A DNA stretch of 64,000 bases from Paracoccaceae bacterium (GTDB taxonomy: Bacteria > Pseudomonadota > Alphaproteobacteria > Rhodobacterales > Rhodobacteraceae): positions 1 through 64,000 of the forward strand of contig JAKVCP010000006.1 of the NCBI GenBank assembly GCA_022448925.1, given 5' to 3'. Within the stretch, counting starts at the first letter, position 1; every line of letters begins with the position of its first letter. The translations under genes were made by a program, and so were the position numbers. Positions 1 to 64,000 of this stretch are shown piece after piece. The notes beneath the pieces are model-generated. The model had not been told where the DNA came from. It searched no databases and worked only from the letters and a program-made list of their open reading frames with translations.

Positions 1-178
1 GTCGCTTTGCGCAATCTGAACCTCCGAATGCTTGGAAACTCCGCGCTTTAGATTTTTTCATAGGCCATTGAGCGAACACAGTCAGGATTTCCGGACCGGC
101 TTTGTTGCAGTCTTCTGGACCGTCTCAAATCCCACTGCTAAAGCATGCACAACCTCCAACCTCCCCGGAAGGCGTGAC

Positions 179-1696
179 ATGACGACCCCCAAGCCCGTAG
201 TTCTGACGATCCTTGACGGATGGGGCCTTGGCCCCACGCGTGACGCCAATGCGCCCGCGCTGGCCAAGACGCCCACGATGGATCACCTGACCGCCACCTG
301 CCCGCATGCGACGCTGGTCACCTATGGCCCGGACGCAGGCCTCCCGACCGGGCAGATGGGCAACTCGGAAGTCGGTCACACCAACATCGGCGCGGGCCGG
401 GTGGTGGCGATGGATCTGGGGCAGATCGATCTGGCCATCGAAGATGGAAGCTTTTTTGACAACGACGCGCTCAAGGCCTTTGCGGCAAATGTTGCCGCGG
501 CAAACGGCACGGCGCATGTGATCGGACTGACCTCGCCCGGTGGGGTGCATGCGCATCAGGATCACATCATCGCTGCGGCCAAGGCCTTGACGGCGGCTGG
601 GTTGCCGGTTGCGGTACATGTGATCACCGATGGCCGCGATGTGGCGCCGGACTCGGCCCGCGCGCAGGTGGCGCGTTTCGCGGCGGATTTGCCACCGGGG
701 GCAGTGATTGCCTCTGTCAGTGGGCGCTATTTCGCTATGGACCGTGACACGCGGTGGGAGCGGGTAGAAAAAGCCTATCGCATCATGATTGAGGCGCAGG
801 GCCCCCGGCAGCCCGACGCGGACACAGGGATTGCAGCAAGCTATGATATGAATGTCTTTGACGAATTCATTGAGCCTTTTGCAGTGGGGGATTACCAGGG
901 TGCACAGGCCGGGGATGGGATCTTTTTCATCAATTTCCGCGCTGACCGGGCACGTGAGATCCTGGCCGCCATTGGTGATCCGGCGTTCGACGGGTTTGAG
1001 CGTATGCAACCACAGCTCAGCGCGCTGCTCGGCATGGTCGAATACTCCGACAGCCACAACACCTACATGACCACCGCTTTCCCCAAGCGCAAGATCGTCA
1101 ACACGCTGGGCGAATGGGTTGCCAAGCAGGGCAAGACACAGTTTCGCCTGGCCGAGACCGAGAAATACCCGCATGTCACCTTTTTTCTGAATGGCGGCAA
1201 AGAGGTGCCCGAACAGGGGGAGGACCGCTACATGCCCAAGTCGCCCAAAGTGGCGACCTATGACCTGCAGCCCGAAATGTCCTCTCAAGAGGTTACCCAG
1301 CGGTTTGTTGCCGCGATCGAGGCTGGCTATGACCTGATCGTGACGAACTATGCCAACCCCGATATGGTTGGGCATACCGGGGATCTGGACGCGGCGATCC
1401 AGGCCTGTGAGGCGGTCGATAGGGGGCTTGGCAAAGTGCTGGAAGCCGTCAAGAAGGCAGGTGGGGCAATGATCGTGACGGCAGATCACGGAAATTGTGA
1501 AACAATGGTGGATCCTCAGACGGGCGGTCCGCATACGGCGCATACTTTGAACCCGGTGCCTGTCATCCTGTACGGTGGCCCCCGGGGCGCGCGCCTGCGA
1601 GACGGTCGGCTGGCAGATCTTGCACCAACCATCCTGGAATTGATGCAGGTGCCAAAACCTGGGGAAATGACAGGGGAGAGCCTGCTCGAGTCATGA
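179..1696 (+). CDS. gpmI: 2,3-bisphosphoglycerate-independent phosphoglycerate mutase
   Basis: Cytoplasmic glycolytic/gluconeogenic enzyme of the alkaline phosphatase superfamily that interconverts 3- and 2-phosphoglycerate using two Mn2+ ions. The protein opens with VVLTILDGWG, the first metal-binding segment, and carries MGNSEVGHTNIGAG with the phospho-acceptor serine. The late metal ligands are in VTADHGNCE and HTAHTLNPVP. Its 505 residues match the family. The reading frame is open to position 32, but the ATG at 179 is preceded by GGAAGG and begins exactly where family members begin. The stop overlaps the next start (ATGA, 1693-1696), so gpmI and the envC-like gene are translationally coupled, an order usual in Rhodobacterales. 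Confidence 0.97.
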   Translation: MTTPKPVVLTILDGWGLGPTRDANAPALAKTPTMDHLTATCPHATLVTYGPDAGLPTGQMGNSEVGHTNIGAGRVVAMDLGQIDLAIEDGSFFDNDALKAFAANVAAANGTAHVIGLTSPGGVHAHQDHIIAAAKALTAAGLPVAVHVITDGRDVAPDSARAQVARFAADLPPGAVIASVSGRYFAMDRDTRWERVEKAYRIMIEAQGPRQPDADTGIAASYDMNVFDEFIEPFAVGDYQGAQAGDGIFFINFRADRAREILAAIGDPAFDGFERMQPQLSALLGMVEYSDSHNTYMTTAFPKRKIVNTLGEWVAKQGKTQFRLAETEKYPHVTFFLNGGKEVPEQGEDRYMPKSPKVATYDLQPEMSSQEVTQRFVAAIEAGYDLIVTNYANPDMVGHTGDLDAAIQACEAVDRGLGKVLEAVKKAGGAMIVTADHGNCETMVDPQTGGPHTAHTLNPVPVILYGGPRGARLRDGRLADLAPTILELMQVPKPGEMTGESLLES

Positions 1697-2814
1697 TCCG
1701 TGCGCTTGCCTTTTTGATTGCTCTTTCGGGTGCGGTGCACGCCCAGACGGCGGCGGACTCTGCCCAGTTCGCGGCAGAAATGCTTCAGGATGCGACCCGT
1801 AAGTTGGCCGAGGCTGATGACGCACGGGACCGGGTGGCAGCCCTGACCGAGACGATCAGAGGCTTTGAAGCGGGCCTTGCCGCATTACGGGACGGTGTGC
1901 GCGCCGCCCGTATCCGCGAGCTTGCGGTGCAGAAAGACCTGCAGCAGCGCGAGGCTGAGATTGCGCAGCTTCTGGGCGTTCTGCAGACGATCACGCGTAC
2001 AGAGGGTCCGGCCGTTCTGGTTCATCCCGCGGGTCCTGTGGGGGCGGCGCGTTCTGGGATGATGGTGGCAGCTGTGATGCCGGGGCTGGCAGCGCAGGCG
2101 CAACAGGTGAAACGGGATCTTCAAGAAGTCAGCATGCTAAGGCAACTGCAAGAGGCGGCTGTCCAGCAGCTGAACCAGGGCCTGAACGGGGTTCAAAATG
2201 CGCGGACCAAACTCAGTCAGGCGATTTCGGAGCGAACCGACCTGCCGCGCCGCTTCACCCAGGATCCGATGCGCACGGCCATTCTGATTGGGGCAACGGA
2301 CACCTTAGAGGCTTTTGCCAAAGGTCTCAGGAACTTGGCCGTAGATGACACAGGGAGCATCTTGCCCGGGATCGAGGCGCAGCGTGGTCGGTTGCCATTG
2401 CCAGTCGCCGGCCAGATATTGCGCGCCGCCTCCGAGCCAGATGCCGCGGGTGTTGTGCGGCCGGGGATCTTGGTCGCAACACGGGCGCAGGCCTTGGTGA
2501 CAACGCCGGTCCCTGCGACGGTCCGCTACAGTGGCCCTTTGCTGGATTATGGATTGGTCACAATTCTTGAGCCACAGGAGGATACGCTATTCGTCTTTGC
2601 CGGTCTTGCAGCGGTTTTCGGTGCCGCCGGAGAGGTGCTGCCAGCCGGAAGTCCGGTTGGCTTGATGGGGGGGCAAGTGGCACTTTCGGACGATATCATC
2701 TCACAGTCTGGTGAAATAACTGGAAGTGCCCGCCCTGAAACGCTCTATATAGAGGTCAGAGAGGGCGACGGCACTGTAGATCCGTTGACCTGGTTCACGA
2801 CCGACAAGGGATAA
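1693..2814 (+). CDS. EnvC-like murein hydrolase activator (degenerate LytM domain)
   Basis: Periplasmic protein expected to activate cell-wall amidases at division. Residues 1-18 form a signal peptide ending AVHAQ. Residues about 20-190 are charged and Gln/Ala-rich with heptad-like spacing (coiled coil). The C-terminal part, about 220-365, has the LytM/M23 outline (PVAGQILRAA, GPLLDYGLVTILEP, PVGLMGG). The zinc ligands of active M23 peptidases (HxxxD and HxH) are not visible, as expected for an EnvC-type activator rather than a hydrolase. The ATG overlaps the gpmI stop, and ctpA starts 3 nt downstream, so the three form one operon. 373 aa. Confidence 0.88.
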   Translation: MIRALAFLIALSGAVHAQTAADSAQFAAEMLQDATRKLAEADDARDRVAALTETIRGFEAGLAALRDGVRAARIRELAVQKDLQQREAEIAQLLGVLQTITRTEGPAVLVHPAGPVGAARSGMMVAAVMPGLAAQAQQVKRDLQEVSMLRQLQEAAVQQLNQGLNGVQNARTKLSQAISERTDLPRRFTQDPMRTAILIGATDTLEAFAKGLRNLAVDDTGSILPGIEAQRGRLPLPVAGQILRAASEPDAAGVVRPGILVATRAQALVTTPVPATVRYSGPLLDYGLVTILEPQEDTLFVFAGLAAVFGAAGEVLPAGSPVGLMGGQVALSDDIISQSGEITGSARPETLYIEVREGDGTVDPLTWFTTDKG

Positions 2815-2817
2815 CCA

Positions 2818-4149
2818 ATGAAGAAATTCGTCATGGCCGCCGTGGGCGGTACTTTGGCCGGCATTGTGGCCAGCACGCAATTTGTCGGCCCGCTGCTGGC
2901 ACAGGAAGGTACGCGGTCGGTCAGCGTTTATGAACAGCTGGATCTATTTGGTGACATCTTCGAACGCATCCGCGCGCAATATGTCGAAGAGGTTGACGAA
3001 GCGGACCTGATCGAGGCGGCGATCAATGGCATGCTGACATCGCTTGATCCGCATTCGAGCTATCTGTCGCCAAAGGACGCCGCGGACATGCGTGTGCAGA
3101 CACGCGGCGAGTTCGGAGGCCTTGGCATCGAGGTCACGCAGGAAGAAGGCTTTGTTAAGGTCGTCTCGCCGATGGACGGCACCCCCGCGGATGCCGCAGG
3201 CATAGAGGCCGGAGACTTCATCACCCATGTCGACGGCGAATCGGTGCTGGGTCTGACCCTCGACCAGGCGGTTGAAATGATGCGCGGGCCAGTTGGCTCT
3301 GAAATCATTGTGACGATCGTGCGCGAAGGCGAAGAAGAGCCATTTGACGTGTCGATCATCCGCGACACCATCAAGCTGCAGGCTGTGCGCACCCGCACGG
3401 AAGGCGATACTGTTGTCTTGCGTGTGACAACCTTCAACGATCAGACCTATGCAAACCTGGAACAGGGCCTTGCCAAGCAGGTTGAGGAACTTGGGGGCAT
3501 CGAAAACGTCAACGGCTTTGTCCTCGATTTGCGCAATAACCCTGGTGGTTTGCTGACGCAGGCGATCCGTGTCTCGGACGCGTTTCTTGAAAAAGGCGAG
3601 ATCGTCTCGACCCGGGGGCGTAACCCGGCGGACGGTGATCGCTACAATGCGACCGCCGGTGATTTGGCGCAAGGCAAGCCTGTCGTTGTGCTGATAAATG
3701 GGGGATCGGCTTCTGCATCGGAAATTGTCGCAGGCGCCTTGCAGGATCACCGCCGCGCGATTGTTGTCGGGACGAAGTCTTTTGGCAAAGGGTCGGTCCA
3801 GACTGTCATGCCTTTGCGCCAGGATGGTGCGATGCGCCTGACCACCGCGCGCTATTATACCCCGTCGGGTCGCTCGATTCAGGCCCTGGGTGTGTCGCCG
3901 GACATCATTGTTGAGCAGCCACGCCGCGATCAGACAGCTGACGAAGATGAGGACGCGCGCGGCACCAGGTCCGAGGCGGATCTGCGCGGCAGTTTGAACA
4001 ACGACAGCCTGTCCGAGGACGAACTTCGCCAGATTGAAGAGGATCGCACGCGGGCACAAGAGGCTGCCAAACGCCGAGAGGACGACTACCAGTTGGCCTA
4101 TGCGATCGACATCCTCAAAGGTCTGTCGGCGCTGGGCTCCTCTGACTAG
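2818..4149 (+). CDS. ctpA: Carboxy-terminal processing protease (S41 family)
   Basis: Periplasmic, membrane-anchored serine protease that trims C-termini of envelope proteins. It has an N-terminal signal/anchor (residues 1-29, ending LLAQE). The PDZ domain lies at about 95-170 (GGLGIEVTQEEGFVKVV, DFITHVDG). The S41 catalytic core has Ser299 in NGGSASASE and Lys324 in SFGKGSVQ, spaced 25 residues as in Prc. The C-terminal 70 residues are acidic and charged. At 443 aa the length is normal. It follows the EnvC-like gene at 3 nt, which fits CtpA-type regulation of peptidoglycan hydrolases in related bacteria (inference). A terminator follows at 4184. Confidence 0.96.
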   Translation: MKKFVMAAVGGTLAGIVASTQFVGPLLAQEGTRSVSVYEQLDLFGDIFERIRAQYVEEVDEADLIEAAINGMLTSLDPHSSYLSPKDAADMRVQTRGEFGGLGIEVTQEEGFVKVVSPMDGTPADAAGIEAGDFITHVDGESVLGLTLDQAVEMMRGPVGSEIIVTIVREGEEEPFDVSIIRDTIKLQAVRTRTEGDTVVLRVTTFNDQTYANLEQGLAKQVEELGGIENVNGFVLDLRNNPGGLLTQAIRVSDAFLEKGEIVSTRGRNPADGDRYNATAGDLAQGKPVVVLINGGSASASEIVAGALQDHRRAIVVGTKSFGKGSVQTVMPLRQDGAMRLTTARYYTPSGRSIQALGVSPDIIVEQPRRDQTADEDEDARGTRSEADLRGSLNNDSLSEDELRQIEEDRTRAQEAAKRREDDYQLAYAIDILKGLSALGSSD

Positions 4150-4183
4150 CCAGTGACAGATCTGATCTTTTGATCTTGTGAAA

Positions 4184-4212
4184 GGCCCCGCGGTCTGGCG
4201 GGGCGTTTCCTT
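4184..4212 (+). terminator. Rho-independent terminator after ctpA
   Basis: Stem GCCCCGC (4185-4191) pairs with GCGGGGC (4198-4204) around a 6-nt loop and is followed by a short T-rich stretch (GTTTCCTTTG). It lies 35 nt after the ctpA stop and would end the gpmI-envC-ctpA transcript. Confidence 0.8.
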
Positions 4213-4288
4213 TGTGGCCGGATGTTACGATGGGACGACAGTCGGACCGGGTTGCCGGGCAGGGCACGGATCTGGCTTTTGGCGTTCG

Positions 4289-4341
4289 GTCAGGCCGTGC
4301 GGCCTGACATATGGGGTCTGATCAGGCCGTGCCGCCTGACA
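4289..4341. repeat. Two near-identical palindromes at the 3' end of the LysE gene
   Basis: GTCAGGCCG-TG-CGGCCTGAC at 4289-4308 is a perfect 9-bp stem with a 2-nt spacer. A second copy, TCAGGCCGTGCCGCCTGAC (4322-4340), differs by one base and contains the stop codon of the LysE-family gene. The first copy may act as that gene's terminator hairpin. The pair looks like a small tandem duplication. Confidence 0.6.
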
Positions 4342-4948
4342 CAAGGTTCACCCCTTCACGGAACAACAGCAACGCGAAGACGACCAGCGCAAGCGCCAGG
4401 CCTCGCATCACAAAGGGATAGGCTCTGCCCGTCAACAAAAGTCTGTAGTGACCGACAAGCGTGGCCACTCCAGCCTTTGAGCCGACAAGCAGCAGGTAAA
4501 AACCGATGATGAAGCCCCACGGTGCCGTAACAGAAGTCTGCGCAGCCCCAAGCACGAAGGGCACCCCGACAGTGATCCAGAACAGATAGGGATGCGGGCT
4601 GAGAAAATTGGTCAAGATTCCCTTCCGAAGCGAGGCCGCCGCCGGCGCAGTGTCAATATCGCCCAGAGCTGTGGTTCTTGCTGTTTCATAGGCCAGAAAA
4701 AGCGCATAGCATGCTCCGATCAAACCCAGCACGCCCAGCACGGTTTCAGGCAGGTCGCGCAGCAGAAAGAACAACCCCAGTACAATCGGGATGTCTGTCA
4801 ACAGTGGCGCGCAGGCGACGTAGATGCCCTCTTTGCTGCCGTGTCGAATTGTTTGTGTAATCGCCAGGGCCATCAACGGACCAGGGGCCATACCGGCCGC
4901 CAACCCCAATGTGATGCCACTCAATGTCGCCGAGACAAGGTCGGTCAC
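4322..4948 (-). CDS. LysE/RhtB family amino-acid exporter
   Basis: Inner-membrane translocator of the LysE superfamily, which exports amino acids or related small molecules; the substrate cannot be read from sequence. The 208 residues form about six hydrophobic segments. The N-terminal signature GLAAGMAPGPLMALAITQTIRHG matches the family's conserved G-x-x-x-G-P opening. The segment LTNFLSPHPYLFWITVG corresponds to the conserved N-P/S-K motif region before helix 4. It is a single gene on the minus strand between ctpA and rppH, which are often close together in related genomes, so it may be a later insertion. The ATG at 4948 is used. Confidence 0.9.
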   Translation of the reverse strand: MTDLVSATLSGITLGLAAGMAPGPLMALAITQTIRHGSKEGIYVACAPLLTDIPIVLGLFFLLRDLPETVLGVLGLIGACYALFLAYETARTTALGDIDTAPAAASLRKGILTNFLSPHPYLFWITVGVPFVLGAAQTSVTAPWGFIIGFYLLLVGSKAGVATLVGHYRLLLTGRAYPFVMRGLALALVVFALLLFREGVNLVSGGTA

Positions 4949-5458
4949 GCTGCGCTCTCCGGTTCAGTCATCAGTAGTTGGTGCAAACTTCGGTCCCGCC
5001 CTTCATGCCCGTGTGTCATGCTGATGCCTTGCCACAAGCGATCGTTTGGTGCGCCAGCGTCTCTGGGTCGGACCAATGGATGCCCGGGGTGCTAAACCTT
5101 ACCAGCGGGCAGGTTGCAATGGCTTTGTGCCACCGTGGTGCCGCGCTGTCATGACATGTGGTCCCGTCCCGTGGTTCAGTGCCGGGGCGTTCGGGTGTTT
5201 TGCTGGGTTCGGTCCGTACTCTCTGCGCTGTCGTCATTCCTGCTGCCTGCAGAGGCACTGGCCAGTGTCGGGATATGCCGGGGCCTTTCGTCTGAACCGA
5301 TTGACAGTGCAAGGACCCATTCAGCACCGGGATCTGCCTGTTCAACACGGCCCCTCTGTGCGGACTGAGCGCCCAAAAGCGTTGGAAAAGACGGCCATCC
5401 CGGCTGGTTTGCCCCCGGGCAAGGGGATAGGGTGGCTGCAAACCGAAAGAGGCTGATC
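4949..5458. other. 510-bp intergenic region upstream of rppH
   Basis: Open frames on both strands lack recognisable domains, and none has a convincing start or ribosome site. Related genomes often carry a divergent polysaccharide deacetylase between ctpA and rppH. I could not recognise a remnant of it here. The 3' end holds the rppH ribosome site (AAAGAGG). Confidence 0.5.
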
Positions 5459-5941
5459 ATGACCCCAGAAGAGATCGAACACCTGCCCTATCGCCCATGT
5501 GTCGGCGTCATGCTTGTGAACGCCGCAGGCCGGGTGTTCGTTGGCCAGAGGATCGACAGTGACATTCCGGCGTGGCAGATGCCCCAGGGCGGAGTGGATG
5601 CCGGAGAGGCGCCACGCGATGCTGCTTTGCGAGAGTTGTGGGAAGAGACAGGTGTGGGCGCCGATCTGGTCACGGTAGAGGCCGAAACGGCCGAATGGCT
5701 GCCCTATGACCTACCGCATGATCTGGTGCCACGCATCTGGGGCGGACGCTTTCGTGGACAAGAACAAAAATGGTTCCTGATACGTTTTCACGGAGGTGAC
5801 AGTGACGTGACCATCGAGACCCAGCATCCTGAATTCAGCACGTGGCGTTGGTTGCCCGTCGATGAACTGGTCGCCAACATCGTCCCTTTCAAGAGAAACG
5901 TCTATGCCAAGGTCTTGCAGGACTTCCAAGACAAGCTCTGA
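5459..5941 (+). CDS. rppH: RNA pyrophosphohydrolase (Nudix)
   Basis: Removes pyrophosphate from the 5' end of mRNAs, which starts 5'-end-dependent decay. The Nudix box [20 protein letters not shown], followed by TGV, fits Gx5Ex7REUxEExGU and binds Mg2+. The opening [13 protein letters not shown] and the motifs WQMPQGG and [14 protein letters not shown] are typical of the RppH/IalA subfamily. It is 160 aa, the usual length. The frame is open from 5432, but the ATG at 5459 has AAAGAGG 7 nt upstream and matches the family N-terminus. It is transcribed alone. Confidence 0.95.
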
Positions 5942-6788
5942 GCCACGTTGAAACCGCGGCCACGCGATGTGCGTGCTGGTATCAACACCTTGGCGCCTGC
6001 CAGTGGTGGCTGAAAAGGCGTTCAGTATTTGGTTGTGACAAATCTGGTTGCGACAGTCCGGCCTGCGTGTCGGCGATCACCATCCTGTCCCGATCGGGAG
6101 GCTTCACGGCGAAAACAGGCTCTTTGCTGGCAGATGGGTAGCACAGTGGAATGTCCATCCACATCGTTGTGGTTTCTGAGTCTGTGTTTCCAATCCGTCG
6201 GTTTGCCAAACGGGTTTTGATTCAGTTCCGCACTGTCTGCGTCATCTTGCAAAGGTAAACCGGTGCCGTTCGGCGCGCCTTTGGCGCAAGAAAGCCCGCT
6301 TTGAGTTGCCAAGTCAGAGGGCCTCGCGTCTTGGTGCCGTTGTCGTTACGATCTCGGCTCAGGAGTTCAGTCCTCGGTCATCCTTTGGAAGATCACCGCC
6401 GCCGCAAAATGCGCCGCACCGGTGGCGGCCGGGGGACGTCGCACAGAGCCTCTGATGGTGTCACTTAGCGCGACTGCAATGGAACACGCCAATCCGTCCC
6501 CTCCTTTGAACCCGTTGTGCCTTGGCTTTTACGGGCCATGATCACCCGGTACGTCGCCTCGTTGTGTCTTTGTGCAATGGCATAGCGAATCCCGCCGCGA
6601 CGCATATGGTCCATGTGGCGATCAATGCCGCATTCCTTTGGACTGCGGGCTTTGCGTGTCTCATTTTTTGTGATGTTCCGGGCGTTGAAAGGCAAAACCT
6701 TGTTACCATGAACCCATGACCTCTGTGGTGCGCACCACAGCCCACCCCAGCGGATTGTGAGGCAGTGACGGAGCGTCCGGAGCGCGTA
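5942..6788. other. 847-bp gene-poor region
   Basis: No gene with a recognisable domain or ribosome site was found. On the minus strand a 53-codon frame without a start (6528-6367) has a GC-rich, protein-like 3' half ending in residues FQRMTED and could be the decayed tail of a gene. An overlapping minus frame (6695-6465) is also open. Both are too short to call. Confidence 0.45.
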
Positions 6789-8171
6789 TCACCGCAACTC
6801 CTTCAGGATCCGCAACGAAGCATAGCCATCAGGCACCATGCCGATAGAGCGTTGAAACGCGCGGACGGCGGAAATGGTCAGCGGTCCAATCTTGCCATCC
6901 ACGCCCTTGGTGTCAAACCCACGCCGGGTCAGCAGGCGCTGCATTTCCTTGCGCTCGGAAAACGTCAGAGCCCGGTCGGTGCGTGGCCATGCGGTTTGTA
7001 TTGCGCCGCCGCCCTTGATTCTGTCAGCAAGATGTCCAACGCCAATCACATAGGCATCCGCCGTATTATAGCGCTCGATCACGTCGAAGTTTCGGAAAAT
7101 CAGAAATGCCGCTCCCTGTGCGCCTGCCGGTAACAGGACCGAGGCCGCCCCATAGTCTGGCACCGGCTTGCCGTTCATCCCAACAACGCCAAGCTTGGCC
7201 CAGGCCGAGGGCATTTTCTTTGTTTTGCGATTGGCCTGAGCATAGTTGAAGCCGCGCGGGAGCCTGACCTCGATCCCCCAAGGTGCGTTTTTGCGCCAGC
7301 CGTAGCGTGCAAGGTAGGCCGCAGTAGAGGCCAGGGCATCCGTCGGATCATCCGACCAAATATCGCGCTTGCCATCGCCTGTGAAATCAACCGCCAGCGC
7401 CTGATACGAGGTCGGGATGAACTGGGTATGGCCCATTGCACCGGCCCAACTGCCGGTGAAGTTCTTGATCGTGACATCCCCATTTTGCAGAATGCGCAGG
7501 GCTGCAACCAACTGTTGTTCAAAGAACCGCCCGCGCCGCCCGTCATAGGCCAGGGTCGCCAGCGACCCGATCACAGGCTTGTCGCCTCGAAATGTGCCAT
7601 AGGCGCTCTCCAGTCCCCAGATGGCCACAACCACCTCTTTGTCGACGCCATAGCGCGCCTCGATCCGGTCGAGGGTTTTCTTGTGTCTGCGCAGGGCTTT
7701 CTTACCATTGGCCACACGTGTCGCCGAGGCCGCGCTGTCGAGGTAATCCCAAATGGTCTTGGTGAACTCGGATTGGTTGCGGTCACGTCGGATGACCTCG
7801 GGGTCGTAGTGCACGTTGCGGAATGCGGCGTCAAAAATACCTGCACTGATCCCAGCCCGCAGGGCGCGCGGTCGAAACCCGCGGATCCAGGCCTCGAAGT
7901 CGGATTTCTTACCGGCAGGGATCACCGTGGCAGCTTTGCGATCTGCCTTTTTCTGGATGGATGTGACAGGCCGAAGAACCGGGCGTGCTGAGGTCACAGG
8001 CGCAACACGCGAAGCAGTGCGCGCTGTGCTGACAGCGGCAGGCTGCGCCGCCTCAGCTGCCACGATGGGGCGCACTTTGGGCCGTAACGAGGTTTCCACC
8101 GTGCTGGCCCAAGCCATCGAAACAGCACAAAGGACGGCGGTTGCCGCCGCAAGACCTGTGCCTACCTGCAT
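6789..8171 (-). CDS. Lytic murein transglycosylase (MltB-like, SLT family 3) with peptidoglycan-binding domain
   Basis: Periplasmic enzyme that cleaves the MurNAc-GlcNAc bond of peptidoglycan to form 1,6-anhydro-muropeptides. From the ATG at 8171 it has a hydrophobic signal segment (residues 1-24) and an Ala/Arg/Pro-rich linker to about residue 88. The MltB catalytic domain (about 89-395) contains Glu188 in IWGLESAYG and the segments MGHTQFIPTSYQ and YLARYGW. A C-terminal PG_binding_1 domain (about 400-460; DGKIGPLTISAVRAFQ) completes it. The frame is open to 8402, but that extension overlaps the regulator gene and lacks a signal peptide. 460 aa. Confidence 0.92.
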   Translation of the reverse strand: MQVGTGLAAATAVLCAVSMAWASTVETSLRPKVRPIVAAEAAQPAAVSTARTASRVAPVTSARPVLRPVTSIQKKADRKAATVIPAGKKSDFEAWIRGFRPRALRAGISAGIFDAAFRNVHYDPEVIRRDRNQSEFTKTIWDYLDSAASATRVANGKKALRRHKKTLDRIEARYGVDKEVVVAIWGLESAYGTFRGDKPVIGSLATLAYDGRRGRFFEQQLVAALRILQNGDVTIKNFTGSWAGAMGHTQFIPTSYQALAVDFTGDGKRDIWSDDPTDALASTAAYLARYGWRKNAPWGIEVRLPRGFNYAQANRKTKKMPSAWAKLGVVGMNGKPVPDYGAASVLLPAGAQGAAFLIFRNFDVIERYNTADAYVIGVGHLADRIKGGGAIQTAWPRTDRALTFSERKEMQRLLTRRGFDTKGVDGKIGPLTISAVRAFQRSIGMVPDGYASLRILKELR

Positions 8172-8245
8172 GTCGACCCCACTGTTTTTCTGCTTTCGGT
8201 CCGGATCGCTCCATCTTAGCGCAGATCGGTTCAATTCCAAAGCCG

Positions 8246-8953
8246 TCAAGCGGTTGGGGGGCAGTCCTTCGCCGATTGCCTGAGCATTTTCATGTAGGTC
8301 CGCAAGAGCGGGATACGCTGAGGGCGAAAACTGTCTTGTGTCACTTCGAGGTGCTGCATCCTGTCCAGTCTGAAGGCACGGAAGTCTTTGCGCAGCAGGC
8401 ACCAGGACATCACACAGTGGCTTGTTTCGAAATAGGTGATGGTCAGTGGCTTGACCGACCGCAGGGTTTGCGCGCCCTGGGCATCGCTGTATGTGAAGCG
8501 GACGATACGCTCTTGCCAGACAGCTTGCCGCAGGTCGTTTGGATCTATCGTGGGCCTTGGGGGTGGACGGACCCTGTGCGCGCTCAGCACGGCGTGCTGC
8601 AGACGGTGTGCCTGTCTGTCGGGAAGGCGGGCGCGCAGTTTGCCAAGAGCGGTTTCGGCGGCACGGGCCAGCCCCGGGTCCCCGACCTCGATCACCTCGC
8701 GCAGTCCAAGGACCAGCGCTTCCAGTTCATCGTCTTCGAAAGTCATTGGCGGCAGGCTGGCGTCTTCAATTAGCGTGTAGCCAAACCCAGCGGCGCCGTC
8801 GATTACGGCGCCAAGCCCGCGAAGCGTTTCTATGTCACGATAAAGCGTGCGCTCAGAGACGCCTGTTTCCTGCGCCAGCAGCTGGGCGGTTGCGGGTGGG
8901 CTGAGACGGCGCAAGGCCTGCATCAGCTGAAAAAGACGGCGGGTGCGTGACAT
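8246..8953 (-). CDS. YafY-type HTH/WYL-domain transcriptional regulator
   Basis: DNA-binding regulator with an N-terminal winged helix-turn-helix (residues about 1-60; SRTRRLFQLMQALRR and TGVSERTLYRDIETLRGLG) followed by a WYL-like sensor region (about 130-215; IVRFTYSDAQG, SVKPLTITYFE, FRAFRLDRM). The exact W-Y-L triplet is not evident and reads ITYFE. WYL regulators often sense nucleic-acid or nucleotide ligands, but the target is unknown. An upstream in-frame ATG exists at 8974. The ATG at 8953 gives the family-typical N-terminus, so the start is uncertain by 7 codons. The transglycosylase gene follows at 74 nt on the same strand. Confidence 0.88.
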   Translation of the reverse strand: MSRTRRLFQLMQALRRLSPPATAQLLAQETGVSERTLYRDIETLRGLGAVIDGAAGFGYTLIEDASLPPMTFEDDELEALVLGLREVIEVGDPGLARAAETALGKLRARLPDRQAHRLQHAVLSAHRVRPPPRPTIDPNDLRQAVWQERIVRFTYSDAQGAQTLRSVKPLTITYFETSHCVMSWCLLRKDFRAFRLDRMQHLEVTQDSFRPQRIPLLRTYMKMLRQSAKDCPPTA

Positions 8954-9281
8954 GGTCTGGCAATACAAGCACATCCTGACAGAAAATGGCAGCAGGGCGG
9001 CAGATCTCCTGCGGCCTTCAGCTGCGCTGTGTTGTCAATGACCCAGGTTTCAGCGTTTCGGCCCGGCCCGGCTTGGCCATGGCGTGCAGCGCGCCAGAGT
9101 GCGGCATCGTCACAGCGCCGCCTTGGCCGCGGCATGTCATCGCCAAGCTCTGACAAGGCCATCCTCAGCAGGGTGGATCCCGAATGACGCTGTTCTTCAG
9201 GGCGGGCTGCATCGCTTGATGTCGCAAAGCAGGCCGCAGTCCCGTACAGTGCCAACCCATGACAGGTGGGTGCCGGTCAGA
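8954..9281. other. Intergenic region between rnr and the WYL regulator
   Basis: About 330 bp. A minus-strand open frame (9255-8923) runs through it and overlaps the regulator start, but its product matches nothing I know and it lacks a clear ribosome site. I see no convincing terminator hairpin for rnr. Confidence 0.4.
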
Positions 9282-11561
9282 TCACCCGCGGGACTTTCGT
9301 CTCCGTTTGACCTGGCTTTTGGCATCCTTTTTCTTGGCCCTCGCCAACTTGCGCTTGGGGCTGCCCTTGCGTGCACCGCTGCCTCGACGCCGGGGGGTTC
9401 CGCGCCCCTTTGGCAGGTCGGCGTCTTCCAATGTCAGCAACTCCAACCCGATGCCCCCAGTCACAGGAGCCGCATCGGTCAGTTTGACCGTCACCCGTTG
9501 TCCAACTGCAATCACGGTGCCGGTATCTGCCCCCATAAGAGAGCCCGTGTCACGATCGTACTCCCAGTATTCGTTGCCCAATCCACGCATTGGGATCAGC
9601 CCGTCTGCGCCGGTTTCGTCCAGTTTTACAAAGACGCCAAACTTGGCGATTCCGTTGATACGACCTGCGAATTCTGCCCCGATACGATCGGACAGATAGC
9701 TTGCCAGATAGCGATCTGTCGTGTCGCGCTCGGCCATCATTGATCGTCGTTCGGTATCGCTGATATGTGCCGCCGTCTGTTCGAGCTTGTCAATATCCCC
9801 GGGTGCGAGGCCATCGTCCCCCCAACCGTGTGCCGTGATCAGCCCGCGGTGGACGACGAGGTCGGCATACCGTCGAATGGGCGAGGTGAAATGGGCGTAG
9901 TTCTGCAGTGCCAACCCGAAGTGGCCAAAGTTCTTTGGACTGTAATAGGCCTGCGTCATGCTGCGCAGTGTCGCCAAATTGATCAGCTCGGCCTCTTCTG
10001 TTCCTGCGGCGTCTCTGAGCAGTTTGTTCAGATGTGCGGTTTTCAACACCTGCCCCTTGGCCAGCGTCAGGCCCGCGGCATTGGCTGTTTCCCGCAGGGT
10101 CTCTAGCTTGTCCGGAGAGGGATCCTCGTGAACGCGAAACAACAGCGGTGTCTTTTTGGCGATCAGTGTTTCGGCTGCGGCGACATTGGCCAGCACCATG
10201 AATTCCTCGATCAGCCGATGTGCGTCGAACCGGTCTGCAAAATTTACCGAGCTCACGGTTCCGTCGTCTGCCAAGCGGATCTTGCGCTCTGGCAGATCCA
10301 GATCCAAGGGTTGGCGTCTTCCACGCGCGGCGCGCAGGGCATGGTAGGCGGCGTAAAGCGGCCGCAGAACCGGCTCAAGCAGCGGTGCGGTCTTGTCGTT
10401 CGGACGGCCGTCAACGGCTTGCTGCACCTCTGAATAGGTCAAGGCCGCCGGTGAACGCATCAGCCCTCGTACAAAGCGATGCGTGATCTTGTTACCTTCG
10501 CTGTCGATGCGCATCTCGACAGCGATGCAGGCCCGCGGCACGCCTTCATGCAGGGAACACAGGTCGCCCGAAAGGCGGTCGGGCAGCATCGGAACCACTC
10601 GATCGGGAAAATAACTGGAATTTCCGCGCTTGTGCGCCTCTCTGTCCAATGCCGAACCGGGCCGGATGTAGTGCGCCACATCGGCAATCGCCACCCAGAT
10701 CACGTGCCCGCCGCGATTGTTGGGATCCTGATCGGCCTGTGCACAGCAGGCGTCGTCATGATCGCGCGCATCTGATGGATCAATGGTGATCAACGGCAGC
10801 TGTCGCAAATCGGTGCGCCCGGACAGGCCCACCGGTTTCATACTGTCGGCCTGGGCCATGACATCATCGGGAAAGGCGTCGGGAATGCCGTGTTGATGAA
10901 TTGCGATCAACGACACTGCGCGCGGTGCGCTTGGATCACCAAGCCGCGCCACGATGCGCGCTTTTGGCAATCCCAGGCGGCCCTTGGGGCCGGCCTGTTC
11001 GCCCTCGACCAGTTCGCCATCCCTGGCGGCATGCGTGGCCCCGGCAGCAACAATCCACTCTTTCGCGTCTCCCTTGTCGATAGGCAGGATCCGTCCGCCC
11101 TCGGCGCCTTTCCGGAAAATGCCCAGAATGCGACGTGGATTGGTGCCGATCCGCCGGATCAGGCGGGCCTCGTAGCTGTGATCGGAGCCTTGCACAGCCT
11201 GCAGTTTGGCAAGGATGCGGTCTCCCTCTCCCAGTGCTGGATCCGAGGCCCGTGCCACAATCAGAATGACCGGCTCTGCGCCGTTGCCATGCCATTCAAG
11301 CGGCCGTGCCAAAAGCTCGCCATCGGAATTGGGTGCCTGAACCTGCAGCATGCTGACCGGTGGCAGTCGATCAGGATCACGATAGGTCTTTTTGCGTTTT
11401 TCCAGGTGGCCTTCGTCCTCAAGCTCGCGCAGCATCCGTTTGAGATCGATGCGTGCTGCGCCTTTGATGCCAAAGGCCTTGGCGATATCGCGTTTGGCCG
11501 TCATCGTCGGGTTTTCGGAAATCCATTCCAGGATCTCGGACTTGGTGGGAAGGGTGCTCAT
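9282..11561 (-). CDS. rnr: Ribonuclease R
   Basis: Processive 3'-5' exoribonuclease (RNB/RNase II family) that degrades structured RNA. The domain order is a winged helix (residues 1-65), cold-shock domains (about 70-230) and the RNB catalytic domain (about 245-575). The RNB domain has the Mg2+-binding aspartates in ITIDPSDARDHDDA and motifs FPDRVVPMLPDRLSGDLCSL and HFTSPIRRYADLVVHR. An S1 domain (about 630-715) and a Lys/Arg-rich tail (about 720-759) follow. At 759 aa the length is typical. It starts 42 nt downstream of the DUF2064 gene in the same direction and probably shares its transcript. Confidence 0.97.
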   Translation of the reverse strand: MSTLPTKSEILEWISENPTMTAKRDIAKAFGIKGAARIDLKRMLRELEDEGHLEKRKKTYRDPDRLPPVSMLQVQAPNSDGELLARPLEWHGNGAEPVILIVARASDPALGEGDRILAKLQAVQGSDHSYEARLIRRIGTNPRRILGIFRKGAEGGRILPIDKGDAKEWIVAAGATHAARDGELVEGEQAGPKGRLGLPKARIVARLGDPSAPRAVSLIAIHQHGIPDAFPDDVMAQADSMKPVGLSGRTDLRQLPLITIDPSDARDHDDACCAQADQDPNNRGGHVIWVAIADVAHYIRPGSALDREAHKRGNSSYFPDRVVPMLPDRLSGDLCSLHEGVPRACIAVEMRIDSEGNKITHRFVRGLMRSPAALTYSEVQQAVDGRPNDKTAPLLEPVLRPLYAAYHALRAARGRRQPLDLDLPERKIRLADDGTVSSVNFADRFDAHRLIEEFMVLANVAAAETLIAKKTPLLFRVHEDPSPDKLETLRETANAAGLTLAKGQVLKTAHLNKLLRDAAGTEEAELINLATLRSMTQAYYSPKNFGHFGLALQNYAHFTSPIRRYADLVVHRGLITAHGWGDDGLAPGDIDKLEQTAAHISDTERRSMMAERDTTDRYLASYLSDRIGAEFAGRINGIAKFGVFVKLDETGADGLIPMRGLGNEYWEYDRDTGSLMGADTGTVIAVGQRVTVKLTDAAPVTGGIGLELLTLEDADLPKGRGTPRRRGSGARKGSPKRKLARAKKKDAKSQVKRRRKSRG

Positions 11562-11603
11562 GGGGCGTGCGTATCATGGACGGACGCCAACGTCATCGCG
11601 AAA

Positions 11604-12185
11604 CTATGGGCAAAGGTCGGCCGCTGTATCGACGTCCCCGAGGGGATCGATCTTGGCGATGCGCAAACCGGGAACAGAGCGAAGTGTGTCCGCCAAGGCA
11701 TGTTGGGTCGACCATCGGACATCGTTAAACAATGTGACGGGTGGGCGGGCTGTGCGTTTCATGCCGATCAGCCAGTAGCCCCCATCATGGGCTGGGCCAA
11801 ACACCGCGTCATGGGATCCAAGTGCTGCAAAAGCGCGGGCAATATGGAGACGGTCGATGCCGGGAACATCTGCGCCGATAATGCAGACCGGACCGGGAGG
11901 CAGCCCGTTCAAAAGACGGCCCATGCGATCCCCCAGATCCCCATTACCCTGCGCGATGCGTGGCAGGTGGCCGGGCCAGACACGGCTTTGCAGCCCGGCG
12001 CGATCCGGACTGACAGCAAGGATCAGCTCCCATCGCGGATCCTGCAGGCGGCGCATCAGTCGGGTGCATTGGTGGCGAAACCACCATGCGGCGGCGACCA
12101 TCCCTATATCACGCCCAAGGCGCGTCTTGACCCGTCCAGGCTGAGGCTCTTTGACCATCACCACCAGCTGCGCGCGTCGTGTCAC
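11604..12185 (-). CDS. DUF2064 / TIGR04282-type nucleotidyl- or glycosyltransferase A-fold protein
   Basis: Small transferase with a GT-A/MobA-like fold. VVMVKEPQPGRVKTRLGRDIG resembles the N-terminal nucleotide-binding loop, and VCIIGADVPGI carries the acidic metal site. HDAVFGPAHDGGYWLIGM is the DUF2064 signature. Members are annotated as glycosyltransferases, some near arsenosugar genes. No such context exists here, so the substrate is unknown. 193 aa. Its start overlaps the GNAT stop by 4 nt (ATGA), linking dapE, GNAT and this gene. Confidence 0.88.
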   Translation of the reverse strand: MTRRAQLVVMVKEPQPGRVKTRLGRDIGMVAAAWWFRHQCTRLMRRLQDPRWELILAVSPDRAGLQSRVWPGHLPRIAQGNGDLGDRMGRLLNGLPPGPVCIIGADVPGIDRLHIARAFAALGSHDAVFGPAHDGGYWLIGMKRTARPPVTLFNDVRWSTQHALADTLRSVPGLRIAKIDPLGDVDTAADLCP

Positions 12186-12604
12186 AGCGCCATCTCCATC
12201 TTGCGATGTGGAATGCCGGCATCGTCATAAATTGGCCCCTTGGCCAAGAAGCCCAGCTTTTCGTAGAATGCCAAAGCATGCGTTTGTGAGCCCAGCTGAA
12301 CCCGGGTCACGCCAGGCCGGTCGCGGGCGATTTCAACAGATCGGGTGATCAGTCCGGCGCCCAGGCCAGTGCCTCGGGCGGCTGGCGTGACACAAACCCG
12401 GCCGATCGTGATTACGTTGCCATCGCGCAGAAGGCGCGCCGTGCCGACAGGCTGCCCGTTGCGGGTGGCCAGAAGATGTGTCGCCGTTGCGTCCAGCTCA
12501 TCCTGCTCCAGCTCGGCGGGAACACCTTGTTCCTCGACGAACACGCGAAACCGCAGATCAAGGCAGGTGTTCAGATCCTCGGTGATCTCGATTTCAACGG
12601 TCAT
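12182..12604 (-). CDS. GNAT family N-acetyltransferase (ElaA-like)
   Basis: Acetyl-CoA-dependent acyltransferase of unknown substrate. The N-terminal [21 protein letters not shown] is the ElaA-like opening. The acetyl-CoA pyrophosphate loop is [16 protein letters not shown] (R/Q-x-x-G-x-G/A), and FYEKLGF is the conserved last strand/helix. 140 aa covers the single domain. It overlaps dapE upstream and the DUF2064 gene downstream by 4 nt each, so it is read as part of a dapE-led operon. Confidence 0.92.
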
Positions 12605-13746
12605 GCGAAATAGTCCTTCAGAATGCGCGAATAGATCGACTTCAGCTGGGTGATCTGCGTCAGCTCTACGCGCTCGTCGACCTGGTGCATGGTTTTTCCG
12701 ACCAAGCCGAATTCAACCACGGGGCAGTGGTTTTTGACAAAGCGCGCATCCGAGGTACCGCCGGTGGTCGACAGCACAGGTGTCACGCCGGTTTCTGCTG
12801 CGACGGCTGAGCTGACCAGATCAGACAGGGGGCCCGGAGGTGTCAGAAAGCTTTCGCCCGAGATTTTGACCTTCAGTGATGTTGTTGTGCCGAATGTCGC
12901 GTCGATCGCGGCGGCCTCCTCTTGCAACCATTTGGTCAGAGACGCCCCCGAGTGCGCATCGTTGAACCTGATATTGACCGCGCCCGAGCAACTGGCTGGG
13001 ATGACATTGGTCGCCGGGTTGCCTGTATCGATGCTCAACACTGCAAGCGTCGAGGCGTCAAAGTGTTCGGTTCCGCTATCCAATTGGTGTGAACCCAGAC
13101 GGTCCATCAGGCGCGCCATGGCGTTCAGCGGATTGTTGGCGCGATGGGGATAGGCGGAATGGCCTTGCTCACCCTCTACCTTGAACCAGGCCGTCATCGA
13201 GCCACGGCGTCCGATTTTCATCATCTCGCCCATGTGATTGGGGCAGGTGGGTTCTCCGACCAGGCATGCGGACATTGCCTCGTTGTTCTTGTCCATCCAG
13301 TCAAGAAGCGCAGTGGTGCCATCGATCGCCTCTCCCTCTTCATCGCCGGTGATCGTCAGGATGAGTGCGCCGTCCGGGGGCGTCTGTGTGACAAAATCGA
13401 TGGCAGCCGCGGCAAAAGCTGCCACGCCGGATTTCATGTCAGTGGCACCGCGCCCATACAGATAGCCGTCTTTCACCTCGGCGCCGAACGGCGGCACTGT
13501 CCAATCGTCGGGGTTGCCCAGCGGCACCACATCGGTATGCCCGTTAAAGCCAAAACTGCGGGCATGGCCACGATCGCCCCAGCGAGCGAAAAGGTTGCTG
13601 ACCTTGCCGCGATCGACACGGCTACACTGAAAGCCAGCCCGCTCGAGCTCTGCTTGCAAAATGCCAAGTGCGCCCCCCTCTTCGGGCGTGATCGACGGGC
13701 ATTTGATCAAGGCGGCGGTCAGGGCAACGGGATCAGTGGTGGACAT
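12601..13746 (-). CDS. dapE: Succinyl-diaminopimelate desuccinylase
   Basis: Zinc/cobalt M20 hydrolase that releases succinate from N-succinyl-LL-diaminopimelate in the lysine/peptidoglycan DAP pathway. It opens with [20 protein letters not shown]. Metal-binding motifs are [22 protein letters not shown] (with conserved Asp) and [12 protein letters not shown] (Glu general base). The C-terminal [11 protein letters not shown] and VVEFG complete the site. The frame is open to 13881, but the ATG at 13746 follows GGAGG at 5 nt and fits the family. 381 aa. It works one step after DapD/DapC; dapD lies at 15.8 kb on the same strand, separated by an inserted Hint gene and a hypothetical. Confidence 0.96.
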
Positions 13747-13919
13747 GGGGCCTCCGGTGTTCGTGATGCCTTTGCAATACACCTGCACTTTTGGTTTCGC
13801 AAACCGGCCGCTTAACCCTGAGGGGGATTCTTTTTTGCGAATGGGGGTGCTATAGCTCGGAAAAACAAAAGAAATCGCCATTCCGCGCAGGGTGGCCGGG
13901 CAGTGGGGAAAAGTGAACT

Positions 13920-15014
13920 ATGGGCTGGATCGCAACATCCGGATTTCACGGCGCATGGTGCGCGCCCGATCTCTTTGACGGCTTGGCCCCCCACAGTGCG
14001 AGTCTTGTGACGCGCGGCACCCTGTTGATCGAGGCAGAGCTTCAGCGCAGCAGCCGGGCTGATATGTTGCTCGATCTGCGCCAGACGGGTCCATGGCCCG
14101 CACGCCTGTGCCTTGGGCGTCGCGGAGCCAGCACTGTATGGCTTTATGCCAATCTGGGTGGTGCGGAAATGGCCGCCGAACTGCCATTGACCGGCAGCGC
14201 GTTATGCGCCGGGCTGGTGCGCGTCAGCTTTGCATGGGACGCTCCGCAGCGCTGGGGGCAACTGAGCATTGACTTGCCCGAAACCGGGCGCGTGCAGGTG
14301 TGCAACACACCGCCCCCTGCGCCCCTGCGTCTGGCAGACATTGCACAGTTTGTATCGGACCGCAGCAGCACCCGGCAGCATGTTGGGCTGAACTGGTTCG
14401 CATTTGCAGACCATATTGCCCCGATTGGCCCAATGCCGGGCCTGTCCGGGGCCGCGCCGGTGGCGACGCCCGGTGGCTATCGCCCCGCGCGCGACCTGAT
14501 GGCAGGGGATACCGTGATCACGGCAGCCGGAGACATCGTGCCCATTCTGCACAGTGTTCAGGTGACCATGCCGGCCTTGTCAGGGTTTCGGCCGGTGCGC
14601 CTGCGGGCACCGTTCGCTGGCTTGCAGCGTGATGTTGTCCTGGCCGCGCATCACCTTGTGCGGCTCGGCGGTACGGACGTCGAGTATCAGTTCGGAAGCG
14701 AAGCAGTTCAGGTGCCCGCTGGTCTGCTTATGGCCTGTGGGGTTGCCGGGGCCGTGTCAGTTCCGCCTGAAGCGTCGTATGTCAACCTGTTGCTGCCCAA
14801 GGCAGAGCCGCTTGTCGTGGCTGGACTGCCGATGCAAAGCCTGCGCGTGGGACGCCTGCATCGCCACAGTGCCGAACATGCCGCGAGCCTTTTGTGCGAC
14901 TGTCCAAAGGCACGATTGCCCGAACATGGACCCGACACCTTGCCAACTCTTGACGCTGGCCAACTGCGTGCGCTTATGGCATCGGACGCCTTTGCCAGGC
15001 ATGGCCGGCGCTAG
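13920..15014 (+). CDS. Hint-domain protein lacking the catalytic cysteine
   Basis: 364 aa. Residues about 1-170 form a jelly-roll-like N-terminal region of unknown role. Residues about 178-330 resemble the Rhodobacterales Hint_2 module: ARDLMAGDTVITAAG aligns with the L-x-x-GD-x-V block, AAHHLVRL with the S-P-D-H-R-L-V block, and YVNLLLP with the Y-x-H-L-L-L block. The obligate first cysteine (C-F-T-P-x-T) is absent; the corresponding stretch reads GAAPVATPGG. Self-splicing or autocleavage is therefore not expected. It lies on the plus strand and its stop shares the palindrome CTAG with the convergent gene's stop. Compare the intact Hint protein at 38267. Confidence 0.75.
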   Translation: MGWIATSGFHGAWCAPDLFDGLAPHSASLVTRGTLLIEAELQRSSRADMLLDLRQTGPWPARLCLGRRGASTVWLYANLGGAEMAAELPLTGSALCAGLVRVSFAWDAPQRWGQLSIDLPETGRVQVCNTPPPAPLRLADIAQFVSDRSSTRQHVGLNWFAFADHIAPIGPMPGLSGAAPVATPGGYRPARDLMAGDTVITAAGDIVPILHSVQVTMPALSGFRPVRLRAPFAGLQRDVVLAAHHLVRLGGTDVEYQFGSEAVQVPAGLLMACGVAGAVSVPPEASYVNLLLPKAEPLVVAGLPMQSLRVGRLHRHSAEHAASLLCDCPKARLPEHGPDTLPTLDAGQLRALMASDAFARHGRR

Positions 15015-15355
15015 TCATCCTTGTCGAAGAACGGCGTCACCTGCGCCACAATGACCGCGTTTTCAGCCAATGCACGGTCCATAAGCGCGCGTTCTTCGGC
15101 CTCTATCACGTGCCCCTGAGCTTCTCGCTCGGCCAGGGTTCCGTATCCCGTCACATCAAGCGGTGCCATGTCGGCCTGTTTAAGGATCGCCACGCTTTCG
15201 CGCACGGCTTCGGCTTCATCTATGCCCGAGGCATAGATCATGAGAGCCGCGCCTCTGGCGTCCCTGGGAAGGCCATCGCCGGTTTTTCGACCCACCTCGA
15301 CCAACAGGGTAAAGACCTGCTGCCGTGACGGTTTCTTGTCCTTGCTCTTGTTCAT
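15011..15355 (-). CDS. Conserved hypothetical protein, 114 aa
   Basis: Soluble, charged and probably helical protein, rich in Ala/Glu/Asp, with no signal peptide or membrane segment. It starts MNKSKDKKPSRQQVFTLL and ends TPFFDKDD. I recall similar short proteins in Rhodobacterales but assign no function. Codon use is like its neighbours, and the ORF is stop-free with a plausible ATG at 15355. It converges on the Hint gene with a 4-nt overlap. Confidence 0.6.
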   Translation of the reverse strand: MNKSKDKKPSRQQVFTLLVEVGRKTGDGLPRDARGAALMIYASGIDEAEAVRESVAILKQADMAPLDVTGYGTLAEREAQGHVIEAEERALMDRALAENAVIVAQVTPFFDKDD

Positions 15356-15765
15356 GAACGGGGCCTTAGCCTGCGCCTGCGCGGCAGGTCAACTCTTGGT
15401 TCGGGGTATCTGGGGCAAAACCTTGTGACAGGCCATGCCAGCGGAAGCATGTGTGGGACATCCAACAAGGTCAAGGTCTCTGCCACAGACTAACCCGTCC
15501 GGCAGGGCGCCGAATTTCTGGTCTGACGCCAGGTCTGTCGCCAAGGTCCGTACGTTGCCTCGGCCGCGCGGCAGTAGGGTCTTTGATGCCTCCGACATGC
15601 CGGTAAAGGTCAGGTCATGCGCCTTCAGGTCTTGCGATTCTACGCGTGCCGGACCTTCGGAGCGGCACGCGGTTTTGTCGCCGTTTCGGCGCGACACGGT
15701 TGTTTCCAAGAAAAGAGGCCGCAGCCTATGACGCCGCGGCCCAATCGGTGTCTGCGCCCCGGTGA
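15356..15765. other. 410-bp intergenic region downstream of dapD
   Basis: It holds the dapD terminator (15705-15741). Overlapping open frames on both strands (15389-15709 minus, 15435-15731 plus) encode nothing recognisable and have no ribosome sites, so I do not call them. Confidence 0.5.
15705..15741 (-). terminator. Rho-independent terminator of dapD
   Basis: GGCCGCAGC (15717-15725) pairs with GCCGCGGCC (15733-15741) with one A-C mismatch. On the minus strand the hairpin is followed by TCTTTTCTT. It lies 25 nt beyond the dapD stop. Confidence 0.7.
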
Positions 15766-16593
15766 TCAGTCGCGCAGCAAGTCATTGATCCCGGTTTTTG
15801 AGCGGGTCTTTTCGTCAACTCGTTTCACAATCACCGCACAATAAAGGCTGACGTTGTTTTTCGAGGGCATAGAGCCGGCCACAACAACCGAATAGGGCGG
15901 GACTTCGCCATACATCACTTCGCCGGTCTCTCGGTCAACGATCTTGGTGGACTGGCCGATGAAGACGCCCATGCCCAGAACCGAGCCTTCGCGGACGATG
16001 CAGCCCTCGACCACCTCAGAGCGTGCGCCGATAAAGCAGTTGTCTTCAATGATGGTCGGTCCTGCTTGCATCGGTTCCAGAACGCCGCCGATTCCAACGC
16101 CACCGGACAGGTGCACGTTCTTGCCGATCTGTGCGCAGCTTCCAACCGTGGCCCAGGTGTCAACCATGGTGCCTTCATCGACATAGGCGCCCAGATTGAC
16201 AAAGCTGGGCATCAGGACAACGCCCGGAGCAATGAAGGCCGATTTACGGACCACACAGTTTGGAACAGCGCGGAAGCCGGCAGATTGCCAGGTATCTGCG
16301 CCCCAGCCCTTGAATTTGCTATCGACCTTGTCCCACCAGCTGCTGCCTTGCGGGCCTCCGTCCTGGGGCTCCATATCCTTGATGCGAAAGCCCAGAAGAA
16401 CGGCCTTTTTGGCCCATTGGTTCACGTGCCAGTCGCCAGTCTCCAGTTTTTCCGCAACGCGCAGCGTACCACTGTCGAGTGCATTGAGCGTGTCTTCGAT
16501 GGCTTCGCGTTGCTCGCCGGTGGTGGCGGGCGTGATGGTATCGCGCGCCTCCCAGGCGGCTTCGATGGCGGTTTCAAGCTGAGCGTTGGACAT
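15766..16593 (-). CDS. dapD: 2,3,4,5-tetrahydropyridine-2,6-dicarboxylate N-succinyltransferase
   Basis: Succinyl-CoA-dependent enzyme of the lysine/DAP pathway, a trimeric left-handed beta-helix acyltransferase. Hexapeptide-repeat character is clear between about residues 110 and 235 ([58 protein letters not shown]). The N-terminal helical domain contains [13 protein letters not shown]. 275 aa is the normal length. GGAG lies 7 nt before the ATG. It pairs functionally with dapE at 12.6 kb and with asd at 20.9 kb. Confidence 0.97.
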
Positions 16594-16702
16594 GGGGCAT
16601 CTCCGTCAAATGTCCGCAGCGCTATAGCCTTCAGCGACCGCGGGCGCAATCACCCGCGCCCTGCTTGGGTCTGATCGATCGCCGCTTGCGCCTGCCTTGA
16701 CG

Positions 16703-17623
16703 TCATCCCAGGGGATCTGGCGCCACGTTGCCACCGCACAGCAAGACGGCAACCCGTTCCCCCGGTGCTGGCGTGTAGGCGCCTGACAAAAGTGCGGCAA
16801 GCGCTGTTGCACCGGCAGGTTCTACCAAGATCCGATGGCTTTGCCACAAGAGCGTCTGCGCCGCCAGGATCGCTGCGTCCGAGACGAGCACCGAAGCGGC
16901 GTTTTGTCTGACCGCAAGCTCAAAGCAGATCTGGCCGATCTTGCGCGCGCCCAACGCATTGGCCGCCACCCCAGAGACAGTCACGTCAACCGGGGCGCCT
17001 GCGGCAAGGGCGGCATGCAGCGCGCAAGAGGTTTCGGGCTCTACCGCGACAACGCGGCGTCGGTCCTGCAGCCAGGCCAGTGCCCCGGCAATCAGACCGC
17101 CACCACCGACAGCGATCAAGACAGTGTCAGCCTCTAGGCCCTGCGCGTCCCATTCGCGCATCACGGTGCCCTGCCCCGAGACCGTCGCCGGCGCGTCATA
17201 GGCGTGGATTTGCTGTGCCTGTGTGCGGGACTCATAGTCCTGTGCCGCCTCAAGCGCATTGGCGTATTCGCCCGAGACAACTGTCAGGTCTGCGCCGCAA
17301 CGCTCAATCAGGCCGATTTTGGCGGGTCCCGCCAGCTCTGGCACAAAAACCTGCGCCTTGTGCCCCAGCGCATGTGCGGCGAATGCGACTGCCGCGCCAT
17401 GGTTTCCACCAGACGCCGCGACAATGCCGGCTTTTGGCACGTCCGATGCAAGAAGCGAGTTGAAGGCACCGCGCGCCTTGAAGCTGCCGGTGTGTTGCAG
17501 GTGTTCAAGCTTGAGATCCACGGACATTCCCGGGATCAGCGCCGTGCTGGTGATTGCAGGCGTCTGTTGAACATATCGCCCGATCCGGGCGGCCGCACTC
17601 TCAATTTCGGCGGGATTTGTCAC
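16703..17623 (-). CDS. PLP-dependent threonine/serine dehydratase
   Basis: Fold-type II pyridoxal-phosphate enzyme deaminating threonine or serine to the 2-oxo acid. The PLP lysine sits in HTGSFKARGAFN, the substrate loop in ASGGNHGAAVA, and the phosphate-binding glycine loop in VGGGGLIAGAL. The C-terminus has LCGGNVAPDPLG. No ACT regulatory domain is present, so this is a catabolic-type enzyme; racemase activity is possible in this family. I place the start at the GTG at 17623, which has GGAG 8 nt upstream. The longer ATG-started frame would overlap the divergent LOG gene. 306 aa. The divergent intergenic gap is 73 bp. Confidence 0.88.
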   Translation of the reverse strand: MTNPAEIESAAARIGRYVQQTPAITSTALIPGMSVDLKLEHLQHTGSFKARGAFNSLLASDVPKAGIVAASGGNHGAAVAFAAHALGHKAQVFVPELAGPAKIGLIERCGADLTVVSGEYANALEAAQDYESRTQAQQIHAYDAPATVSGQGTVMREWDAQGLEADTVLIAVGGGGLIAGALAWLQDRRRVVAVEPETSCALHAALAAGAPVDVTVSGVAANALGARKIGQICFELAVRQNAASVLVSDAAILAAQTLLWQSHRILVEPAGATALAALLSGAYTPAPGERVAVLLCGGNVAPDPLG

Positions 17624-17696
17624 CTGGGCATCTCCGTTATTGGCGTCCTGGATCCGCACGCTATAGTGAGGGTCGGTGAGGAACAAGGACACACAC

Positions 17697-18539
17697 ATGA
17701 AAGATGACCGCCGCAGCCTGTTTCGCGATGCACATACCGATGTGGACTCGGCAGAACATGTGCCCGACACAGAGCAGACGCGCTCGCCGGTTTATCGGCT
17801 GGCTTTTGCAGACGAAGATTTTTTGTGTCGCGACGAGTTGCGCCCTGTCCGCTTGCAACTGGAACTGCTGAAGCCGCAACTGATGCTGGATGAGGCGGGG
17901 ATCACCTCAACCATCGTGTTGTTTGGCGGTGCGCGCATCCCTGACCCTGTTCACAAAGATGCGGCGCGCACCAAGGATCTGGCCGATTTGTCGAAATTCT
18001 ACGACGAGGCCCGTGAGTTCGCGCGCTTGATGACACAGGAGTCCCTGAAGTCCGGTGGCCGCGAAAATGTCGTGGTGACAGGCGGTGGGCCGGGCGTCAT
18101 GGAAGCGGGCAACCGCGGCGCAAAGGATGCCGGAGGTCAGTCGATCGGGCTCAACATCGTATTGCCACATGAGCAAGCGCCGAACGCCTATGTATCCCCG
18201 GCCTTGTGTTTCAACTTTCATTACTTCGCGATCCGAAAGATGCATTTTCTCATGAGAGCGCGGGCATTGTGCGTTTTCCCTGGCGGTTTTGGAACGTTGG
18301 ATGAATTGTTCGAGACGCTGACCCTGATACAGACTGGCCGTATGAGCCGCATTCCGGTCTTGCTGTTTGGCCGCGATTTCTGGTCCACGATTGTGAACTG
18401 GCAGGCGCTGAGCGACGCTGGAACGATCTCGGCCGAGGATCTGGATTTGTTTCAGTTTGTTGAAACCGCGCAAGAGGCAATAGAGGCGATCGACGCCTGG
18501 GGATCAACCGAGGTGCGCAGTTCAATCCCTGGACGATAA
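17697..18539 (+). CDS. LOG family (TIGR00730) Rossmann-fold protein
   Basis: Member of the 'lonely guy' family, proven in some organisms to release free bases from nucleoside monophosphates. It contains the signature PGGFGTLDELFETLTLIQTG (PGGxGTxxE) and VVTGGGPGVMEAGNRGA. The family motif starting FGGARIPDP replaces the shorter F-G-S/G-A-R. At 280 aa it is the long form with about 60 extra N-terminal residues. The ATG at 17697 has AAGGA 7 nt upstream; an in-frame GTG at 17676 has no ribosome site. It is divergent from the dehydratase and convergent with the FlaA1-like gene. Confidence 0.9.
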   Translation: MKDDRRSLFRDAHTDVDSAEHVPDTEQTRSPVYRLAFADEDFLCRDELRPVRLQLELLKPQLMLDEAGITSTIVLFGGARIPDPVHKDAARTKDLADLSKFYDEAREFARLMTQESLKSGGRENVVVTGGGPGVMEAGNRGAKDAGGQSIGLNIVLPHEQAPNAYVSPALCFNFHYFAIRKMHFLMRARALCVFPGGFGTLDELFETLTLIQTGRMSRIPVLLFGRDFWSTIVNWQALSDAGTISAEDLDLFQFVETAQEAIEAIDAWGSTEVRSSIPGR

Positions 18540-18574
18540 GCCCGGCCCCAGATGTCTGTTGACCGTCAGACGCG

Positions 18575-20449
18575 TTAGACCGTGGCGTGTTCCGCCACAG
18601 TCTTGCTTTGCTCAACCCAGCGGCTGATGACCTGTTTTGCAGCGTCTTCATCGCGCAAATCGACAGCGTGGCGCAGCTCCTTCAGAGCTGTCGCCATTTC
18701 GATCTCGCTCAGGAAGCTGTCCTGGGCACGCAAAATCTTGTTGTGTGGCGTCGTCAGCATATCGGGCGAGATCAAAAGCTCTTCATGCAGTTTTTCCCCG
18801 GGACGCAGACCCGTGATCTGAATTTCTATGTCGCCTTCGGGATGGGCGTCATCGCGAACCGTAAAGCCGGCGCCCTCGATCATCTGACGTGCCAGTTTCT
18901 TGATTGGCACCTGCTCGCCCATGTCCAGAACGAATACGTCTCCGCCGCGCGCAAAAGATCCTGCCAACAGCACCAACCGTGCCGCCTCTGAAATCGTCAT
19001 GAAATATCGTGTGACCGACCCGTGGGTCAATGTTACCGGACCGCCGCGGGCAATCTGCTCTTCGAACAGGGGGATCACAGATCCGCTGGATCCCAGCACG
19101 TTGCCAAATCTGACCATCGAAAACCGAGTGCCAATTGCGCGGGTTGCCAGGTCCTGGATGACCATTTCGGCCAGACGTTTTGACGCCCCCATCACATTTG
19201 TAGGCCGCACTGCCTTGTCCGACGAAACAAGGATGAAGCGTTCGACCCCCGCATCGCGAGCGGCGTCGGCCAGCACCTTTGTACCGATCACGTTGTTGAC
19301 CAGGCCGGCAATCGGATTCGATTGGACAAGAGGCAGATGTTTATAGGCCGCCGCGTGCAAGACAACATCGATATTATGATCCGCCAAGACGCGTTGCATC
19401 AGGCCTTCGTCGCAGACGGACCCAAGAACTGGTATGATTGCCAGGGTCGGCGCAACTTCACGCAGTTCCTTGTCAATGTTGTAAAGCGCCAGTTCTGAAT
19501 GATCGAGAAGCACGATGCAGCTTGGGCGGCAGGCGATCAGCTGGCGGCACAGTTCAGACCCGATCGAGCCCCCCGCTCCGGTAATCAGCAAACGACGACC
19601 GGAATAGGCATGTGTAACACCGGGCAATTCGCTTTCAAGTCGGCTTCGCCCAAGCAGTTGGTCCAGAGAGACAGGCGCCGATTTGGCCGAGATTTCGCCA
19701 TCCCGGATCAGCTCAGCAAAAGATGGCAAGGCATGCACCTCGCAGCCCATTTCGCGTAGTTTATGGGCAATGTGCGTGCGTTTCACATGGCTCGATGATG
19801 GCATGGCCAAGATCACACGGTCCACGCGCTTGGTCGCCACCAGGTCCTTTATTTTGCTTGGAGCATGTACCGGCACGCCTGCGATCACCATGCTTTGCAA
19901 CGTTGGGTTGTCATCTACAAAAGCAACAGGAAGGATCTCGTCGTCGGTACGTAGGGCTGCGATCAGCTGCTGGCCGGTTTGCCCTGCACCGTAGATAAGC
20001 ACGCGCATCCGGCTTTGTCCGCGGCGGTACAGCGACACGACATACTGCCGCAACACAACGCGCCATGCCGCGCATGCCACCAAAAACAGAGATGCAAAAA
20101 TGACAAGAACCGCAATCGGCACAGTTGGCGCGATCACTCCGTTCAGAGCAAAGCCTGTGAAGGCTGTGACTGCGGCATGTGCGGCTGTGCGGGAAATGCC
20201 ACGTGTTTCATAGGCGTTCAATTTGATATGGGGGATGCCAATGTAGATTGAGAAAAGGGCGCCCACGAAGGCCATGGATGCCATCAACGGGAGTGTCGCC
20301 AACAAACTTTCTGTTGTCACCGTGGTTGAGGCATTGAGCATCATCGCCATGGCCATCATCGCAAATACAACAGCAACGTCCATCAGAACAAAAATGATAC
20401 GTTTTTGAGTTCGGTTAAGTCGTGTTGCGAACGTGTATATAAGATCCAT
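18575..20449 (-). CDS. Membrane-bound nucleoside-diphosphate-sugar 4,6-dehydratase (FlaA1/CapD/PglF type)
   Basis: Polysaccharide-biosynthesis enzyme acting on UDP-GlcNAc-like substrates at the inner membrane. Residues about 10-140 contain four or five hydrophobic segments. A first Rossmann-like domain starts at VLIYGAGQTGQQLIAAL (about 150-270). The catalytic SDR domain starts at RRLLITGAGGSIGSELCRQL (about 285-600). The active-site segment SSDKAVRPTNVMGASKRLAE has methionine where classical SDRs have tyrosine, as is normal for this family. Length 624 aa is typical. No other glycan genes are adjacent, so the end product (capsule, O-antigen or glycoprotein sugar) is unknown. Confidence 0.93.
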   Translation of the reverse strand: MDLIYTFATRLNRTQKRIIFVLMDVAVVFAMMAMAMMLNASTTVTTESLLATLPLMASMAFVGALFSIYIGIPHIKLNAYETRGISRTAAHAAVTAFTGFALNGVIAPTVPIAVLVIFASLFLVACAAWRVVLRQYVVSLYRRGQSRMRVLIYGAGQTGQQLIAALRTDDEILPVAFVDDNPTLQSMVIAGVPVHAPSKIKDLVATKRVDRVILAMPSSSHVKRTHIAHKLREMGCEVHALPSFAELIRDGEISAKSAPVSLDQLLGRSRLESELPGVTHAYSGRRLLITGAGGSIGSELCRQLIACRPSCIVLLDHSELALYNIDKELREVAPTLAIIPVLGSVCDEGLMQRVLADHNIDVVLHAAAYKHLPLVQSNPIAGLVNNVIGTKVLADAARDAGVERFILVSSDKAVRPTNVMGASKRLAEMVIQDLATRAIGTRFSMVRFGNVLGSSGSVIPLFEEQIARGGPVTLTHGSVTRYFMTISEAARLVLLAGSFARGGDVFVLDMGEQVPIKKLARQMIEGAGFTVRDDAHPEGDIEIQITGLRPGEKLHEELLISPDMLTTPHNKILRAQDSFLSEIEMATALKELRHAVDLRDEDAAKQVISRWVEQSKTVAEHATV

Positions 20450-20935
20450 TGCACCCCCGTGCCGAAAAAAAATGCAGCCGGTCGTCAGCTAAAATTACGT
20501 ATCACACATCAAAGGCCATAAAGATAAACTGGCACAAAAATACAGTTGTTTGGCAGGATAGTGCTCTGACCCGTGGCCCGTTTATTACGCTCTTGCATAT
20601 GGATGAGGCAAGACTTGTTTTCTGCGCCTGCAAAAATTGGCAGAGTTCTTCTTGTTCCGCTCAGACGACCTCAGAGCAGATTTTTTGCGTTTTTATCCAA
20701 AATAATTGCGTTTTGCTCAATGACGGAGCCCTAACGGCGGTGTTTGGTTTTGTTGAAGATGGGAAACGGTTGTGTTTCGCACATGTGCCTGAACAGGATC
20801 TGGATCCCTTGCACCGGCAAACCACAGTTCTTTGGTCAAACCGCAGATGGCTCTTTTCCCCAGACCGTCTCTGCGCTATGGACCGACCGCCGCGCTAAGT
20901 CGCGCAAGATCCCAAGATCCAAGGAGACCCCTGAT
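20450..20935. other. 486-bp AT-rich divergent promoter region (FlaA1-like / asd)
   Basis: The region is visibly richer in A+T than its neighbours, with T tracts around 20670-20700. It separates two divergent genes and presumably holds both promoters. No box pair is clear enough to call. Open frames here have no recognisable product. AAGGAG at 20921 is the asd ribosome site. Confidence 0.5.
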
Positions 20936-21958
20936 ATGGGCTACAAAGTCGTTGTTGCCGGAGCCACAGGGAACGTGGGCCGTGAAATGTTGAATATTCT
21001 GGCGGAACGCCAGTTCCCCGTGGATGAACTTGCTGTATTGGCAAGCCGCAAATCCTTGGGAACAGAAGTCACATTTGGAGACACGACACTCAAGACGAAG
21101 GATCTGGACACATTTGATTTCTCTGGCTGGGACATGGCGTTGTTTGCTGTCGGGTCGTCGGCAACAAAGGAATATGCCCCCAAGGCAGCCGCTGCGGGAT
21201 GCGTGGTCATCGATAACTCGTCTTTGTATCGGTATGATCCCGACGTGCCGCTCATTGTTCCCGAGGTGAACCCGCAGGCCGTCCATGGGTATGACAGGAA
21301 AAACATTATTGCCAATCCCAACTGTTCAACCGCTCAGATGGTTGTCGCGCTTAAACCGCTGCATGACCGCGCCAAGGTCAAGCGTGTTGTCGTGTCAACG
21401 TACCAGTCGGTATCGGGATCGGGCAAGGACGCGATGGATGAACTGTGGGAACAGACCAAGGCAGTGTACAACCCAGTCAACGACGTGCCGCCGAAAGTCT
21501 ATACAAAGGAAATCGCCTTTAACGTGATCCCGCACATCGATGTGTTTCTGGACGATGGCTCGACCAAGGAAGAATGGAAGATGGTCGCCGAGACCAAAAA
21601 GATCATCGATCCGTCCATCAAGGTCACGGCAACCTGCGTGCGTGTTCCTGTCTTTGTCGGACACTCGGAATCGATCAACGTTGAGACAGAAGACTTTCTT
21701 GATGAAGATGAGGCACGTGACATCCTTCGGGAAAGTCCGGGGATCATGGTGATCGACAAGCGAGAGGATGGCGGCTACGTGACACCAAAGGAATGCGTCG
21801 GGGACTTCGCCACATTCATTAGCCGTTTGCGTCAGGATTCAACGATCGACAATGGGCTCAATTTCTGGTGCGTCAGTGACAACCTTCGCAAAGGCGCAGC
21901 GCTGAATGCCGTTCAGATCGCCGAGCTTCTGGGACGTGAAGTGCTTAAGAAAGGTTAG
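20936..21958 (+). CDS. asd: Aspartate-semialdehyde dehydrogenase
   Basis: NADPH-dependent reduction of aspartyl phosphate to aspartate semialdehyde, the branch point to lysine/DAP, threonine and methionine. The NADP-binding loop VVAGATGNVGREML is at the N-terminus. The catalytic cysteine is in NPNCSTAQMVVALKP, and SVSGSGKDAMDELW and VFVGHSESINVE are conserved substrate-binding parts. The frame is open from 20744, but AAGGAG 9 nt before the ATG at 20936 and the family N-terminus fix the start. 340 aa. A strong hairpin terminator follows. Confidence 0.97.
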   Translation: MGYKVVVAGATGNVGREMLNILAERQFPVDELAVLASRKSLGTEVTFGDTTLKTKDLDTFDFSGWDMALFAVGSSATKEYAPKAAAAGCVVIDNSSLYRYDPDVPLIVPEVNPQAVHGYDRKNIIANPNCSTAQMVVALKPLHDRAKVKRVVVSTYQSVSGSGKDAMDELWEQTKAVYNPVNDVPPKVYTKEIAFNVIPHIDVFLDDGSTKEEWKMVAETKKIIDPSIKVTATCVRVPVFVGHSESINVETEDFLDEDEARDILRESPGIMVIDKREDGGYVTPKECVGDFATFISRLRQDSTIDNGLNFWCVSDNLRKGAALNAVQIAELLGREVLKKG

Positions 21959-21983
21959 AACCAAGTCGCTTTGGGTTTTTGCA

Positions 21984-22012
21984 AAGGGCGCCCTTTTGGG
22001 GCGCCCTTGTCC
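21984..22012 (+). terminator. Terminator after asd
   Basis: AAGGGCGCCC (21984-21993) pairs perfectly with GGGCGCCCTT (21999-22008) around a 5-nt loop, followed by a weak T-rich tail. It starts 25 nt after the asd stop. Confidence 0.8.
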
Positions 22013-22146
22013 TTTGTGGTCCAGACGTCTTCAATTGTGGCGCGATTTGATACTGTTAGCGCTGGTCAGGCATGAAATGGGTCCGAACCGGCCCTCATGC
22101 TGCCCAAAATGCAGTCAAACCTCGTTTGGTCAACGAGGACCCAGCC

Positions 22147-22488
22147 ATGATGATACACCAAGATTTCATGAACGCGCGCCATGCGGCACTGCCAGCGCCG
22201 ATCGACAGTGAAACGCGCGTTTTGCTGTATAGCTTTCTGAGCCCAATCCTGGAAACCGCAGAAAGCTGGTCGGACCTGCGCGCAAAGCTGGCTGCCAAGG
22301 GCTATGATGTGACGTTTCGTGCGGGCCGTATGGTGCTGACCAGGGCCGATTCGGGCGTGGCAGTTTGCACAGGCCGCGCAATGGGCACCCCCTTGCGCTC
22401 TCTCGCAGCGCGCATTGGCCGTCCCTGCATTAAGGTTAATGCGGATGGCGTGTCCGGAGATCTGTCCTACGCGCGCGATATGTCCTGA
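22147..22488 (+). CDS. Hypothetical protein, 113 aa
   Basis: Small soluble protein. The segment WSDLRAKLAAKGYDVTFRAG followed by RMVLTRADSG suggests one alpha-beta domain of about 60 residues, of a kind I recall in other Rhodobacterales hypotheticals. No function can be assigned. The ATG at 22147 has GAGGAC about 6 nt upstream. The longer frame from 22072 has no ribosome site. Codon use fits the neighbourhood. It is a single gene between two intergenic gaps. Confidence 0.65.
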   Translation: MMIHQDFMNARHAALPAPIDSETRVLLYSFLSPILETAESWSDLRAKLAAKGYDVTFRAGRMVLTRADSGVAVCTGRAMGTPLRSLAARIGRPCIKVNADGVSGDLSYARDMS

Positions 22489-22743
22489 CAGGTTTTCCAG
22501 ATCTGTCGTATGGTTGCAGCCCATAGGTCAGCATGCGGGTTTGCGCCGTCCGTCCCGGGCAGATCCTGCCCATGGCTAAGCAAAGGCGCGGCTGCACACC
22601 AAGGGTGGTCCGGATTGTGCATGATGATCAAGACTTGCTGCAAATTTGCTGAGAATTTCCAGAACGTGGGATAGCGCGCCTAACGATTTCGGAACACTCC
22701 GTTGCCAAGATCCTCCTCAGGGTTGGGAAATGGAACGGGAACA

Positions 22744-23136
22744 ATGCAACAGGGCGTGCACATTTTGACACTGCGGGAACGGCCAAGGTATGACGGCTCT
22801 CAGATTGAAGCACTGAAACAGCAACTTGGTGGTCCAGCCGCCGAAGATCTGGTTTGCCGTGCGGCAGAGGAACTTTCGCTTCGGATCAGCGCGTTGGAAC
22901 GGTTTCACGCGGCCGGGGATGATATCGGGGTGCGAAAAACGGCACGTGGCTTGACGGGGATTGCCTATCAGATCGGTCTTCACGGTGTGAGCGATGTGGC
23001 AAGTGATGTTGAGCATTGCGCCGCACGCGAAGGTTTGGCGGCTCATGTTGCGCAGGCGGCCACTCTTGCGCGCCTTGTTCGGGTGGCGGAAACCTCATTG
23101 ATGAAAATCTGGGACATCGGAGAAGAGGTGCCCTAG
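22744..23136 (+). CDS. Hypothetical helical protein, possibly a degenerate Hpt-like domain
   Basis: 130-residue, mostly helical protein. Residues about 40-115 have the size and helix pattern of a histidine-phosphotransfer domain (RISALERFHAAGDD then VRKTARGLTGIAYQIGL). The expected phosphorylatable histidine of an H-x-L-K-G motif is absent (TARGLTGIA), so phosphotransfer is not supported. It lies 158 nt upstream of the M17 aminopeptidase on the same strand. The ATG at 22744 has only a weak GGGAA upstream, so the start is uncertain. Confidence 0.6.
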   Translation: MQQGVHILTLRERPRYDGSQIEALKQQLGGPAAEDLVCRAAEELSLRISALERFHAAGDDIGVRKTARGLTGIAYQIGLHGVSDVASDVEHCAAREGLAAHVAQAATLARLVRVAETSLMKIWDIGEEVP

Positions 23137-23294
23137 GCTGCATCCCATCCGCAGGTAAGGCACTGTTGATCTCTGCCGGTCACTTGCGCGCAGCACCGCG
23201 TTGGATCAGCTGGGGGGCTTTGCCGCCAACCCCCTTGCAGAGGGCGCTGTAACCACTAGGCTTCGTGTCGACACGAAACGCCATGTGAGAGCCC

Positions 23295-24683
23295 ATGCCC
23301 CTGACCTTTGCTGTACCCAGCGCAGACGCGCTGCCCTTGACCGTCCTGTCCCCGTCAGACGTCGATACATGGCTGAGTCAGGCCTCGGATGCTTCGGCGG
23401 CCTGGGTGAGAGCCACAGGTTTTTCCGGCGCGATCGGAGAGGCTGTCTTGATTCCAGGGGCCTCTGGCGCGCCTGTTGCCGCGCTCGCCGGCATCGGATC
23501 AGAGCGTCATCGGGATCGCACGCGCTTTGTGCTTGCTGCATGCGTTTCCCATCTGAAGTCGGGCACATATGTATTGCAGCCAGAGGGATTGACTGGCCTT
23601 GATCTTCAGTCTGAAGCGCTGGGCTGGTTGCTGACCGGGTATGCCTATGATCGCTACAAAGCGCAGTCCGGAGCCAAGGCGCAACTTGTTGCTCCTGACG
23701 GTGTGGATGCGGCGTTGGTCGAACGCTTGGCCGCAGCCGAAGGTCTGACCCGTGATCTGATCAACACACCGGCCAACGATATGGGCCCGTCGGCGCTGGA
23801 AACCATGGCAACGGATCTGGCACGGACCTTTGGCGCGACCTGCGACGTGACACGGGGGGATGCGCTTTTGTCGGCAAACTTTCCGATGATCCATGCAGTC
23901 GGCCGCGCCGCCTCGGATGCACCGCGACTGATTGATATGCGTTGGGGCCAACACGGTCCGACGCTGACGCTGGTGGGCAAGGGCGTGTGCTTTGACACAG
24001 GCGGACTGAACCTGAAGCCCGGAGGCTCCATGGCCTTGATGAAAAAGGATATGGGCGGCGCAGCAAACGTTTTGGGTCTGGCACAGATGATCATGGCTGC
24101 AGATCTGCCAGTGCGCCTGCGTGTCTTGATCCCGGCAGTTGAAAACAGCGTCGCAGGGGCCAGCTTTCGACCCGGTGACATCCTGAAGAGCCGCAAGGGT
24201 TTGACCGTCGAGATCAACAACACAGACGCCGAAGGCAGGCTCGTTTTGGCCGATGCCCTGACCCTCGGCGATGAAGAGACCCCCGATGCGATGATCTCCA
24301 TGGCGACGCTGACCGGAGCGGCGCGTGTGGCAGTTGGGCCTGACCTTGCCCCCTTTTTCACAGATGCCGAAGACGTCGCAACTGCCCTGATTAATGCCGC
24401 ACCGCGCATGGCAGACCCGGTTTGGCGCATGCCGTTCTGGTCCCCCTACGAGCAGATGATCGAGCCCGGCATCGCTGATCTCGATAACGCGCCGGGTGGC
24501 GGGCAGGCTGGTGCGATCACCGCCGCACTCTTCTTGCGACGCTTTGTTACCCATGCGCCACGCTACGCGCATTTTGATATCTACGGGTGGCAGCAACGCG
24601 CCGCACCCGGACGCAGCAAAGGTGGATTGGGCCAGGGCGCCCGCGCGATCTTTGCAGCCTTGCCGCAAGTGCTGGGGCTGTGA
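23295..24683 (+). CDS. M17 leucyl aminopeptidase family protein
   Basis: Two-metal cytosolic aminopeptidase that removes N-terminal residues from peptides. The metal-binding/catalytic signatures are KGVCFDTGGLNLKPGGSM, MKKDMGGAANVLG and NTDAEGRLVLADAL. SMATLTGAARVAVGPDLAPFF is the conserved carbonate-binding region. 462 aa matches the shorter PepA/PepB-like members. The stop TGA overlaps the GTG start of the next gene (GTGA), giving translational coupling to the NlpC/P60 gene. Confidence 0.94.
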   Translation: MPLTFAVPSADALPLTVLSPSDVDTWLSQASDASAAWVRATGFSGAIGEAVLIPGASGAPVAALAGIGSERHRDRTRFVLAACVSHLKSGTYVLQPEGLTGLDLQSEALGWLLTGYAYDRYKAQSGAKAQLVAPDGVDAALVERLAAAEGLTRDLINTPANDMGPSALETMATDLARTFGATCDVTRGDALLSANFPMIHAVGRAASDAPRLIDMRWGQHGPTLTLVGKGVCFDTGGLNLKPGGSMALMKKDMGGAANVLGLAQMIMAADLPVRLRVLIPAVENSVAGASFRPGDILKSRKGLTVEINNTDAEGRLVLADALTLGDEETPDAMISMATLTGAARVAVGPDLAPFFTDAEDVATALINAAPRMADPVWRMPFWSPYEQMIEPGIADLDNAPGGGQAGAITAALFLRRFVTHAPRYAHFDIYGWQQRAAPGRSKGGLGQGARAIFAALPQVLGL

Positions 24684-25618
24684 CGTTCGATCGGCGCATT
24701 TGGCCGGTTAACGACCGTGTCGTGGCTTATTGGCTGGCAGACCGTTTTCCAGGAAGGATGCCGGTCCGCCCCGCTGATCACATCGTCTCGGTTCCTGTTC
24801 TCGACCTGAGCTTGTCGCCTGGCGGGCGTCGCGATCGACAACTTCTGTATGGATGGTCCTTTGCCGTCCTTGAACGCTGCGATGATTTTGCTTTTGGCCT
24901 CTGTCCAGCGGCTGACTATGTCGGCTGGGTTGCCGCAAACGCGCTGTCGCCTTCTGACAACCGGACACCAGCGACCGCGGCGGTCCTTGGCAGGCAAACC
25001 CATGCATATGAACGACCCGACATGAAATCCCGTGATGTGGCCGCGCTGCCATTTTCGTCTCTTGTGGTCAAGGGTCGGACGCAGGGACGTTTCGCGCAAA
25101 CTGAAATTGGCTGGGTGCCAGTCTCTCACCTCGACGGAAAAAGATTTGAGGACCCAACACAAGTCGCACGCCTGTTCTTGGGGGCCCCGTACCTTTGGGG
25201 CGGGAACAGCGCTTTTGGGATCGATTGTTCCGGCCTGGTGCAAAGCGCAATGAACGCCTGTGGCCTGTCTTGCCCAGCAGACAGTGACCTGCAAGAGGCC
25301 GAACTCGGTCACACTCTGCCCCCTGGTACGCCATACGCCGCCAACGACCTCTTGTTCTGGAAAGGTCATGTGGCGCTGGTCGTTGACCCCGTGATGCTCA
25401 TCCACGCGAACGCGTACCACATGGCAGTCGCATACGAACCGATCACACAGGCCATCGCTCGGATCGAAGCACAGGGCGATGGTCCCGTCACCCGCCACGC
25501 CCGGATTGACCTGGCCGGCTGCAATCGCTCAATTCCTGCCAAACCTTTTCATCTTTCCAAAAATACTCACAATCCAGACACCCGAAATCACGCCACCCCC
25601 GCAGGAGACAGAGCATGA
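24680..25618 (+). CDS. NlpC/P60 (C40) cell-wall peptidase with SH3-like region
   Basis: Cysteine peptidase expected to cut gamma-D-Glu-meso-DAP bonds in murein peptides. It starts at a GTG (24680) overlapping the aminopeptidase stop. Bacterial SH3-like segments occupy about residues 25-160. The catalytic domain has Cys in GIDCSGLVQSA, His in KGHVALVVD and the third residue in HANAYHMAVAYEP. Family members usually end shortly after the ARIEAQGDGPVT-like segment. Here the frame runs about 40 residues further through a dispersed intergenic repeat (25548-25570) to a stop overlapping the agmatinase start, so the tail is odd. Coupling with an M17 peptidase suggests murein-peptide recycling (inference). 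Confidence 0.88.
   Translation: MTFDRRIWPVNDRVVAYWLADRFPGRMPVRPADHIVSVPVLDLSLSPGGRRDRQLLYGWSFAVLERCDDFAFGLCPAADYVGWVAANALSPSDNRTPATAAVLGRQTHAYERPDMKSRDVAALPFSSLVVKGRTQGRFAQTEIGWVPVSHLDGKRFEDPTQVARLFLGAPYLWGGNSAFGIDCSGLVQSAMNACGLSCPADSDLQEAELGHTLPPGTPYAANDLLFWKGHVALVVDPVMLIHANAYHMAVAYEPITQAIARIEAQGDGPVTRHARIDLAGCNRSIPAKPFHLSKNTHNPDTRNHATPAGDRA
25548..25570 (-). repeat. Dispersed 23-bp Rhodobacterales-type motif, copy 1
   Basis: On the minus strand this reads GTGAGTATTTTTGGAAAGAT then GAA, identical over 23 nt to 58204-58226 on the plus strand. It lies inside the 3' extension of the NlpC/P60 frame, 45 nt before the agmatinase start. Confidence 0.8.
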
Positions 25619-26583
25619 CCAGCGATCCGTTTTTTCACCCGGTTTCCGGCATGGACTTGCCTCGGTTCGCGGGTGTCCCCAGCTTCATGCGTTTGCCGCA
25701 TGTTGCTCCATCGCATGCCCGTTTTGCAGAGGTCCAGCTCGGCATTGTCGGCGTGCCATGGGACAGTGGCACCACCAATCGGCCCGGACCGCGCCACGGT
25801 CCTCGGCAATTGCGCGATGCCTCAACCATGATCCGCGCCCAGCACCCGGTCACCGGGGTGCGCCCGTTTGACATCGTGTCCTGCGCCGACTTGGGAGATG
25901 TTGGACCGAACCCGGCGGATATCCACGACAGCATGGCCCGTATCACCCGGTTCTTTGACACCCTCGCCGAGGCCGGGATCACGCCAATGACAGCCGGTGG
26001 CGATCATCTGTGCTCTTTGCCGATCCTGCGCAGCCTCGGACGCAAGACGCCACTGGGCATGATTCACTTCGACAGCCATACCGATTTGTTTCACTCATAC
26101 TTCGAAGGCACCATGTACACGCATGGAACGCCCTTCAGACGTGCTGTTGAGGAAGGGCTGTTGGATCCCAAGCGGGTTTGCATGATCGGTATCCGAGGGT
26201 CCGCCTACGATACTGAGGACCGTGATTTTGCAAACAGCGTGGGGATCCGCGTCATCCCGATTGAGGAATTCCACGATCGTGGCGTCAAGGACGTTATGGC
26301 CGAAGCCCGCGCGATAGCAGGATCCGGGGAAACCTATATCAGCTATGATATCGATTTTGTGGATCCGACTTTTGCGCCGGGCACCGGCACACCCGAGGTT
26401 GGGGGGCCGAACAGCTATCAAGCCTTGCAAGTCGTTCGGGAACTTGAAGGTGTCAAAATCGTCGGCGCCGACATGGTAGAGGTCTCGCCTCCTTTCGACA
26501 CCACGGGTAACACTGCGTTTCTTGCTGTCTCGATCATGTTCGAACTGATGTGCGTCATGGCACCGCAAATCGCCCGGTCCTGA
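25615..26583 (+). CDS. speB: Agmatinase / ureohydrolase family protein
   Basis: Mn2+-dependent hydrolase of the arginase-agmatinase family that releases urea from a guanidino substrate. Metal-binding blocks are MTAGGDHLCSLP, MIHFDSHTDLFH and YISYDIDFVDPTFAPGTGTP. 322 aa is the agmatinase/guanidinobutyrase length. The family cannot be separated reliably by eye, so agmatine is the default substrate and guanidinobutyrate or another guanidino acid is possible; the symbol is tentative. The ATG overlaps the upstream stop (ATGA) and GGAG lies 7 nt before it. Confidence 0.87.
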   Translation: MTSDPFFHPVSGMDLPRFAGVPSFMRLPHVAPSHARFAEVQLGIVGVPWDSGTTNRPGPRHGPRQLRDASTMIRAQHPVTGVRPFDIVSCADLGDVGPNPADIHDSMARITRFFDTLAEAGITPMTAGGDHLCSLPILRSLGRKTPLGMIHFDSHTDLFHSYFEGTMYTHGTPFRRAVEEGLLDPKRVCMIGIRGSAYDTEDRDFANSVGIRVIPIEEFHDRGVKDVMAEARAIAGSGETYISYDIDFVDPTFAPGTGTPEVGGPNSYQALQVVRELEGVKIVGADMVEVSPPFDTTGNTAFLAVSIMFELMCVMAPQIARS

Positions 26584-26712
26584 CGCAGGTCTGGCGAAGT
26601 CCGCCTGCCCCTCGCCCCCTCGCTGCCAGGGTCGAGCAGATCAGCGCCGAGGCACGAGGGGCAAAAGACCGCTTCTTGCCTCAGTCAACATGTGCCTCAG
26701 GTAGCATGTGCC

Positions 26713-27084
26713 TTAATCAACCGAGCGGATCAGTTTGCGCTCGAGAACGCGCAGGACTGCGCGCAAGTCGCTCCCGCGTTTCAGCACTTGGCCATCCATG
26801 CCGATCACGGCATATTGGCCCTGTCGGTTGCGCAGCTTGGGTCGTTTCTCGATTTTGTACAACGGATGTTCAGCGGTGCGCCGAAAAATCGAGAACACGG
26901 CAACATCGCGCAGGGCCGATATTCCATAATCCCGCCATTCGCCTGCTGCGACCATACGGCCATAAATCGGCATGATGACGTTCAGCTCTGTCCGGTGAAA
27001 CGAGACCTGCTCCGGTGCTCCGGGCCTGTCGGGAAACGGGGTCAAACTGTTCATGCCATCAGCGTGACGCTGTTTTGTCGACAT
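26713..27084 (-). CDS. DUF2794 domain protein
   Basis: Alphaproteobacterial protein of unknown function. The whole DUF2794 domain is visible: IMPIYGRMVAAGEWRDYGIS, AVFSIFRRTAEHPLYKIEKR, and RQGQYAVIGMDGQVLKRGSD. 123 aa is typical. The ATG at 27084 has GAGG 6 nt upstream; a second ATG at 27054 has no ribosome site. It is divergent from hisS, sharing a 297-bp intergenic region. Confidence 0.92.
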   Translation of the reverse strand: MSTKQRHADGMNSLTPFPDRPGAPEQVSFHRTELNVIMPIYGRMVAAGEWRDYGISALRDVAVFSIFRRTAEHPLYKIEKRPKLRNRQGQYAVIGMDGQVLKRGSDLRAVLRVLERKLIRSVD

Positions 27085-27381
27085 TTCAAGCCTCGGCTGC
27101 GCTGCTGTGCTGTGTCATATGCGCATATCTCGGCGAATGAGACCCGTCTGCCGCGGGATTGAAGCTGCCCCAAGGCCGCGGCGGCTTGTCTGTATCTCGC
27201 ACCTTGCACGCCGCACCTTGGGGATGGCGGGTGCGGGAAAGCGGGCAGTCCTTTCCATTCCGCTGTCGGGGTCAAGCGGCGATCGTGGAAGAAACGCGCC
27301 GGGGCCCGGTGCGGTCGCTTGCCCCGAGGGCCCAGTCCTTATACACGAGGCCGCGAACCGTTCCGGAACTGGATCCTACCG
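27085..27381. other. 297-bp divergent region (DUF2794 / hisS)
   Basis: It presumably carries the hisSZG promoter. I see no T-box, leader peptide with consecutive His codons or terminator hairpin that would indicate attenuation. Open frames in it have no recognisable product. Confidence 0.5.
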
Positions 27382-28851
27382 ATGGCCAAGCCCAAAAAGA
27401 CCCCCCGCCCCAAGGCCCAAACCCCCAAGGGTTTCCGTGACTATTTCGGTGCCGAAGTCAGCGAGCGCGCCGAGATGCTGCAAAGGATCGCCGGGGTCTA
27501 TCATCGATACGGGTTTGAGGCGTTGGAGTCATCGGCTGTCGAAACTGTTGAGGCACTGGGCAAATTCCTGCCAGACGTTGATCGCCCGAACGAAGGTGTT
27601 TTCGCCTGGCAGGATGAAGACGACAGCTGGATGGCATTGCGATACGACCTGACTGCGCCGCTGGCCAGGGTTTACGCACAGCACCGCAATGCTCTGCCGA
27701 CACCTTATCGCCGTTTTGCGATGGGGCCTGTTTGGCGCAACGAAAAGCCGGGTCCCGGGCGGTATCGGCAATTCTATCAATGCGACGCCGACACTGTGGG
27801 CGCGGCCAATGTGGCCGCCGATGCCGAGATTTGCGCCATGCTCAGCGACACGCTCGAGGCGGTGGGCATTCCCCGCGGCGATTACGTGGTGCGCGTCAAC
27901 AATCGCAAGGTTCTTAACGGTGTTCTGGAAACCATGGGCCTTGATGATGCCTCCCAGCGCGAGGCCGTTTTGCGCACCATCGACAAGTTCGACAAGGTGG
28001 GCGAAGGCGGTGTTCGCGACCTGTTGGGAAAGGGACGTCTTGATGCCTCGGGCGCCTATATCGATGGGGTGGGTTTAAGCGACGCGCAGGCCGATCCGGT
28101 GGTTGCTTTCTTGACCTCAAAGGGCGCAACGGCATCCGCAACCCTGGCCAATCTGCGTGACGCCATTGGCGGCAGCAGCATCGGCGCCGAGGGCGTGAAC
28201 GAGCTGGAGACAATCGCCACCCTGCTTGAGGCCGGTGGCTATGACGCGGCGCGGATCGATATTGATCCGTCGGTCGTACGTGGTTTGGGATACTATACCG
28301 GGCCGGTCTTTGAGGCAGAGTTGACCTTTGAGATCCTCGACGAAAAAGGACGCAAACGGCAGTTTGGATCGGTCTCGGGGGGCGGGCGCTATGATGATCT
28401 GGTCAAGCGCTTTACCGGACAAGAGGTGCCCGCGACCGGTGTGTCTATCGGGGTCGACAGACTTTTGGCCGCGCTTCGCGAAAAAGGGCGCATTGCGTCT
28501 CAAGAGGTGGGTCCGGTGGTTGTGACCGTGATGGATCGTGATCGCATGGCAGACTACCAAGCCATGGTGGCAGACCTGCGCAATGCCGGCGTTCGTGCCG
28601 AAGTATACCTCGGCAATCCGAAGAACTTCGGCAACCAGCTGAAGTATGCGGACAAGCGTAATGCGCCGGTGGCTGTGATCGAAGGAGGGGACGAAAAAGC
28701 CCGGGGCATCGTGCAAATCAAGGATCTTGTGCTGGGTGCCAAAATTGCTCAAAGCGCAACGCTGGAGGAGTGGAAGGAACGCCCCAGCCAGTTCGAAGTG
28801 CCGCGCGACCAGTTGGTCTCTAAGGTGCGCGAGATCCTGGACGCGCAATGA
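27382..28851 (+). CDS. hisS: Histidyl-tRNA synthetase
   Basis: Class II aminoacyl-tRNA synthetase charging tRNA-His. It opens [20 protein letters not shown]. Motif 1/2 regions are [15 protein letters not shown] and [20 protein letters not shown]. The HisA-type motifs [13 protein letters not shown] and [15 protein letters not shown] are present, with a C-terminal anticodon-binding domain from about residue 385. 489 aa. The start at 27382 fits the family, with only a weak ribosome site (GGAT). The stop overlaps the hisZ start (ATGA, 28848-28851). Confidence 0.97.
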
Positions 28852-29933
28852 CCATCTCCAACGCTGTCAAAACCCGCGCCGCCGAGTTGAGCAGGTTCTT
28901 TGAGGACGCAGGTGCCTTGCCTGTTCAATGTGATATTCTTCAGCCCGCCGAAACGCTGCTGGAGCTCTATGGCGAAGACATTCGCACCCGGGCTTACGTC
29001 ACATTTGATCCGGCGCGTGGCGAACAGATGTTGCGTCCCGATTTTACCGTCCCCGTTGTGCAGATGCACATGGAAAGTGGTGCAGAACCGGCCCGATATA
29101 CCTATGCCGGCGAGGTGTTTCGCCGACAGGAAGACCACCCCGAGCGCCCCTCGGAGTATCTGCAGGTCGGCTATGAGGTTTTTGACCGGTCAGCACCTGC
29201 CGAGGCGGACGCCGAGGTTTTTGCGCTGTTCAATGCTGTGCTTGGGCCGTTGGGCCTGAGGGCTGCAACCGGGGATATCGGCATTCTGACGGCCGTTGTA
29301 TCCGGGCTGAAGACGACACAGGCGCGCCGCGCTGCCTTGATGCGGCACATTTGGCGACCACGACGCTTTCGCGCACTTCTGGATCGATTTTCAGGTCGGA
29401 CCCCGCTGCCGGAAACGCGTGCTGCCCTTTTGGCGTCTGACGCACCGCAGGATATTGGCAGCCCCTCAATCGGCCTGCGCTCTGACGCCGAAATCGCGCG
29501 CCGCATACAGGCATTGCGCCACGACGCTGCAGAGCCCCCGATATCGACCGAAGAAATTGATTTGCTGGACGCGGTCATGGCGGTGCGGGAAACCTGCCCG
29601 TTTGCGCTGGAAAACCTGCGGGATCTGGCGGTGGACCTACCGGCGATGCGTCCTGCGGTCGATCGGTTCGCAGACCGGTGTGCGGCCTTGCAAAAGCGCG
29701 GGGTTGATGTTGCAGCCCTTGAGTTCGAAACCACCTATGGTCGAACTTCGATGGAATATTACGATGGATTTGTGTTTGGGTTTTACGCAGGCCACCGCCC
29801 GGATCTGCCGCCGATCGCATCCGGAGGACGCTATGATGCGCTGACCCGGGTTTTGGGCCGGGGGACAGAAATTCCCGCTGTCGGAGGCGTGATCCGGCCT
29901 CATCTCGTGGTCGAGTTGGAGGGCGCGCAATGA
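28848..29933 (+). CDS. hisZ: ATP phosphoribosyltransferase regulatory subunit
   Basis: HisRS-like paralogue without aminoacylation activity that assembles with short-form HisG to catalyse and feedback-regulate the first step of histidine synthesis. HisRS-like motifs are degenerate but visible ([59 protein letters not shown]). 361 aa. It lies between hisS and hisG with 4-nt overlaps at both ends, which ensures stoichiometric synthesis. Confidence 0.95.
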
Positions 29934-30628
29934 GTCTCAAGCTTGGTGTGCCGTCCAAGGGACGGCTGATGGAAAAAACGTTTGATTGGTTCGGAGCACG
30001 CGGTGTTCGTTTGTCGCGAACCGGCTCTGATCGTGAATATGCAGGGGCAGTTGACGGGGTTGAGGGCGTCAGTCTCGTTCTGCTGTCAGCCGGAGAGATC
30101 CCGCGCGAGTTGGCCGCAGGCCACATTCACCTGGGCGTCACGGGCACCGATTTGGTGCGTGAAAAGCTGGTGCAATGGGATCAAAAGGTGAAACCGCTGG
30201 CAGAGCTGGGCTTTGGCCATGCCGATCTGATCCTTGCGGTGCCAGCCTGCTGGGTTGATGTGGATACGCTGGATGATCTGGACGCCGCGGCAGCGGCCTT
30301 TCGGGCACAGCATGGATTTCGGATGCGTATCGCCACGAAATATCACCGGCTGATCCGGGATCATCTGCGCCAGGGCGGCGTGGCGGACTATCAGTTGGTC
30401 GACAGTCAGGGCGCGACCGAAGGCACAGTCAAGAACCTGACGGCCGAGGCGATTGCCGACATCACCTCAACCGGCGAGACACTGCGCGCCAACCACCTGA
30501 AGATCCTTCAGGATGAACCGGTGTTGCAGTCACAGGCAACCCTGTTCAAAAGCCGGGTGGCGCAGAAATCCGATGCCGAGATGCAGGCGCTGACCGATCT
30601 GACCCGCAAGCTTGGGCTGGACGGCTAG
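29930..30628 (+). CDS. hisG: ATP phosphoribosyltransferase, short form (catalytic)
   Basis: First enzyme of histidine synthesis, joining ATP and PRPP. It begins LKLGVPSKGRLMEKT and has the family motifs GVTGTDLVRE, RIATKYHRLIRDHL and the PRPP-binding DSQGATEGTVKNLTAEAIAD, written here in part. At 232 aa it lacks the C-terminal allosteric domain of long HisG, so HisZ is required. The start overlaps hisZ by 4 nt. The stop is convergent with the ClpP-like gene; both TAG stops share CTAG at 30625-30628. Confidence 0.96.
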   Translation: MSLKLGVPSKGRLMEKTFDWFGARGVRLSRTGSDREYAGAVDGVEGVSLVLLSAGEIPRELAAGHIHLGVTGTDLVREKLVQWDQKVKPLAELGFGHADLILAVPACWVDVDTLDDLDAAAAAFRAQHGFRMRIATKYHRLIRDHLRQGGVADYQLVDSQGATEGTVKNLTAEAIADITSTGETLRANHLKILQDEPVLQSQATLFKSRVAQKSDAEMQALTDLTRKLGLDG

Positions 30629-32055
30629 CCAGCTAATTCTTCGAAGCAGAAGGTGTTGCCAGATCCTTGGTTCAACCAACATGATCCGTTTGGCACCTGG
30701 CGGTACTCGGCGTCATATTCGCGGAAGGCGTCTGACCCGTTGACATAGGCCCAGACGCTGGCGTGTTTGTAGTCTTCGACAACCACGGTTTTGGATCCGG
30801 ATGGCCAGGTGAAGGTACGAACTTCGCTTCGAACCACGTCTTCCGAGGTGGTGGTCAGCAAGGCCATCTCGCAGGGTTCCAGATCCTTCTGCACCTGATC
30901 GCGCCAAACCGAGCAGATGCCCTTGGCCTGGCGTTCTTCATCCGGTGCGGTCAGGTCCAGAACCGAACGCACCTCGATCACGTCGTCCCGACTGCGGGCA
31001 AGGTCCCGCAGGGCCAACCGATTGTCAAAGAACATGGACGAGGTGATGATCTGCTCGGCTACATCCCATGTGATCGAGGCGATGCTGTCGCGTCTTGGAT
31101 TGGTGACGGTCAATGCGTCAAAGGCACCGCGCGTGTCCTCAAGCAGATCGATTGAACAACTGTGCCAATTGCCCTCGTCGCCAAAACCCGAAAGGGTCAG
31201 TCGCTCTCTGCCGTCATCAGGATTTTTCTCCCTTTGCGGGCTGATGCCGAGCCGGTCCGTCGCTACGGTGCCGAACACTGTCTGAAAATCCGGGTCGACG
31301 CCCTGCAAATAGGCAAAGTTCTTGGTGCAGGCATTGGCGGCCGCCAGGGCCGAAATCTTGTCGGGAAAGACCGTCCCGACTACGGGAATGTTCAGTCGGC
31401 CCGCATCAATGGTGGTTTCGACAAAGGTCATTTGCTCGGGCGGTGTGGTCAGTATCGTGGTCAGTAGGCTGTCGGGCAGCCACCAGGCGTTCTTTCGCTG
31501 GCTGAGCGCACCCAGACCGGCAATGGCGATGTTATAGGCCAGCTCAATCTGGGCTTTGGTGAACTGGCCATCGGCGACCACCAAAGAAGGCGCATGAAAC
31601 CCAAGGCGCGCCGTGGCGTGCATGGCGCGGTTGGGTCCCAGCAAACCGTCACCGGTGATCATGGACGTCCCTGACAGAAACAGGACCGCTCAGGCAGACT
31701 GACAGTCCGCATCCCGGGCAACCGCGGTGCCTATGGCGTAGGCATGCAGGATATCGCCCATACGAATGGCCTCGCTCAAACTGCCGCCGGGGCTATTTAG
31801 GCAAAGCCTGAAGCCATCGAATTGAACCGAGGCAGGAGCATCCCACGTGTAGCCGTAAAGCTCTGTCAGTGCGGCGGCGACGTCCAGCCGCAAATCGGGC
31901 AACATGGCCTCTAGCTTGTCAGCATCCCCTTTGACGATTGGCCCGCTAAGGGTGGCAATACAGCCCATGAAGTCATCGCGCTTGCGTTCAATCTCGGCTG
32001 CGTGCGCCGGTTCGATCAGAAGCACAAGCGCGAGTAAGGCCAGAAAACGTTTCAT
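30625..32055 (-). pseudogene. ClpP-like periplasmic serine-protease homologue interrupted by one in-frame TGA at a conserved Cys (nonsense allele or recoded)
   Basis: The full frame from the ATG at 32055 is 476 codons with a single interior stop, TGA at 31692-31690. Residues 1-19 are a signal peptide (ending EPAHA). The ClpP/SppA-like part has LCLNSPGGSLSEAIRMGD, then DCQSA-TGA-AVLFLSGTS, then ARLGFHAPSL and ELAYNIAIAG. Homologues I know carry C-x-S-A-C-A-x-x-F at this point, so TGA stands for the second cysteine, two residues after the putative nucleophile serine. A TTTCTGT loop closed by GTCCTG/CAGGGAC (one bulge; 31686-31667) follows 3 nt after the TGA. Read as two genes, the halves are a 121-aa and a 345-aa product, the second without signal peptide or obvious ribosome site. 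It converges on hisG. Confidence 0.8.
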
Positions 32056-32111
32056 GGTCCCCCCTTAATTTAGTCTGAGGGTTATGCAGACCATGAAAAG
32101 CAAAGAAGGTC

Positions 32112-32139
32112 AAAGGCCCCGCGCAAATCCGAGGCCTTT
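32112..32139 (-). terminator. Terminator of the yghU-like gene
   Basis: AAAGGCC (32112-32118) pairs with GGCCTTT (32133-32139). On the minus strand the hairpin begins 10 nt past the stop codon and its 3' arm runs into a T-containing tail. Confidence 0.6.
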
Positions 32140-32149
32140 CTTACGCTGC

Positions 32150-33016
32150 CTATTCTGCCGCTTCGAGCTTGTCTTGGGTCTTTGTGTCAAAATCGCTTGC
32201 GTCGTGACGTTCGTGCAACTGCATCTCCAGGTCGCCAAAGGCGCGGTTCACCATGCGGCCGCGCTGGACGGCGGGGCGGGCGTCGATCAGTTTGGCCCAG
32301 CGGACCACATGTGTGTAGCTTTCGACATCAAGGAACTCGGCAGCGCTGTAGAGCCGGCCCAGGACAAGCTGGCCGTACCAGCTCCAGATAGCGATATCGG
32401 CGATGGTGTAGTCATCGCCCACCATGAACGTCTTGTCGGCCAGATGCCGATCCAGCACATCGAGCTGCCGCTTGGTTTCCATCGCGAAGCGGTCGATCGG
32501 GTACTGCCATTTTTCGGGTGCATAGGCGTAGAAGTGGCCAAAGCCGCCGCCCAGATAGGGCGCGCTGCCCATCTGCCAGAAGAGCCAGCTGAGCATTTCG
32601 GGGCGTTTGTCTTTCGGGCCCAGGAATTTGCCAAACGTCTCGGCCAGGTGCAGAAGGATAGATCCGGATTCAAACAGGCGGATCGGTGTTTCGCCAGAGT
32701 GGTCCATAAGCGCTGGAATCTTGGAGTTTGGATTGACATCCACAAAGCCGCTTCCAAACTGATCTCCCTCGCCAATGTTGATCAGCCAGGCGTCGTACTC
32801 GGCGCCACGTTCACCCGCGGCCAGCAACTCTTCGAGCATCACAGTGACCTTCACGCCATTCGGGGTCGCGAGTGAATAGAGCTGAAACGGATGTTTGCCA
32901 ACGCGCAGCTCTTTGTCGTGTGTCGCCCCGGCGATTGGACGATTTGTGCTGGCAAATTTGCCACCGTTTTCGCGATCCCACGTCCAGACTGCGGGAGGAG
33001 TATAAGTATCGGTCAT
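32150..33016 (-). CDS. yghU: Glutathione-dependent disulfide-bond oxidoreductase (YghU-type GST)
   Basis: Glutathione S-transferase-fold protein that reduces disulfides with glutathione and has organic-hydroperoxide activity in the E. coli relative. It opens with TYTPPAVWTWDRENGGKFAS and NRPIAGATHDKELRVGKHPF, the N-terminal extension typical of YghU. The thioredoxin-like domain has LYSLATPNGVKVTVMLEELL and NPNSKIPALMD. The all-helical C-terminal half has MLSWLFWQMGSAPYLGGGFG. From the ATG at 33016 the product is 288 aa, the family length. The longer frame to 33163 has no support. Confidence 0.94.
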   Translation of the reverse strand: MTDTYTPPAVWTWDRENGGKFASTNRPIAGATHDKELRVGKHPFQLYSLATPNGVKVTVMLEELLAAGERGAEYDAWLINIGEGDQFGSGFVDVNPNSKIPALMDHSGETPIRLFESGSILLHLAETFGKFLGPKDKRPEMLSWLFWQMGSAPYLGGGFGHFYAYAPEKWQYPIDRFAMETKRQLDVLDRHLADKTFMVGDDYTIADIAIWSWYGQLVLGRLYSAAEFLDVESYTHVVRWAKLIDARPAVQRGRMVNRAFGDLEMQLHERHDASDFDTKTQDKLEAAE

Positions 33017-33344
33017 TTTGCAAGGTCCCATATTCCGTTCCTGCCTACCTATGCGTTCGCCGGCAAATTGCGAGCATTTCAGATAGATTTCCTCATCCAG
33101 CGATACAGGCTGCGGCCGTCCAAACCTATCCAGACGGATAGGTGGGCTATTCTCAAGCTTCATTGCGACCTGGCTTTGCGGTCAGTTACGGTAAACTCCT
33201 TCGGTCATGCGAAGTGTGTGCATCAATAGTATGGTGAAGAGTGAAAGAGCAGGACCGCAGACAACGGCGGTAATGAGTATGTCCACTAGGACAGAGTTTT
33301 GAGGGGGAGCGCTGCTCCCCCTTTTTTTTCGAAGCGCGGCGGTT
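33017..33344. other. Intergenic region with a plus-strand terminator and two tiny frames
   Basis: A plus-strand 23-codon frame (ATG 33231, stop 33300-33302, ending MSMSTRTEF) ends at the base of the strong terminator at 33303. On the minus strand, GTG 33286 to 33182 would encode a 34-residue hydrophobic peptide (ILITAVVCG...LSLFTILLM) ending MTEGVYRN. Neither has a good ribosome site. The terminator orientation favours a plus-strand small RNA or small ORF. Confidence 0.4.
33303..33329 (+). terminator. Strong Rho-independent terminator, plus strand
   Basis: GGGGGAGC (33303-33310) pairs perfectly with GCTCCCCC (33314-33321) around GCT and is followed by eight T. No annotated plus-strand gene lies within 2.6 kb upstream, so it implies an unannotated plus-strand transcript. 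On the minus strand there is no T tract. Confidence 0.88.
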
Positions 33345-33776
33345 CTACAACAGGCCAATATCGGCCAGCGCACCTGCAAGGTCTGGCGGCAGAGCTTGCT
33401 CTGCGGCGCGATCGCTGGACAAGTCGGCCGGGGCGTCATCGGGGGACAGGTACCGCCAGCCTTGAAACGGTCGGCGTGGGGCTGCGGTGGTTCTTACGAT
33501 CTCTGGGTCAAGCACCATGGCGCAGCGCCGGATGCCGTCCTGGCCCATGACCTCATCGAGGCGCAAAATCCGTTGCCTGCATTGTATCACGCCTTTGATC
33601 ACCCAGTATATCGACCCCCCGTTCAACACGTCCGCCTCGCGCCGGGGCCACATACGGGTGACATGCCGCGGCAGGCCGTCTGGCGTCTGGGCGCGGCGCA
33701 TGTCCTGCCAGGCCTGCACTGTTTCGATGCTTTCGCTGCCAACGCTCAACTTGATCAGATGTGTGACTTTGCCCAC
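33345..33776 (-). CDS. DUF1489 family protein
   Basis: Alphaproteobacterial conserved protein of unknown function. Motifs include HLIKLSVGSESIETVQAW, RMWPRREADVLNGGSIYWVI and GVIQCRQRILRLDEV, then the C-terminal FQGWRYLSPDDAPADL. The frame is open to 34034, but family members start at the equivalent of GKVTHLIKL. I choose GTG 33776, with GAGG 7 nt upstream, giving 143 aa. A candidate promoter and a dyad lie just upstream (33789-33829). It is divergent from nrdJ. Confidence 0.9.
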   Translation of the reverse strand: MGKVTHLIKLSVGSESIETVQAWQDMRRAQTPDGLPRHVTRMWPRREADVLNGGSIYWVIKGVIQCRQRILRLDEVMGQDGIRRCAMVLDPEIVRTTAAPRRPFQGWRYLSPDDAPADLSSDRAAEQALPPDLAGALADIGLL

Positions 33777-34171
33777 GGATTTTCCTCGTCTACCAACATG
33801 TATGGTAGAGGAATTGCAGGGTCCTTCAAGGTGTTCAAACACGGTGTTCCAACCATCTGTGGTCACCGGCTCGTCTGACGATGAAGGTGTCTTCTGCAGG
33901 CTGGGTTCTTGGTCGGCCCCGTGCAGATCACGAAAGCAGATACAGACGCGGGTGCGGGCGCCAATGTGCAATGTTGCCGGTGCGGCGCTGCCTGTCGCGG
34001 CAACCGGCCGGTCCGGACAGGCCCCGAATGTCAAAGCGGATTGGGTGCTCGGGTGGCGCTTTGCACACAGTGTCGTTGCCGGGTCTTTTCAGGCGCGGCA
34101 TCCAATCCCTTGAGAGAGATCAACATCGGCGATACCTTGGTCACCCGCAGTTCTTATTGAGAATCATCGCC
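33777..34171. other. 395-bp divergent region (DUF1489 / nrdJ)
   Basis: It holds the DUF1489 promoter candidate and an inverted repeat (33789-33795 / 33803-33809). A plus-strand frame (GTG 33921 to 34160) with Cys-x-x-Cys pairs ends 11 nt before nrdJ; it may be a small gene but has no good ribosome site. No cobalamin riboswitch box was recognised upstream of nrdJ. Confidence 0.45.
33802..33829 (-). promoter_or_regulatory. Candidate sigma-70-type promoter of the DUF1489 gene
   Basis: Reading the minus strand, TTGAAG (33829-33824), a 16-nt spacer and TACCAT (33807-33802) lie 26 nt upstream of the GTG. Each box matches 4 of 6 consensus bases. An inverted repeat TCTACCA / TGGTAGA (33789-33809) overlaps the -10 box and could be an operator. 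Confidence 0.35.
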
Positions 34172-36460
34172 ATGACCCGCTTTGCCGCCCCCATCGCCGA
34201 ACAGATCTGGGACATGAAGTACCGTCTTAAAAAGACCGACGGCACGCCCATCGACAGGACCGTCGAAGAGACATGGCGTCGCATCGCCCGGGCACTTGCG
34301 GCTGAAGAGGCGGAGCCAGACGTCTGGGAAGATGTCTTTTTCGGCGCGCTTGAGGATTTCAAGTATCTGCCCGCGGGTCGCATCACAGCAGGATCAGGCA
34401 CAGGGCGGTCCGTCACGCTGTTCAATTGTTTCGTCATGGGGACAATTCCTGACAGTATGGGCGGCATTTTCGAGATGTTGAAAGAGGCCGCGCTGACGAT
34501 GCAGCAGGGCGGCGGGATCGGATATGATTTCTCGACCATTCGGCCCACCGGTGCAGACGTCAAGGGTGTGGCAGCCGATGCATCTGGCCCATTGTCGTTT
34601 ATGGATGTTTGGGATGCCATGTGCCGGACAATCATGTCTGCGGGGTCCCGTCGGGGGGCGATGATGGCGACGATGCGGTGCGATCATCCCGATATTGAAG
34701 ATTTCATCGCGGCGAAAGCCGACAGTGCCCGGTTGCGCATGTTCAACCTGTCGGTGCTGGTTACAGATGCGTTCATGTCCGCGGTCAAGGCTGACGCCAG
34801 TTGGGACCTTGCCTTCGAAGGCAGGGTTTATCGCACGGTGCAGGCGCGAGATTTGTGGAACAAGATCATGCGTGCGACATACGACTACGCTGAGCCCGGC
34901 GTGATTTTTATCGATCGCATCAATCAGGCCAACAACCTCAACTATGTAGAGACGATAGCAGCCACCAATCCCTGTGGAGAACAGCCTTTGCCGCCTTACG
35001 GCGCCTGTCTGCTAGGATCGGTCAACCTCGCGCGGCTTGTGCGGGATCCCTTCGAAGACGGCAAGGCCCATGTCTGTGAGGCCGCCCTTGATGATTTGGT
35101 CGCCGTGGCTGTGCGCATGATGGACAACGTTGTTGATGCCAGCCGTTTCCCGCTTGAGGCGCAGCGCCAGGAAGCGCAGGCCAAGCGGCGGATCGGGCTG
35201 GGCGTAACCGGGCTGGCAGACGCCTTGCTGATGGTGGGGTTGCGCTACGGAACTCAGGAAGCCGCCGATCAGACCGAGGTCTGGCTAAAACGGATTGCGC
35301 GCGCCGCCTATCTTGCGTCGGTTGAGCTTGCCAAGGAAAAAGGCGCCTTCCCGTTGTTTGACGCCGAAAAGTTTCTTGCCTCGGGGACGATGCAGTTGAT
35401 GGATAACGAGGTGCGCAGCGCGATTCGCGAACATGGCATCCGCAATGCGCTGCTGACGTCGATCGCACCGACGGGGACAATTTCGCTTTATGCTGGCAAT
35501 GTCAGTTCGGGAATAGAGCCGGTCTTTGCCTTTGCTTACACGCGCAAGGTGTTGCAAAAGGACGGCAGCCGAACCGAGGAAGAGGTGGTGGATTACGCGG
35601 TTCAGATGTGGCGTGACCTGAAGGGGGATGCCCCCCTTCCAGATCATTTTGTGGATGCACAGACATTGGCGCCTCTTGACCATGTGCGCATGCAGGCGGC
35701 TGCGCAAAAATGGGTCGATTCCTCGATTTCGAAAACGATCAACTGCCCTGAGGATATCTCGTTTGAGGACTTCAAGGACGTCTACATGGAGGCCTGGGAT
35801 ACGGGCTGCAAGGGATGTACGACCTATCGGCCAAACGACGTGACGGGCAGTGTTCTAAGCGTCTCGGAAAATGAAACCAGCGATGTCGCGGCCGATGCAG
35901 ATGGGGCCGAACCCATGCGTCCGCATGGTGATGTGATCTATATGTCCGAGCCACTGGACCGCCCGCAAGCCCTTGAGGGCAGTACCTACAAGCTGAAGTG
36001 GCCAGACAGCGAACATGCGATCTATCTGACGATCAATGATATTGTCGTTGGGCAGCAACGTCGCCCCTTTGAGGTGTTCATCAATTCCAAGAACATGGAG
36101 CATTACGCCTGGACGCTGGCACTGACCCGAATGATTTCGGCGGTCTTCCGACGAGGCGGGGATGTCAGCTTTGTGGTGGAAGAGCTGAAGGCTGTCTTTG
36201 ATCCGCGCGGTGGGGCCTGGGTGCAGGGAAAGTATATCCCCTCTATCCTGGCTGCGATCGGAGGCGTGATCGAGCAGCATATGGTGGCCATCGGCTTCCT
36301 TGAAAGCGAAGGGATGGGGCTGAAGTCGGATCCCAAGGCTGCGATCGTCAATCTGGATGCGCCTCGCGGCAAGGCCTGCCCGTCCTGTGGCCAATATGAC
36401 ATGCGGATGGTCGAGGGCTGTATGACCTGTGCCAGTTGTGGTTATTCCAAGTGTGGCTGA
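34172..36460 (+). CDS. nrdJ: Adenosylcobalamin-dependent (class II) ribonucleotide reductase
   Basis: Oxygen-independent enzyme making deoxyribonucleotides by B12 radical chemistry. The N-terminal part has LPAGRITAGSGTGRSVTLFN and MQQGGGIGYDFSTIRPTGAD. The active-site block NPCGEQPLPPYGACLLGSVN carries the catalytic Cys and Glu. SIAPTGTISLYAGNVSSGIE and the C-terminal four-cysteine motifs (CPSCG, CMTCASCGYSKCG), used as redox or zinc site, are present. 762 aa is typical for this order. The ATG at 34172 matches the family start (MTRFAAPIAEQIW). The ribosome site is weak. It is a single gene with a hairpin terminator at 36550. Confidence 0.96.
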   Translation: MTRFAAPIAEQIWDMKYRLKKTDGTPIDRTVEETWRRIARALAAEEAEPDVWEDVFFGALEDFKYLPAGRITAGSGTGRSVTLFNCFVMGTIPDSMGGIFEMLKEAALTMQQGGGIGYDFSTIRPTGADVKGVAADASGPLSFMDVWDAMCRTIMSAGSRRGAMMATMRCDHPDIEDFIAAKADSARLRMFNLSVLVTDAFMSAVKADASWDLAFEGRVYRTVQARDLWNKIMRATYDYAEPGVIFIDRINQANNLNYVETIAATNPCGEQPLPPYGACLLGSVNLARLVRDPFEDGKAHVCEAALDDLVAVAVRMMDNVVDASRFPLEAQRQEAQAKRRIGLGVTGLADALLMVGLRYGTQEAADQTEVWLKRIARAAYLASVELAKEKGAFPLFDAEKFLASGTMQLMDNEVRSAIREHGIRNALLTSIAPTGTISLYAGNVSSGIEPVFAFAYTRKVLQKDGSRTEEEVVDYAVQMWRDLKGDAPLPDHFVDAQTLAPLDHVRMQAAAQKWVDSSISKTINCPEDISFEDFKDVYMEAWDTGCKGCTTYRPNDVTGSVLSVSENETSDVAADADGAEPMRPHGDVIYMSEPLDRPQALEGSTYKLKWPDSEHAIYLTINDIVVGQQRRPFEVFINSKNMEHYAWTLALTRMISAVFRRGGDVSFVVEELKAVFDPRGGAWVQGKYIPSILAAIGGVIEQHMVAIGFLESEGMGLKSDPKAAIVNLDAPRGKACPSCGQYDMRMVEGCMTCASCGYSKCG

Positions 36461-36549
36461 TCTGATCCCACCCGCGGTCGATGCTGTGGAAGCCAGCAAC
36501 AGTTTGCAATTTGACCAGCTTAGACTGCAATTCTGACCACTAAAAGTTT

Positions 36550-36580
36550 GCCACCGCTCGATAGGTGCGGTGGCGTTTGC
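36550..36580 (+). terminator. Terminator after nrdJ
   Basis: GCCACCGC (36550-36557) pairs perfectly with GCGGTGGC (36567-36574) around a 9-nt loop, then GTTTGC. It lies 90 nt past the nrdJ stop; the T tail is short. Confidence 0.6.
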
Positions 36581-36687
36581 TAATACAATTTTTTGGGTAT
36601 GCTTAGGTTTGTTCTATTACTCACCAAGACTCGTGCCTCAGATGAGACTTGCCACCACATAGGCTGCCAAAAGAACAGTGGAGATCC

Positions 36688-37542
36688 CTAAACGCCATAG
36701 TGCGCTTTCCATCTTAGGCGTGGTAGCAGCGCCGAAGCTTGGATAACAGGATTGATGCGAGCAGCATGCCGACCAGCCTGTTCAATAATGGTGCTTTTGA
36801 TCAAGCGGGGGTGGATACGGTTGTAGCAGGAAGCAAAAAAGTGTTTGGCGGGGTCTGGCCACTCATCCCGGTGCCCTTGGTCGACCTCGAGAAACTTTTT
36901 TGTGCAAAACACTACCAGATCGGAAAGTTGAATCATCGGGTGTTTCCGTGAGTCAATCGAGTAACTAAATTCTACAACGTGTTTCACACGATGAGCTCGG
37001 GTGACCTCAAACCTGCGAAAACGGGTGATGCATGCCACATCGGCCTCAAACTGCTCTTTCTCGTCGATGATAATGATCCCCCGTGCAGACTTACCAAGCT
37101 TTGATCGAACATGTTCGTTTACCAAGGTGGTTAGGTAGTCAAACCCAAGTAAGTAGGGAACGAGGCAATTGAATGATTCATGCTCTGTTCCATCGGCTGT
37201 GTCATTCAATTGCCTCTTTGATAGTTCGACATAGTGAGCGTGATGGCCTCGTTCATCGAGCAAACCTAAGAGGTCGAGTGCTAACTGGTTTCGACGCTCT
37301 CTGTCATGACCTGCGAAGCAGCCCTCTCCGTTAGGACTGAGTAACTCACTTGAGTGTAACTAGAAGTCTGGGGGCACAGCCTCGGGCTGAAAGTAATCCG
37401 AAACAACACGCTCGAAAGCTTCGGTGGTCCTTACCCAACCTTCATCTCTGACAGATACGCCGCCTAAAACGAAAATTGGTTGTTCGACTGCGTTCAAATC
37501 GGCGCCAGTGCATCCGGCCTCATCCAAATAAAAGAAGTGCAT
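36688..37542 (-). pseudogene. DUF3800 domain protein interrupted by an in-frame TAG
   Basis: DUF3800 proteins are RNase-H-like-fold proteins of unknown function common on mobile and accessory DNA. The frame runs 284 codons from ATG 37542 (HFFYLDEAGCTGADLN) to 36688, broken only by TAG at 37362-37360. The sequence around it is AVPPDF-TAG-LHSSELLSPNGEG. Relatives usually have F-E-L-H here, so GAG to TAG is the simplest change. Later family marks GIIIIDEKEQ and MIQLSDLVVFCTKKFL are intact. Base composition is lower in GC than the flanks, pointing to acquired DNA. The downstream half is normally read from an alternative start. Confidence 0.82.
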
Positions 37543-38266
37543 TCAGAAGTTTACCTTCACTAAGTGTTGTGAACTGCTCTACCGGGTCGTCCCGGTAATG
37601 ATATCTTTACTCTCACTTAATTTCTAATTTTGGCCCACAGCAAGTTTGTGCTTAGAGCCATTTGGCATTCTCAAATTTGGCCTATGCGTGTTTGGCGAGT
37701 TCTGGATCAACCAAATGGGCGAAAGAGATGAGACCCTCAAGATGGCTCCTTGGACCGAAAACATTTTGAAACTGGTTCTTCTCTGCGTGTTCGACAGGAC
37801 TGATCGCGTCACAAAAGTCACTGTACGAATTGCCGGGCAGGATCAGACTATGTCTGGGGATGGTTGGGGAATGGGCGCGCGTGATCCAAAGCGCATACAT
37901 GGCTGACTTTACAGCGGCTCGGTTCACGGAAAAATAACTTGTGTGTCGGCGCTGTGCGCAAACGCCTTGCGTGCTGGCCGTGTGGGTGTCGATTGTTTCG
38001 GGACGCGTCAGACCGGGTGTGCATTTTGGGCCTATGTGATCGTGCCTTTCGATGCCGTTTGGGTCAGACCATGCAAGATCAATGGGTCATGCTATGCACA
38101 GGGCAAAGACACGCGGGCATCCTGCCATTCATGGCAAAACGGCCTCTTTGCCTATGGCGTTTGCCCCGCTGCGGGTGGATCGTCATCATCCCTAGAAATC
38201 CGTTTCCAGACGATTCCTGATATGCTAAGATTTCTGTAATAAAAACAACGAGCAGGCACGGGAACC
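37543..38266. other. 724-bp AT-richer region upstream of the second Hint gene
   Basis: Together with the DUF3800 remnant this forms an AT-richer block between nrdJ and the Hint gene. A minus-strand frame from GTG 37927 to 37682 (81 aa) is open and has a mixed, protein-like composition but no recognisable domain or good ribosome site. No tRNA, integrase or transposase end was seen. The Hint promoter lies at 38203. Confidence 0.45.
38203..38231 (+). promoter_or_regulatory. Candidate promoter of the Hint gene at 38267
   Basis: TTTCCA (38203-38208), a 17-nt spacer and TAAGAT (38226-38231), each matching 4 of 6 consensus bases, with the ATG 35 nt downstream. No other pair nearby fits better. Confidence 0.35.
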
Positions 38267-39325
38267 ATGGGCGCTGGCATCAAGGGCACCTTTGTAATTT
38301 CGTGGTCACAGACAGAAATCGATGGGTTTGAAGCGGCCCGTTTGGTCGCCCTGACCGTAGGCGCGACCTGGCGCTGGACAGGCTCTGCCCTGCGGGTTGA
38401 TGGGCCGATCGATGTTCTTGTCTTGGACCAGCCGTTAGGGCAGGCAGAGTTGCGACAGCGTGCTGCGCGCGCGGTGCGGCGTCTGGTTGGTGCAGCGGTA
38501 GCAGGTGAGCGGCTGTCTGATGCCTCGGGTGACGATGATGCCCCGTTGCGGGATCGCAGTTTCATCGTGACAAACGGCATGAAGACCTTTGCGGTAACGC
38601 TGATTGACGTGCCAGAGCATCCCCGTCCGCTATTGATGTTTACAGATGATATGCCTCCGGCCGACACAGACCTTTGGGTTGTCAAGCGCAACCTGTCGCA
38701 GCGCCCTTGTCAGGATCGGCCGTTGGGTGTGATCTGCTTTACCCCTGACACCCGGATCGCAACGGCCAAGGGTCATGTTCCCGTGCAACATCTGCGCGAA
38801 GGCGACCTGGTTCAGACCAAGGACAACGGATTGCAAGAGGTGCAATGGCTTGGTGCCAAGCGCATGACGGGCGCGCGTCTGTACTCGAGCCCCGATCTGC
38901 GCCCCATCCGCATCCGTGCCGGGGCTTTTGGGATCGACAGGCCAGATCAAGAATTTCTTGTGTCGCCTGACCACCGGCTCGTGATTTCGGGATCCATCGC
39001 GCGGGCGCTGTTTAATACGTCAGAGGTGCTGGTCGCGGCGCGCGATCTGGTCAACTGGACCACTGTAAGTCGGGATATCACCACACCAGACGTAACCTAC
39101 ATCCACCTGTTGTTGCCCCAACATGATATCGTTTTTGCCAATGGTGTCGAAACCGAAAGCTTTCATCCAGGCAGCACGGACTTGGGATTGATGAGTCAGA
39201 TAGACCGGGCGCGGCTTTGCGGTGTTGTGCCAGACCTGCCGAGTGATCCGATGGCTTATGGTGGTTTCGCGCGCCGTCGTCTCAGCCGGTCAGAGGCCGC
39301 ACTTCTGGCGCATCGGGCGGCCTAG
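38267..39325 (+). CDS. Hint-domain protein (Hedgehog/intein-type, intact cysteine)
   Basis: 352 aa. Residues 1-150 form an N-terminal domain beginning GTFVISWSQTEIDGFEAA, which I recall in Rhodobacterales Hint proteins. The Hint_2 module starts at Cys157 in VICFTPDTRIATAKGHVPV and continues VQHLREGDLVQTKDNG, SPDHRLVISGSI, VTYIHLLLPQHDIVFANGVE, and ends near ESFHPG. The N-S acyl-shift cysteine and the Hint histidine block are intact, but no C-terminal HN-C/S splice junction follows, so autocleavage rather than splicing is the plausible activity. The role is unknown; secreted or surface processing has been proposed for the family. Confidence 0.88.
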   Translation: MGAGIKGTFVISWSQTEIDGFEAARLVALTVGATWRWTGSALRVDGPIDVLVLDQPLGQAELRQRAARAVRRLVGAAVAGERLSDASGDDDAPLRDRSFIVTNGMKTFAVTLIDVPEHPRPLLMFTDDMPPADTDLWVVKRNLSQRPCQDRPLGVICFTPDTRIATAKGHVPVQHLREGDLVQTKDNGLQEVQWLGAKRMTGARLYSSPDLRPIRIRAGAFGIDRPDQEFLVSPDHRLVISGSIARALFNTSEVLVAARDLVNWTTVSRDITTPDVTYIHLLLPQHDIVFANGVETESFHPGSTDLGLMSQIDRARLCGVVPDLPSDPMAYGGFARRRLSRSEAALLAHRAA

Positions 39326-39835
39326 TCAGTCGCGCAATTCATCAGGGCGCACGCCCCAAAGGGACTCTTTGCGGGCCCAGCCACGATATCCCGAAATCTT
39401 CAGCTCGCACCATTCGGGCAAGCAATCCCCAAGCCTTGCGATGACACCAGCCTGAAGCCGTGCGCGCACCGGTGTTCGCGGATCCGGGCGGACGTGAATT
39501 TCGAGCAAATCCGCTTCGACAATCACGGTTCGCATGCCCGACAGCAAAGAGTAGTGAACCCAGCCGCCCGCGCCATCCAGATCGCGCACCCGCCGCCAGT
39601 GACCATATTCCGCGGTGATCTCAAGCGGGATATCCTGTCGTTTGTAGATCCAGTCGATCCGGTGGGTCAATGACGGGCCGCGACGCACATTTCCTTCGCT
39701 CGCCTTCAGTGAAACGAACCGCGGTATGGGCAGGTTCGTCACTGGACCGCGCTCGCCAGCGTCTGCAGCTGCTGAGCCACCCATCAATACCGCGATCAAT
39801 GCAATGCGCACTGTTATTGCCAACATGCGTGTCAT
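39326..39835 (-). CDS. Periplasmic SH3-domain protein
   Basis: Signal peptide at residues 1-24 (ITVRIALIAVLMGGSAAADA). It is followed by two bacterial SH3-like repeats: SLKASEGNVRRGPSLTHRID to WVHYSLLSGMRT, and VIVEADLLEIHVRPDPRTPV to GYRGWARKESLWG. 169 aa. Such proteins are thought to bind the cell wall. It is divergent from the hydroxyacid dehydrogenase across 98 nt and convergent with the Hint gene, whose stop immediately abuts its stop. Confidence 0.9.
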   Translation of the reverse strand: MTRMLAITVRIALIAVLMGGSAAADAGERGPVTNLPIPRFVSLKASEGNVRRGPSLTHRIDWIYKRQDIPLEITAEYGHWRRVRDLDGAGGWVHYSLLSGMRTVIVEADLLEIHVRPDPRTPVRARLQAGVIARLGDCLPEWCELKISGYRGWARKESLWGVRPDELRD

Positions 39836-39933
39836 TCCTGCCCGAGTTTTTCACGACCGGGTTCTTGTGCCCGTGCCTGTCTTGGGACACTGTGCCCACA
39901 AGGCGGGCGGGTGAAAAGCGAGGGTTGTGAACA

Positions 39934-40920
39934 ATGCCATTAAATCGTCTGAGTGTTGTCGTTACGCGACGCTTGCCCGAAGTGGTGGAAACCCGTCTGA
40001 CCGAGCTTTTCGATGTGCGCTTGCGCGACGATGATCTGCCCATGACGCGGGCTGAACTGATTGACGCGATGCAAACCGCTGACGTCCTGGTGCCAACCGT
40101 CACCGACACCATCGACGCCGGCATGATTGGGCAGGCCGGTGATCGGCTGAAACTGATTGCCAGTTTTGGGGCTGGTTTCGACCACATTGACGTCGCCACC
40201 GCGATGCAACGCAATATCCTTGTCTCAAACACGCCAGGGGTTGTGACCGAAGACACCGCGGACATGGTGCTTGCGTTGATGCTGGGTGTCACCCGCCGCA
40301 TTCCCGAGGGCCTGTCGATGATGCAGGCTGGTGCGTGGACAGGCTGGGCACCCACGGCGCTGCTGGGCGGGCGTTTGGGTGGGCGTCGTCTTGGTATCCT
40401 TGGCATGGGCCGGATTGGACAGGCGGTGGCCCGTCGCGCGTCGGCGTTCGGAATGCAGATCCACTATCACAACCGCAAACGCCTGCGTCCCGATGTCGAA
40501 GAGGCGCTTCAGGCCACCTATTGGGAAAGCCTTGATCAGATGGTGGCGCGGATGGATGTGATTTCGGTCAACTGTCCGCACACACCGTCGAGCTTTCACC
40601 TTATGAATGCGCGTCGATTGAAACTGATGAAACCATCGGCGGTGATCGTGAACACCTCGCGCGGTGAGGTCATCGACGAAGCCGCCCTGACCCGTATGCT
40701 GAAGGCCGGAGAACTGGCCGGAGCAGGGCTGGATGTGTACGAGCACGGGACAGAGGTGAACCCCGACCTGCGTGATCAGCCCAACGTGGTTCTGTTGCCG
40801 CACATGGGATCGGCGACTGAAGAGGGCCGGGTCGAGATGGGCGAAAAAGTGATAATCAACATCAAGACATTTGCGGATGGCCACAGGCCGCCCGATCGGG
40901 TGCTGCCGTCGATGTTGTGA
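39934..40920 (+). CDS. D-2-hydroxyacid dehydrogenase (glyoxylate/hydroxypyruvate reductase type)
   Basis: NAD(P)H-dependent reductase of glyoxylate or hydroxypyruvate, used in serine/C2 metabolism. The Rossmann loop GILGMGRIGQAVARRASAFG is clear. Catalytic Arg is in IVNTSRGEVIDEAAL, Glu in GLDVYEHGTEV, and His in VVLLPHMGSATEEGR. 328 aa, the GyaR length. The ATG at 39934 lies 98 nt from the divergent SH3 gene. Substrate preference cannot be decided by eye. Confidence 0.93.
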   Translation: MPLNRLSVVVTRRLPEVVETRLTELFDVRLRDDDLPMTRAELIDAMQTADVLVPTVTDTIDAGMIGQAGDRLKLIASFGAGFDHIDVATAMQRNILVSNTPGVVTEDTADMVLALMLGVTRRIPEGLSMMQAGAWTGWAPTALLGGRLGGRRLGILGMGRIGQAVARRASAFGMQIHYHNRKRLRPDVEEALQATYWESLDQMVARMDVISVNCPHTPSSFHLMNARRLKLMKPSAVIVNTSRGEVIDEAALTRMLKAGELAGAGLDVYEHGTEVNPDLRDQPNVVLLPHMGSATEEGRVEMGEKVIINIKTFADGHRPPDRVLPSML

Positions 40921-42081
40921 TTTGGCGAGGCCTCCTTCACGTGGTTGCAGCACCTCAATGAGGAGCAGCGCGAGTAAGATTTAAAGCCAAGAGCGCCAAC
41001 CAGGGCGGCAAGGTCCCGGAGCGCGCCTGACTTTCCTGCATCACCCGTTGGTGCGTTTGCAAAGCGCTAGGCGGTATTCCGTTCTCCGCGATCTATGTGA
41101 AACGGGTGTGAGGTGCAGGTCCGCTGACCCTGATGGATAGCTGCGCGACAGCCCTGATATCGCCACCTGAATAGCCTACGGAAACGAAAAGGTGGGCCCC
41201 TCTTGTGAGATGTGCCTTGCAAATCGCCAGCCGGGCAAGGGGCGAACTGGAAAACGCTGAACCGGATCTGCCGCGAATACGGGTTAGCCCTGTGTGAATG
41301 TCTGAAAACCAATGTCCACCCCGCAGGGGCCAAACCAGACATGGTCGCGCAAAGTCATGTCGGATGCGCTGATTGACAACATTGTATCTGACGATGTCTT
41401 TGTCACTCCTGAGCCAAGCTCAAGCGCGTTCTACCGGATGCGGTGTTCCGATAGTCATGCTTTGATTGGACGGCCTGAAATGCCAGATTGTGTCATATAC
41501 GAATATGAAGTTAGGGATTCATCTGACAACTGTGTAAGCCCCTAGAAACGCCTTCAGTTTCGACCCCGTCGGGGTGTAAGGCGACTACAGGGGGCTGGCC
41601 AATCGGGGCTTGGAATGGACGTTGCGCACGTCATTGAACGGGGCGGCAAAGTCGGTTCGCATAAGATGGCATCAGACAAGCCACTGCAGCATCGTCTGGT
41701 CGAAAGCAACAATGGTCGAATACGCAGAGCCTGTAATCCCAAGCGTACTCACTCCGGCCTCGCTGGTCTGGCGCCGCAAAATTACGGAAACCGATCAACG
41801 AAAAACCAAAAGCTGAATAACCTGAATGCGGGAATTCTGAAGGGAGCAGGTCCAATCGCGCACATCAGTGGTCTGCACTTTGACCGAATGTCCGGCAAAA
41901 CATGCACTGGAACCAAAGCGTCGGTGCCGGTGCATGCCCATGGGAAACCCGAGGATCAGGCTTTCCCTTCGATCAGACGTCCCCCGGGGAAACTGTTGCA
42001 TGGCGTACATGCCGACTTAAGGTGACAAGACCCGCAATGGTGGCGCATGGCAGACGATGGTCCGCCATGCGAAGCTGTGGA
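40921..42081. other. 1.16-kb region without a supported gene
   Basis: This is the longest gene-free stretch in the window. Several short open frames exist (for example 41357-41545 plus, 41615-42025 plus, 41855-41631 minus) but none has a ribosome site or recognisable motif. It contains the structured element at 41537-41596. Composition is mixed, and decayed genes are likely. Confidence 0.5.
41537..41596. other. Nested inverted-repeat element, possible structured RNA
   Basis: Three coaxial arms are visible by pairing. AGCCCCT (41537-41543) pairs with AGGGG(G)CT (41589-41596), one bulged G. CGCCTT (41549-41554) pairs with AAGGCG (41578-41583). ACCCC (41563-41567) pairs with GGGGT (41571-41575) around GTC. 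It lies in otherwise gene-free DNA. Strand and function are unknown, and it is not a tRNA. Confidence 0.5.
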
Positions 42082-43647
42082 TCAGACGTCGCGATAGCTG
42101 ATCTCGCGTGTGTCGGCACCGGGGCCCACTTTCTTGCGACGCACGATCAGCCTGTTCAGCGCTTGTACATAGGCTTTGACAGAGGCGACCACCGTGTCGG
42201 TATCAGCTGACTGGCCTGTGGCAATGACACCGTCCTCCTCAAGCCGCACAGAGACAGTGGCCTGTGCGTCCGTACCCTCTGTCACCGCATGAACCTGATA
42301 AAGCTGCAGCTTTGCGGTGTTCGGATGTATCGCACGCACCGCTTTGAAGCTGGCATCGACCGGTCCGTCGCCTTCGCATGTTGCAGTGTGTTCCCGTCCA
42401 TCGGCGTCCATTTCCAGCTCGGCCCGCGCGGGGCCGCCGGTGCCGCAAATCACCTTGAGGTTCACCAGTTCCAGATGTGTTTCTTCGTCACCCGTGGTAG
42501 AGACCAGCGCCAGGATGTCGTCGTCAAAAACCTCTTTCTTGCGGTCCGCCAGGTCCTTGAAACGCACAAAGATGTCTTTCAGCTGGTTGTCGCCCACCTC
42601 AACGCCCAACTGCTTGAGCTTGGCCCGCAAGGCCGCCCGCCCAGAGTGCTTGCCAAGGGGCAACGAGGTGCCTGCAAGGCCGACGTCCTCGGGGCGCATG
42701 ATCTCGAAGGTTTCAGCATTTTTCAGCATGCCGTCCTGGTGAATGCCGCTTTCGTGGGCAAAGGCGTTCTTGCCGACGATGGCCTTGTTGAATTGTACCG
42801 GAAACCCCGAGACAGTCGCGACGCGGCGCGAAAGATGCATGATCTTTCTGGTATCAATGCCAGTGAAATAGGGCATGATATCGCCGCGCACCTTCATCGC
42901 CATCACCACCTCTTCGAGCGCGGTATTGCCGGCGCGTTCGCCCAGGCCGTTGATGGTGCACTCGATCTGGCGGGCTCCGCCAATGACAGCCGCAAGACTG
43001 TTTGCAGTCGCCATACCCAAGTCATTGTGACAGTGGGTTGCAAAGATGACGTCATCCGCACCCGGCACGGTTTCAATCAGACGTTTGATCAGATCGGCGC
43101 TTTCTTCCGGTGCGGTGTAGCCCACGGTGTCGGGTATGTTGATCGTCGAGGCGCCGGCCTTGATGGCGATCTCGACCACGCGGCACAGATAGTCCCATTC
43201 GGTCCGCGTGGCATCCATCGGTGACCATTGCACGTTGTCACACAGGTTTCTTGCGTGGCTGACGGTTTCGTGGATGCGGTCAGCCATCTCGTCCTGGGTC
43301 AGGTTGGGGATGGCCCGGTGCAGCGGTGATGTGCCGATAAAGGTGTGTATGCGCGGCTTGGCCGCGTGTTTCACCGCCTCCCAGCAACGATCGATATCGG
43401 GCAACTGTGCCCGGGCCAGGCCGCAGATCACAGAGTTGTTTGAGCGTTCCGCGATTTCGCTCACGGCGCGAAAGTCGCCCTCTGAGGCAATTGGAAAGCC
43501 GGCCTCGATGATGTCGACACCCATATCGTCAAGCAGCTCGGCGATTTCAAGCTTCTCGTCGTGGGTCATGGTCGCGCCGGGGCTTTGTTCGCCATCGCGC
43601 AGGGTTGTGTCAAAAATGACGACGCGGTCTTTGGATGTATCGGTCAT
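42082..43647 (-). CDS. leuA: 2-isopropylmalate synthase
   Basis: First committed step of leucine synthesis, condensing acetyl-CoA with 2-oxoisovalerate. The catalytic HMGL-like TIM barrel has VIFDTTLRDGEQSPGATMTH (metal-binding Asp and Arg), FATHCHNDLGMATANSLAA (His-x-His) and NGLGERAGNTALEEVVMAM. The C-terminal leucine-binding allosteric domain spans about residues 390-510. 521 aa. The start at 43647 matches the family; the ribosome site is poor. A 77-codon frame with an excellent ribosome site ends 4 nt upstream, so translation may be coupled. Confidence 0.96.
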   Translation of the reverse strand: MTDTSKDRVVIFDTTLRDGEQSPGATMTHDEKLEIAELLDDMGVDIIEAGFPIASEGDFRAVSEIAERSNNSVICGLARAQLPDIDRCWEAVKHAAKPRIHTFIGTSPLHRAIPNLTQDEMADRIHETVSHARNLCDNVQWSPMDATRTEWDYLCRVVEIAIKAGASTINIPDTVGYTAPEESADLIKRLIETVPGADDVIFATHCHNDLGMATANSLAAVIGGARQIECTINGLGERAGNTALEEVVMAMKVRGDIMPYFTGIDTRKIMHLSRRVATVSGFPVQFNKAIVGKNAFAHESGIHQDGMLKNAETFEIMRPEDVGLAGTSLPLGKHSGRAALRAKLKQLGVEVGDNQLKDIFVRFKDLADRKKEVFDDDILALVSTTGDEETHLELVNLKVICGTGGPARAELEMDADGREHTATCEGDGPVDASFKAVRAIHPNTAKLQLYQVHAVTEGTDAQATVSVRLEEDGVIATGQSADTDTVVASVKAYVQALNRLIVRRKKVGPGADTREISYRDV

Positions 43648-43651
43648 AAGG

Positions 43652-43885
43652 TCAGGTCCGTGAGGTAAAGTCCTTGGCCACGGGCGAAACGCCGCTGTCG
43701 CCAGTGTTGGGTTCGCCGGTGATGTTGATCCGTCTTCTACAGGCAATTTGTCCAAGGTACAGGCGGTCCAGGCCATTGTTGCTTGTGCCTTGAGGATGTT
43801 CTGTGACCATGGGGTGTGCCCCGGGCGTGTCGCCCAGTTTCTTGGGCATGGCGCCTTGTGTCCCGGCGGGGGTGATCCTGTTCAT
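43652..43885 (-). CDS. Possible 77-aa leader ORF upstream of leuA
   Basis: From the ATG at 43885 (TAGGAGAG 5 nt upstream) the frame runs to a stop 4 nt before leuA. The product (opening MNRITPAGTQGAMPKKLGD) is polar, shows no known domain and has no run of leucine codons. The good ribosome site and tight spacing suggest a role in coupling translation into leuA, whose own site is weak. It may equally be an untranslated leader with a chance start. Confidence 0.4.
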   Translation of the reverse strand: MNRITPAGTQGAMPKKLGDTPGAHPMVTEHPQGTSNNGLDRLYLGQIACRRRINITGEPNTGDSGVSPVAKDFTSRT

Positions 43886-43928
43886 ATCGTCTCTCCTAAG
43901 CTGTCGCGGAAACGGCGCACGCATGACC

Positions 43929-43965
43929 CCTCTGAGCGCTGGCGCCGTTCCGGCGCGCTCAGAGG
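43929..43965. promoter_or_regulatory. Long perfect hairpin in the leuA leader
   Basis: CCTCTGAGCGC (43929-43939) pairs with GCGCTCAGAGG (43955-43965). An inner GCCG/CGGC (43944-43947 / 43951-43954) caps it. There is no T tract on either strand, so it is not a standard terminator. It lies 44 nt upstream of the leader ORF start on the leuA strand. Confidence 0.55.
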
Positions 43966-44173
43966 CGGCTTAGGAATAGAAAAACGGCATCATGAACGAC
44001 GTTATTCCGCCGTTTCGTCATTAAGATTTCTGCCGTATATGCCATGATCGGGACTATAGGACGGCGCTTTGCGGTTGAAAACCCCGTAAATCAGTCTCTG
44101 ACAGGCGAATGGCAGTAGGGGGGCGTCGTCCCCACTGGCTTGATATCAGTCGGGCAGCGGCTATCTCTGCGCC

Positions 44174-44839
44174 ATGGAAAATGCATTGATCATAGGCGCG
44201 TCGGGCGGCATCGGGCAGGCGTTGACACGCGCACTGAAAGCACGCGGAACAGTGGTCCGCACGTTGTCCCGCAGCGCTGACGGGTTCGATGTCACCCAGC
44301 CCGAAGCCGCAACAGCGATGTTGGATGCGATTGAGACTAGGTTCGACCTTGTTCTGGTTGCAACGGGCGCGCTTGTCACCAATGGCCACCGTCCAGAAAA
44401 ACGCCTGGTGGATCTTTCGGCACAAGCGATGATGGATCAATTCGCATTGAATACGGTTGGACCCGCCCTGGTCCTGTCCCGCTGTGGCCGTCTTTTGCCG
44501 CGTGATCGTCCCGCCGTCTGCGCCACTCTTTCCGCGCGTGTCGGCTCCATCGGAGATAATCGTTTGGGCGGGTGGTACAGCTATCGTGCTGCCAAAGCGG
44601 CGGTCAATCAGGTCATTCACACTGCGGCAATCGAACTTGCCCGAACCCACCCGCTGTTGGCCTGCGTTGCCCTGCACCCTGGCACTGTCGCAACGCCTCT
44701 GACCAAGGCCTATGCCAATCGCCACCCCACGGTGTCACCGGATACGTCGGCCAGCAACCTTCTGTCTGTTATTGATGGGCTGTCTGCCACAGACACTGGC
44801 AAATTTTTCGACTGGCGCGGTGAGCCGATCCCCTGGTAG
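44174..44839 (+). CDS. Short-chain dehydrogenase/reductase (C-factor-like)
   Basis: NAD(P)-dependent oxidoreductase of unknown substrate. The cofactor loop ALIIGASGGIGQAL is at the N-terminus. The active site has the serine region TLSARVGSIGDN and the Tyr-x-x-x-Lys pair in WYSYRAAKAAVNQ. HPGTVATPLTKAY is the conserved segment after the active site. 221 aa is short, like CsgA-type members. It is divergent from leuA and transcribed alone. Confidence 0.91.
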   Translation: MENALIIGASGGIGQALTRALKARGTVVRTLSRSADGFDVTQPEAATAMLDAIETRFDLVLVATGALVTNGHRPEKRLVDLSAQAMMDQFALNTVGPALVLSRCGRLLPRDRPAVCATLSARVGSIGDNRLGGWYSYRAAKAAVNQVIHTAAIELARTHPLLACVALHPGTVATPLTKAYANRHPTVSPDTSASNLLSVIDGLSATDTGKFFDWRGEPIPW

Positions 44840-45026
44840 CAGGGCTGGGGTCGCGCTGTGTTCTTGTGGCAAGCGACTGGTTTCTGCCGATGATTTGCAA
44901 AGCGCCCGGTCCCGAAGCAGAAACAACTGGCTCTTCATGAACGGTGTCGAAACGGCTGGTGTCTGGGTCCGGCAGGTCCGGGGCGCGGGTAAAGCACCCC
45001 CAGCGCGTCGGCATCACTGACAGCGG

Positions 45027-46424
45027 TTATCCGTCTGTCAGTGCGCCATTTTCCCAAGTGCCAGAGCTTTCTTGCCCATCGACATAGGTCATGGTGCCCT
45101 GTCCTTCGCGTTTGCCTTTCTGGAACTGGCCTTCGTAGATGTCGCCGTTGGCATAGGTTGCCGTTCCAAAACCGTTGATTTCGCCCCGTTGCCATTCGCC
45201 AACATAGCGGAACCCATCCGCCATAACGATTTCTCCGGCACCGTCGCGCTGTCCGTCCTTGAATTGTCCGGTATACACCGTGCCGTCCGAATAGGTCGCG
45301 GTGCCCTGGCCGTGGCGTTGCCCGTCTCGCCAATCGCCTTCATACTTGTAGCCATCGCCAAAAGTCATGGTGCCGAACCCATCGTTCCGCGCGTTCTTGA
45401 ACTGGCCGACGTAGACCAGACCGTTGGTATAGGTCGCCTTGCCTTCGCCTTCGATCACGCCGTTCACCCAATCGCCTTCATAGGTGGCCCCATCCGGATA
45501 AACGATCTTGCCGATCCCATGCGCCAGGTCTCCAAGGAATTCGCCGCTGTAAACCGAGCCGTCTGGATAGGTGACTTCGCCGTCCCCTTCAATCTGGCCG
45601 TTGGTCCAGTTGCCTACATAGCGGTATCCATCGGCGCCTTCGAACGTTCCTTGGCCATGTCGTTGATCATTCTCAAAGGCGCCTTCGTAGGTATCACCAT
45701 TGGCATAGGTCACTTTGCCTTGTCCGGCACGGCGCCCATCGGCCAGTTCGCCATCGTAAACGTCGCCATTGGCCTGGCTTAGCCGGCCCAGACCGTCGAT
45801 TTGCCCACCGCTCCAGGTGCCTTCGTAGATCAGCCCGTCGGCCATGGTCAGCTTGCCCTGGCCCGCGCGCAGGCCCTCGGCGATCCGACCGATGTAGACA
45901 GAGCCGTCCGGATAGGTGATCTTGCCAGAGCCTTCTTTGACGCCATTGACCCAATCGCCGTCATAAACGTAGCCGCCCGGGCTGGTCATCGCCCCCTTGC
46001 CATGGTGCATCGCATTGCGAAACGCGCCTTCATAGCGCACCCCGTTGGCGTATATGGCAACACCCTGTCCGGTGATCTTGCCTGCAACCCAGGTGCCTTC
46101 ATAGGTGCCACCGTCCGTAAAGACGATCTTGCCGACCCCATCGGGTTTGCCCTTGGAAAAACTGCCTTCATAGACCGAACCGTTGGGGAACCGTGCGACC
46201 CCGTCGCCTTTTATTTCGCCCTCGACCCAAGTGCCCGTGTACTCATAGCCGTTTGGCAACCGATAGGTTCCCTGACCGTGCTGAAGCCCGTTCAGAAAGG
46301 TCCCCTCGTAGACGCCCCCGTCGTCGTATTGCTTTGAGATAACCTCACCATCCTGCGCGACAGCGATGGTGCCGCAGAGCGACAATCCCAGAACAACTGG
46401 AAGCATGAACCTGGCTGGTGTCAT
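45027..46424 (-). CDS. Secreted MORN-repeat protein (18 tandem 23-residue repeats)
   Basis: Signal peptide at residues 1-23 (ending IAVAQ). From about residue 39 the protein is 18 consecutive repeats of exactly 23 residues, for example YEGTFLNGLQHGQGTYRLPN and YEGDWRDGQRHGQGTATYSD, plus a partial nineteenth (SSGTWENGALTDG). MORN repeats form extended beta-hairpin arrays that bind lipids or serve as scaffolds. Here the array would lie in the periplasm or at the surface. 465 aa. An 8-bp inverted repeat (45016-45023 / 45035-45042) spans its stop codon. Neighbours give no clue to partner or role. Confidence 0.93.
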   Translation of the reverse strand: MTPARFMLPVVLGLSLCGTIAVAQDGEVISKQYDDGGVYEGTFLNGLQHGQGTYRLPNGYEYTGTWVEGEIKGDGVARFPNGSVYEGSFSKGKPDGVGKIVFTDGGTYEGTWVAGKITGQGVAIYANGVRYEGAFRNAMHHGKGAMTSPGGYVYDGDWVNGVKEGSGKITYPDGSVYIGRIAEGLRAGQGKLTMADGLIYEGTWSGGQIDGLGRLSQANGDVYDGELADGRRAGQGKVTYANGDTYEGAFENDQRHGQGTFEGADGYRYVGNWTNGQIEGDGEVTYPDGSVYSGEFLGDLAHGIGKIVYPDGATYEGDWVNGVIEGEGKATYTNGLVYVGQFKNARNDGFGTMTFGDGYKYEGDWRDGQRHGQGTATYSDGTVYTGQFKDGQRDGAGEIVMADGFRYVGEWQRGEINGFGTATYANGDIYEGQFQKGKREGQGTMTYVDGQESSGTWENGALTDG

Positions 46425-46579
46425 TTGTGTGCCTGTCCTTGTTGTGCGCCCTCCCCGCGGGCTTGCCGCAATCTAGTAAATTGGGACCCAAGAAACAATG
46501 TCTTTCCGGGGGTGGTCGGGCTTCCCCTCGGCGTGCGTTCTGCTAAATGTCGCTGCAGTGCAACAGGAGGGATGATCTT

Positions 46580-48238
46580 ATGGGCGATCGGTTTCGCGTG
46601 ACGCTGGCCCAATTGAACCCGACGGTCGGCGATATCGCTGGCAACGCCGCTTTGGCGCGCGCCGCATGGGAGCAAGGCAAAACCGCAGGGGCTGATCTTG
46701 TCGCCCTGCCTGAAATGTTTGTCACCGGCTACAATGCACAGGACTTGGTCATGAAGCCGGCCTTTCACACGGCAGCAATGCGCGCGGTGCAGAACCTGGC
46801 TGCGGACTGCGCAGACGGACCCGCCTTGGCCATTGGCGCCCCCTGGGCCGAAGGGGCAGAGTTGTTTAACGCCTATCTGATTTGCAAGGGCGGTCAGATA
46901 ACTTCCCGGTGTCTGAAACACCACTTGCCGAATGAAACAGTGTTCGACGAAGTGCGCATCTTCGACGCCGGCCCACTTGGCGGTCCCTACAGCGTTGGCT
47001 CCACCCGCATCGGATCTCCGATATGCGAAGACGCCTGGCATGAAGATGTGGCAGAGACACTGGCCGAGACTGGCGCCGAGTTTCTGCTGGTGCCCAATGG
47101 GTCGCCTTACTATCGCGACAAGTTCGAGACCAGGCTCAATCATATGGTTGCCCGCGTTGTCGAAACGGACCTGCCGTTGATTTATCTGAATATGGTGGGC
47201 GGTCAGGACGATCAGGTGTTCGACGGTGGCAGTTTTGTGCTGAACCCCGGGGGCCAAATGATGGTGCAACTGCCCGCATTGGAAGAAGCGGTTGTGCATG
47301 TCGACCTTGAGAACGGATCTCAGGGGTGGCGGGCTCTTGAAGGGCCGTTTACCAAGCACCCGGACGCGATGGAGCAGGATTACCAGGTAATGGTCCTGGC
47401 GCTGCGCGATTATTTGCGAAAGGCCGGATTTTCAAAGGTTCTTTTGGGTCTGTCGGGCGGCATCGACAGCGCCATTGTGGCCACCATCGCCACGGATGCG
47501 ATCGGGGCGGATAACGTACGATGTGTCATGTTGCCTTCCGAGTACACCTCGCAGCAGTCACTTGAGGATGCCAAAAGCGTTGCTGAAAATTTGGGGTGTC
47601 GATATGATTTCGTGCCGATCTCGGAAGGCCGCGCCGCGATCACCAACACGCTTGCACCGCTGTTTGAAGGCATGGCGCCCGATCTGACTGAGGAAAACAT
47701 CCAGTCGCGTTTGCGCGGTCTGCTGTTGATGGCCTTGTCAAACAAGTTCGGCGAGATGTTGTTGACCACTGGCAACAAGTCTGAGGTCGCGGTCGGTTAT
47801 GCAACCATCTACGGGGATATGTCGGGTGGATACAATCCGATCAAGGACATGTACAAGACGCGCGTCTTTGCAGCCTGCCGTTGGCGCAATGGCACCCATC
47901 GTGACTGGATGAAAGGCCCAAGTGGCGAGGTGATCCCCGTTCGCGTGATCGAGAAACCACCGTCTGCCGAGTTGCGCGAAGATCAAAAAGACAGCGACTC
48001 GCTGCCGGATTATCCGGTGTTGGACGGGATTCTTGAAATTCTTGTCGATGACGATGGCTCGATCGAGGATTGCGTGGCTGCGGGATTTGACCGCGCGGAT
48101 GCCAAAAAGGTCGAGCATCTTCTCTACATCAGCGAGTACAAGCGCTTTCAGTCTGCACCCGGTGCCCGTTTGTCGAAAAAGGCGTTTTGGCTGGACAGGC
48201 GCTATCCCATCGTGAACCGCTGGCGCGATACCACCTAG
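46580..48238 (+). CDS. nadE: Glutamine-dependent NAD+ synthetase
   Basis: Last step of NAD synthesis, amidating nicotinic acid adenine dinucleotide. Residues 1-255 are a nitrilase-type glutaminase domain with the triad Glu45 (LPEMFVTG), Lys113 (CLKHHLPN) and Cys149 (SPICEDAWHED). Residues 265-552 are the synthetase domain with the ATP PP-loop LLGLSGGIDSAIVATIA. The frame opens at 46547, but AGGAGG 9 nt before the ATG at 46580 fixes the start. 552 aa. It is divergent from the MORN gene. Confidence 0.96.
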   Translation: MGDRFRVTLAQLNPTVGDIAGNAALARAAWEQGKTAGADLVALPEMFVTGYNAQDLVMKPAFHTAAMRAVQNLAADCADGPALAIGAPWAEGAELFNAYLICKGGQITSRCLKHHLPNETVFDEVRIFDAGPLGGPYSVGSTRIGSPICEDAWHEDVAETLAETGAEFLLVPNGSPYYRDKFETRLNHMVARVVETDLPLIYLNMVGGQDDQVFDGGSFVLNPGGQMMVQLPALEEAVVHVDLENGSQGWRALEGPFTKHPDAMEQDYQVMVLALRDYLRKAGFSKVLLGLSGGIDSAIVATIATDAIGADNVRCVMLPSEYTSQQSLEDAKSVAENLGCRYDFVPISEGRAAITNTLAPLFEGMAPDLTEENIQSRLRGLLLMALSNKFGEMLLTTGNKSEVAVGYATIYGDMSGGYNPIKDMYKTRVFAACRWRNGTHRDWMKGPSGEVIPVRVIEKPPSAELREDQKDSDSLPDYPVLDGILEILVDDDGSIEDCVAAGFDRADAKKVEHLLYISEYKRFQSAPGARLSKKAFWLDRRYPIVNRWRDTT

Positions 48239-48447
48239 GATAGGGCCTGCCGGGCGGGTCGCCACATATCGGGCGCCTGCGCTCTGGTGCGACCGGACCG
48301 GCGTCATGACCTTTGGTCAGGGCAGACAGCACCCGTACATCTGGCGTGGGTCTGATGGGCCACTCAATCGGCATGCGTGGGGCATAAGCATCATCTCGTC
48401 CCGGCCGCTGCGCGTATGTCTGGCACATGCTACGTGCCTGAAGCCTG

Positions 48448-49395
48448 TCAGATCCTGGTGGGGTTGCACAACGGCGCCAGTGTCTGGACCAGCTTTGGAT
48501 CACACAGGCGGGTGGCTTGGGTGGTCACCGCAGAGGCCGCAGTTGCAACTGCCAGGCGCAGGCAGTCTTCGGGTGCATCCCCACGCGACAGAGCGAAGGT
48601 GAAAGCCCCGACAAAACTGTCGCCAGCCCCGACCGGGCTGACCACGTCAACCCTTGGTGGCATTGCATGCCAGCAGGTCGTCGGGGTCGCCAGAACAGAG
48701 CCGTCCACGCCGCGCGCAACGATCACGTTGCGTGCGATGCCCCGCGCAACCAGGCTGCGGGCGAATTCGGCTGTATCTGCACGGGTGGTCAGGGACCGTC
48801 CTGCGAGGCCCTCGGCCTCTTCGTCATCCATGCGCAGAACAAACAAGGCCTTGTGCGGATCTTCGATGAGGCTGGTCAAGGCTGGCCCCGATGTGTCGAC
48901 CACCAACCGGGCCTGACGGTCTTTCAGGTGATCTGACAGAATGGCAGGGAAGGTCTTGGCCACACCGGGCGGCTGGCTGCCCGACAGCACCACCAGTGTC
49001 TCGCGGCCTGTGGCCTGATCAATGGTGTCCAGGGCGCGGCGCAGGTCGTGCTTGGTCCATGACGGGCCAGGCAGGACAAACCGAAACTGTGCGGCATCAG
49101 CTGTCGAACTCACCGAGAGACTTTGCCGGGTTTCACCGGGCCCCTGGAAGCCCACTGTGGCGATCCCTTCTTGGGTCAAAAGCTGCAGCAACCGTGCGCC
49201 GTTGTTGCCTCCTATCGCGACAAGTGCCGCAGAGCGTCCTCCCAAAAGCTTGATCGCCCGACTGACGTTTATGCCGCCGCCGCCCGGATCAATATGCGGT
49301 TCGGCGCAGCGCAGTTTCAGCCCCGGCTCAAGCTCGGCGACGGATGTGGCGTAATCAACGCAGGGGTTCAAAGTAACAGTCAGGATATCTGGCAT
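48448..49395 (-). CDS. PfkB-family sugar-phosphate kinase (Pfk-2 / 1-phosphofructokinase group)
   Basis: ATP-dependent phosphofructokinase-like ribokinase-fold enzyme. It resembles E. coli PfkB in TVTLNPCVDYATSV, GLKLRCAEPHIDPGGGGINV and VLSGSQPPGV. The catalytic Asp and anion hole are in VSPVGAGDSFVGAFT. The K-P-N motif present in E. coli PfkB reads L-R-M-D here; I recall this variant in other Rhodobacterales. Whether it acts on fructose 6-phosphate, fructose 1-phosphate or tagatose 6-phosphate is not decidable by eye. 315 aa, single gene. Confidence 0.88.
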   Translation of the reverse strand: MPDILTVTLNPCVDYATSVAELEPGLKLRCAEPHIDPGGGGINVSRAIKLLGGRSAALVAIGGNNGARLLQLLTQEGIATVGFQGPGETRQSLSVSSTADAAQFRFVLPGPSWTKHDLRRALDTIDQATGRETLVVLSGSQPPGVAKTFPAILSDHLKDRQARLVVDTSGPALTSLIEDPHKALFVLRMDDEEAEGLAGRSLTTRADTAEFARSLVARGIARNVIVARGVDGSVLATPTTCWHAMPPRVDVVSPVGAGDSFVGAFTFALSRGDAPEDCLRLAVATAASAVTTQATRLCDPKLVQTLAPLCNPTRI

Positions 49396-49478
49396 GGGCG
49401 GCGGCTCTGAACAAAGGGTGCGCCGCAGTATGCGTATTGAACTGCATCGGTCCAGTATTTTCTGTTAGCGCTCACAAG

Positions 49479-49868
49479 TCATTCCCACCATCGATCGATG
49501 GTGGCGATATCCGCGTCTGACCAGCCGAAATGATGGGCAAACTCGTGGACAGTGACATGGCTGACCAACCGTGTCAGCGACACGTCCCCGCGGGTGCGCC
49601 ATTCATCTAGGATCGGCTCTCGGTACAGCCAGACTGTATCCGGCAGGGGGGCAGGATCGCTGATGGATTTGCAGGTCAGCGGAACACCGTCGTAAAGCCC
49701 GGTCAGTTCCAGCGGATCGTCGATGCCCATCTGCTTCAGGACATCTGCTGGTGGCCAGTCGGACACGCGCACCAGAACGTGTTGGGCAGCCACGAGGAAT
49801 GGCTCTGGAAAGGCAGAAATCGCGGTGATCGCCGTGTCGTGGAACCAGCATAAATCGGGGTCGGACAT
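49479..49868 (-). CDS. Zincin-like metallopeptidase (DUF1025-type)
   Basis: Small cytosolic protein with the zinc-binding motif HVTVHEFAHHFGWSDADI (HExxHxxG...D). Family members are 115-130 aa with this motif near the C-terminus. The remainder, including LVRVSDWPPADVLKQMGI and TVWLYREPILDEW, also matches. The ATG at 49868 gives 129 aa; a longer in-frame start at 49907 is less typical. Proteolytic activity is inferred from the motif. It lies downstream of the broken MBL gene on the same strand, 51 nt away. Confidence 0.88.
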   Translation of the reverse strand: MSDPDLCWFHDTAITAISAFPEPFLVAAQHVLVRVSDWPPADVLKQMGIDDPLELTGLYDGVPLTCKSISDPAPLPDTVWLYREPILDEWRTRGDVSLTRLVSHVTVHEFAHHFGWSDADIATIDRWWE

Positions 49869-49919
49869 GCCACAGACTATGGCATGCCCGCTTAGGTGCC
49901 GAAACATGAATTGTCGGCT

Positions 49920-50836
49920 TTATCCCATCAAAAGCTGATAGCTATGCGGGACATAGTGAAAGCCTTCACCACGTGTTTCCACATACCCTACGCCCGGGAA
50001 GGGCATGTGATACCCGACAAAGGGCACGCCATCAGCGGCCAGCATGCCCAGGACCTTGCGCCGCGCCGCTGCAGCACCTGCCTTGTCCATATCGAAGCGC
50101 ACCTCCCAATCGGGATGTGCCAGGGACCAGACGTAGTGGTTGGCGAGATCCCCCACCAACATCAGCTGTTGTCCGTCACTTTCCAGCATATAGCCCATGT
50201 GCCCCGGCGTGTGCCCAAAGGCGGCCATGCCCGTCACGCCGGATGTCACGGCGTCTTGATCTCCGATAAAGCGCATTTTCTCGGCCAGTGGGCGCACATT
50301 GCTCTCAAACCGTTCGTCGTCGCGGGCGGCCCAGGCATCAAACTCAACCTGGCCAGTGATATAGGCCGCGTTTGCAAAGGTTGGCGCGCCATCTGTCATA
50401 AGTCCGCCAATGTGGTCGCCGTGCATATGTGTGATCACCACATGGGTCACTTGATCGGCGCTGTACCCGCCGCCACGATGCCAGCCCCATTCAGCCCCGT
50501 GTCAAACAGGATCAGTTCGGACCCTGTATTCACCAAGGTTGGCGTAAAGAAAAACTGTGCTTTGTCTGCCGGGATATGTGCGGCGGCCGAGGCTGCGGCG
50601 AATTCGTCGGGAGAGACGTTCATCCCAAAGATCCCCTGTGCGCCCTCGACTGTGCGTGTGCCGACCAACAGCGTCGTGACCTCGAAGGCCCCGACTTTCA
50701 TCCGGTTTGCGCGCGGCACCTGGGTGCCCTGCATCGGAGCCATGGCCTGGGCTGAACCAGCCAGACTTGCAGCCATTGGCAGGACCGCTGCCCCAAACAA
50801 TGCCGTACGGCGGGTCACATTGGTTGAATTGGTCAT
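49920..50836 (-). pseudogene. Tat-exported metallo-beta-lactamase-fold hydrolase, frameshifted
   Basis: From ATG 50836 (GGGAGGG 6 nt upstream) the N-terminal half has a twin-arginine signal (NVTRRTALFGAAVLPMAASL) and the MBL start LFDTGLNGAGIVAAG, then terminates at 50447. The second half continues in another frame with VVITHMHGDHIGGL (H-x-H-x-D-H), FGHTPGHMGYML and LVGDLANH to 49920. Around 50464 the minus strand reads GGTACAGC; one extra T (GGTTACAGC) would join the frames as A-A-G-Y-S-A-D-Q-V-T-H-V-V, as in relatives. A single-base deletion, or a sequencing error, therefore separates the halves. Intact product would be about 305 aa. Confidence 0.87.
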
Positions 50837-51219
50837 CAAATTCCCTCCCTTTCTTTGGCCCGACCTAGAGTGGTCGCGGAGGCCGGCCTCATTTTTCACG
50901 GGTTTGTGATGTTTTGAATGCAACCAATGGAATATTATAACGCGACCGCGTTGCTTGGGTGGTCATTGGTCCAAAGGAAAGTCGCAAATATGTTGGCGTG
51001 AACGCGGCATTCAACGGTGCGTCTGGGCTTGGTCATTGCTGGCCTCATGCGCCACCGATACCAAAAAGACCGGCGCGCCCGACGACCCAAGAAACGAGGC
51101 ATCGCCAACGATATGCCAGCGCAACACGTGCAGAGCGACATCGTCACACCGTCCCAGCACCCGACGATCAATCCAGTCTGGCACTTTGCCTTCGCAGCCT
51201 GCGGCGCTACGGTTTCGGC
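50837..51219. other. 383-bp divergent region (MBL / MFS)
   Basis: It presumably holds both promoters. Open frames on both strands (for example 51017-51223 plus) show no domain. The MFS start has no clear ribosome site, so its upstream boundary is uncertain. Confidence 0.4.
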
Positions 51220-52545
51220 ATGATCTCGATTCTCCGCAATCCGACCTATGCCAAACTGCTTGCCGCGCAGGTTGTGGCCTTGGTGGGCACCGGGCTTTTG
51301 ACAGTCGCGCTTGGCTTGCTGGCCTTTGACCTTGCCGGGGCCAATGCGGGGATTGTACTTGGGATAGCCTATACGTTGAAAATGGTGACTTATGTTGGAT
51401 TGTCGCCGTTGATTCAGGCCTTGGTGGTGCGACTGCCGCGTAAGGGAGTGTTGATGTCCGCCGACCTTGTGCGGGCGGGGGTTGCGCTGTGCCTGCCCTT
51501 CGTGACCGAGGTTTGGCAGATCTACGTGCTTATATTCACACTTCAAACGGCCTCGGCTGTGTTCACGCCGACCTATCAGGCGCTGCTTCCGGACGTCTTG
51601 CCAGCCGAATCCGAATATACGCGCGCCTTGGCTCTGTCACGGGCTGCATATGACATCGAAAACGTGACAAGCCCTGTGATTGCCGGACTGCTGCTGAGCG
51701 TGACCGGATATTCGGTGTTGTTCCTTGGCACCGTGATCGGGTTCGCCGCCTCTGCCGCGCTGGTTTGGATCGCTGCATTGCCACCCCAAGCGCGGGGCGC
51801 GTCCGAGCAACCTTTTCTGCATCGCGCGTCCCGAGGTGTGCGCTTGTACTTGGCGACACCCCGATTGCGCGGATTGCTGGCATTGTCCTTCATCGTCGCT
51901 GCGGTGAGTGGTTTTGTCATTGTGAATACGGTGGTTCTGGTGCGGGATCTGTACAGCGGCTCTGAAACAGACCTCGCTTGGGCGGTTGGGGCCTATGGCG
52001 CCGGCTCACTGACTGCGGCGCTGACGGTGCCCATGTGGCTTGATCGGATCGATGACCGGTCCCTGTTGATGCCATTGGGCGTCATTCTGGCTGTGCTCAT
52101 GCTGGGGGTGGCGACGTTTGTCGCCTTTGGTGCCTGGCCGCAGTGGGCGGTCTTTTTGCTGATCTGGGCGGTCTTTGGCGCGCTGTACTCAGCCTTGCAG
52201 ACCCCATCGGGTCGTTTGATCCGCCGGTCTGCCTTGCCGCAGGACCGACCCGCATTGTTTACAGCGCAATTTGCACTGAGCCATGCCTGCTGGCTGGTCA
52301 CCTATCCATTGGCTGGTTGGGCAGGCGTCATGTTGGGACAGGCCGGCGCACTGGCGCTTCTTGGGGGCCTGTCTCTGGTCGCCGCGGGTTTGGCGGCGTT
52401 TCTTTGGCCCCGCGCGCAAACAGGCGAGGTGGCACACGAACATCCCGAACTGCCTGACGACCACCCGCATTTGAAGGGCACGGGCCACATTCATGCCCAT
52501 CCTCCACGCCAGGACGGACTGCATCGGGACTGGCCACGGCCTTAA
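51220..52545 (+). CDS. MFS transporter with a histidine-rich C-terminal tail
   Basis: About 11-12 hydrophobic segments over residues 10-400 (AAQVVALVGTGLLTVALGLL onwards), like MFS permeases of the enterobactin-exporter/macrolide-efflux type. The substrate is unknown. The last 40 residues are unusual for the family: HEHPELPDDHPHLKGTGHIH then AHPPRQDG, rich in His and Asp, a possible metal-binding tail. Related genomes place similar proteins with metal-resistance genes, but no such neighbours occur here. The ATG at 51220 is chosen because hydrophobic sequence begins there; the frame extends to 50959. 441 aa. Confidence 0.88.
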   Translation: MISILRNPTYAKLLAAQVVALVGTGLLTVALGLLAFDLAGANAGIVLGIAYTLKMVTYVGLSPLIQALVVRLPRKGVLMSADLVRAGVALCLPFVTEVWQIYVLIFTLQTASAVFTPTYQALLPDVLPAESEYTRALALSRAAYDIENVTSPVIAGLLLSVTGYSVLFLGTVIGFAASAALVWIAALPPQARGASEQPFLHRASRGVRLYLATPRLRGLLALSFIVAAVSGFVIVNTVVLVRDLYSGSETDLAWAVGAYGAGSLTAALTVPMWLDRIDDRSLLMPLGVILAVLMLGVATFVAFGAWPQWAVFLLIWAVFGALYSALQTPSGRLIRRSALPQDRPALFTAQFALSHACWLVTYPLAGWAGVMLGQAGALALLGGLSLVAAGLAAFLWPRAQTGEVAHEHPELPDDHPHLKGTGHIHAHPPRQDGLHRDWPRP

Positions 52546-52598
52546 CTGGACAAATACCCCTCTGTATGACAAAGGGCGCAAGACCAGGAGACACCCCG

Positions 52599-53927
52599 AT
52601 GACCACCACTCGTTTTGCCCCTTCGCCTACAGGCTTTATTCACGTGGGCAATCTGCGCACCGCCTTGTTCAATCACCTGATCGCCCGAAAAGCGGGTGGG
52701 ACGTTCATCTTGCGGATCGACGACACCGATCCAGAGCGTTCGAAAGAAGAATATGTTGACGCCATCAAGCGGGATCTTGAGTGGTTGGGCCTGACTTGGG
52801 ATCGCATCGAACGGCAGTCCGAACGCTTGGACATGTACGCCGAGGCCGCCGACAAACTGCGCGAGATGGGGCGCTTTTACGAAGCCTTCGAAACCCCGAC
52901 CGAGTTGGATCTGAAGCGCAAGAAACAGCTGAACATGGGCAAGCCGCCCGTCTATGACCGGGCCGCGCTTGGACTTGGCGAAGATGAAAAGGCGGCTTTG
53001 CGGGCTGAGCGCGGTGACGGCGTCTGGCGTTTCAAACTGGATCAAGAGAGGATCTCTTGGGTGGACGGCATCCTCGGAGACCTGTCGATTGATGCCGCCA
53101 GTGTCTCGGATCCGGTGCTGATTCGTGCGGATGGCCAAGTGCTCTACACCATAGCCTCTGTCGTAGATGATACTGATATGGGCGTGACCCATGTGGTCCG
53201 CGGCTCGGATCATGTGACCAACACCGCCACGCAGATCCAGATCATAGAGGCGCTGGGTGGCACAGTACCTGCGTTCGCGCACCACTCATTGCTGACCGGT
53301 CCACAGGGCGAAGCCTTGTCCAAGCGTCTGGGGACCTTGGCGCTGAGGGATCTGCGAGAGCAGGGCGTTGAACCCGAGGCTTTGTTAAGCCTGATGGCGC
53401 GGTTGGGATCCAGTCAGCCGGTGGAATTGCGGATGTCGCTGGACGAGATTGCCGAAGGATTTGATCTGGACCATTTTGGCAGCGCCCCAACCAAGTTTGA
53501 TGAACAGGATCTGTTTCCCTTGACCGCGCGCAAGCTTCAGGGGCTCGAGCTGGCGGATGTGGCTGACGAAATCGCGGCTCTTGGCATTCCCGCCGAACTG
53601 GCCGGGCCATTCTGGAATGTGGTACGGGACAACATCACCATTCGGAACGATCTGGGGGACTGGTGGTCCGTGTTTCGCGATGGCGCCTCTCCTTTGATTG
53701 ACGATGACGACCGCGCCTTTGTGGCCCAGGCTTTTGAACTTCTGGCCGAGCCTCCCTATGCGCCCGAGGCCTGGAGCACATGGACCAACGCCGTCAAAGA
53801 GGCGACTGGCCGCAAGGGCAAAAAGCTTTTCATGCCTTTGCGCAAGGCAGTGACCGGCCGTGAACGCGGTCCGGAAATGGCGGATGTTTTGCCGCTGATG
53901 CAGGTGAAACCCGGTTTGAAAAGCTGA
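52599..53927 (+). CDS. gltX: Glutamyl-tRNA synthetase
   Basis: Class I synthetase charging tRNA-Glu (possibly tRNA-Gln if GatCAB is used). The HIGH-type motif is in TRFAPSPTGFIHVGNLRTAL and the KMSKS-type motif in GEALSKRLGTLAL. RIDDTDPERSKEEYVDAIKR is conserved. At 442 aa it is the shorter of the two GltX forms usual in alphaproteobacteria, so a second copy is expected elsewhere. AGGAG lies 8 nt before the ATG at 52599. It is 53 nt downstream of the MFS gene. Confidence 0.95.
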   Translation: MTTTRFAPSPTGFIHVGNLRTALFNHLIARKAGGTFILRIDDTDPERSKEEYVDAIKRDLEWLGLTWDRIERQSERLDMYAEAADKLREMGRFYEAFETPTELDLKRKKQLNMGKPPVYDRAALGLGEDEKAALRAERGDGVWRFKLDQERISWVDGILGDLSIDAASVSDPVLIRADGQVLYTIASVVDDTDMGVTHVVRGSDHVTNTATQIQIIEALGGTVPAFAHHSLLTGPQGEALSKRLGTLALRDLREQGVEPEALLSLMARLGSSQPVELRMSLDEIAEGFDLDHFGSAPTKFDEQDLFPLTARKLQGLELADVADEIAALGIPAELAGPFWNVVRDNITIRNDLGDWWSVFRDGASPLIDDDDRAFVAQAFELLAEPPYAPEAWSTWTNAVKEATGRKGKKLFMPLRKAVTGRERGPEMADVLPLMQVKPGLKS

Positions 53928-54177
53928 CACACCCGCTGCGCCGACGCGTCCCACGCGGGGTCGCTTTGATCGAAAAGCCAGCGTCGGCAGACCGGCCAGT
54001 CCGGCCACACGCTTGGGTGGGGTCGCCTTGAAACCAGGAGTAGCGGTCATCCCGGACCGCCGCCCCCGCATGTCTGCACAAGGCTTGTTTGGTTGTGATG
54101 ACCTGTGCGCGCTGGATTACTGGCGACGGTCGTGACACAAGAGTGAACGGACTACCGACAGGCGCAAGGCGTATATC

Positions 54178-55569
54178 ATGGCAGATGCACAGGCAAAATT
54201 TCTGACAGGCAATCTGTTTCGGCATGTTTCGACAATGTCCCTGGCAGCCTCTATTGGCTTGATGGCAATTTTCGCTGTGGACTTCATCGATATGATTTTC
54301 ATCTCGATGCTGGGCAACGCCGCATTGGCGGCTGCGGTTGGATATGCCGGAGCGATCTTGTTTTTCACCACCTCGTTCAGCATCGGCATGGCGATTGCTG
54401 CGGGGGCCTTGGTGGCCCGTGCGCTGGGCAGTGGCGAACATCTCACAGCCAGCCGTCGCGCCGCGACGGCGCTATTGTACGGCATTGTCTTTGGCTCTCT
54501 TTTTGCTGCCCTGGTCTGGTTGAACCTGGCCCGGCTGGTTGACTTGCTGGGCGCAACCGGAGCCACAGCTGATCTGGCGGTGAATTATTTGCAGATCATC
54601 ATTCCCACCCTTCCGGTGATGACAGCGGGTATGATCGGAGGCGCGATTTTACGAGCTCATGGCGATGCGCGGCGGTCCATGATGGCAACAATTATCGCCG
54701 GCGTGGTGAACGCGGTCCTTGACCCGATCTTGATCTTTGGTCTGGACATGGAGCTGACGGGCGCCGCGCTGGCCTCGGTCGCGGCGCGGTTTGTGATGGC
54801 CTACGCATCGCTGGCCCCGGTGGTCCGGCACTATGGCGGGTTTGACAAACCAACATCTGCGGAATTCCGAATCGATTTCCCCGTGATCATGGGGATCGCC
54901 TTCCCGGCAATTCTGACGCAGTTTGCAACACCATTGGGGCAAGCGGTTGTGACCCGCTCTATGGCTGAATTCGGTGAAGCGGCCGTTGCGGGAATGGCGA
55001 TCATTGGCCGTCTGACGCCGGTGGCCTTTGGTGTCATTTTTGCCTTGTCGGGCGCAGTCGGGCCGATCATTGGCCAAAATTTCGGGGCAAATCAGCATGA
55101 CCGCGTCAGAGGCGCGTTTAACGCGGCTGTCATCTTTGTCGGGATCTTCGTCGTTGCAATGACCCTTTTGCTGTTTTTGGTGCGTGGCCCGATTGCAGCT
55201 GTCTTTCAGGCTGACGGGATCACGCTTGAGCTTCTGTTCTTGTTCTGCGGCCCGCTTGCGCTGGCGTTCTTTTTCAATGGCCTGCTGTTTATTGCCAATG
55301 CTGCGTTCAACAATCTGAACCATCCGTTCTATTCAACCTGGCTGAACTGGGGACGCCATACATTGGGCACAATTCCCTTTGTGCTGCTTGGTGCCGCCTG
55401 GTTCGGTGCGCCCGGCGTGTTGATTGGGCAGGCCGCAGGGGGCGTGATTTTCGGACTTCTGGCCTGGGCCTTGGCAGCGCGGATCATGGGCAAGGACCAT
55501 GATCCAAAGCCCAAGGATCTCTTTGCACGTCAGGGGCGTCAGCTGTCGTTGTTTCATCACCGCCGCTAG
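54178..55569 (+). CDS. MATE family efflux transporter
   Basis: Inner-membrane Na+ or H+/drug antiporter. Twelve hydrophobic segments in two repeats are visible, starting SLAASIGLMAIFAVDFIDMI and with the repeat-2 opening GIAFPAILTQFATPLGQAVV. AGAILFFTTSFSIGMAIAAG and GPIIGQNFGANQHDRVRGAF are family-typical. 463 aa. The substrate is unknown. Its end is 6 nt from the convergent GGCT-like gene. Confidence 0.92.
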   Translation: MADAQAKFLTGNLFRHVSTMSLAASIGLMAIFAVDFIDMIFISMLGNAALAAAVGYAGAILFFTTSFSIGMAIAAGALVARALGSGEHLTASRRAATALLYGIVFGSLFAALVWLNLARLVDLLGATGATADLAVNYLQIIIPTLPVMTAGMIGGAILRAHGDARRSMMATIIAGVVNAVLDPILIFGLDMELTGAALASVAARFVMAYASLAPVVRHYGGFDKPTSAEFRIDFPVIMGIAFPAILTQFATPLGQAVVTRSMAEFGEAAVAGMAIIGRLTPVAFGVIFALSGAVGPIIGQNFGANQHDRVRGAFNAAVIFVGIFVVAMTLLLFLVRGPIAAVFQADGITLELLFLFCGPLALAFFFNGLLFIANAAFNNLNHPFYSTWLNWGRHTLGTIPFVLLGAAWFGAPGVLIGQAAGGVIFGLLAWALAARIMGKDHDPKPKDLFARQGRQLSLFHHRR

Positions 55570-55575
55570 ACAGGC

Positions 55576-56148
55576 TCAGGCGGTGTCTTTCAGCAGGCGA
55601 CATCCCAAACCCGCCAGAGCGCTGTCGACATAGGCCCTTTCATCGTCTGCTAGCGGCTGAGCCCGGCTGTACCTAGGTTGGGCGCGGTCATTCAGAATGG
55701 GCGCTTCCCATCCAGATGTGGTCGACAAGAAGCGGTCTGCACCGGCGGTGCCATATTCGTGCAAATAGCCCTGCAGGACCACGTCGATATAGCTGAGCAG
55801 GACAGGGTGGTCGCCGTCAGGCCGGTTCAGCTGATTCTGGGGAATGGCATAGATCACAACCTGCGCCTCTTTGCTGCCAGCATGGCTGACATCCTCTGAG
55901 ACGCATAGTTTTTCGTAGGCCCGTTCCCGATCATCAAGGGCGCTCCATTCGTGGGCGCAAACGCCAGCGACAAGCCCTTCGATTTCACAAGAACCATCAG
56001 GAATCACGGTCAAGAACGCAATTTGGCGGTCCTGTGTGAACCGCCAGGCCCGCCGCCATCCCCGTATGCTTGCAGGGTGGGCCTGCGCATAGGAGTGGGT
56101 TTGCCGGTTTACCAATGAGCCATAGCCAAAGAAATATCCATCGATCAT
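55576..56148 (-). CDS. Gamma-glutamylcyclotransferase-like protein
   Basis: Fold of the GGCT/AIG2 family, which forms 5-oxoproline from gamma-glutamyl amines. The substrate-binding loop is FFGYGSLVNRQT and the catalytic glutamate is expected in WSALDDRERAYEK. 190 aa. Substrate and physiological role are not determinable. Its start lies 240 nt upstream of the divergent glycine riboswitch. Confidence 0.87.
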   Translation of the reverse strand: MIDGYFFGYGSLVNRQTHSYAQAHPASIRGWRRAWRFTQDRQIAFLTVIPDGSCEIEGLVAGVCAHEWSALDDRERAYEKLCVSEDVSHAGSKEAQVVIYAIPQNQLNRPDGDHPVLLSYIDVVLQGYLHEYGTAGADRFLSTTSGWEAPILNDRAQPRYSRAQPLADDERAYVDSALAGLGCRLLKDTA

Positions 56149-56385
56149 GCGAAGACGTTCTCATGTGTGGTGGTGCATATCAAACCTCATGTTGGAATGC
56201 TGGGGCAACCCATTCGTCTGATCTGGGGCTGGTTTGCTGTTTTGCATACGGCCTTGCAAACTGTCGGGTGTCTATCTTGTCAACGATGGTGAAATCCCCG
56301 CTGCCGTGGCCGGTCGCCCGCAATGCCCTGCGGGCAACAGAAGGCTTGCCAGCTCACAAGGCTTGCACTAGAACCGGCCACATCG

Positions 56386-56541
56386 CGATGGGAGAACTGG
56401 CATACCGCTGGTGCCGAAGGAGCAACCGCCCCGGAAACTCTCAGGCTAGAAGGGACCGTTGCGATGGACAACACTCTGGAGAGTGGCGTTTTGGGCGCCC
56501 GCCGAAGGGATAACGATCTCAGGCGAAAGGACAGAGGGGGC
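56386..56541 (+). promoter_or_regulatory. Tandem glycine riboswitch controlling gcvTHP
   Basis: Two glycine aptamers in series. Aptamer 1 (about 56386-56465) has GGGAGA, GCCGAAGGAGCAA and AACTCTCAGGCTAGAAGGGA. Aptamer 2 (about 56467-56541) has CTGGAGAG, GCCGAAGGGATAAC and ATCTCAGGCGAAAGGACAGA. These are the conserved cores of the class. The gcvT start is 88 nt downstream. In known cases glycine binding switches on the cleavage genes, and that is the expected action here. Confidence 0.95.
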
Positions 56542-56628
56542 ATTCTGGGCGTGGACTGATCCGCGCCTTTGGAATGCCGGTCGCCTGCGCTAAGCCAGCC
56601 TTGCCCCGGTCAGACACGGGGAGGCGAC

Positions 56629-57756
56629 ATGACAGAGGCGTTGAAACGCACACCGCTTTACGAAATGCACCTGGAACTGGGGGCCAAGATGGTGCCTTTT
56701 GCAGGCTATGACATGCCGGTGCAGTATCCGCTTGGCGTTCTGAAAGAGCACCAACACACCCGCGCAAAGGCGGGTCTGTTCGATGTAAGCCACATGGGGC
56801 AGGTTGTCCTGCGGGGCGCGGACTATGAAAGCGTGGCGCGAGCGTTTGAAACGCTGGTACCTGTCAATGCGTTGGGACTGAATGAGGGCCGTCAGCGGTA
56901 TGGATTTTTCACCAACGAAACCGGCGGAATAGAAGACGATCTGATGTTTGCGAATCGTGGCGATCATCTTTTTGTTGTTGTGAACGCCGCCTGCAAAGAG
57001 GCTGACATCGCTCGTATGACCTCTGCCCTTGCCCCTGATATCACTGTCGAGGTGATCGAAGATCGTGCTTTGCTTGCCCTGCAGGGACCGGGAGCGGAAG
57101 CCGCTCTGTCCCGTTTGAACCCGGCTGTGGCTGACATGGCATTCATGGATGTTGCAACCGTCGACCTGGGGGGGGCATGTTGCTGGGTGTCTCGCTCGGG
57201 CTATACCGGTGAGGACGGATTTGAGATTTCGGTGCCCTCGGCTGGGGCAGAAGACCTGGCGCGGTCATTGCTTGCGATCGAAGAGGTCGAACCGATTGGG
57301 CTGGGCGCCCGGGATTCGCTTAGGCTGGAAGCGGGACTGTGTCTCTACGGGCATGACATTGACGCAGAGACCTCTCCGGTTGAGGCTGGATTGACCTGGG
57401 CCATTCAAAAGCTGCGTCGTGCGGGTGGATCCCGCGAAGGCGGATTTCCCGGCGCAGATCGGATCATCAGTGATTTGGCTGAGGGGGTGGCGCGCAAGCG
57501 TGTGGGTCTCAAGCCAGAGGGCCGCGCCCCGATGCGCGAAGGTGTGCCGCTGTTTGCGGAGGAAGATGGCGGTGAAGCCATCGGTCAGATCACTTCGGGT
57601 GGGTTTGGTCCAACGGTGGGAGGCCCGATAGCGATGGGGTATGTTCCCGCCGCCTTGGCCACAGAAGGAGCAATCGTGTATGGCGAACAGCGTGGCAAGA
57701 GGGCCCCTTTGCGGGTGGTCAAGCTGCCCTTTGTCCCCGCTGGTTTCAAACGCTGA
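56629..57756 (+). CDS. gcvT: Glycine cleavage system T protein (aminomethyltransferase)
   Basis: Transfers the methylene from lipoyl-bound aminomethyl to tetrahydrofolate and releases ammonia. Family segments are TPLYEMHLELGAKMVPFAGY, GLFDVSHMGQVVLRG, RSGYTGEDGFEISVP, and LRLEAGLCLYGHDID with the catalytic Asp. 375 aa. GGGGAGG lies 4 nt before the ATG. It is the first gene of gcvT-gcvH-gcvP behind the glycine riboswitch; gcvH follows at 17 nt. Confidence 0.97.
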   Translation: MTEALKRTPLYEMHLELGAKMVPFAGYDMPVQYPLGVLKEHQHTRAKAGLFDVSHMGQVVLRGADYESVARAFETLVPVNALGLNEGRQRYGFFTNETGGIEDDLMFANRGDHLFVVVNAACKEADIARMTSALAPDITVEVIEDRALLALQGPGAEAALSRLNPAVADMAFMDVATVDLGGACCWVSRSGYTGEDGFEISVPSAGAEDLARSLLAIEEVEPIGLGARDSLRLEAGLCLYGHDIDAETSPVEAGLTWAIQKLRRAGGSREGGFPGADRIISDLAEGVARKRVGLKPEGRAPMREGVPLFAEEDGGEAIGQITSGGFGPTVGGPIAMGYVPAALATEGAIVYGEQRGKRAPLRVVKLPFVPAGFKR

Positions 57757-57773
57757 GCAACAGGAGAGAACGA

Positions 57774-58133
57774 ATGAAATACACTGAAGAGCACGAATGG
57801 CTGCGCGTCGAGGATGATGTTGTTGTCGTCGGGATCACCACGCATGCTGCCGAGCAACTTGGCGATGTTGTCTTTGTCGAATTGCCAGAGGAAGGCACCG
57901 AGGTCGCCCGCGACGACGAAGTGGTGGTGATTGAAAGCGTCAAGGCTGCGTCGGACATTCTGGCACCATTGGATGGTGAGATCACCGAGGTGAACGCCGT
58001 GTTGTCAGATGAGCCGAGCAAGGTGAATGATGACCCCGAGGGTGAGGCCTGGTTCTTCAAGATGAAGGTTGAGGACCTGTCGGTCATGGACGATCTGATG
58101 GATGAGGCTGCCTACAAGAACTTTATTGGCTGA
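57774..58133 (+). CDS. gcvH: Glycine cleavage system H protein (lipoyl carrier)
   Basis: Carries the aminomethyl group between P, T and L proteins on a lipoyl-lysine. It opens MKYTEEHEWLRVEDDVVVVG. Lys57 in VVVIESVKAASDILAP is the lipoylation site. The C-terminus NDDPEGEAWFFKMKV is conserved. 119 aa. AGGAGAG precedes the ATG. Middle gene of the gcv operon; gcvP starts 129 nt downstream. Confidence 0.98.
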   Translation: MKYTEEHEWLRVEDDVVVVGITTHAAEQLGDVVFVELPEEGTEVARDDEVVVIESVKAASDILAPLDGEITEVNAVLSDEPSKVNDDPEGEAWFFKMKVEDLSVMDDLMDEAAYKNFIG

Positions 58134-58203
58134 TCGCGGCGGCGGGGTGGTTTCCGCCCTGCGCCTTTTCTGCGGGCCTGCGCTGTGCGTCAGGTCGGGC
58201 AGG

Positions 58204-58226
58204 GTGAGTATTTTTGGAAAGATGAA
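58204..58226 (+). repeat. Dispersed 23-bp Rhodobacterales-type motif, copy 2
   Basis: Identical over 23 nt to the minus-strand copy at 25548-25570. It lies in the gcvH-gcvP spacer. Read in the gcvP frame it would encode GEYFWKDEG upstream of the true start. Confidence 0.8.
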
Positions 58227-58262
58227 GGGGCCGGGGGGTCTCTTTTACCTGCGGAGGTGCGC

Positions 58263-61112
58263 ATGACCTATGAGCCTATCGACTATTTGCCTTATGACTT
58301 CGCCAATCGACGTCACATTGGGCCGTCACCAGATGAGATGGCAGCGATGTTGGACATGCTGTCTGTGGATGGATTGGAGCAGCTGATCGAGCAGACGGTT
58401 CCCGCGGCCATCCGGCAGAAGCAGCCGCTGGATTTTGGCAAGGCCAAGTCTGAGCGCGAGTTGTTACATCATATGCGGCGAACCGCTGCAAAGAACCAGG
58501 TTCTGACCTCACTGATTGGCATGGGGTATCATGGCACGGTGACGCCGCCTGCGATCCAGCGCAACATTCTTGAGAATCCGGCTTGGTATACGGCCTACAC
58601 GCCCTACCAGCCAGAGATCAGTCAAGGGCGGCTTGAGGCGTTGCTGAACTATCAGACAATGGTCAGCGATCTGACGGGTCTGGAGATCGCCAATGCGTCG
58701 CTTCTGGACGAGGCGACAGCCTGTGCAGAGGCCATGACCATGGCGCAGCGTGTGGCAAAGTCGAAGGCCAAGGCCTTTTTTGTAGATGAAAACTGCCATC
58801 CGCAGAACATTGCGGTTATGAAAACCCGAGCTGCGCCGCTGGGAATCGAATTGATTGTCGGTGCGCCGCAGGACTTGCAGGCCGATCAAGTCTTTGGTGC
58901 TATTTTTCAGTATCCGGGAACCCATGGGCATGTGCGTGATTTCACGGCTGAAATGGCGGCGCTTCATGCAGCCAAGGCCATTGGTGTGGTCAGTGCCGAT
59001 CCGCTGTCGCTGTGCCTTTTGAAGGAGCCAGGGGCCATGGGAGCGGACATCGCGGTGGGGTCAACCCAGCGATTTGGAGTACCGATGGGGTACGGTGGCC
59101 CACATGCCGCGTATATGGCGACGCGTGATGCTTTCAAGCGTTCGATGCCGGGGCGGATTGTCGGCATTTCTATTGATAGCCATGGGAACAAGGCATACCG
59201 GTTGGCGTTGCAAACACGCGAGCAACATATTCGCCGCGAGAAGGCAACTTCGAACGTATGCACAGCGCAGGCACTTTTGGCGGTCATGGCTGGCTTTTAC
59301 GCCGTTTTCCATGGGCCCAAGGGGTTGCGGGCAATTGCACAACGCATCCATCGCAAGACGGTTCGACTTGCCAAGGGGCTTGAGGCAGCAGGTTTCTCTG
59401 TAGAGCCCGAGGCGTTTTTCGACACGATTACCGTGGATGTCGGGCTTTTGCAGCGCGGGGTTCTGCAAGCCGCGGTGCGCGAGGGATTGAACCTGCGCAA
59501 GGTGGGGCGGACCAAGGTTGGCATCACCTTGGATGAACGGACCCGCCCGGCAACGATCGAGGCCGTCTGGCGCGCATTTGGGTTGGTGCAGACCGACGAT
59601 GACTTTGAACCGGACTACCGTCTGCCCGATGGCTTGGTTCGTCAGAGTGGCTATCTGGAACATGATGTCTTTCACATGAATCGCGCCGAGACCGAGATGA
59701 TGCGCTACATGCGCCGTCTTGCTGATCGCGACCTGGCATTGGACCGGGCCATGATCCCTTTGGGCTCATGTACGATGAAGTTGAATTCAGCTGCCGAGAT
59801 GATGCCGGTCAGTTGGCGCGAGTTTTCGATGATTCATCCCTATGCGCCGGATGATCAGGCCCTGGGGTACAAGGAGCTTATTGAAGATCTGAACGCGAAG
59901 TTGTGCCAGATCACCGGGTATGACGCGATCTCGATGCAGCCGAATTCTGGAGCGCAAGGGGAGTATGCAGGTCTGCTGACGATTGCCGACTGGCACCGTG
60001 CGCAAGGCCAGGGGCACCGAAACGTCTGTCTGATCCCGATGTCGGCACATGGCACCAACCCGGCCTCTGCGATGATGGTCGGCTGGAAGGTTGTTCCGGT
60101 CAAGTCGGACGAAAATGGCGATATCGATCTGGGGGATTTCCGGGCCAAGGCCGAAAAGCACTCGGACGTATTGGCGGGCTGCATGATCACCTATCCCTCA
60201 ACCCATGGCGTGTTTGAGGAAACGGTGACCGAGGTTTGCGACATTGTGCATGCTCATGGTGGTCAGGTCTATGTCGATGGGGCAAACATGAACGCCATGG
60301 TGGGCTTGTCTCGTCCCGGCGACCTGGGTGGTGATGTCAGCCACCTGAACCTGCACAAGACCTTTTGCATTCCGCATGGCGGTGGCGGTCCCGGAATGGG
60401 ACCGATCGGTGTCAAGGCACATCTTGTGCCGCATTTGCCTTCGCATCCGCTTTCGGGCGAGGGCGCTGGTCCTGTCTCGGCGGCGCCATTCGGGTCACCC
60501 TCGTTGTTGCCGATCAGCTGGGCATATTGCCTGATGATGGGCGGTGAAGGTCTGACGCAGGCGACACGTGTTGCAATCCTGAATGCCAATTACATCGCTG
60601 AACGGCTGAAAGGGGCCTATGAGGTGCTCTACACCGGACCTCAGGGTCGGATTGCGCATGAGTGCATTTTGGATGTTCGGCCCTTTGCGGACAGCGCGGG
60701 CATCACGGTCGAGGATATCGCCAAACGTCTGATGGACGCGGGCTTTCACGCACCAACCATGAGCTGGCCCGTTGCGGGAACACTTATGGTTGAGCCGACA
60801 GAGAGTGAGACCAAGGCTGAGCTGGATCGATTCTGTGAGGCAATGTTGGCTATTCGCGATGAAATCCGCGACATCGAAGAGGGACGGATGGATCCAGACA
60901 ACAATCCGCTTAAGAACGCACCGCACACGATGGAAGATCTGGTGCGCGACTGGGATCGTCCCTACTCGCGCGAGCAAGGCTGCTTTCCACCTGGTGCGTT
61001 CCGGGGTGACAAGTACTGGCCATCGGTCAATCGGGTCGACAATGCCTATGGCGACAGGCACCTGATCTGCACTTGCCCCCCGATGGAGGACTTTGCCGAA
61101 GCGGCTGAATAA
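58263..61112 (+). CDS. gcvP: Glycine dehydrogenase (decarboxylating), P protein
   Basis: PLP-dependent decarboxylation of glycine with transfer of the aminomethyl to lipoyl-GcvH. Single-chain form of 949 aa with two homologous halves. The PLP lysine is Lys699 in [20 protein letters not shown]. Conserved segments include [35 protein letters not shown] and [20 protein letters not shown] lies 5 nt before the ATG at 58263. The longer frame from 58185 only reads the intergenic repeat. A 12-bp-stem terminator closes the operon. Confidence 0.97.
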
Positions 61113-61135
61113 AGCGACCTTGTCGGTGATGAAAG

Positions 61136-61175
61136 CGGATCGGAACCAATACCGGTTCCGATCCGTTTGTTTTGT
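61136..61175 (+). terminator. Strong terminator of gcvTHP
   Basis: CGGATCGGAACC (61136-61147) pairs perfectly with GGTTCCGATCCG (61154-61165), followed by TTTGTTTTGT. It starts 23 nt after the gcvP stop and may also serve the convergent gene. Confidence 0.9.
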
Positions 61176-61193
61176 GGGCAAGTCAAATATGCC

Positions 61194-62060
61194 TCATGCG
61201 TTCAGACATGCAAAGACGTCACGGACCCGGTTCCAAGTATGCTCGTTGCATGCGCAGAGCAGAACACCAGAGCTTTGCTCGGCGGTATATTCACGGCCAT
61301 CCAGCATGGCGACATGACCGCCAGCCCGTTTCACGATCAGGGCGCCGGCGGCGTGATCCCAGGGTGTCAGGTTGCCTGACATCATGAAATCGACATGACC
61401 CTGGGCCATCATGCGGAATTCATGGCAGGAACAGCGCAATGATCCAACCCGTGCAAACTGCGGGCACAGCGCTGCGACTGCGGGGCGCGACGCTTCGGGC
61501 AGATTGTAAATCGGCACATAGCCGCTTAGCGTGTCGATCTCGCCGCCTGCGGACACCGAAAGGGTTCGAGGGGCCGATGGCCCTTGGCGCACCATCTGCA
61601 CGGACGAGCGTTCATCTGCAATAATGACATCATCCATCACCGGATCGTACAGCAGCCCCAGCACAGGCCGTCCGAAACGCAACATCGAGACAATGACCCC
61701 AAAGGTGGCAAGGCCTTTGGCAAAGTTCCACGTCCCGTCCACCGGATCGATGGTAAAAGCCATTTCGGCTTCAGGAATTTTTTTCAGCACATCGGAATTC
61801 GACGCAACATCCTCTTCGCCGATGATAAGAGCGTTGGGAAACATGTGCAGGAGTCCGCGCGCCAGCATCTTCTCGGCGGCGAGATCGGCCTCGGTCACCA
61901 GATCCTGGTCATCACGTTTGGTCTGGATGTCGCTGGACTTCAGGTTGCGGAACCTTGGCAGGATCTCGGCCCGTGCCGTCCGCCGAATGAGGTTAAGCAA
62001 AGTCACCCGCTGGGACGGTGTCAACGGGGCCGGGATCGGCATCGGAAGCGTATCGTTCAA
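61194..62060 (-). CDS. Inositol-monophosphatase family phosphatase (possibly HisN-type)
   Basis: Mg2+-dependent phosphatase. Metal ligands are in IIGEEDVAS (Glu) and FTIDPVDGTWNFAKGLATFG (D-P-x-D-G-T), and the last motif in TPWDHAAGALIVKRAGG. 288 aa. Substrates in the family include inositol phosphate, histidinol phosphate and 3'-phosphoadenosine phosphate. No context decides, although histidine genes occur in the window. It converges on gcvP. Confidence 0.9.
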   Translation of the reverse strand: MNDTLPMPIPAPLTPSQRVTLLNLIRRTARAEILPRFRNLKSSDIQTKRDDQDLVTEADLAAEKMLARGLLHMFPNALIIGEEDVASNSDVLKKIPEAEMAFTIDPVDGTWNFAKGLATFGVIVSMLRFGRPVLGLLYDPVMDDVIIADERSSVQMVRQGPSAPRTLSVSAGGEIDTLSGYVPIYNLPEASRPAVAALCPQFARVGSLRCSCHEFRMMAQGHVDFMMSGNLTPWDHAAGALIVKRAGGHVAMLDGREYTAEQSSGVLLCACNEHTWNRVRDVFACLNA

Positions 62061-62129
62061 TTGGCCTCTCCCTTTGGCAGAACCTTGGCCCGTCCCAGAT
62101 GCCAGCCTGCCGCAGCGCTTGCAAGGGGA

Positions 62130-64000
62130 CTATTCGCGTGCGCGCAAAACATGTGCTGGACGCGCTGCAAGGGGTCTCCAGGCAAAGGCCAGCCCAGCCA
62201 GCAAGGTGGCGCCAATGCCGCCCGTTATGATGGCAAGGGCCGAGTCCCAGATTACGGCATAATCGGTTTCCATCAGGAAGGTGCTGACGGCCCAGCCACC
62301 CAGGATGCCGGCGATCAATGCGACCGCTCCTGCGCCGGCCCCCAAGAGCGCTGCGCGCAAGGCAAAACTGCGCAAGATCTGCCCGCGTGCCGCCCCAAGG
62401 GTCTTGAGAACAGCCGCTTCATAGGTCCGCGCTTGTTCGCCTGCCGCCGCCGCCCCGATCAGGACAAGGAACCCGGTCAACAGGGTCGCTGCCGCGCCCC
62501 AGCGCGTGGCGTCTGCAATGCCGGTTAGCAGGTCGCTGACCTGGTCGATTGCGTCCCGCACGCGGATCGCGGTGATGTTGGGATATGCTGTTGCCAGGTC
62601 GCGCAGGATCTGGGCCTCGGCGCTTTGCTCGGCGTAGACGGTCGAGATGAAGCTATGGGGCGCCCCCTGCAGAGCCGTCGGGTTCATCGACATGATAAAG
62701 CCTATCCCGGCGGTCGAAAAATCAACTTCGCGGAAACTTGTGATTGTGGCAGTGATATCCCTGCCCAGAATGTTCACGGTCAGAGCGTCACCCAGTTCCA
62801 AGCCCATTTCGGTGGCTTCTTCCTGTGCAAAGCTGATCTGTGGCGCGCCTGAATAGTCTTTTGGCCACCAGGTTCCGGCAGTCACCGTGGTTCGCGCACT
62901 TGGGCTGTCGGCATATGTCACGCCTCGGTCGCCGCTAAGCACCCAATGGTCGCCTGCGACCTCGGCTGCGGGTTTGCCGTTGATCCTGGTGATGATGCCT
63001 CGCAGCATGGGCGCGCTGTCAATGCGGCTTACCGCGGCGTCATTTTCAAGACGGTCGAGGAAACCTGGCATTTGATCCTTCTGGATATCAACAAAGAAAT
63101 ACGACGGCGCCACATCCGGTAGATCGCGTTGAATGGCGGCCCGCAGATTGCCATCAATCTGGCCGACTGCTGCCAGCACGCTGAGCCCAAGTCCCAGCGA
63201 CAGCACCACCGATCCGGCTCCCTCGCGCGGTCCTCCGATCGCCCCCAAAGCCCACCGCAAGATTGGCCGTCCCCGCGCAGCAGCTGTGCTGCGCCGCGCC
63301 AACCATCGTATTGCCGTGGCTGCGGCGGCCAGAATGATCAGGGCTCCAAGAATACCAGCCGCCGTCCAAAGGGTCAGCCAGACCGTTTCGGAAAACCAGA
63401 TCGCAAACCCCAACAGAGCTGCCAGCAGTACAAAGGTCGCCATCAGGTAGGCGGGCGCTGGCAACAGACGCGCGCTATCAAGGGCTTCCCGGAACAACGT
63501 GGCCGCACGGACCTCTTCGGCGCGGGCAAGGGGCCAGAGGGTGAAGATGATGGCCGCCAGTGCGCCATATATCGCGGCTTCGATCAATGGCCCCAAATGA
63601 AGGGTGAAAAGCACGGGCAGGGGCAAGGCGTCCGAGATCAACGGCGCCAGCAGAAGTGGCACACCCGCGCCTAGCAAGATGCCGAGTGCGATGCCAAGAA
63701 TGCTGAGCGCTCCGATCTGGAGAAAATAGGTTTGAAAAATGATCCGGCGGGTTGCTCCGAGGGTCCGCAGCGTCGCAATCACCGAGGTCTTGCGCGCCAG
63801 ATAGGCGCGTACTGCGGCCGAAACGCCAATGCCGCCAACCGCAAGACCCGACAGTCCAACGAGGATCAGGAAGGCGCCCAGACGGTCCACGAATTGCGCC
63901 ACGCCGGGCGCGCCATTTCGCGCGTCGCGCCAGCGCAGTCCGGTATCGCGAAATTTATCTGCCGCGTCGGACTCAATGGCTGCCAGGTCAGCATCGGGAA
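62130..64000 (-). CDS. ABC transporter permease, FtsX/YbbP type (5' end outside the window)
   Basis: Large inner-membrane permease of the LolC/FtsX/MacB superfamily. The visible 623 codons start inside the protein; the frame is open to the window edge without a start. Hydrophobic clusters follow RNGAPGVAQFVDRLGAFLIL and include GTLWPLARAEEVRAATLFR-like and VVLSLGLGLSVLAAVGQIDG segments. A periplasmic domain of about 220 residues (PDVAPSYFFVDIQKDQMPGF) precedes the last helices. The C-terminus is WRPLAARPAHVLRARE. Relatives sit beside an ATPase and an esterase gene (YbbA/TesA), expected beyond the edge. Confidence 0.9.
   Translation of the reverse strand, partial: PDADLAAIESDAADKFRDTGLRWRDARNGAPGVAQFVDRLGAFLILVGLSGLAVGGIGVSAAVRAYLARKTSVIATLRTLGATRRIIFQTYFLQIGALSILGIALGILLGAGVPLLLAPLISDALPLPVLFTLHLGPLIEAAIYGALAAIIFTLWPLARAEEVRAATLFREALDSARLLPAPAYLMATFVLLAALLGFAIWFSETVWLTLWTAAGILGALIILAAAATAIRWLARRSTAAARGRPILRWALGAIGGPREGAGSVVLSLGLGLSVLAAVGQIDGNLRAAIQRDLPDVAPSYFFVDIQKDQMPGFLDRLENDAAVSRIDSAPMLRGIITRINGKPAAEVAGDHWVLSGDRGVTYADSPSARTTVTAGTWWPKDYSGAPQISFAQEEATEMGLELGDALTVNILGRDITATITSFREVDFSTAGIGFIMSMNPTALQGAPHSFISTVYAEQSAEAQILRDLATAYPNITAIRVRDAIDQVSDLLTGIADATRWGAAATLLTGFLVLIGAAAAGEQARTYEAAVLKTLGAARGQILRSFALRAALLGAGAGAVALIAGILGGWAVSTFLMETDYAVIWDSALAIITGGIGATLLAGLAFAWRPLAARPAHVLRARE

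Follow-up and report, generated by a model that had tools for sequence, protein, structure and literature searches.

In bacterial selenoproteins with selenocysteine (Sec)/Cys homologues, such as FdhA, an in-frame TGA is aligned with a conserved cysteine and the frame downstream of it is intact. According to the available part of PMC1273633, Sec decoding is marked by selB and selC and selenouridine synthesis by ybbB (mnmH), with selD taking part in both. The Sec-decoding Alphaproteobacteria of the set described in the available part of PMC1794560 all have similar selA-selB-selC operons, with fdhA as a neighbour. For the accompanying hairpin, the bSECIS model, as given in the available part of a 2026 review (PMC13188914), has a spacing of 16–37 nt and an MFE of -7.5 kcal/mol or lower. 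The marks of a young, single-lesion bacterial pseudogene include one nonsense codon in an otherwise constrained gene, an intact syntenic orthologue in a genus-mate, and paralogues.

The locus studied here lies in a stretch of 64,000 nt (the window) and consists of a gene for a predicted periplasmic ClpP-like protein interrupted by one TGA. It shares the listed features of a young pseudogene and differs from one in nothing except the striking position of its stop. With the selenoproteins it shares the alignment of the TGA with a conserved Cys and the intact downstream frame, but its genome and four relatives yielded no Sec machinery, no homologue with the TGA turned up and the SECIS test did not discriminate. 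We consider the TGA to be probably a nonsense mutation that arose recently in one of a set of paralogues. This and the other likelihoods expressed below are judgements and were not computed.

The interrupted gene and its neighbourhood

The features of the locus are listed in Table 1. The initial annotation had described a minus-strand frame of 476 codons broken by a TGA at 31692-31690, and re-reading the frame gave the same coordinates. It begins with an ATG at 32055, ends with a TAG at 30627-30625 and has this single interruption, around which it reads D-C-Q-S-A-TGA-A-V-L-F, with 354 more codons open. Its N-terminus is signal-peptide-like, as judged by eye. The gene is flanked by a putative hisS-hisZ-hisG-like cluster and a putative GST-like gene.

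Table 1 Features of the interrupted locus, in window coordinates.
Feature	Position	Strand	Description
ClpP-like family gene, interrupted, predicted periplasmic	30625..32055	-	476 codons including the TGA; syntenic orthologue without stop in G001
In-frame TGA	31690..31692	-	Codon 122, at the second Cys of C-x-S-A-C
Truncated ORF	31690..32055	-	121 aa, ending just past the putative nucleophile S120
Downstream remnant ORF	30625..31662	-	345 codons from an ATG, the 10th codon past the TGA
hisG-like gene	29930..30628	+	Convergent with the target; 4 bp overlap with the target stop
GST-like gene, upstream of the target	32150..33163	-	90% identity to the G001 gene at the same position
Hairpin of the initial annotation	31667..31686	-	5 bp, 7-nt loop, -4.9 kcal/mol folded alone

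The gene order around the target is common to the window and a genus-mate (G001, JAUHVR010000013.1), whose orthologue is 67% identical over its full length and has no internal stop, with a TGT at codon 122. G001 has one additional family member, located between hisG and the orthologue (L022 6566-7969, plus strand) and absent from the window. In the comparison with G001, dN/dS is 0.136 upstream of the TGA and 0.149 downstream, against 0.048 to 0.083 for four neighbouring genes, all of which are rough values because dS is close to saturation. Judging from the identity to the syntenic orthologue and the low dN/dS on both sides of the TGA, the 32055-30625 frame is a real gene.

Relation to ClpP

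Neither the target nor its G001 orthologue has a Pfam match over the cut-off. The matches of the target are sub-threshold: a single one in Pfam, DUF7552 (E 0.11), and NF045542 in NCBIfam (E 0.024, 14.6 bits against a cut-off of 120), along with a weak match to a ClpP2 chain (E 0.44). The structure predicted for the G001 orthologue has a mean pLDDT of 51.8, and a Foldseek search with this low-confidence model gave a partial match to ClpP (E 5.6e-4). The 50 listed of its 1125 matches are all ClpP-type, with seven at E 0.001 or better, TMt of at most 0.50 and rmsd above 11. The designation as ClpP-like in the initial annotation thus agrees, weakly, with sub-threshold ClpP-type matches and a partial fold match, while no profile was matched over its cut-off. 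The likeness to CLP_protease (PF00574) lies in these weak sequence matches and in the fold match of the G001 orthologue; compared to ClpP (about 200 residues), the target has in addition an N-terminal signal peptide (by eye) as well as an extended C-terminal region, and falls below the family cut-offs. COG3904 is the name which we presume to apply to its family. In the low-pLDDT model of the G001 orthologue, a strand at 117-119 leads into a helix at residue 120, an arrangement like that of a nucleophile elbow, and from this ClpP-like position Ser120 is plausibly the nucleophile.

Loss of function from the TGA would be expected, because the 121-residue product lacks the rest of the catalytic domain, and the downstream ORF (from 31662) lacks both the N-terminus and the putative nucleophile serine.

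Conservation of the cysteine codon

The second Cys is kept in all 17 other family members read at this column in matches without an internal stop. They come from five genomes (G000, the window's own assembly, together with G001, G003, G123 and G407) and comprise 15 distinct genes and two more. In arriving at 15, repeat entries of the same G001, G123, G407 and G000 genes were counted once and two rows that were off the column were left out; nine distant plasmid matches, from the nine records of a plasmid collection that hold distant relatives of the target, are likewise outside the count. The codon is TGT or TGC throughout. In an alignment of ten sequences, the nine others agree without gaps at 49 columns, and the window differs from them at only one of these, the TGA; at the 34 such columns that follow the TGA it does not depart once. 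That the TGA falls on a conserved Cys of the C-x-S-A-C motif, as proposed in the initial annotation, is therefore borne out. When columns common to at least eight of the nine others are considered, the window has 8 departures in 88, two of which are the TGA and a proline at 339, compared with 3/84 for the G001 orthologue, 6/84 for the G123 orthologue and 2 to 24 departures for the other seven.

None of the 17 relatives from the five genomes carries a TGA at this position. The 394 family genomes gave nine matches at E 1e-60 or better, among which the sole internal stop is the window's own.

The target is one of 12 family matches in its own genome, two of which (C117:52788-53072 and C117:53376-54083) belong to one gene. 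A paralogue on another contig (L088, G000:C73:91000-93698) looks decayed, having an in-frame TAG with further stops around it and the second Cys replaced by Arg. It is close to the contig end and to a reading frame that by eye is transposase-like. This copy suggests that family members get lost in this genome.

Selenocysteine machinery

A TGA located precisely at a conserved Cys, with a constrained frame downstream, raises the possibility that UGA is recoded as selenocysteine, giving a ClpP-like protein with a C-x-S-A-Sec motif. The genes required were searched for with profiles in the window's own assembly (3.48 Mb, 149 contigs, 91.11% complete) and in four relatives that are 99-100% complete, namely the genus-mate G001, G123, G407 and G003. 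In the own assembly, the best selA score was 19.1 bits (cut-off 267.9), selB reached at most 73.2 bits (cut-off 242.25) and tRNA-Sec at most 41.7 bits (cut-off 47) among the 150 of 513 first-look candidates that were scored. ARAGORN identifies the eight tRNA-Sec matches listed for this assembly as ordinary tRNAs. None of the four relatives has selA or selB over the cut-off; the best selB scores, up to 194.6 bits, belong to frames of 336-406 codons that we took for EF-Tu. With 150 candidates scored per genome, tRNA-Sec exceeded the cut-off in one relative, G123 (47.6 against 47 bits), and ARAGORN, which was run on eight loci of the 43 tRNA-Sec matches in the relatives, reads this candidate as tRNA-Ser(TGA). 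Among 14 control genomes, selA was over the cut-off in one, selB in two and tRNA-Sec in five, and the searches are therefore able to succeed.

The one gene of this kind that was found in the own assembly is selD (302.3 bits, cut-off 125). It adjoins mnmH, of the 2-selenouridine pathway, the two being convergent on contig C128 (L090, G000:C128:28500-33500), and we rejected it as a sign of Sec decoding, considering that selD also serves selenouridine according to the available part of PMC1273633. The mnmH gene is also present in G001, G407 and G003, and was not found in G123. By this evidence, G000 would be a selenouridine-only genome. The selD frame has 718 codons for a selD model of 311 positions and is perhaps a fusion.

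The missing sel genes in G000 alone are no proof because of its incompleteness and its 149 contigs. The result for the genus-mate matters because a single sel operon could drop into an assembly gap. The selB profile in G000 gave no full-length EF-Tu-like match and only a short frame of 108 codons (L016, G000:C125:14575-14826), while G001 and G407 each have two EF-Tu-like matches of about 190 bits. A repeat lost in assembly perhaps accounts for this, and it is a reminder of the incompleteness.

Hairpins downstream of the TGA

The initial annotation had placed a hairpin of 6 bp with one bulge at 31686-31667 and remarked that it starts closer to the UGA than in known bacterial SECIS elements. A hairpin does fold there, although it is a weak one with 5 bp and a 7-nt loop; it is also misplaced, with its apical loop 9 nt past the UGA, where the model has 16-37 nt (PMC13188914, available part). 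As it also lacks a G in the first two loop positions, this hairpin falls outside the model. The fold of the 53-nt stretch from the UGA is no more stable than those of shuffled versions (z = +0.23; 116 of 200 shuffles equalled or exceeded it). A scan of 31400-32100 against Rfam gave two matches, both below the gathering score and both to animal families.

A second downstream hairpin, absent from the initial annotation, is within the bSECIS limits published in the available part of PMC13188914, at their edge: its spacing is 37 nt, its loop GUGA and its energy -11.3 kcal/mol. In our own version of the hairpin test, however, hairpins after 29 of 84 ordinary Cys codons, drawn from 20 window genes, pass as well. 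The same stretch fails in the G001 orthologue and passes in that of G123, which has a Cys codon. The SECIS hairpin test is non-discriminating here.

Sec recoding was rejected because selA, selB and selC were not found in the assembly or in four relatives, and the 394 family genomes (E 1e-60) gave no homologue carrying the TGA. Despite the position of the TGA, the presence of selD and the second hairpin, we regard it as very improbable. Equally slight is the chance that Sec, or another residue decoded from UGA, sits two residues from the nucleophile, the Sec genes being in an assembly gap or a strain-specific acquisition. If Sec recoding were true, a peptidase-fold family would join the selenoproteins. 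The locus rather calls for caution, since a TGA at a conserved Cys, an intact frame, selD and a SECIS-like hairpin together mimic a selenoprotein, yet selD lies here next to the selenouridine gene, and a third of ordinary Cys codons satisfy the hairpin test.

Use of UGA and suppressor tRNA

Among the 20 window genes examined, which include the target with its own TAG, nine end in UGA, and an altered genetic code was rejected on this basis. The constraint on the downstream part could also be explained by partial readthrough of the UGA by a suppressor or near-cognate tRNA, which would yield some full-length protein. The own assembly was searched with a pattern combining a UCA anticodon and a T-loop, giving 22 matches, against 8 for the reversed pattern. 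ARAGORN, confined to these pattern loci of the genome, finds a tRNA in three of the 22 (Glu twice, representing one gene, and Leu once), none with a UCA anticodon, and a suppressor tRNA was rejected at these loci. The pattern in its CCA anticodon version recovers the tRNA-Trp locus (L029); a tRNA with an unusual T-loop would escape it. Considering these results, the termination of nine genes by UGA and the fact that a recent loss accounts for the constraint equally well, readthrough is hardly to be expected.

Nonsense mutation or base error

Of the three readings put forward in the initial annotation, a nonsense mutation and a base error remain, and UGA recoding fails. According to the preferred reading, a recent nonsense mutation, UGA would be read as stop in this cell because there is apparently neither Sec-insertion machinery nor a UCA-anticodon tRNA, so that the single-base TGA would stop translation of the predicted periplasmic protein after 121 residues. 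The lesion is probably tolerated because of the other family members in this genome, and would still be isolated, the rest of the gene having yet to decay, because too little time has elapsed. The gene as found carries a disabling lesion, while its homologue in the genus-mate is intact. No literature on stop codons in metagenome genomes was found.

The main rival is a base error in the consensus or assembly, in which case the Cys codon would be intact in the living cell and the protein made in full. The TGA is one base from the TGT of the genus-mate, it is the only invariant column lost, and the assembly, in 149 contigs and 91% complete, is fragmentary, all of which would fit such an error. 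On the other hand, the only other confirmed lesion in the window involves the loss of several codons at a GC-rich stretch (by eye), and resembles a deletion or misassembly more than a miscall. The relative rates also hint at a real relaxation: taking G123 as outgroup, residues unique to the window number 38, against 19 unique to G001, over the 349 sites that follow the TGA (binomial p = 0.016); over the 115 sites that precede it they number 8 and 7, respectively. The before and after ratios do not differ significantly (Fisher p = 0.38), and the excess is at most a hint that the downstream part is perhaps under relaxed constraint. We consider a base error to be the less likely explanation, though one to be taken seriously, and infer that the nonsense mutation is genuine, and not an error of the consensus, and that it is tolerated by redundancy.

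Other lesions in the window

The initial annotation had mentioned two other single-lesion genes in the window. One was confirmed, with a frameshift near 50468-50477, and the second was not located, either in 27-64 kb, which was compared with syntenic G001 sequence where aligned, or in 1-27 kb, where eight ORFs were scanned, seven of them with Pfam domains. A large ORF at 34160-36457 (plus strand), by eye ribonucleotide-reductase-like, lacks a counterpart of about 68 residues (579-646) that the G001 protein has, and its frame stays open. The frameshifted gene lies at 49923-50923 on the minus strand and is intact in G001. It is short of several residues at its GC-rich stretch, apparently through a deletion or misassembly. 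It carries an HxHxDH motif that, by eye, is MBL-fold-like.
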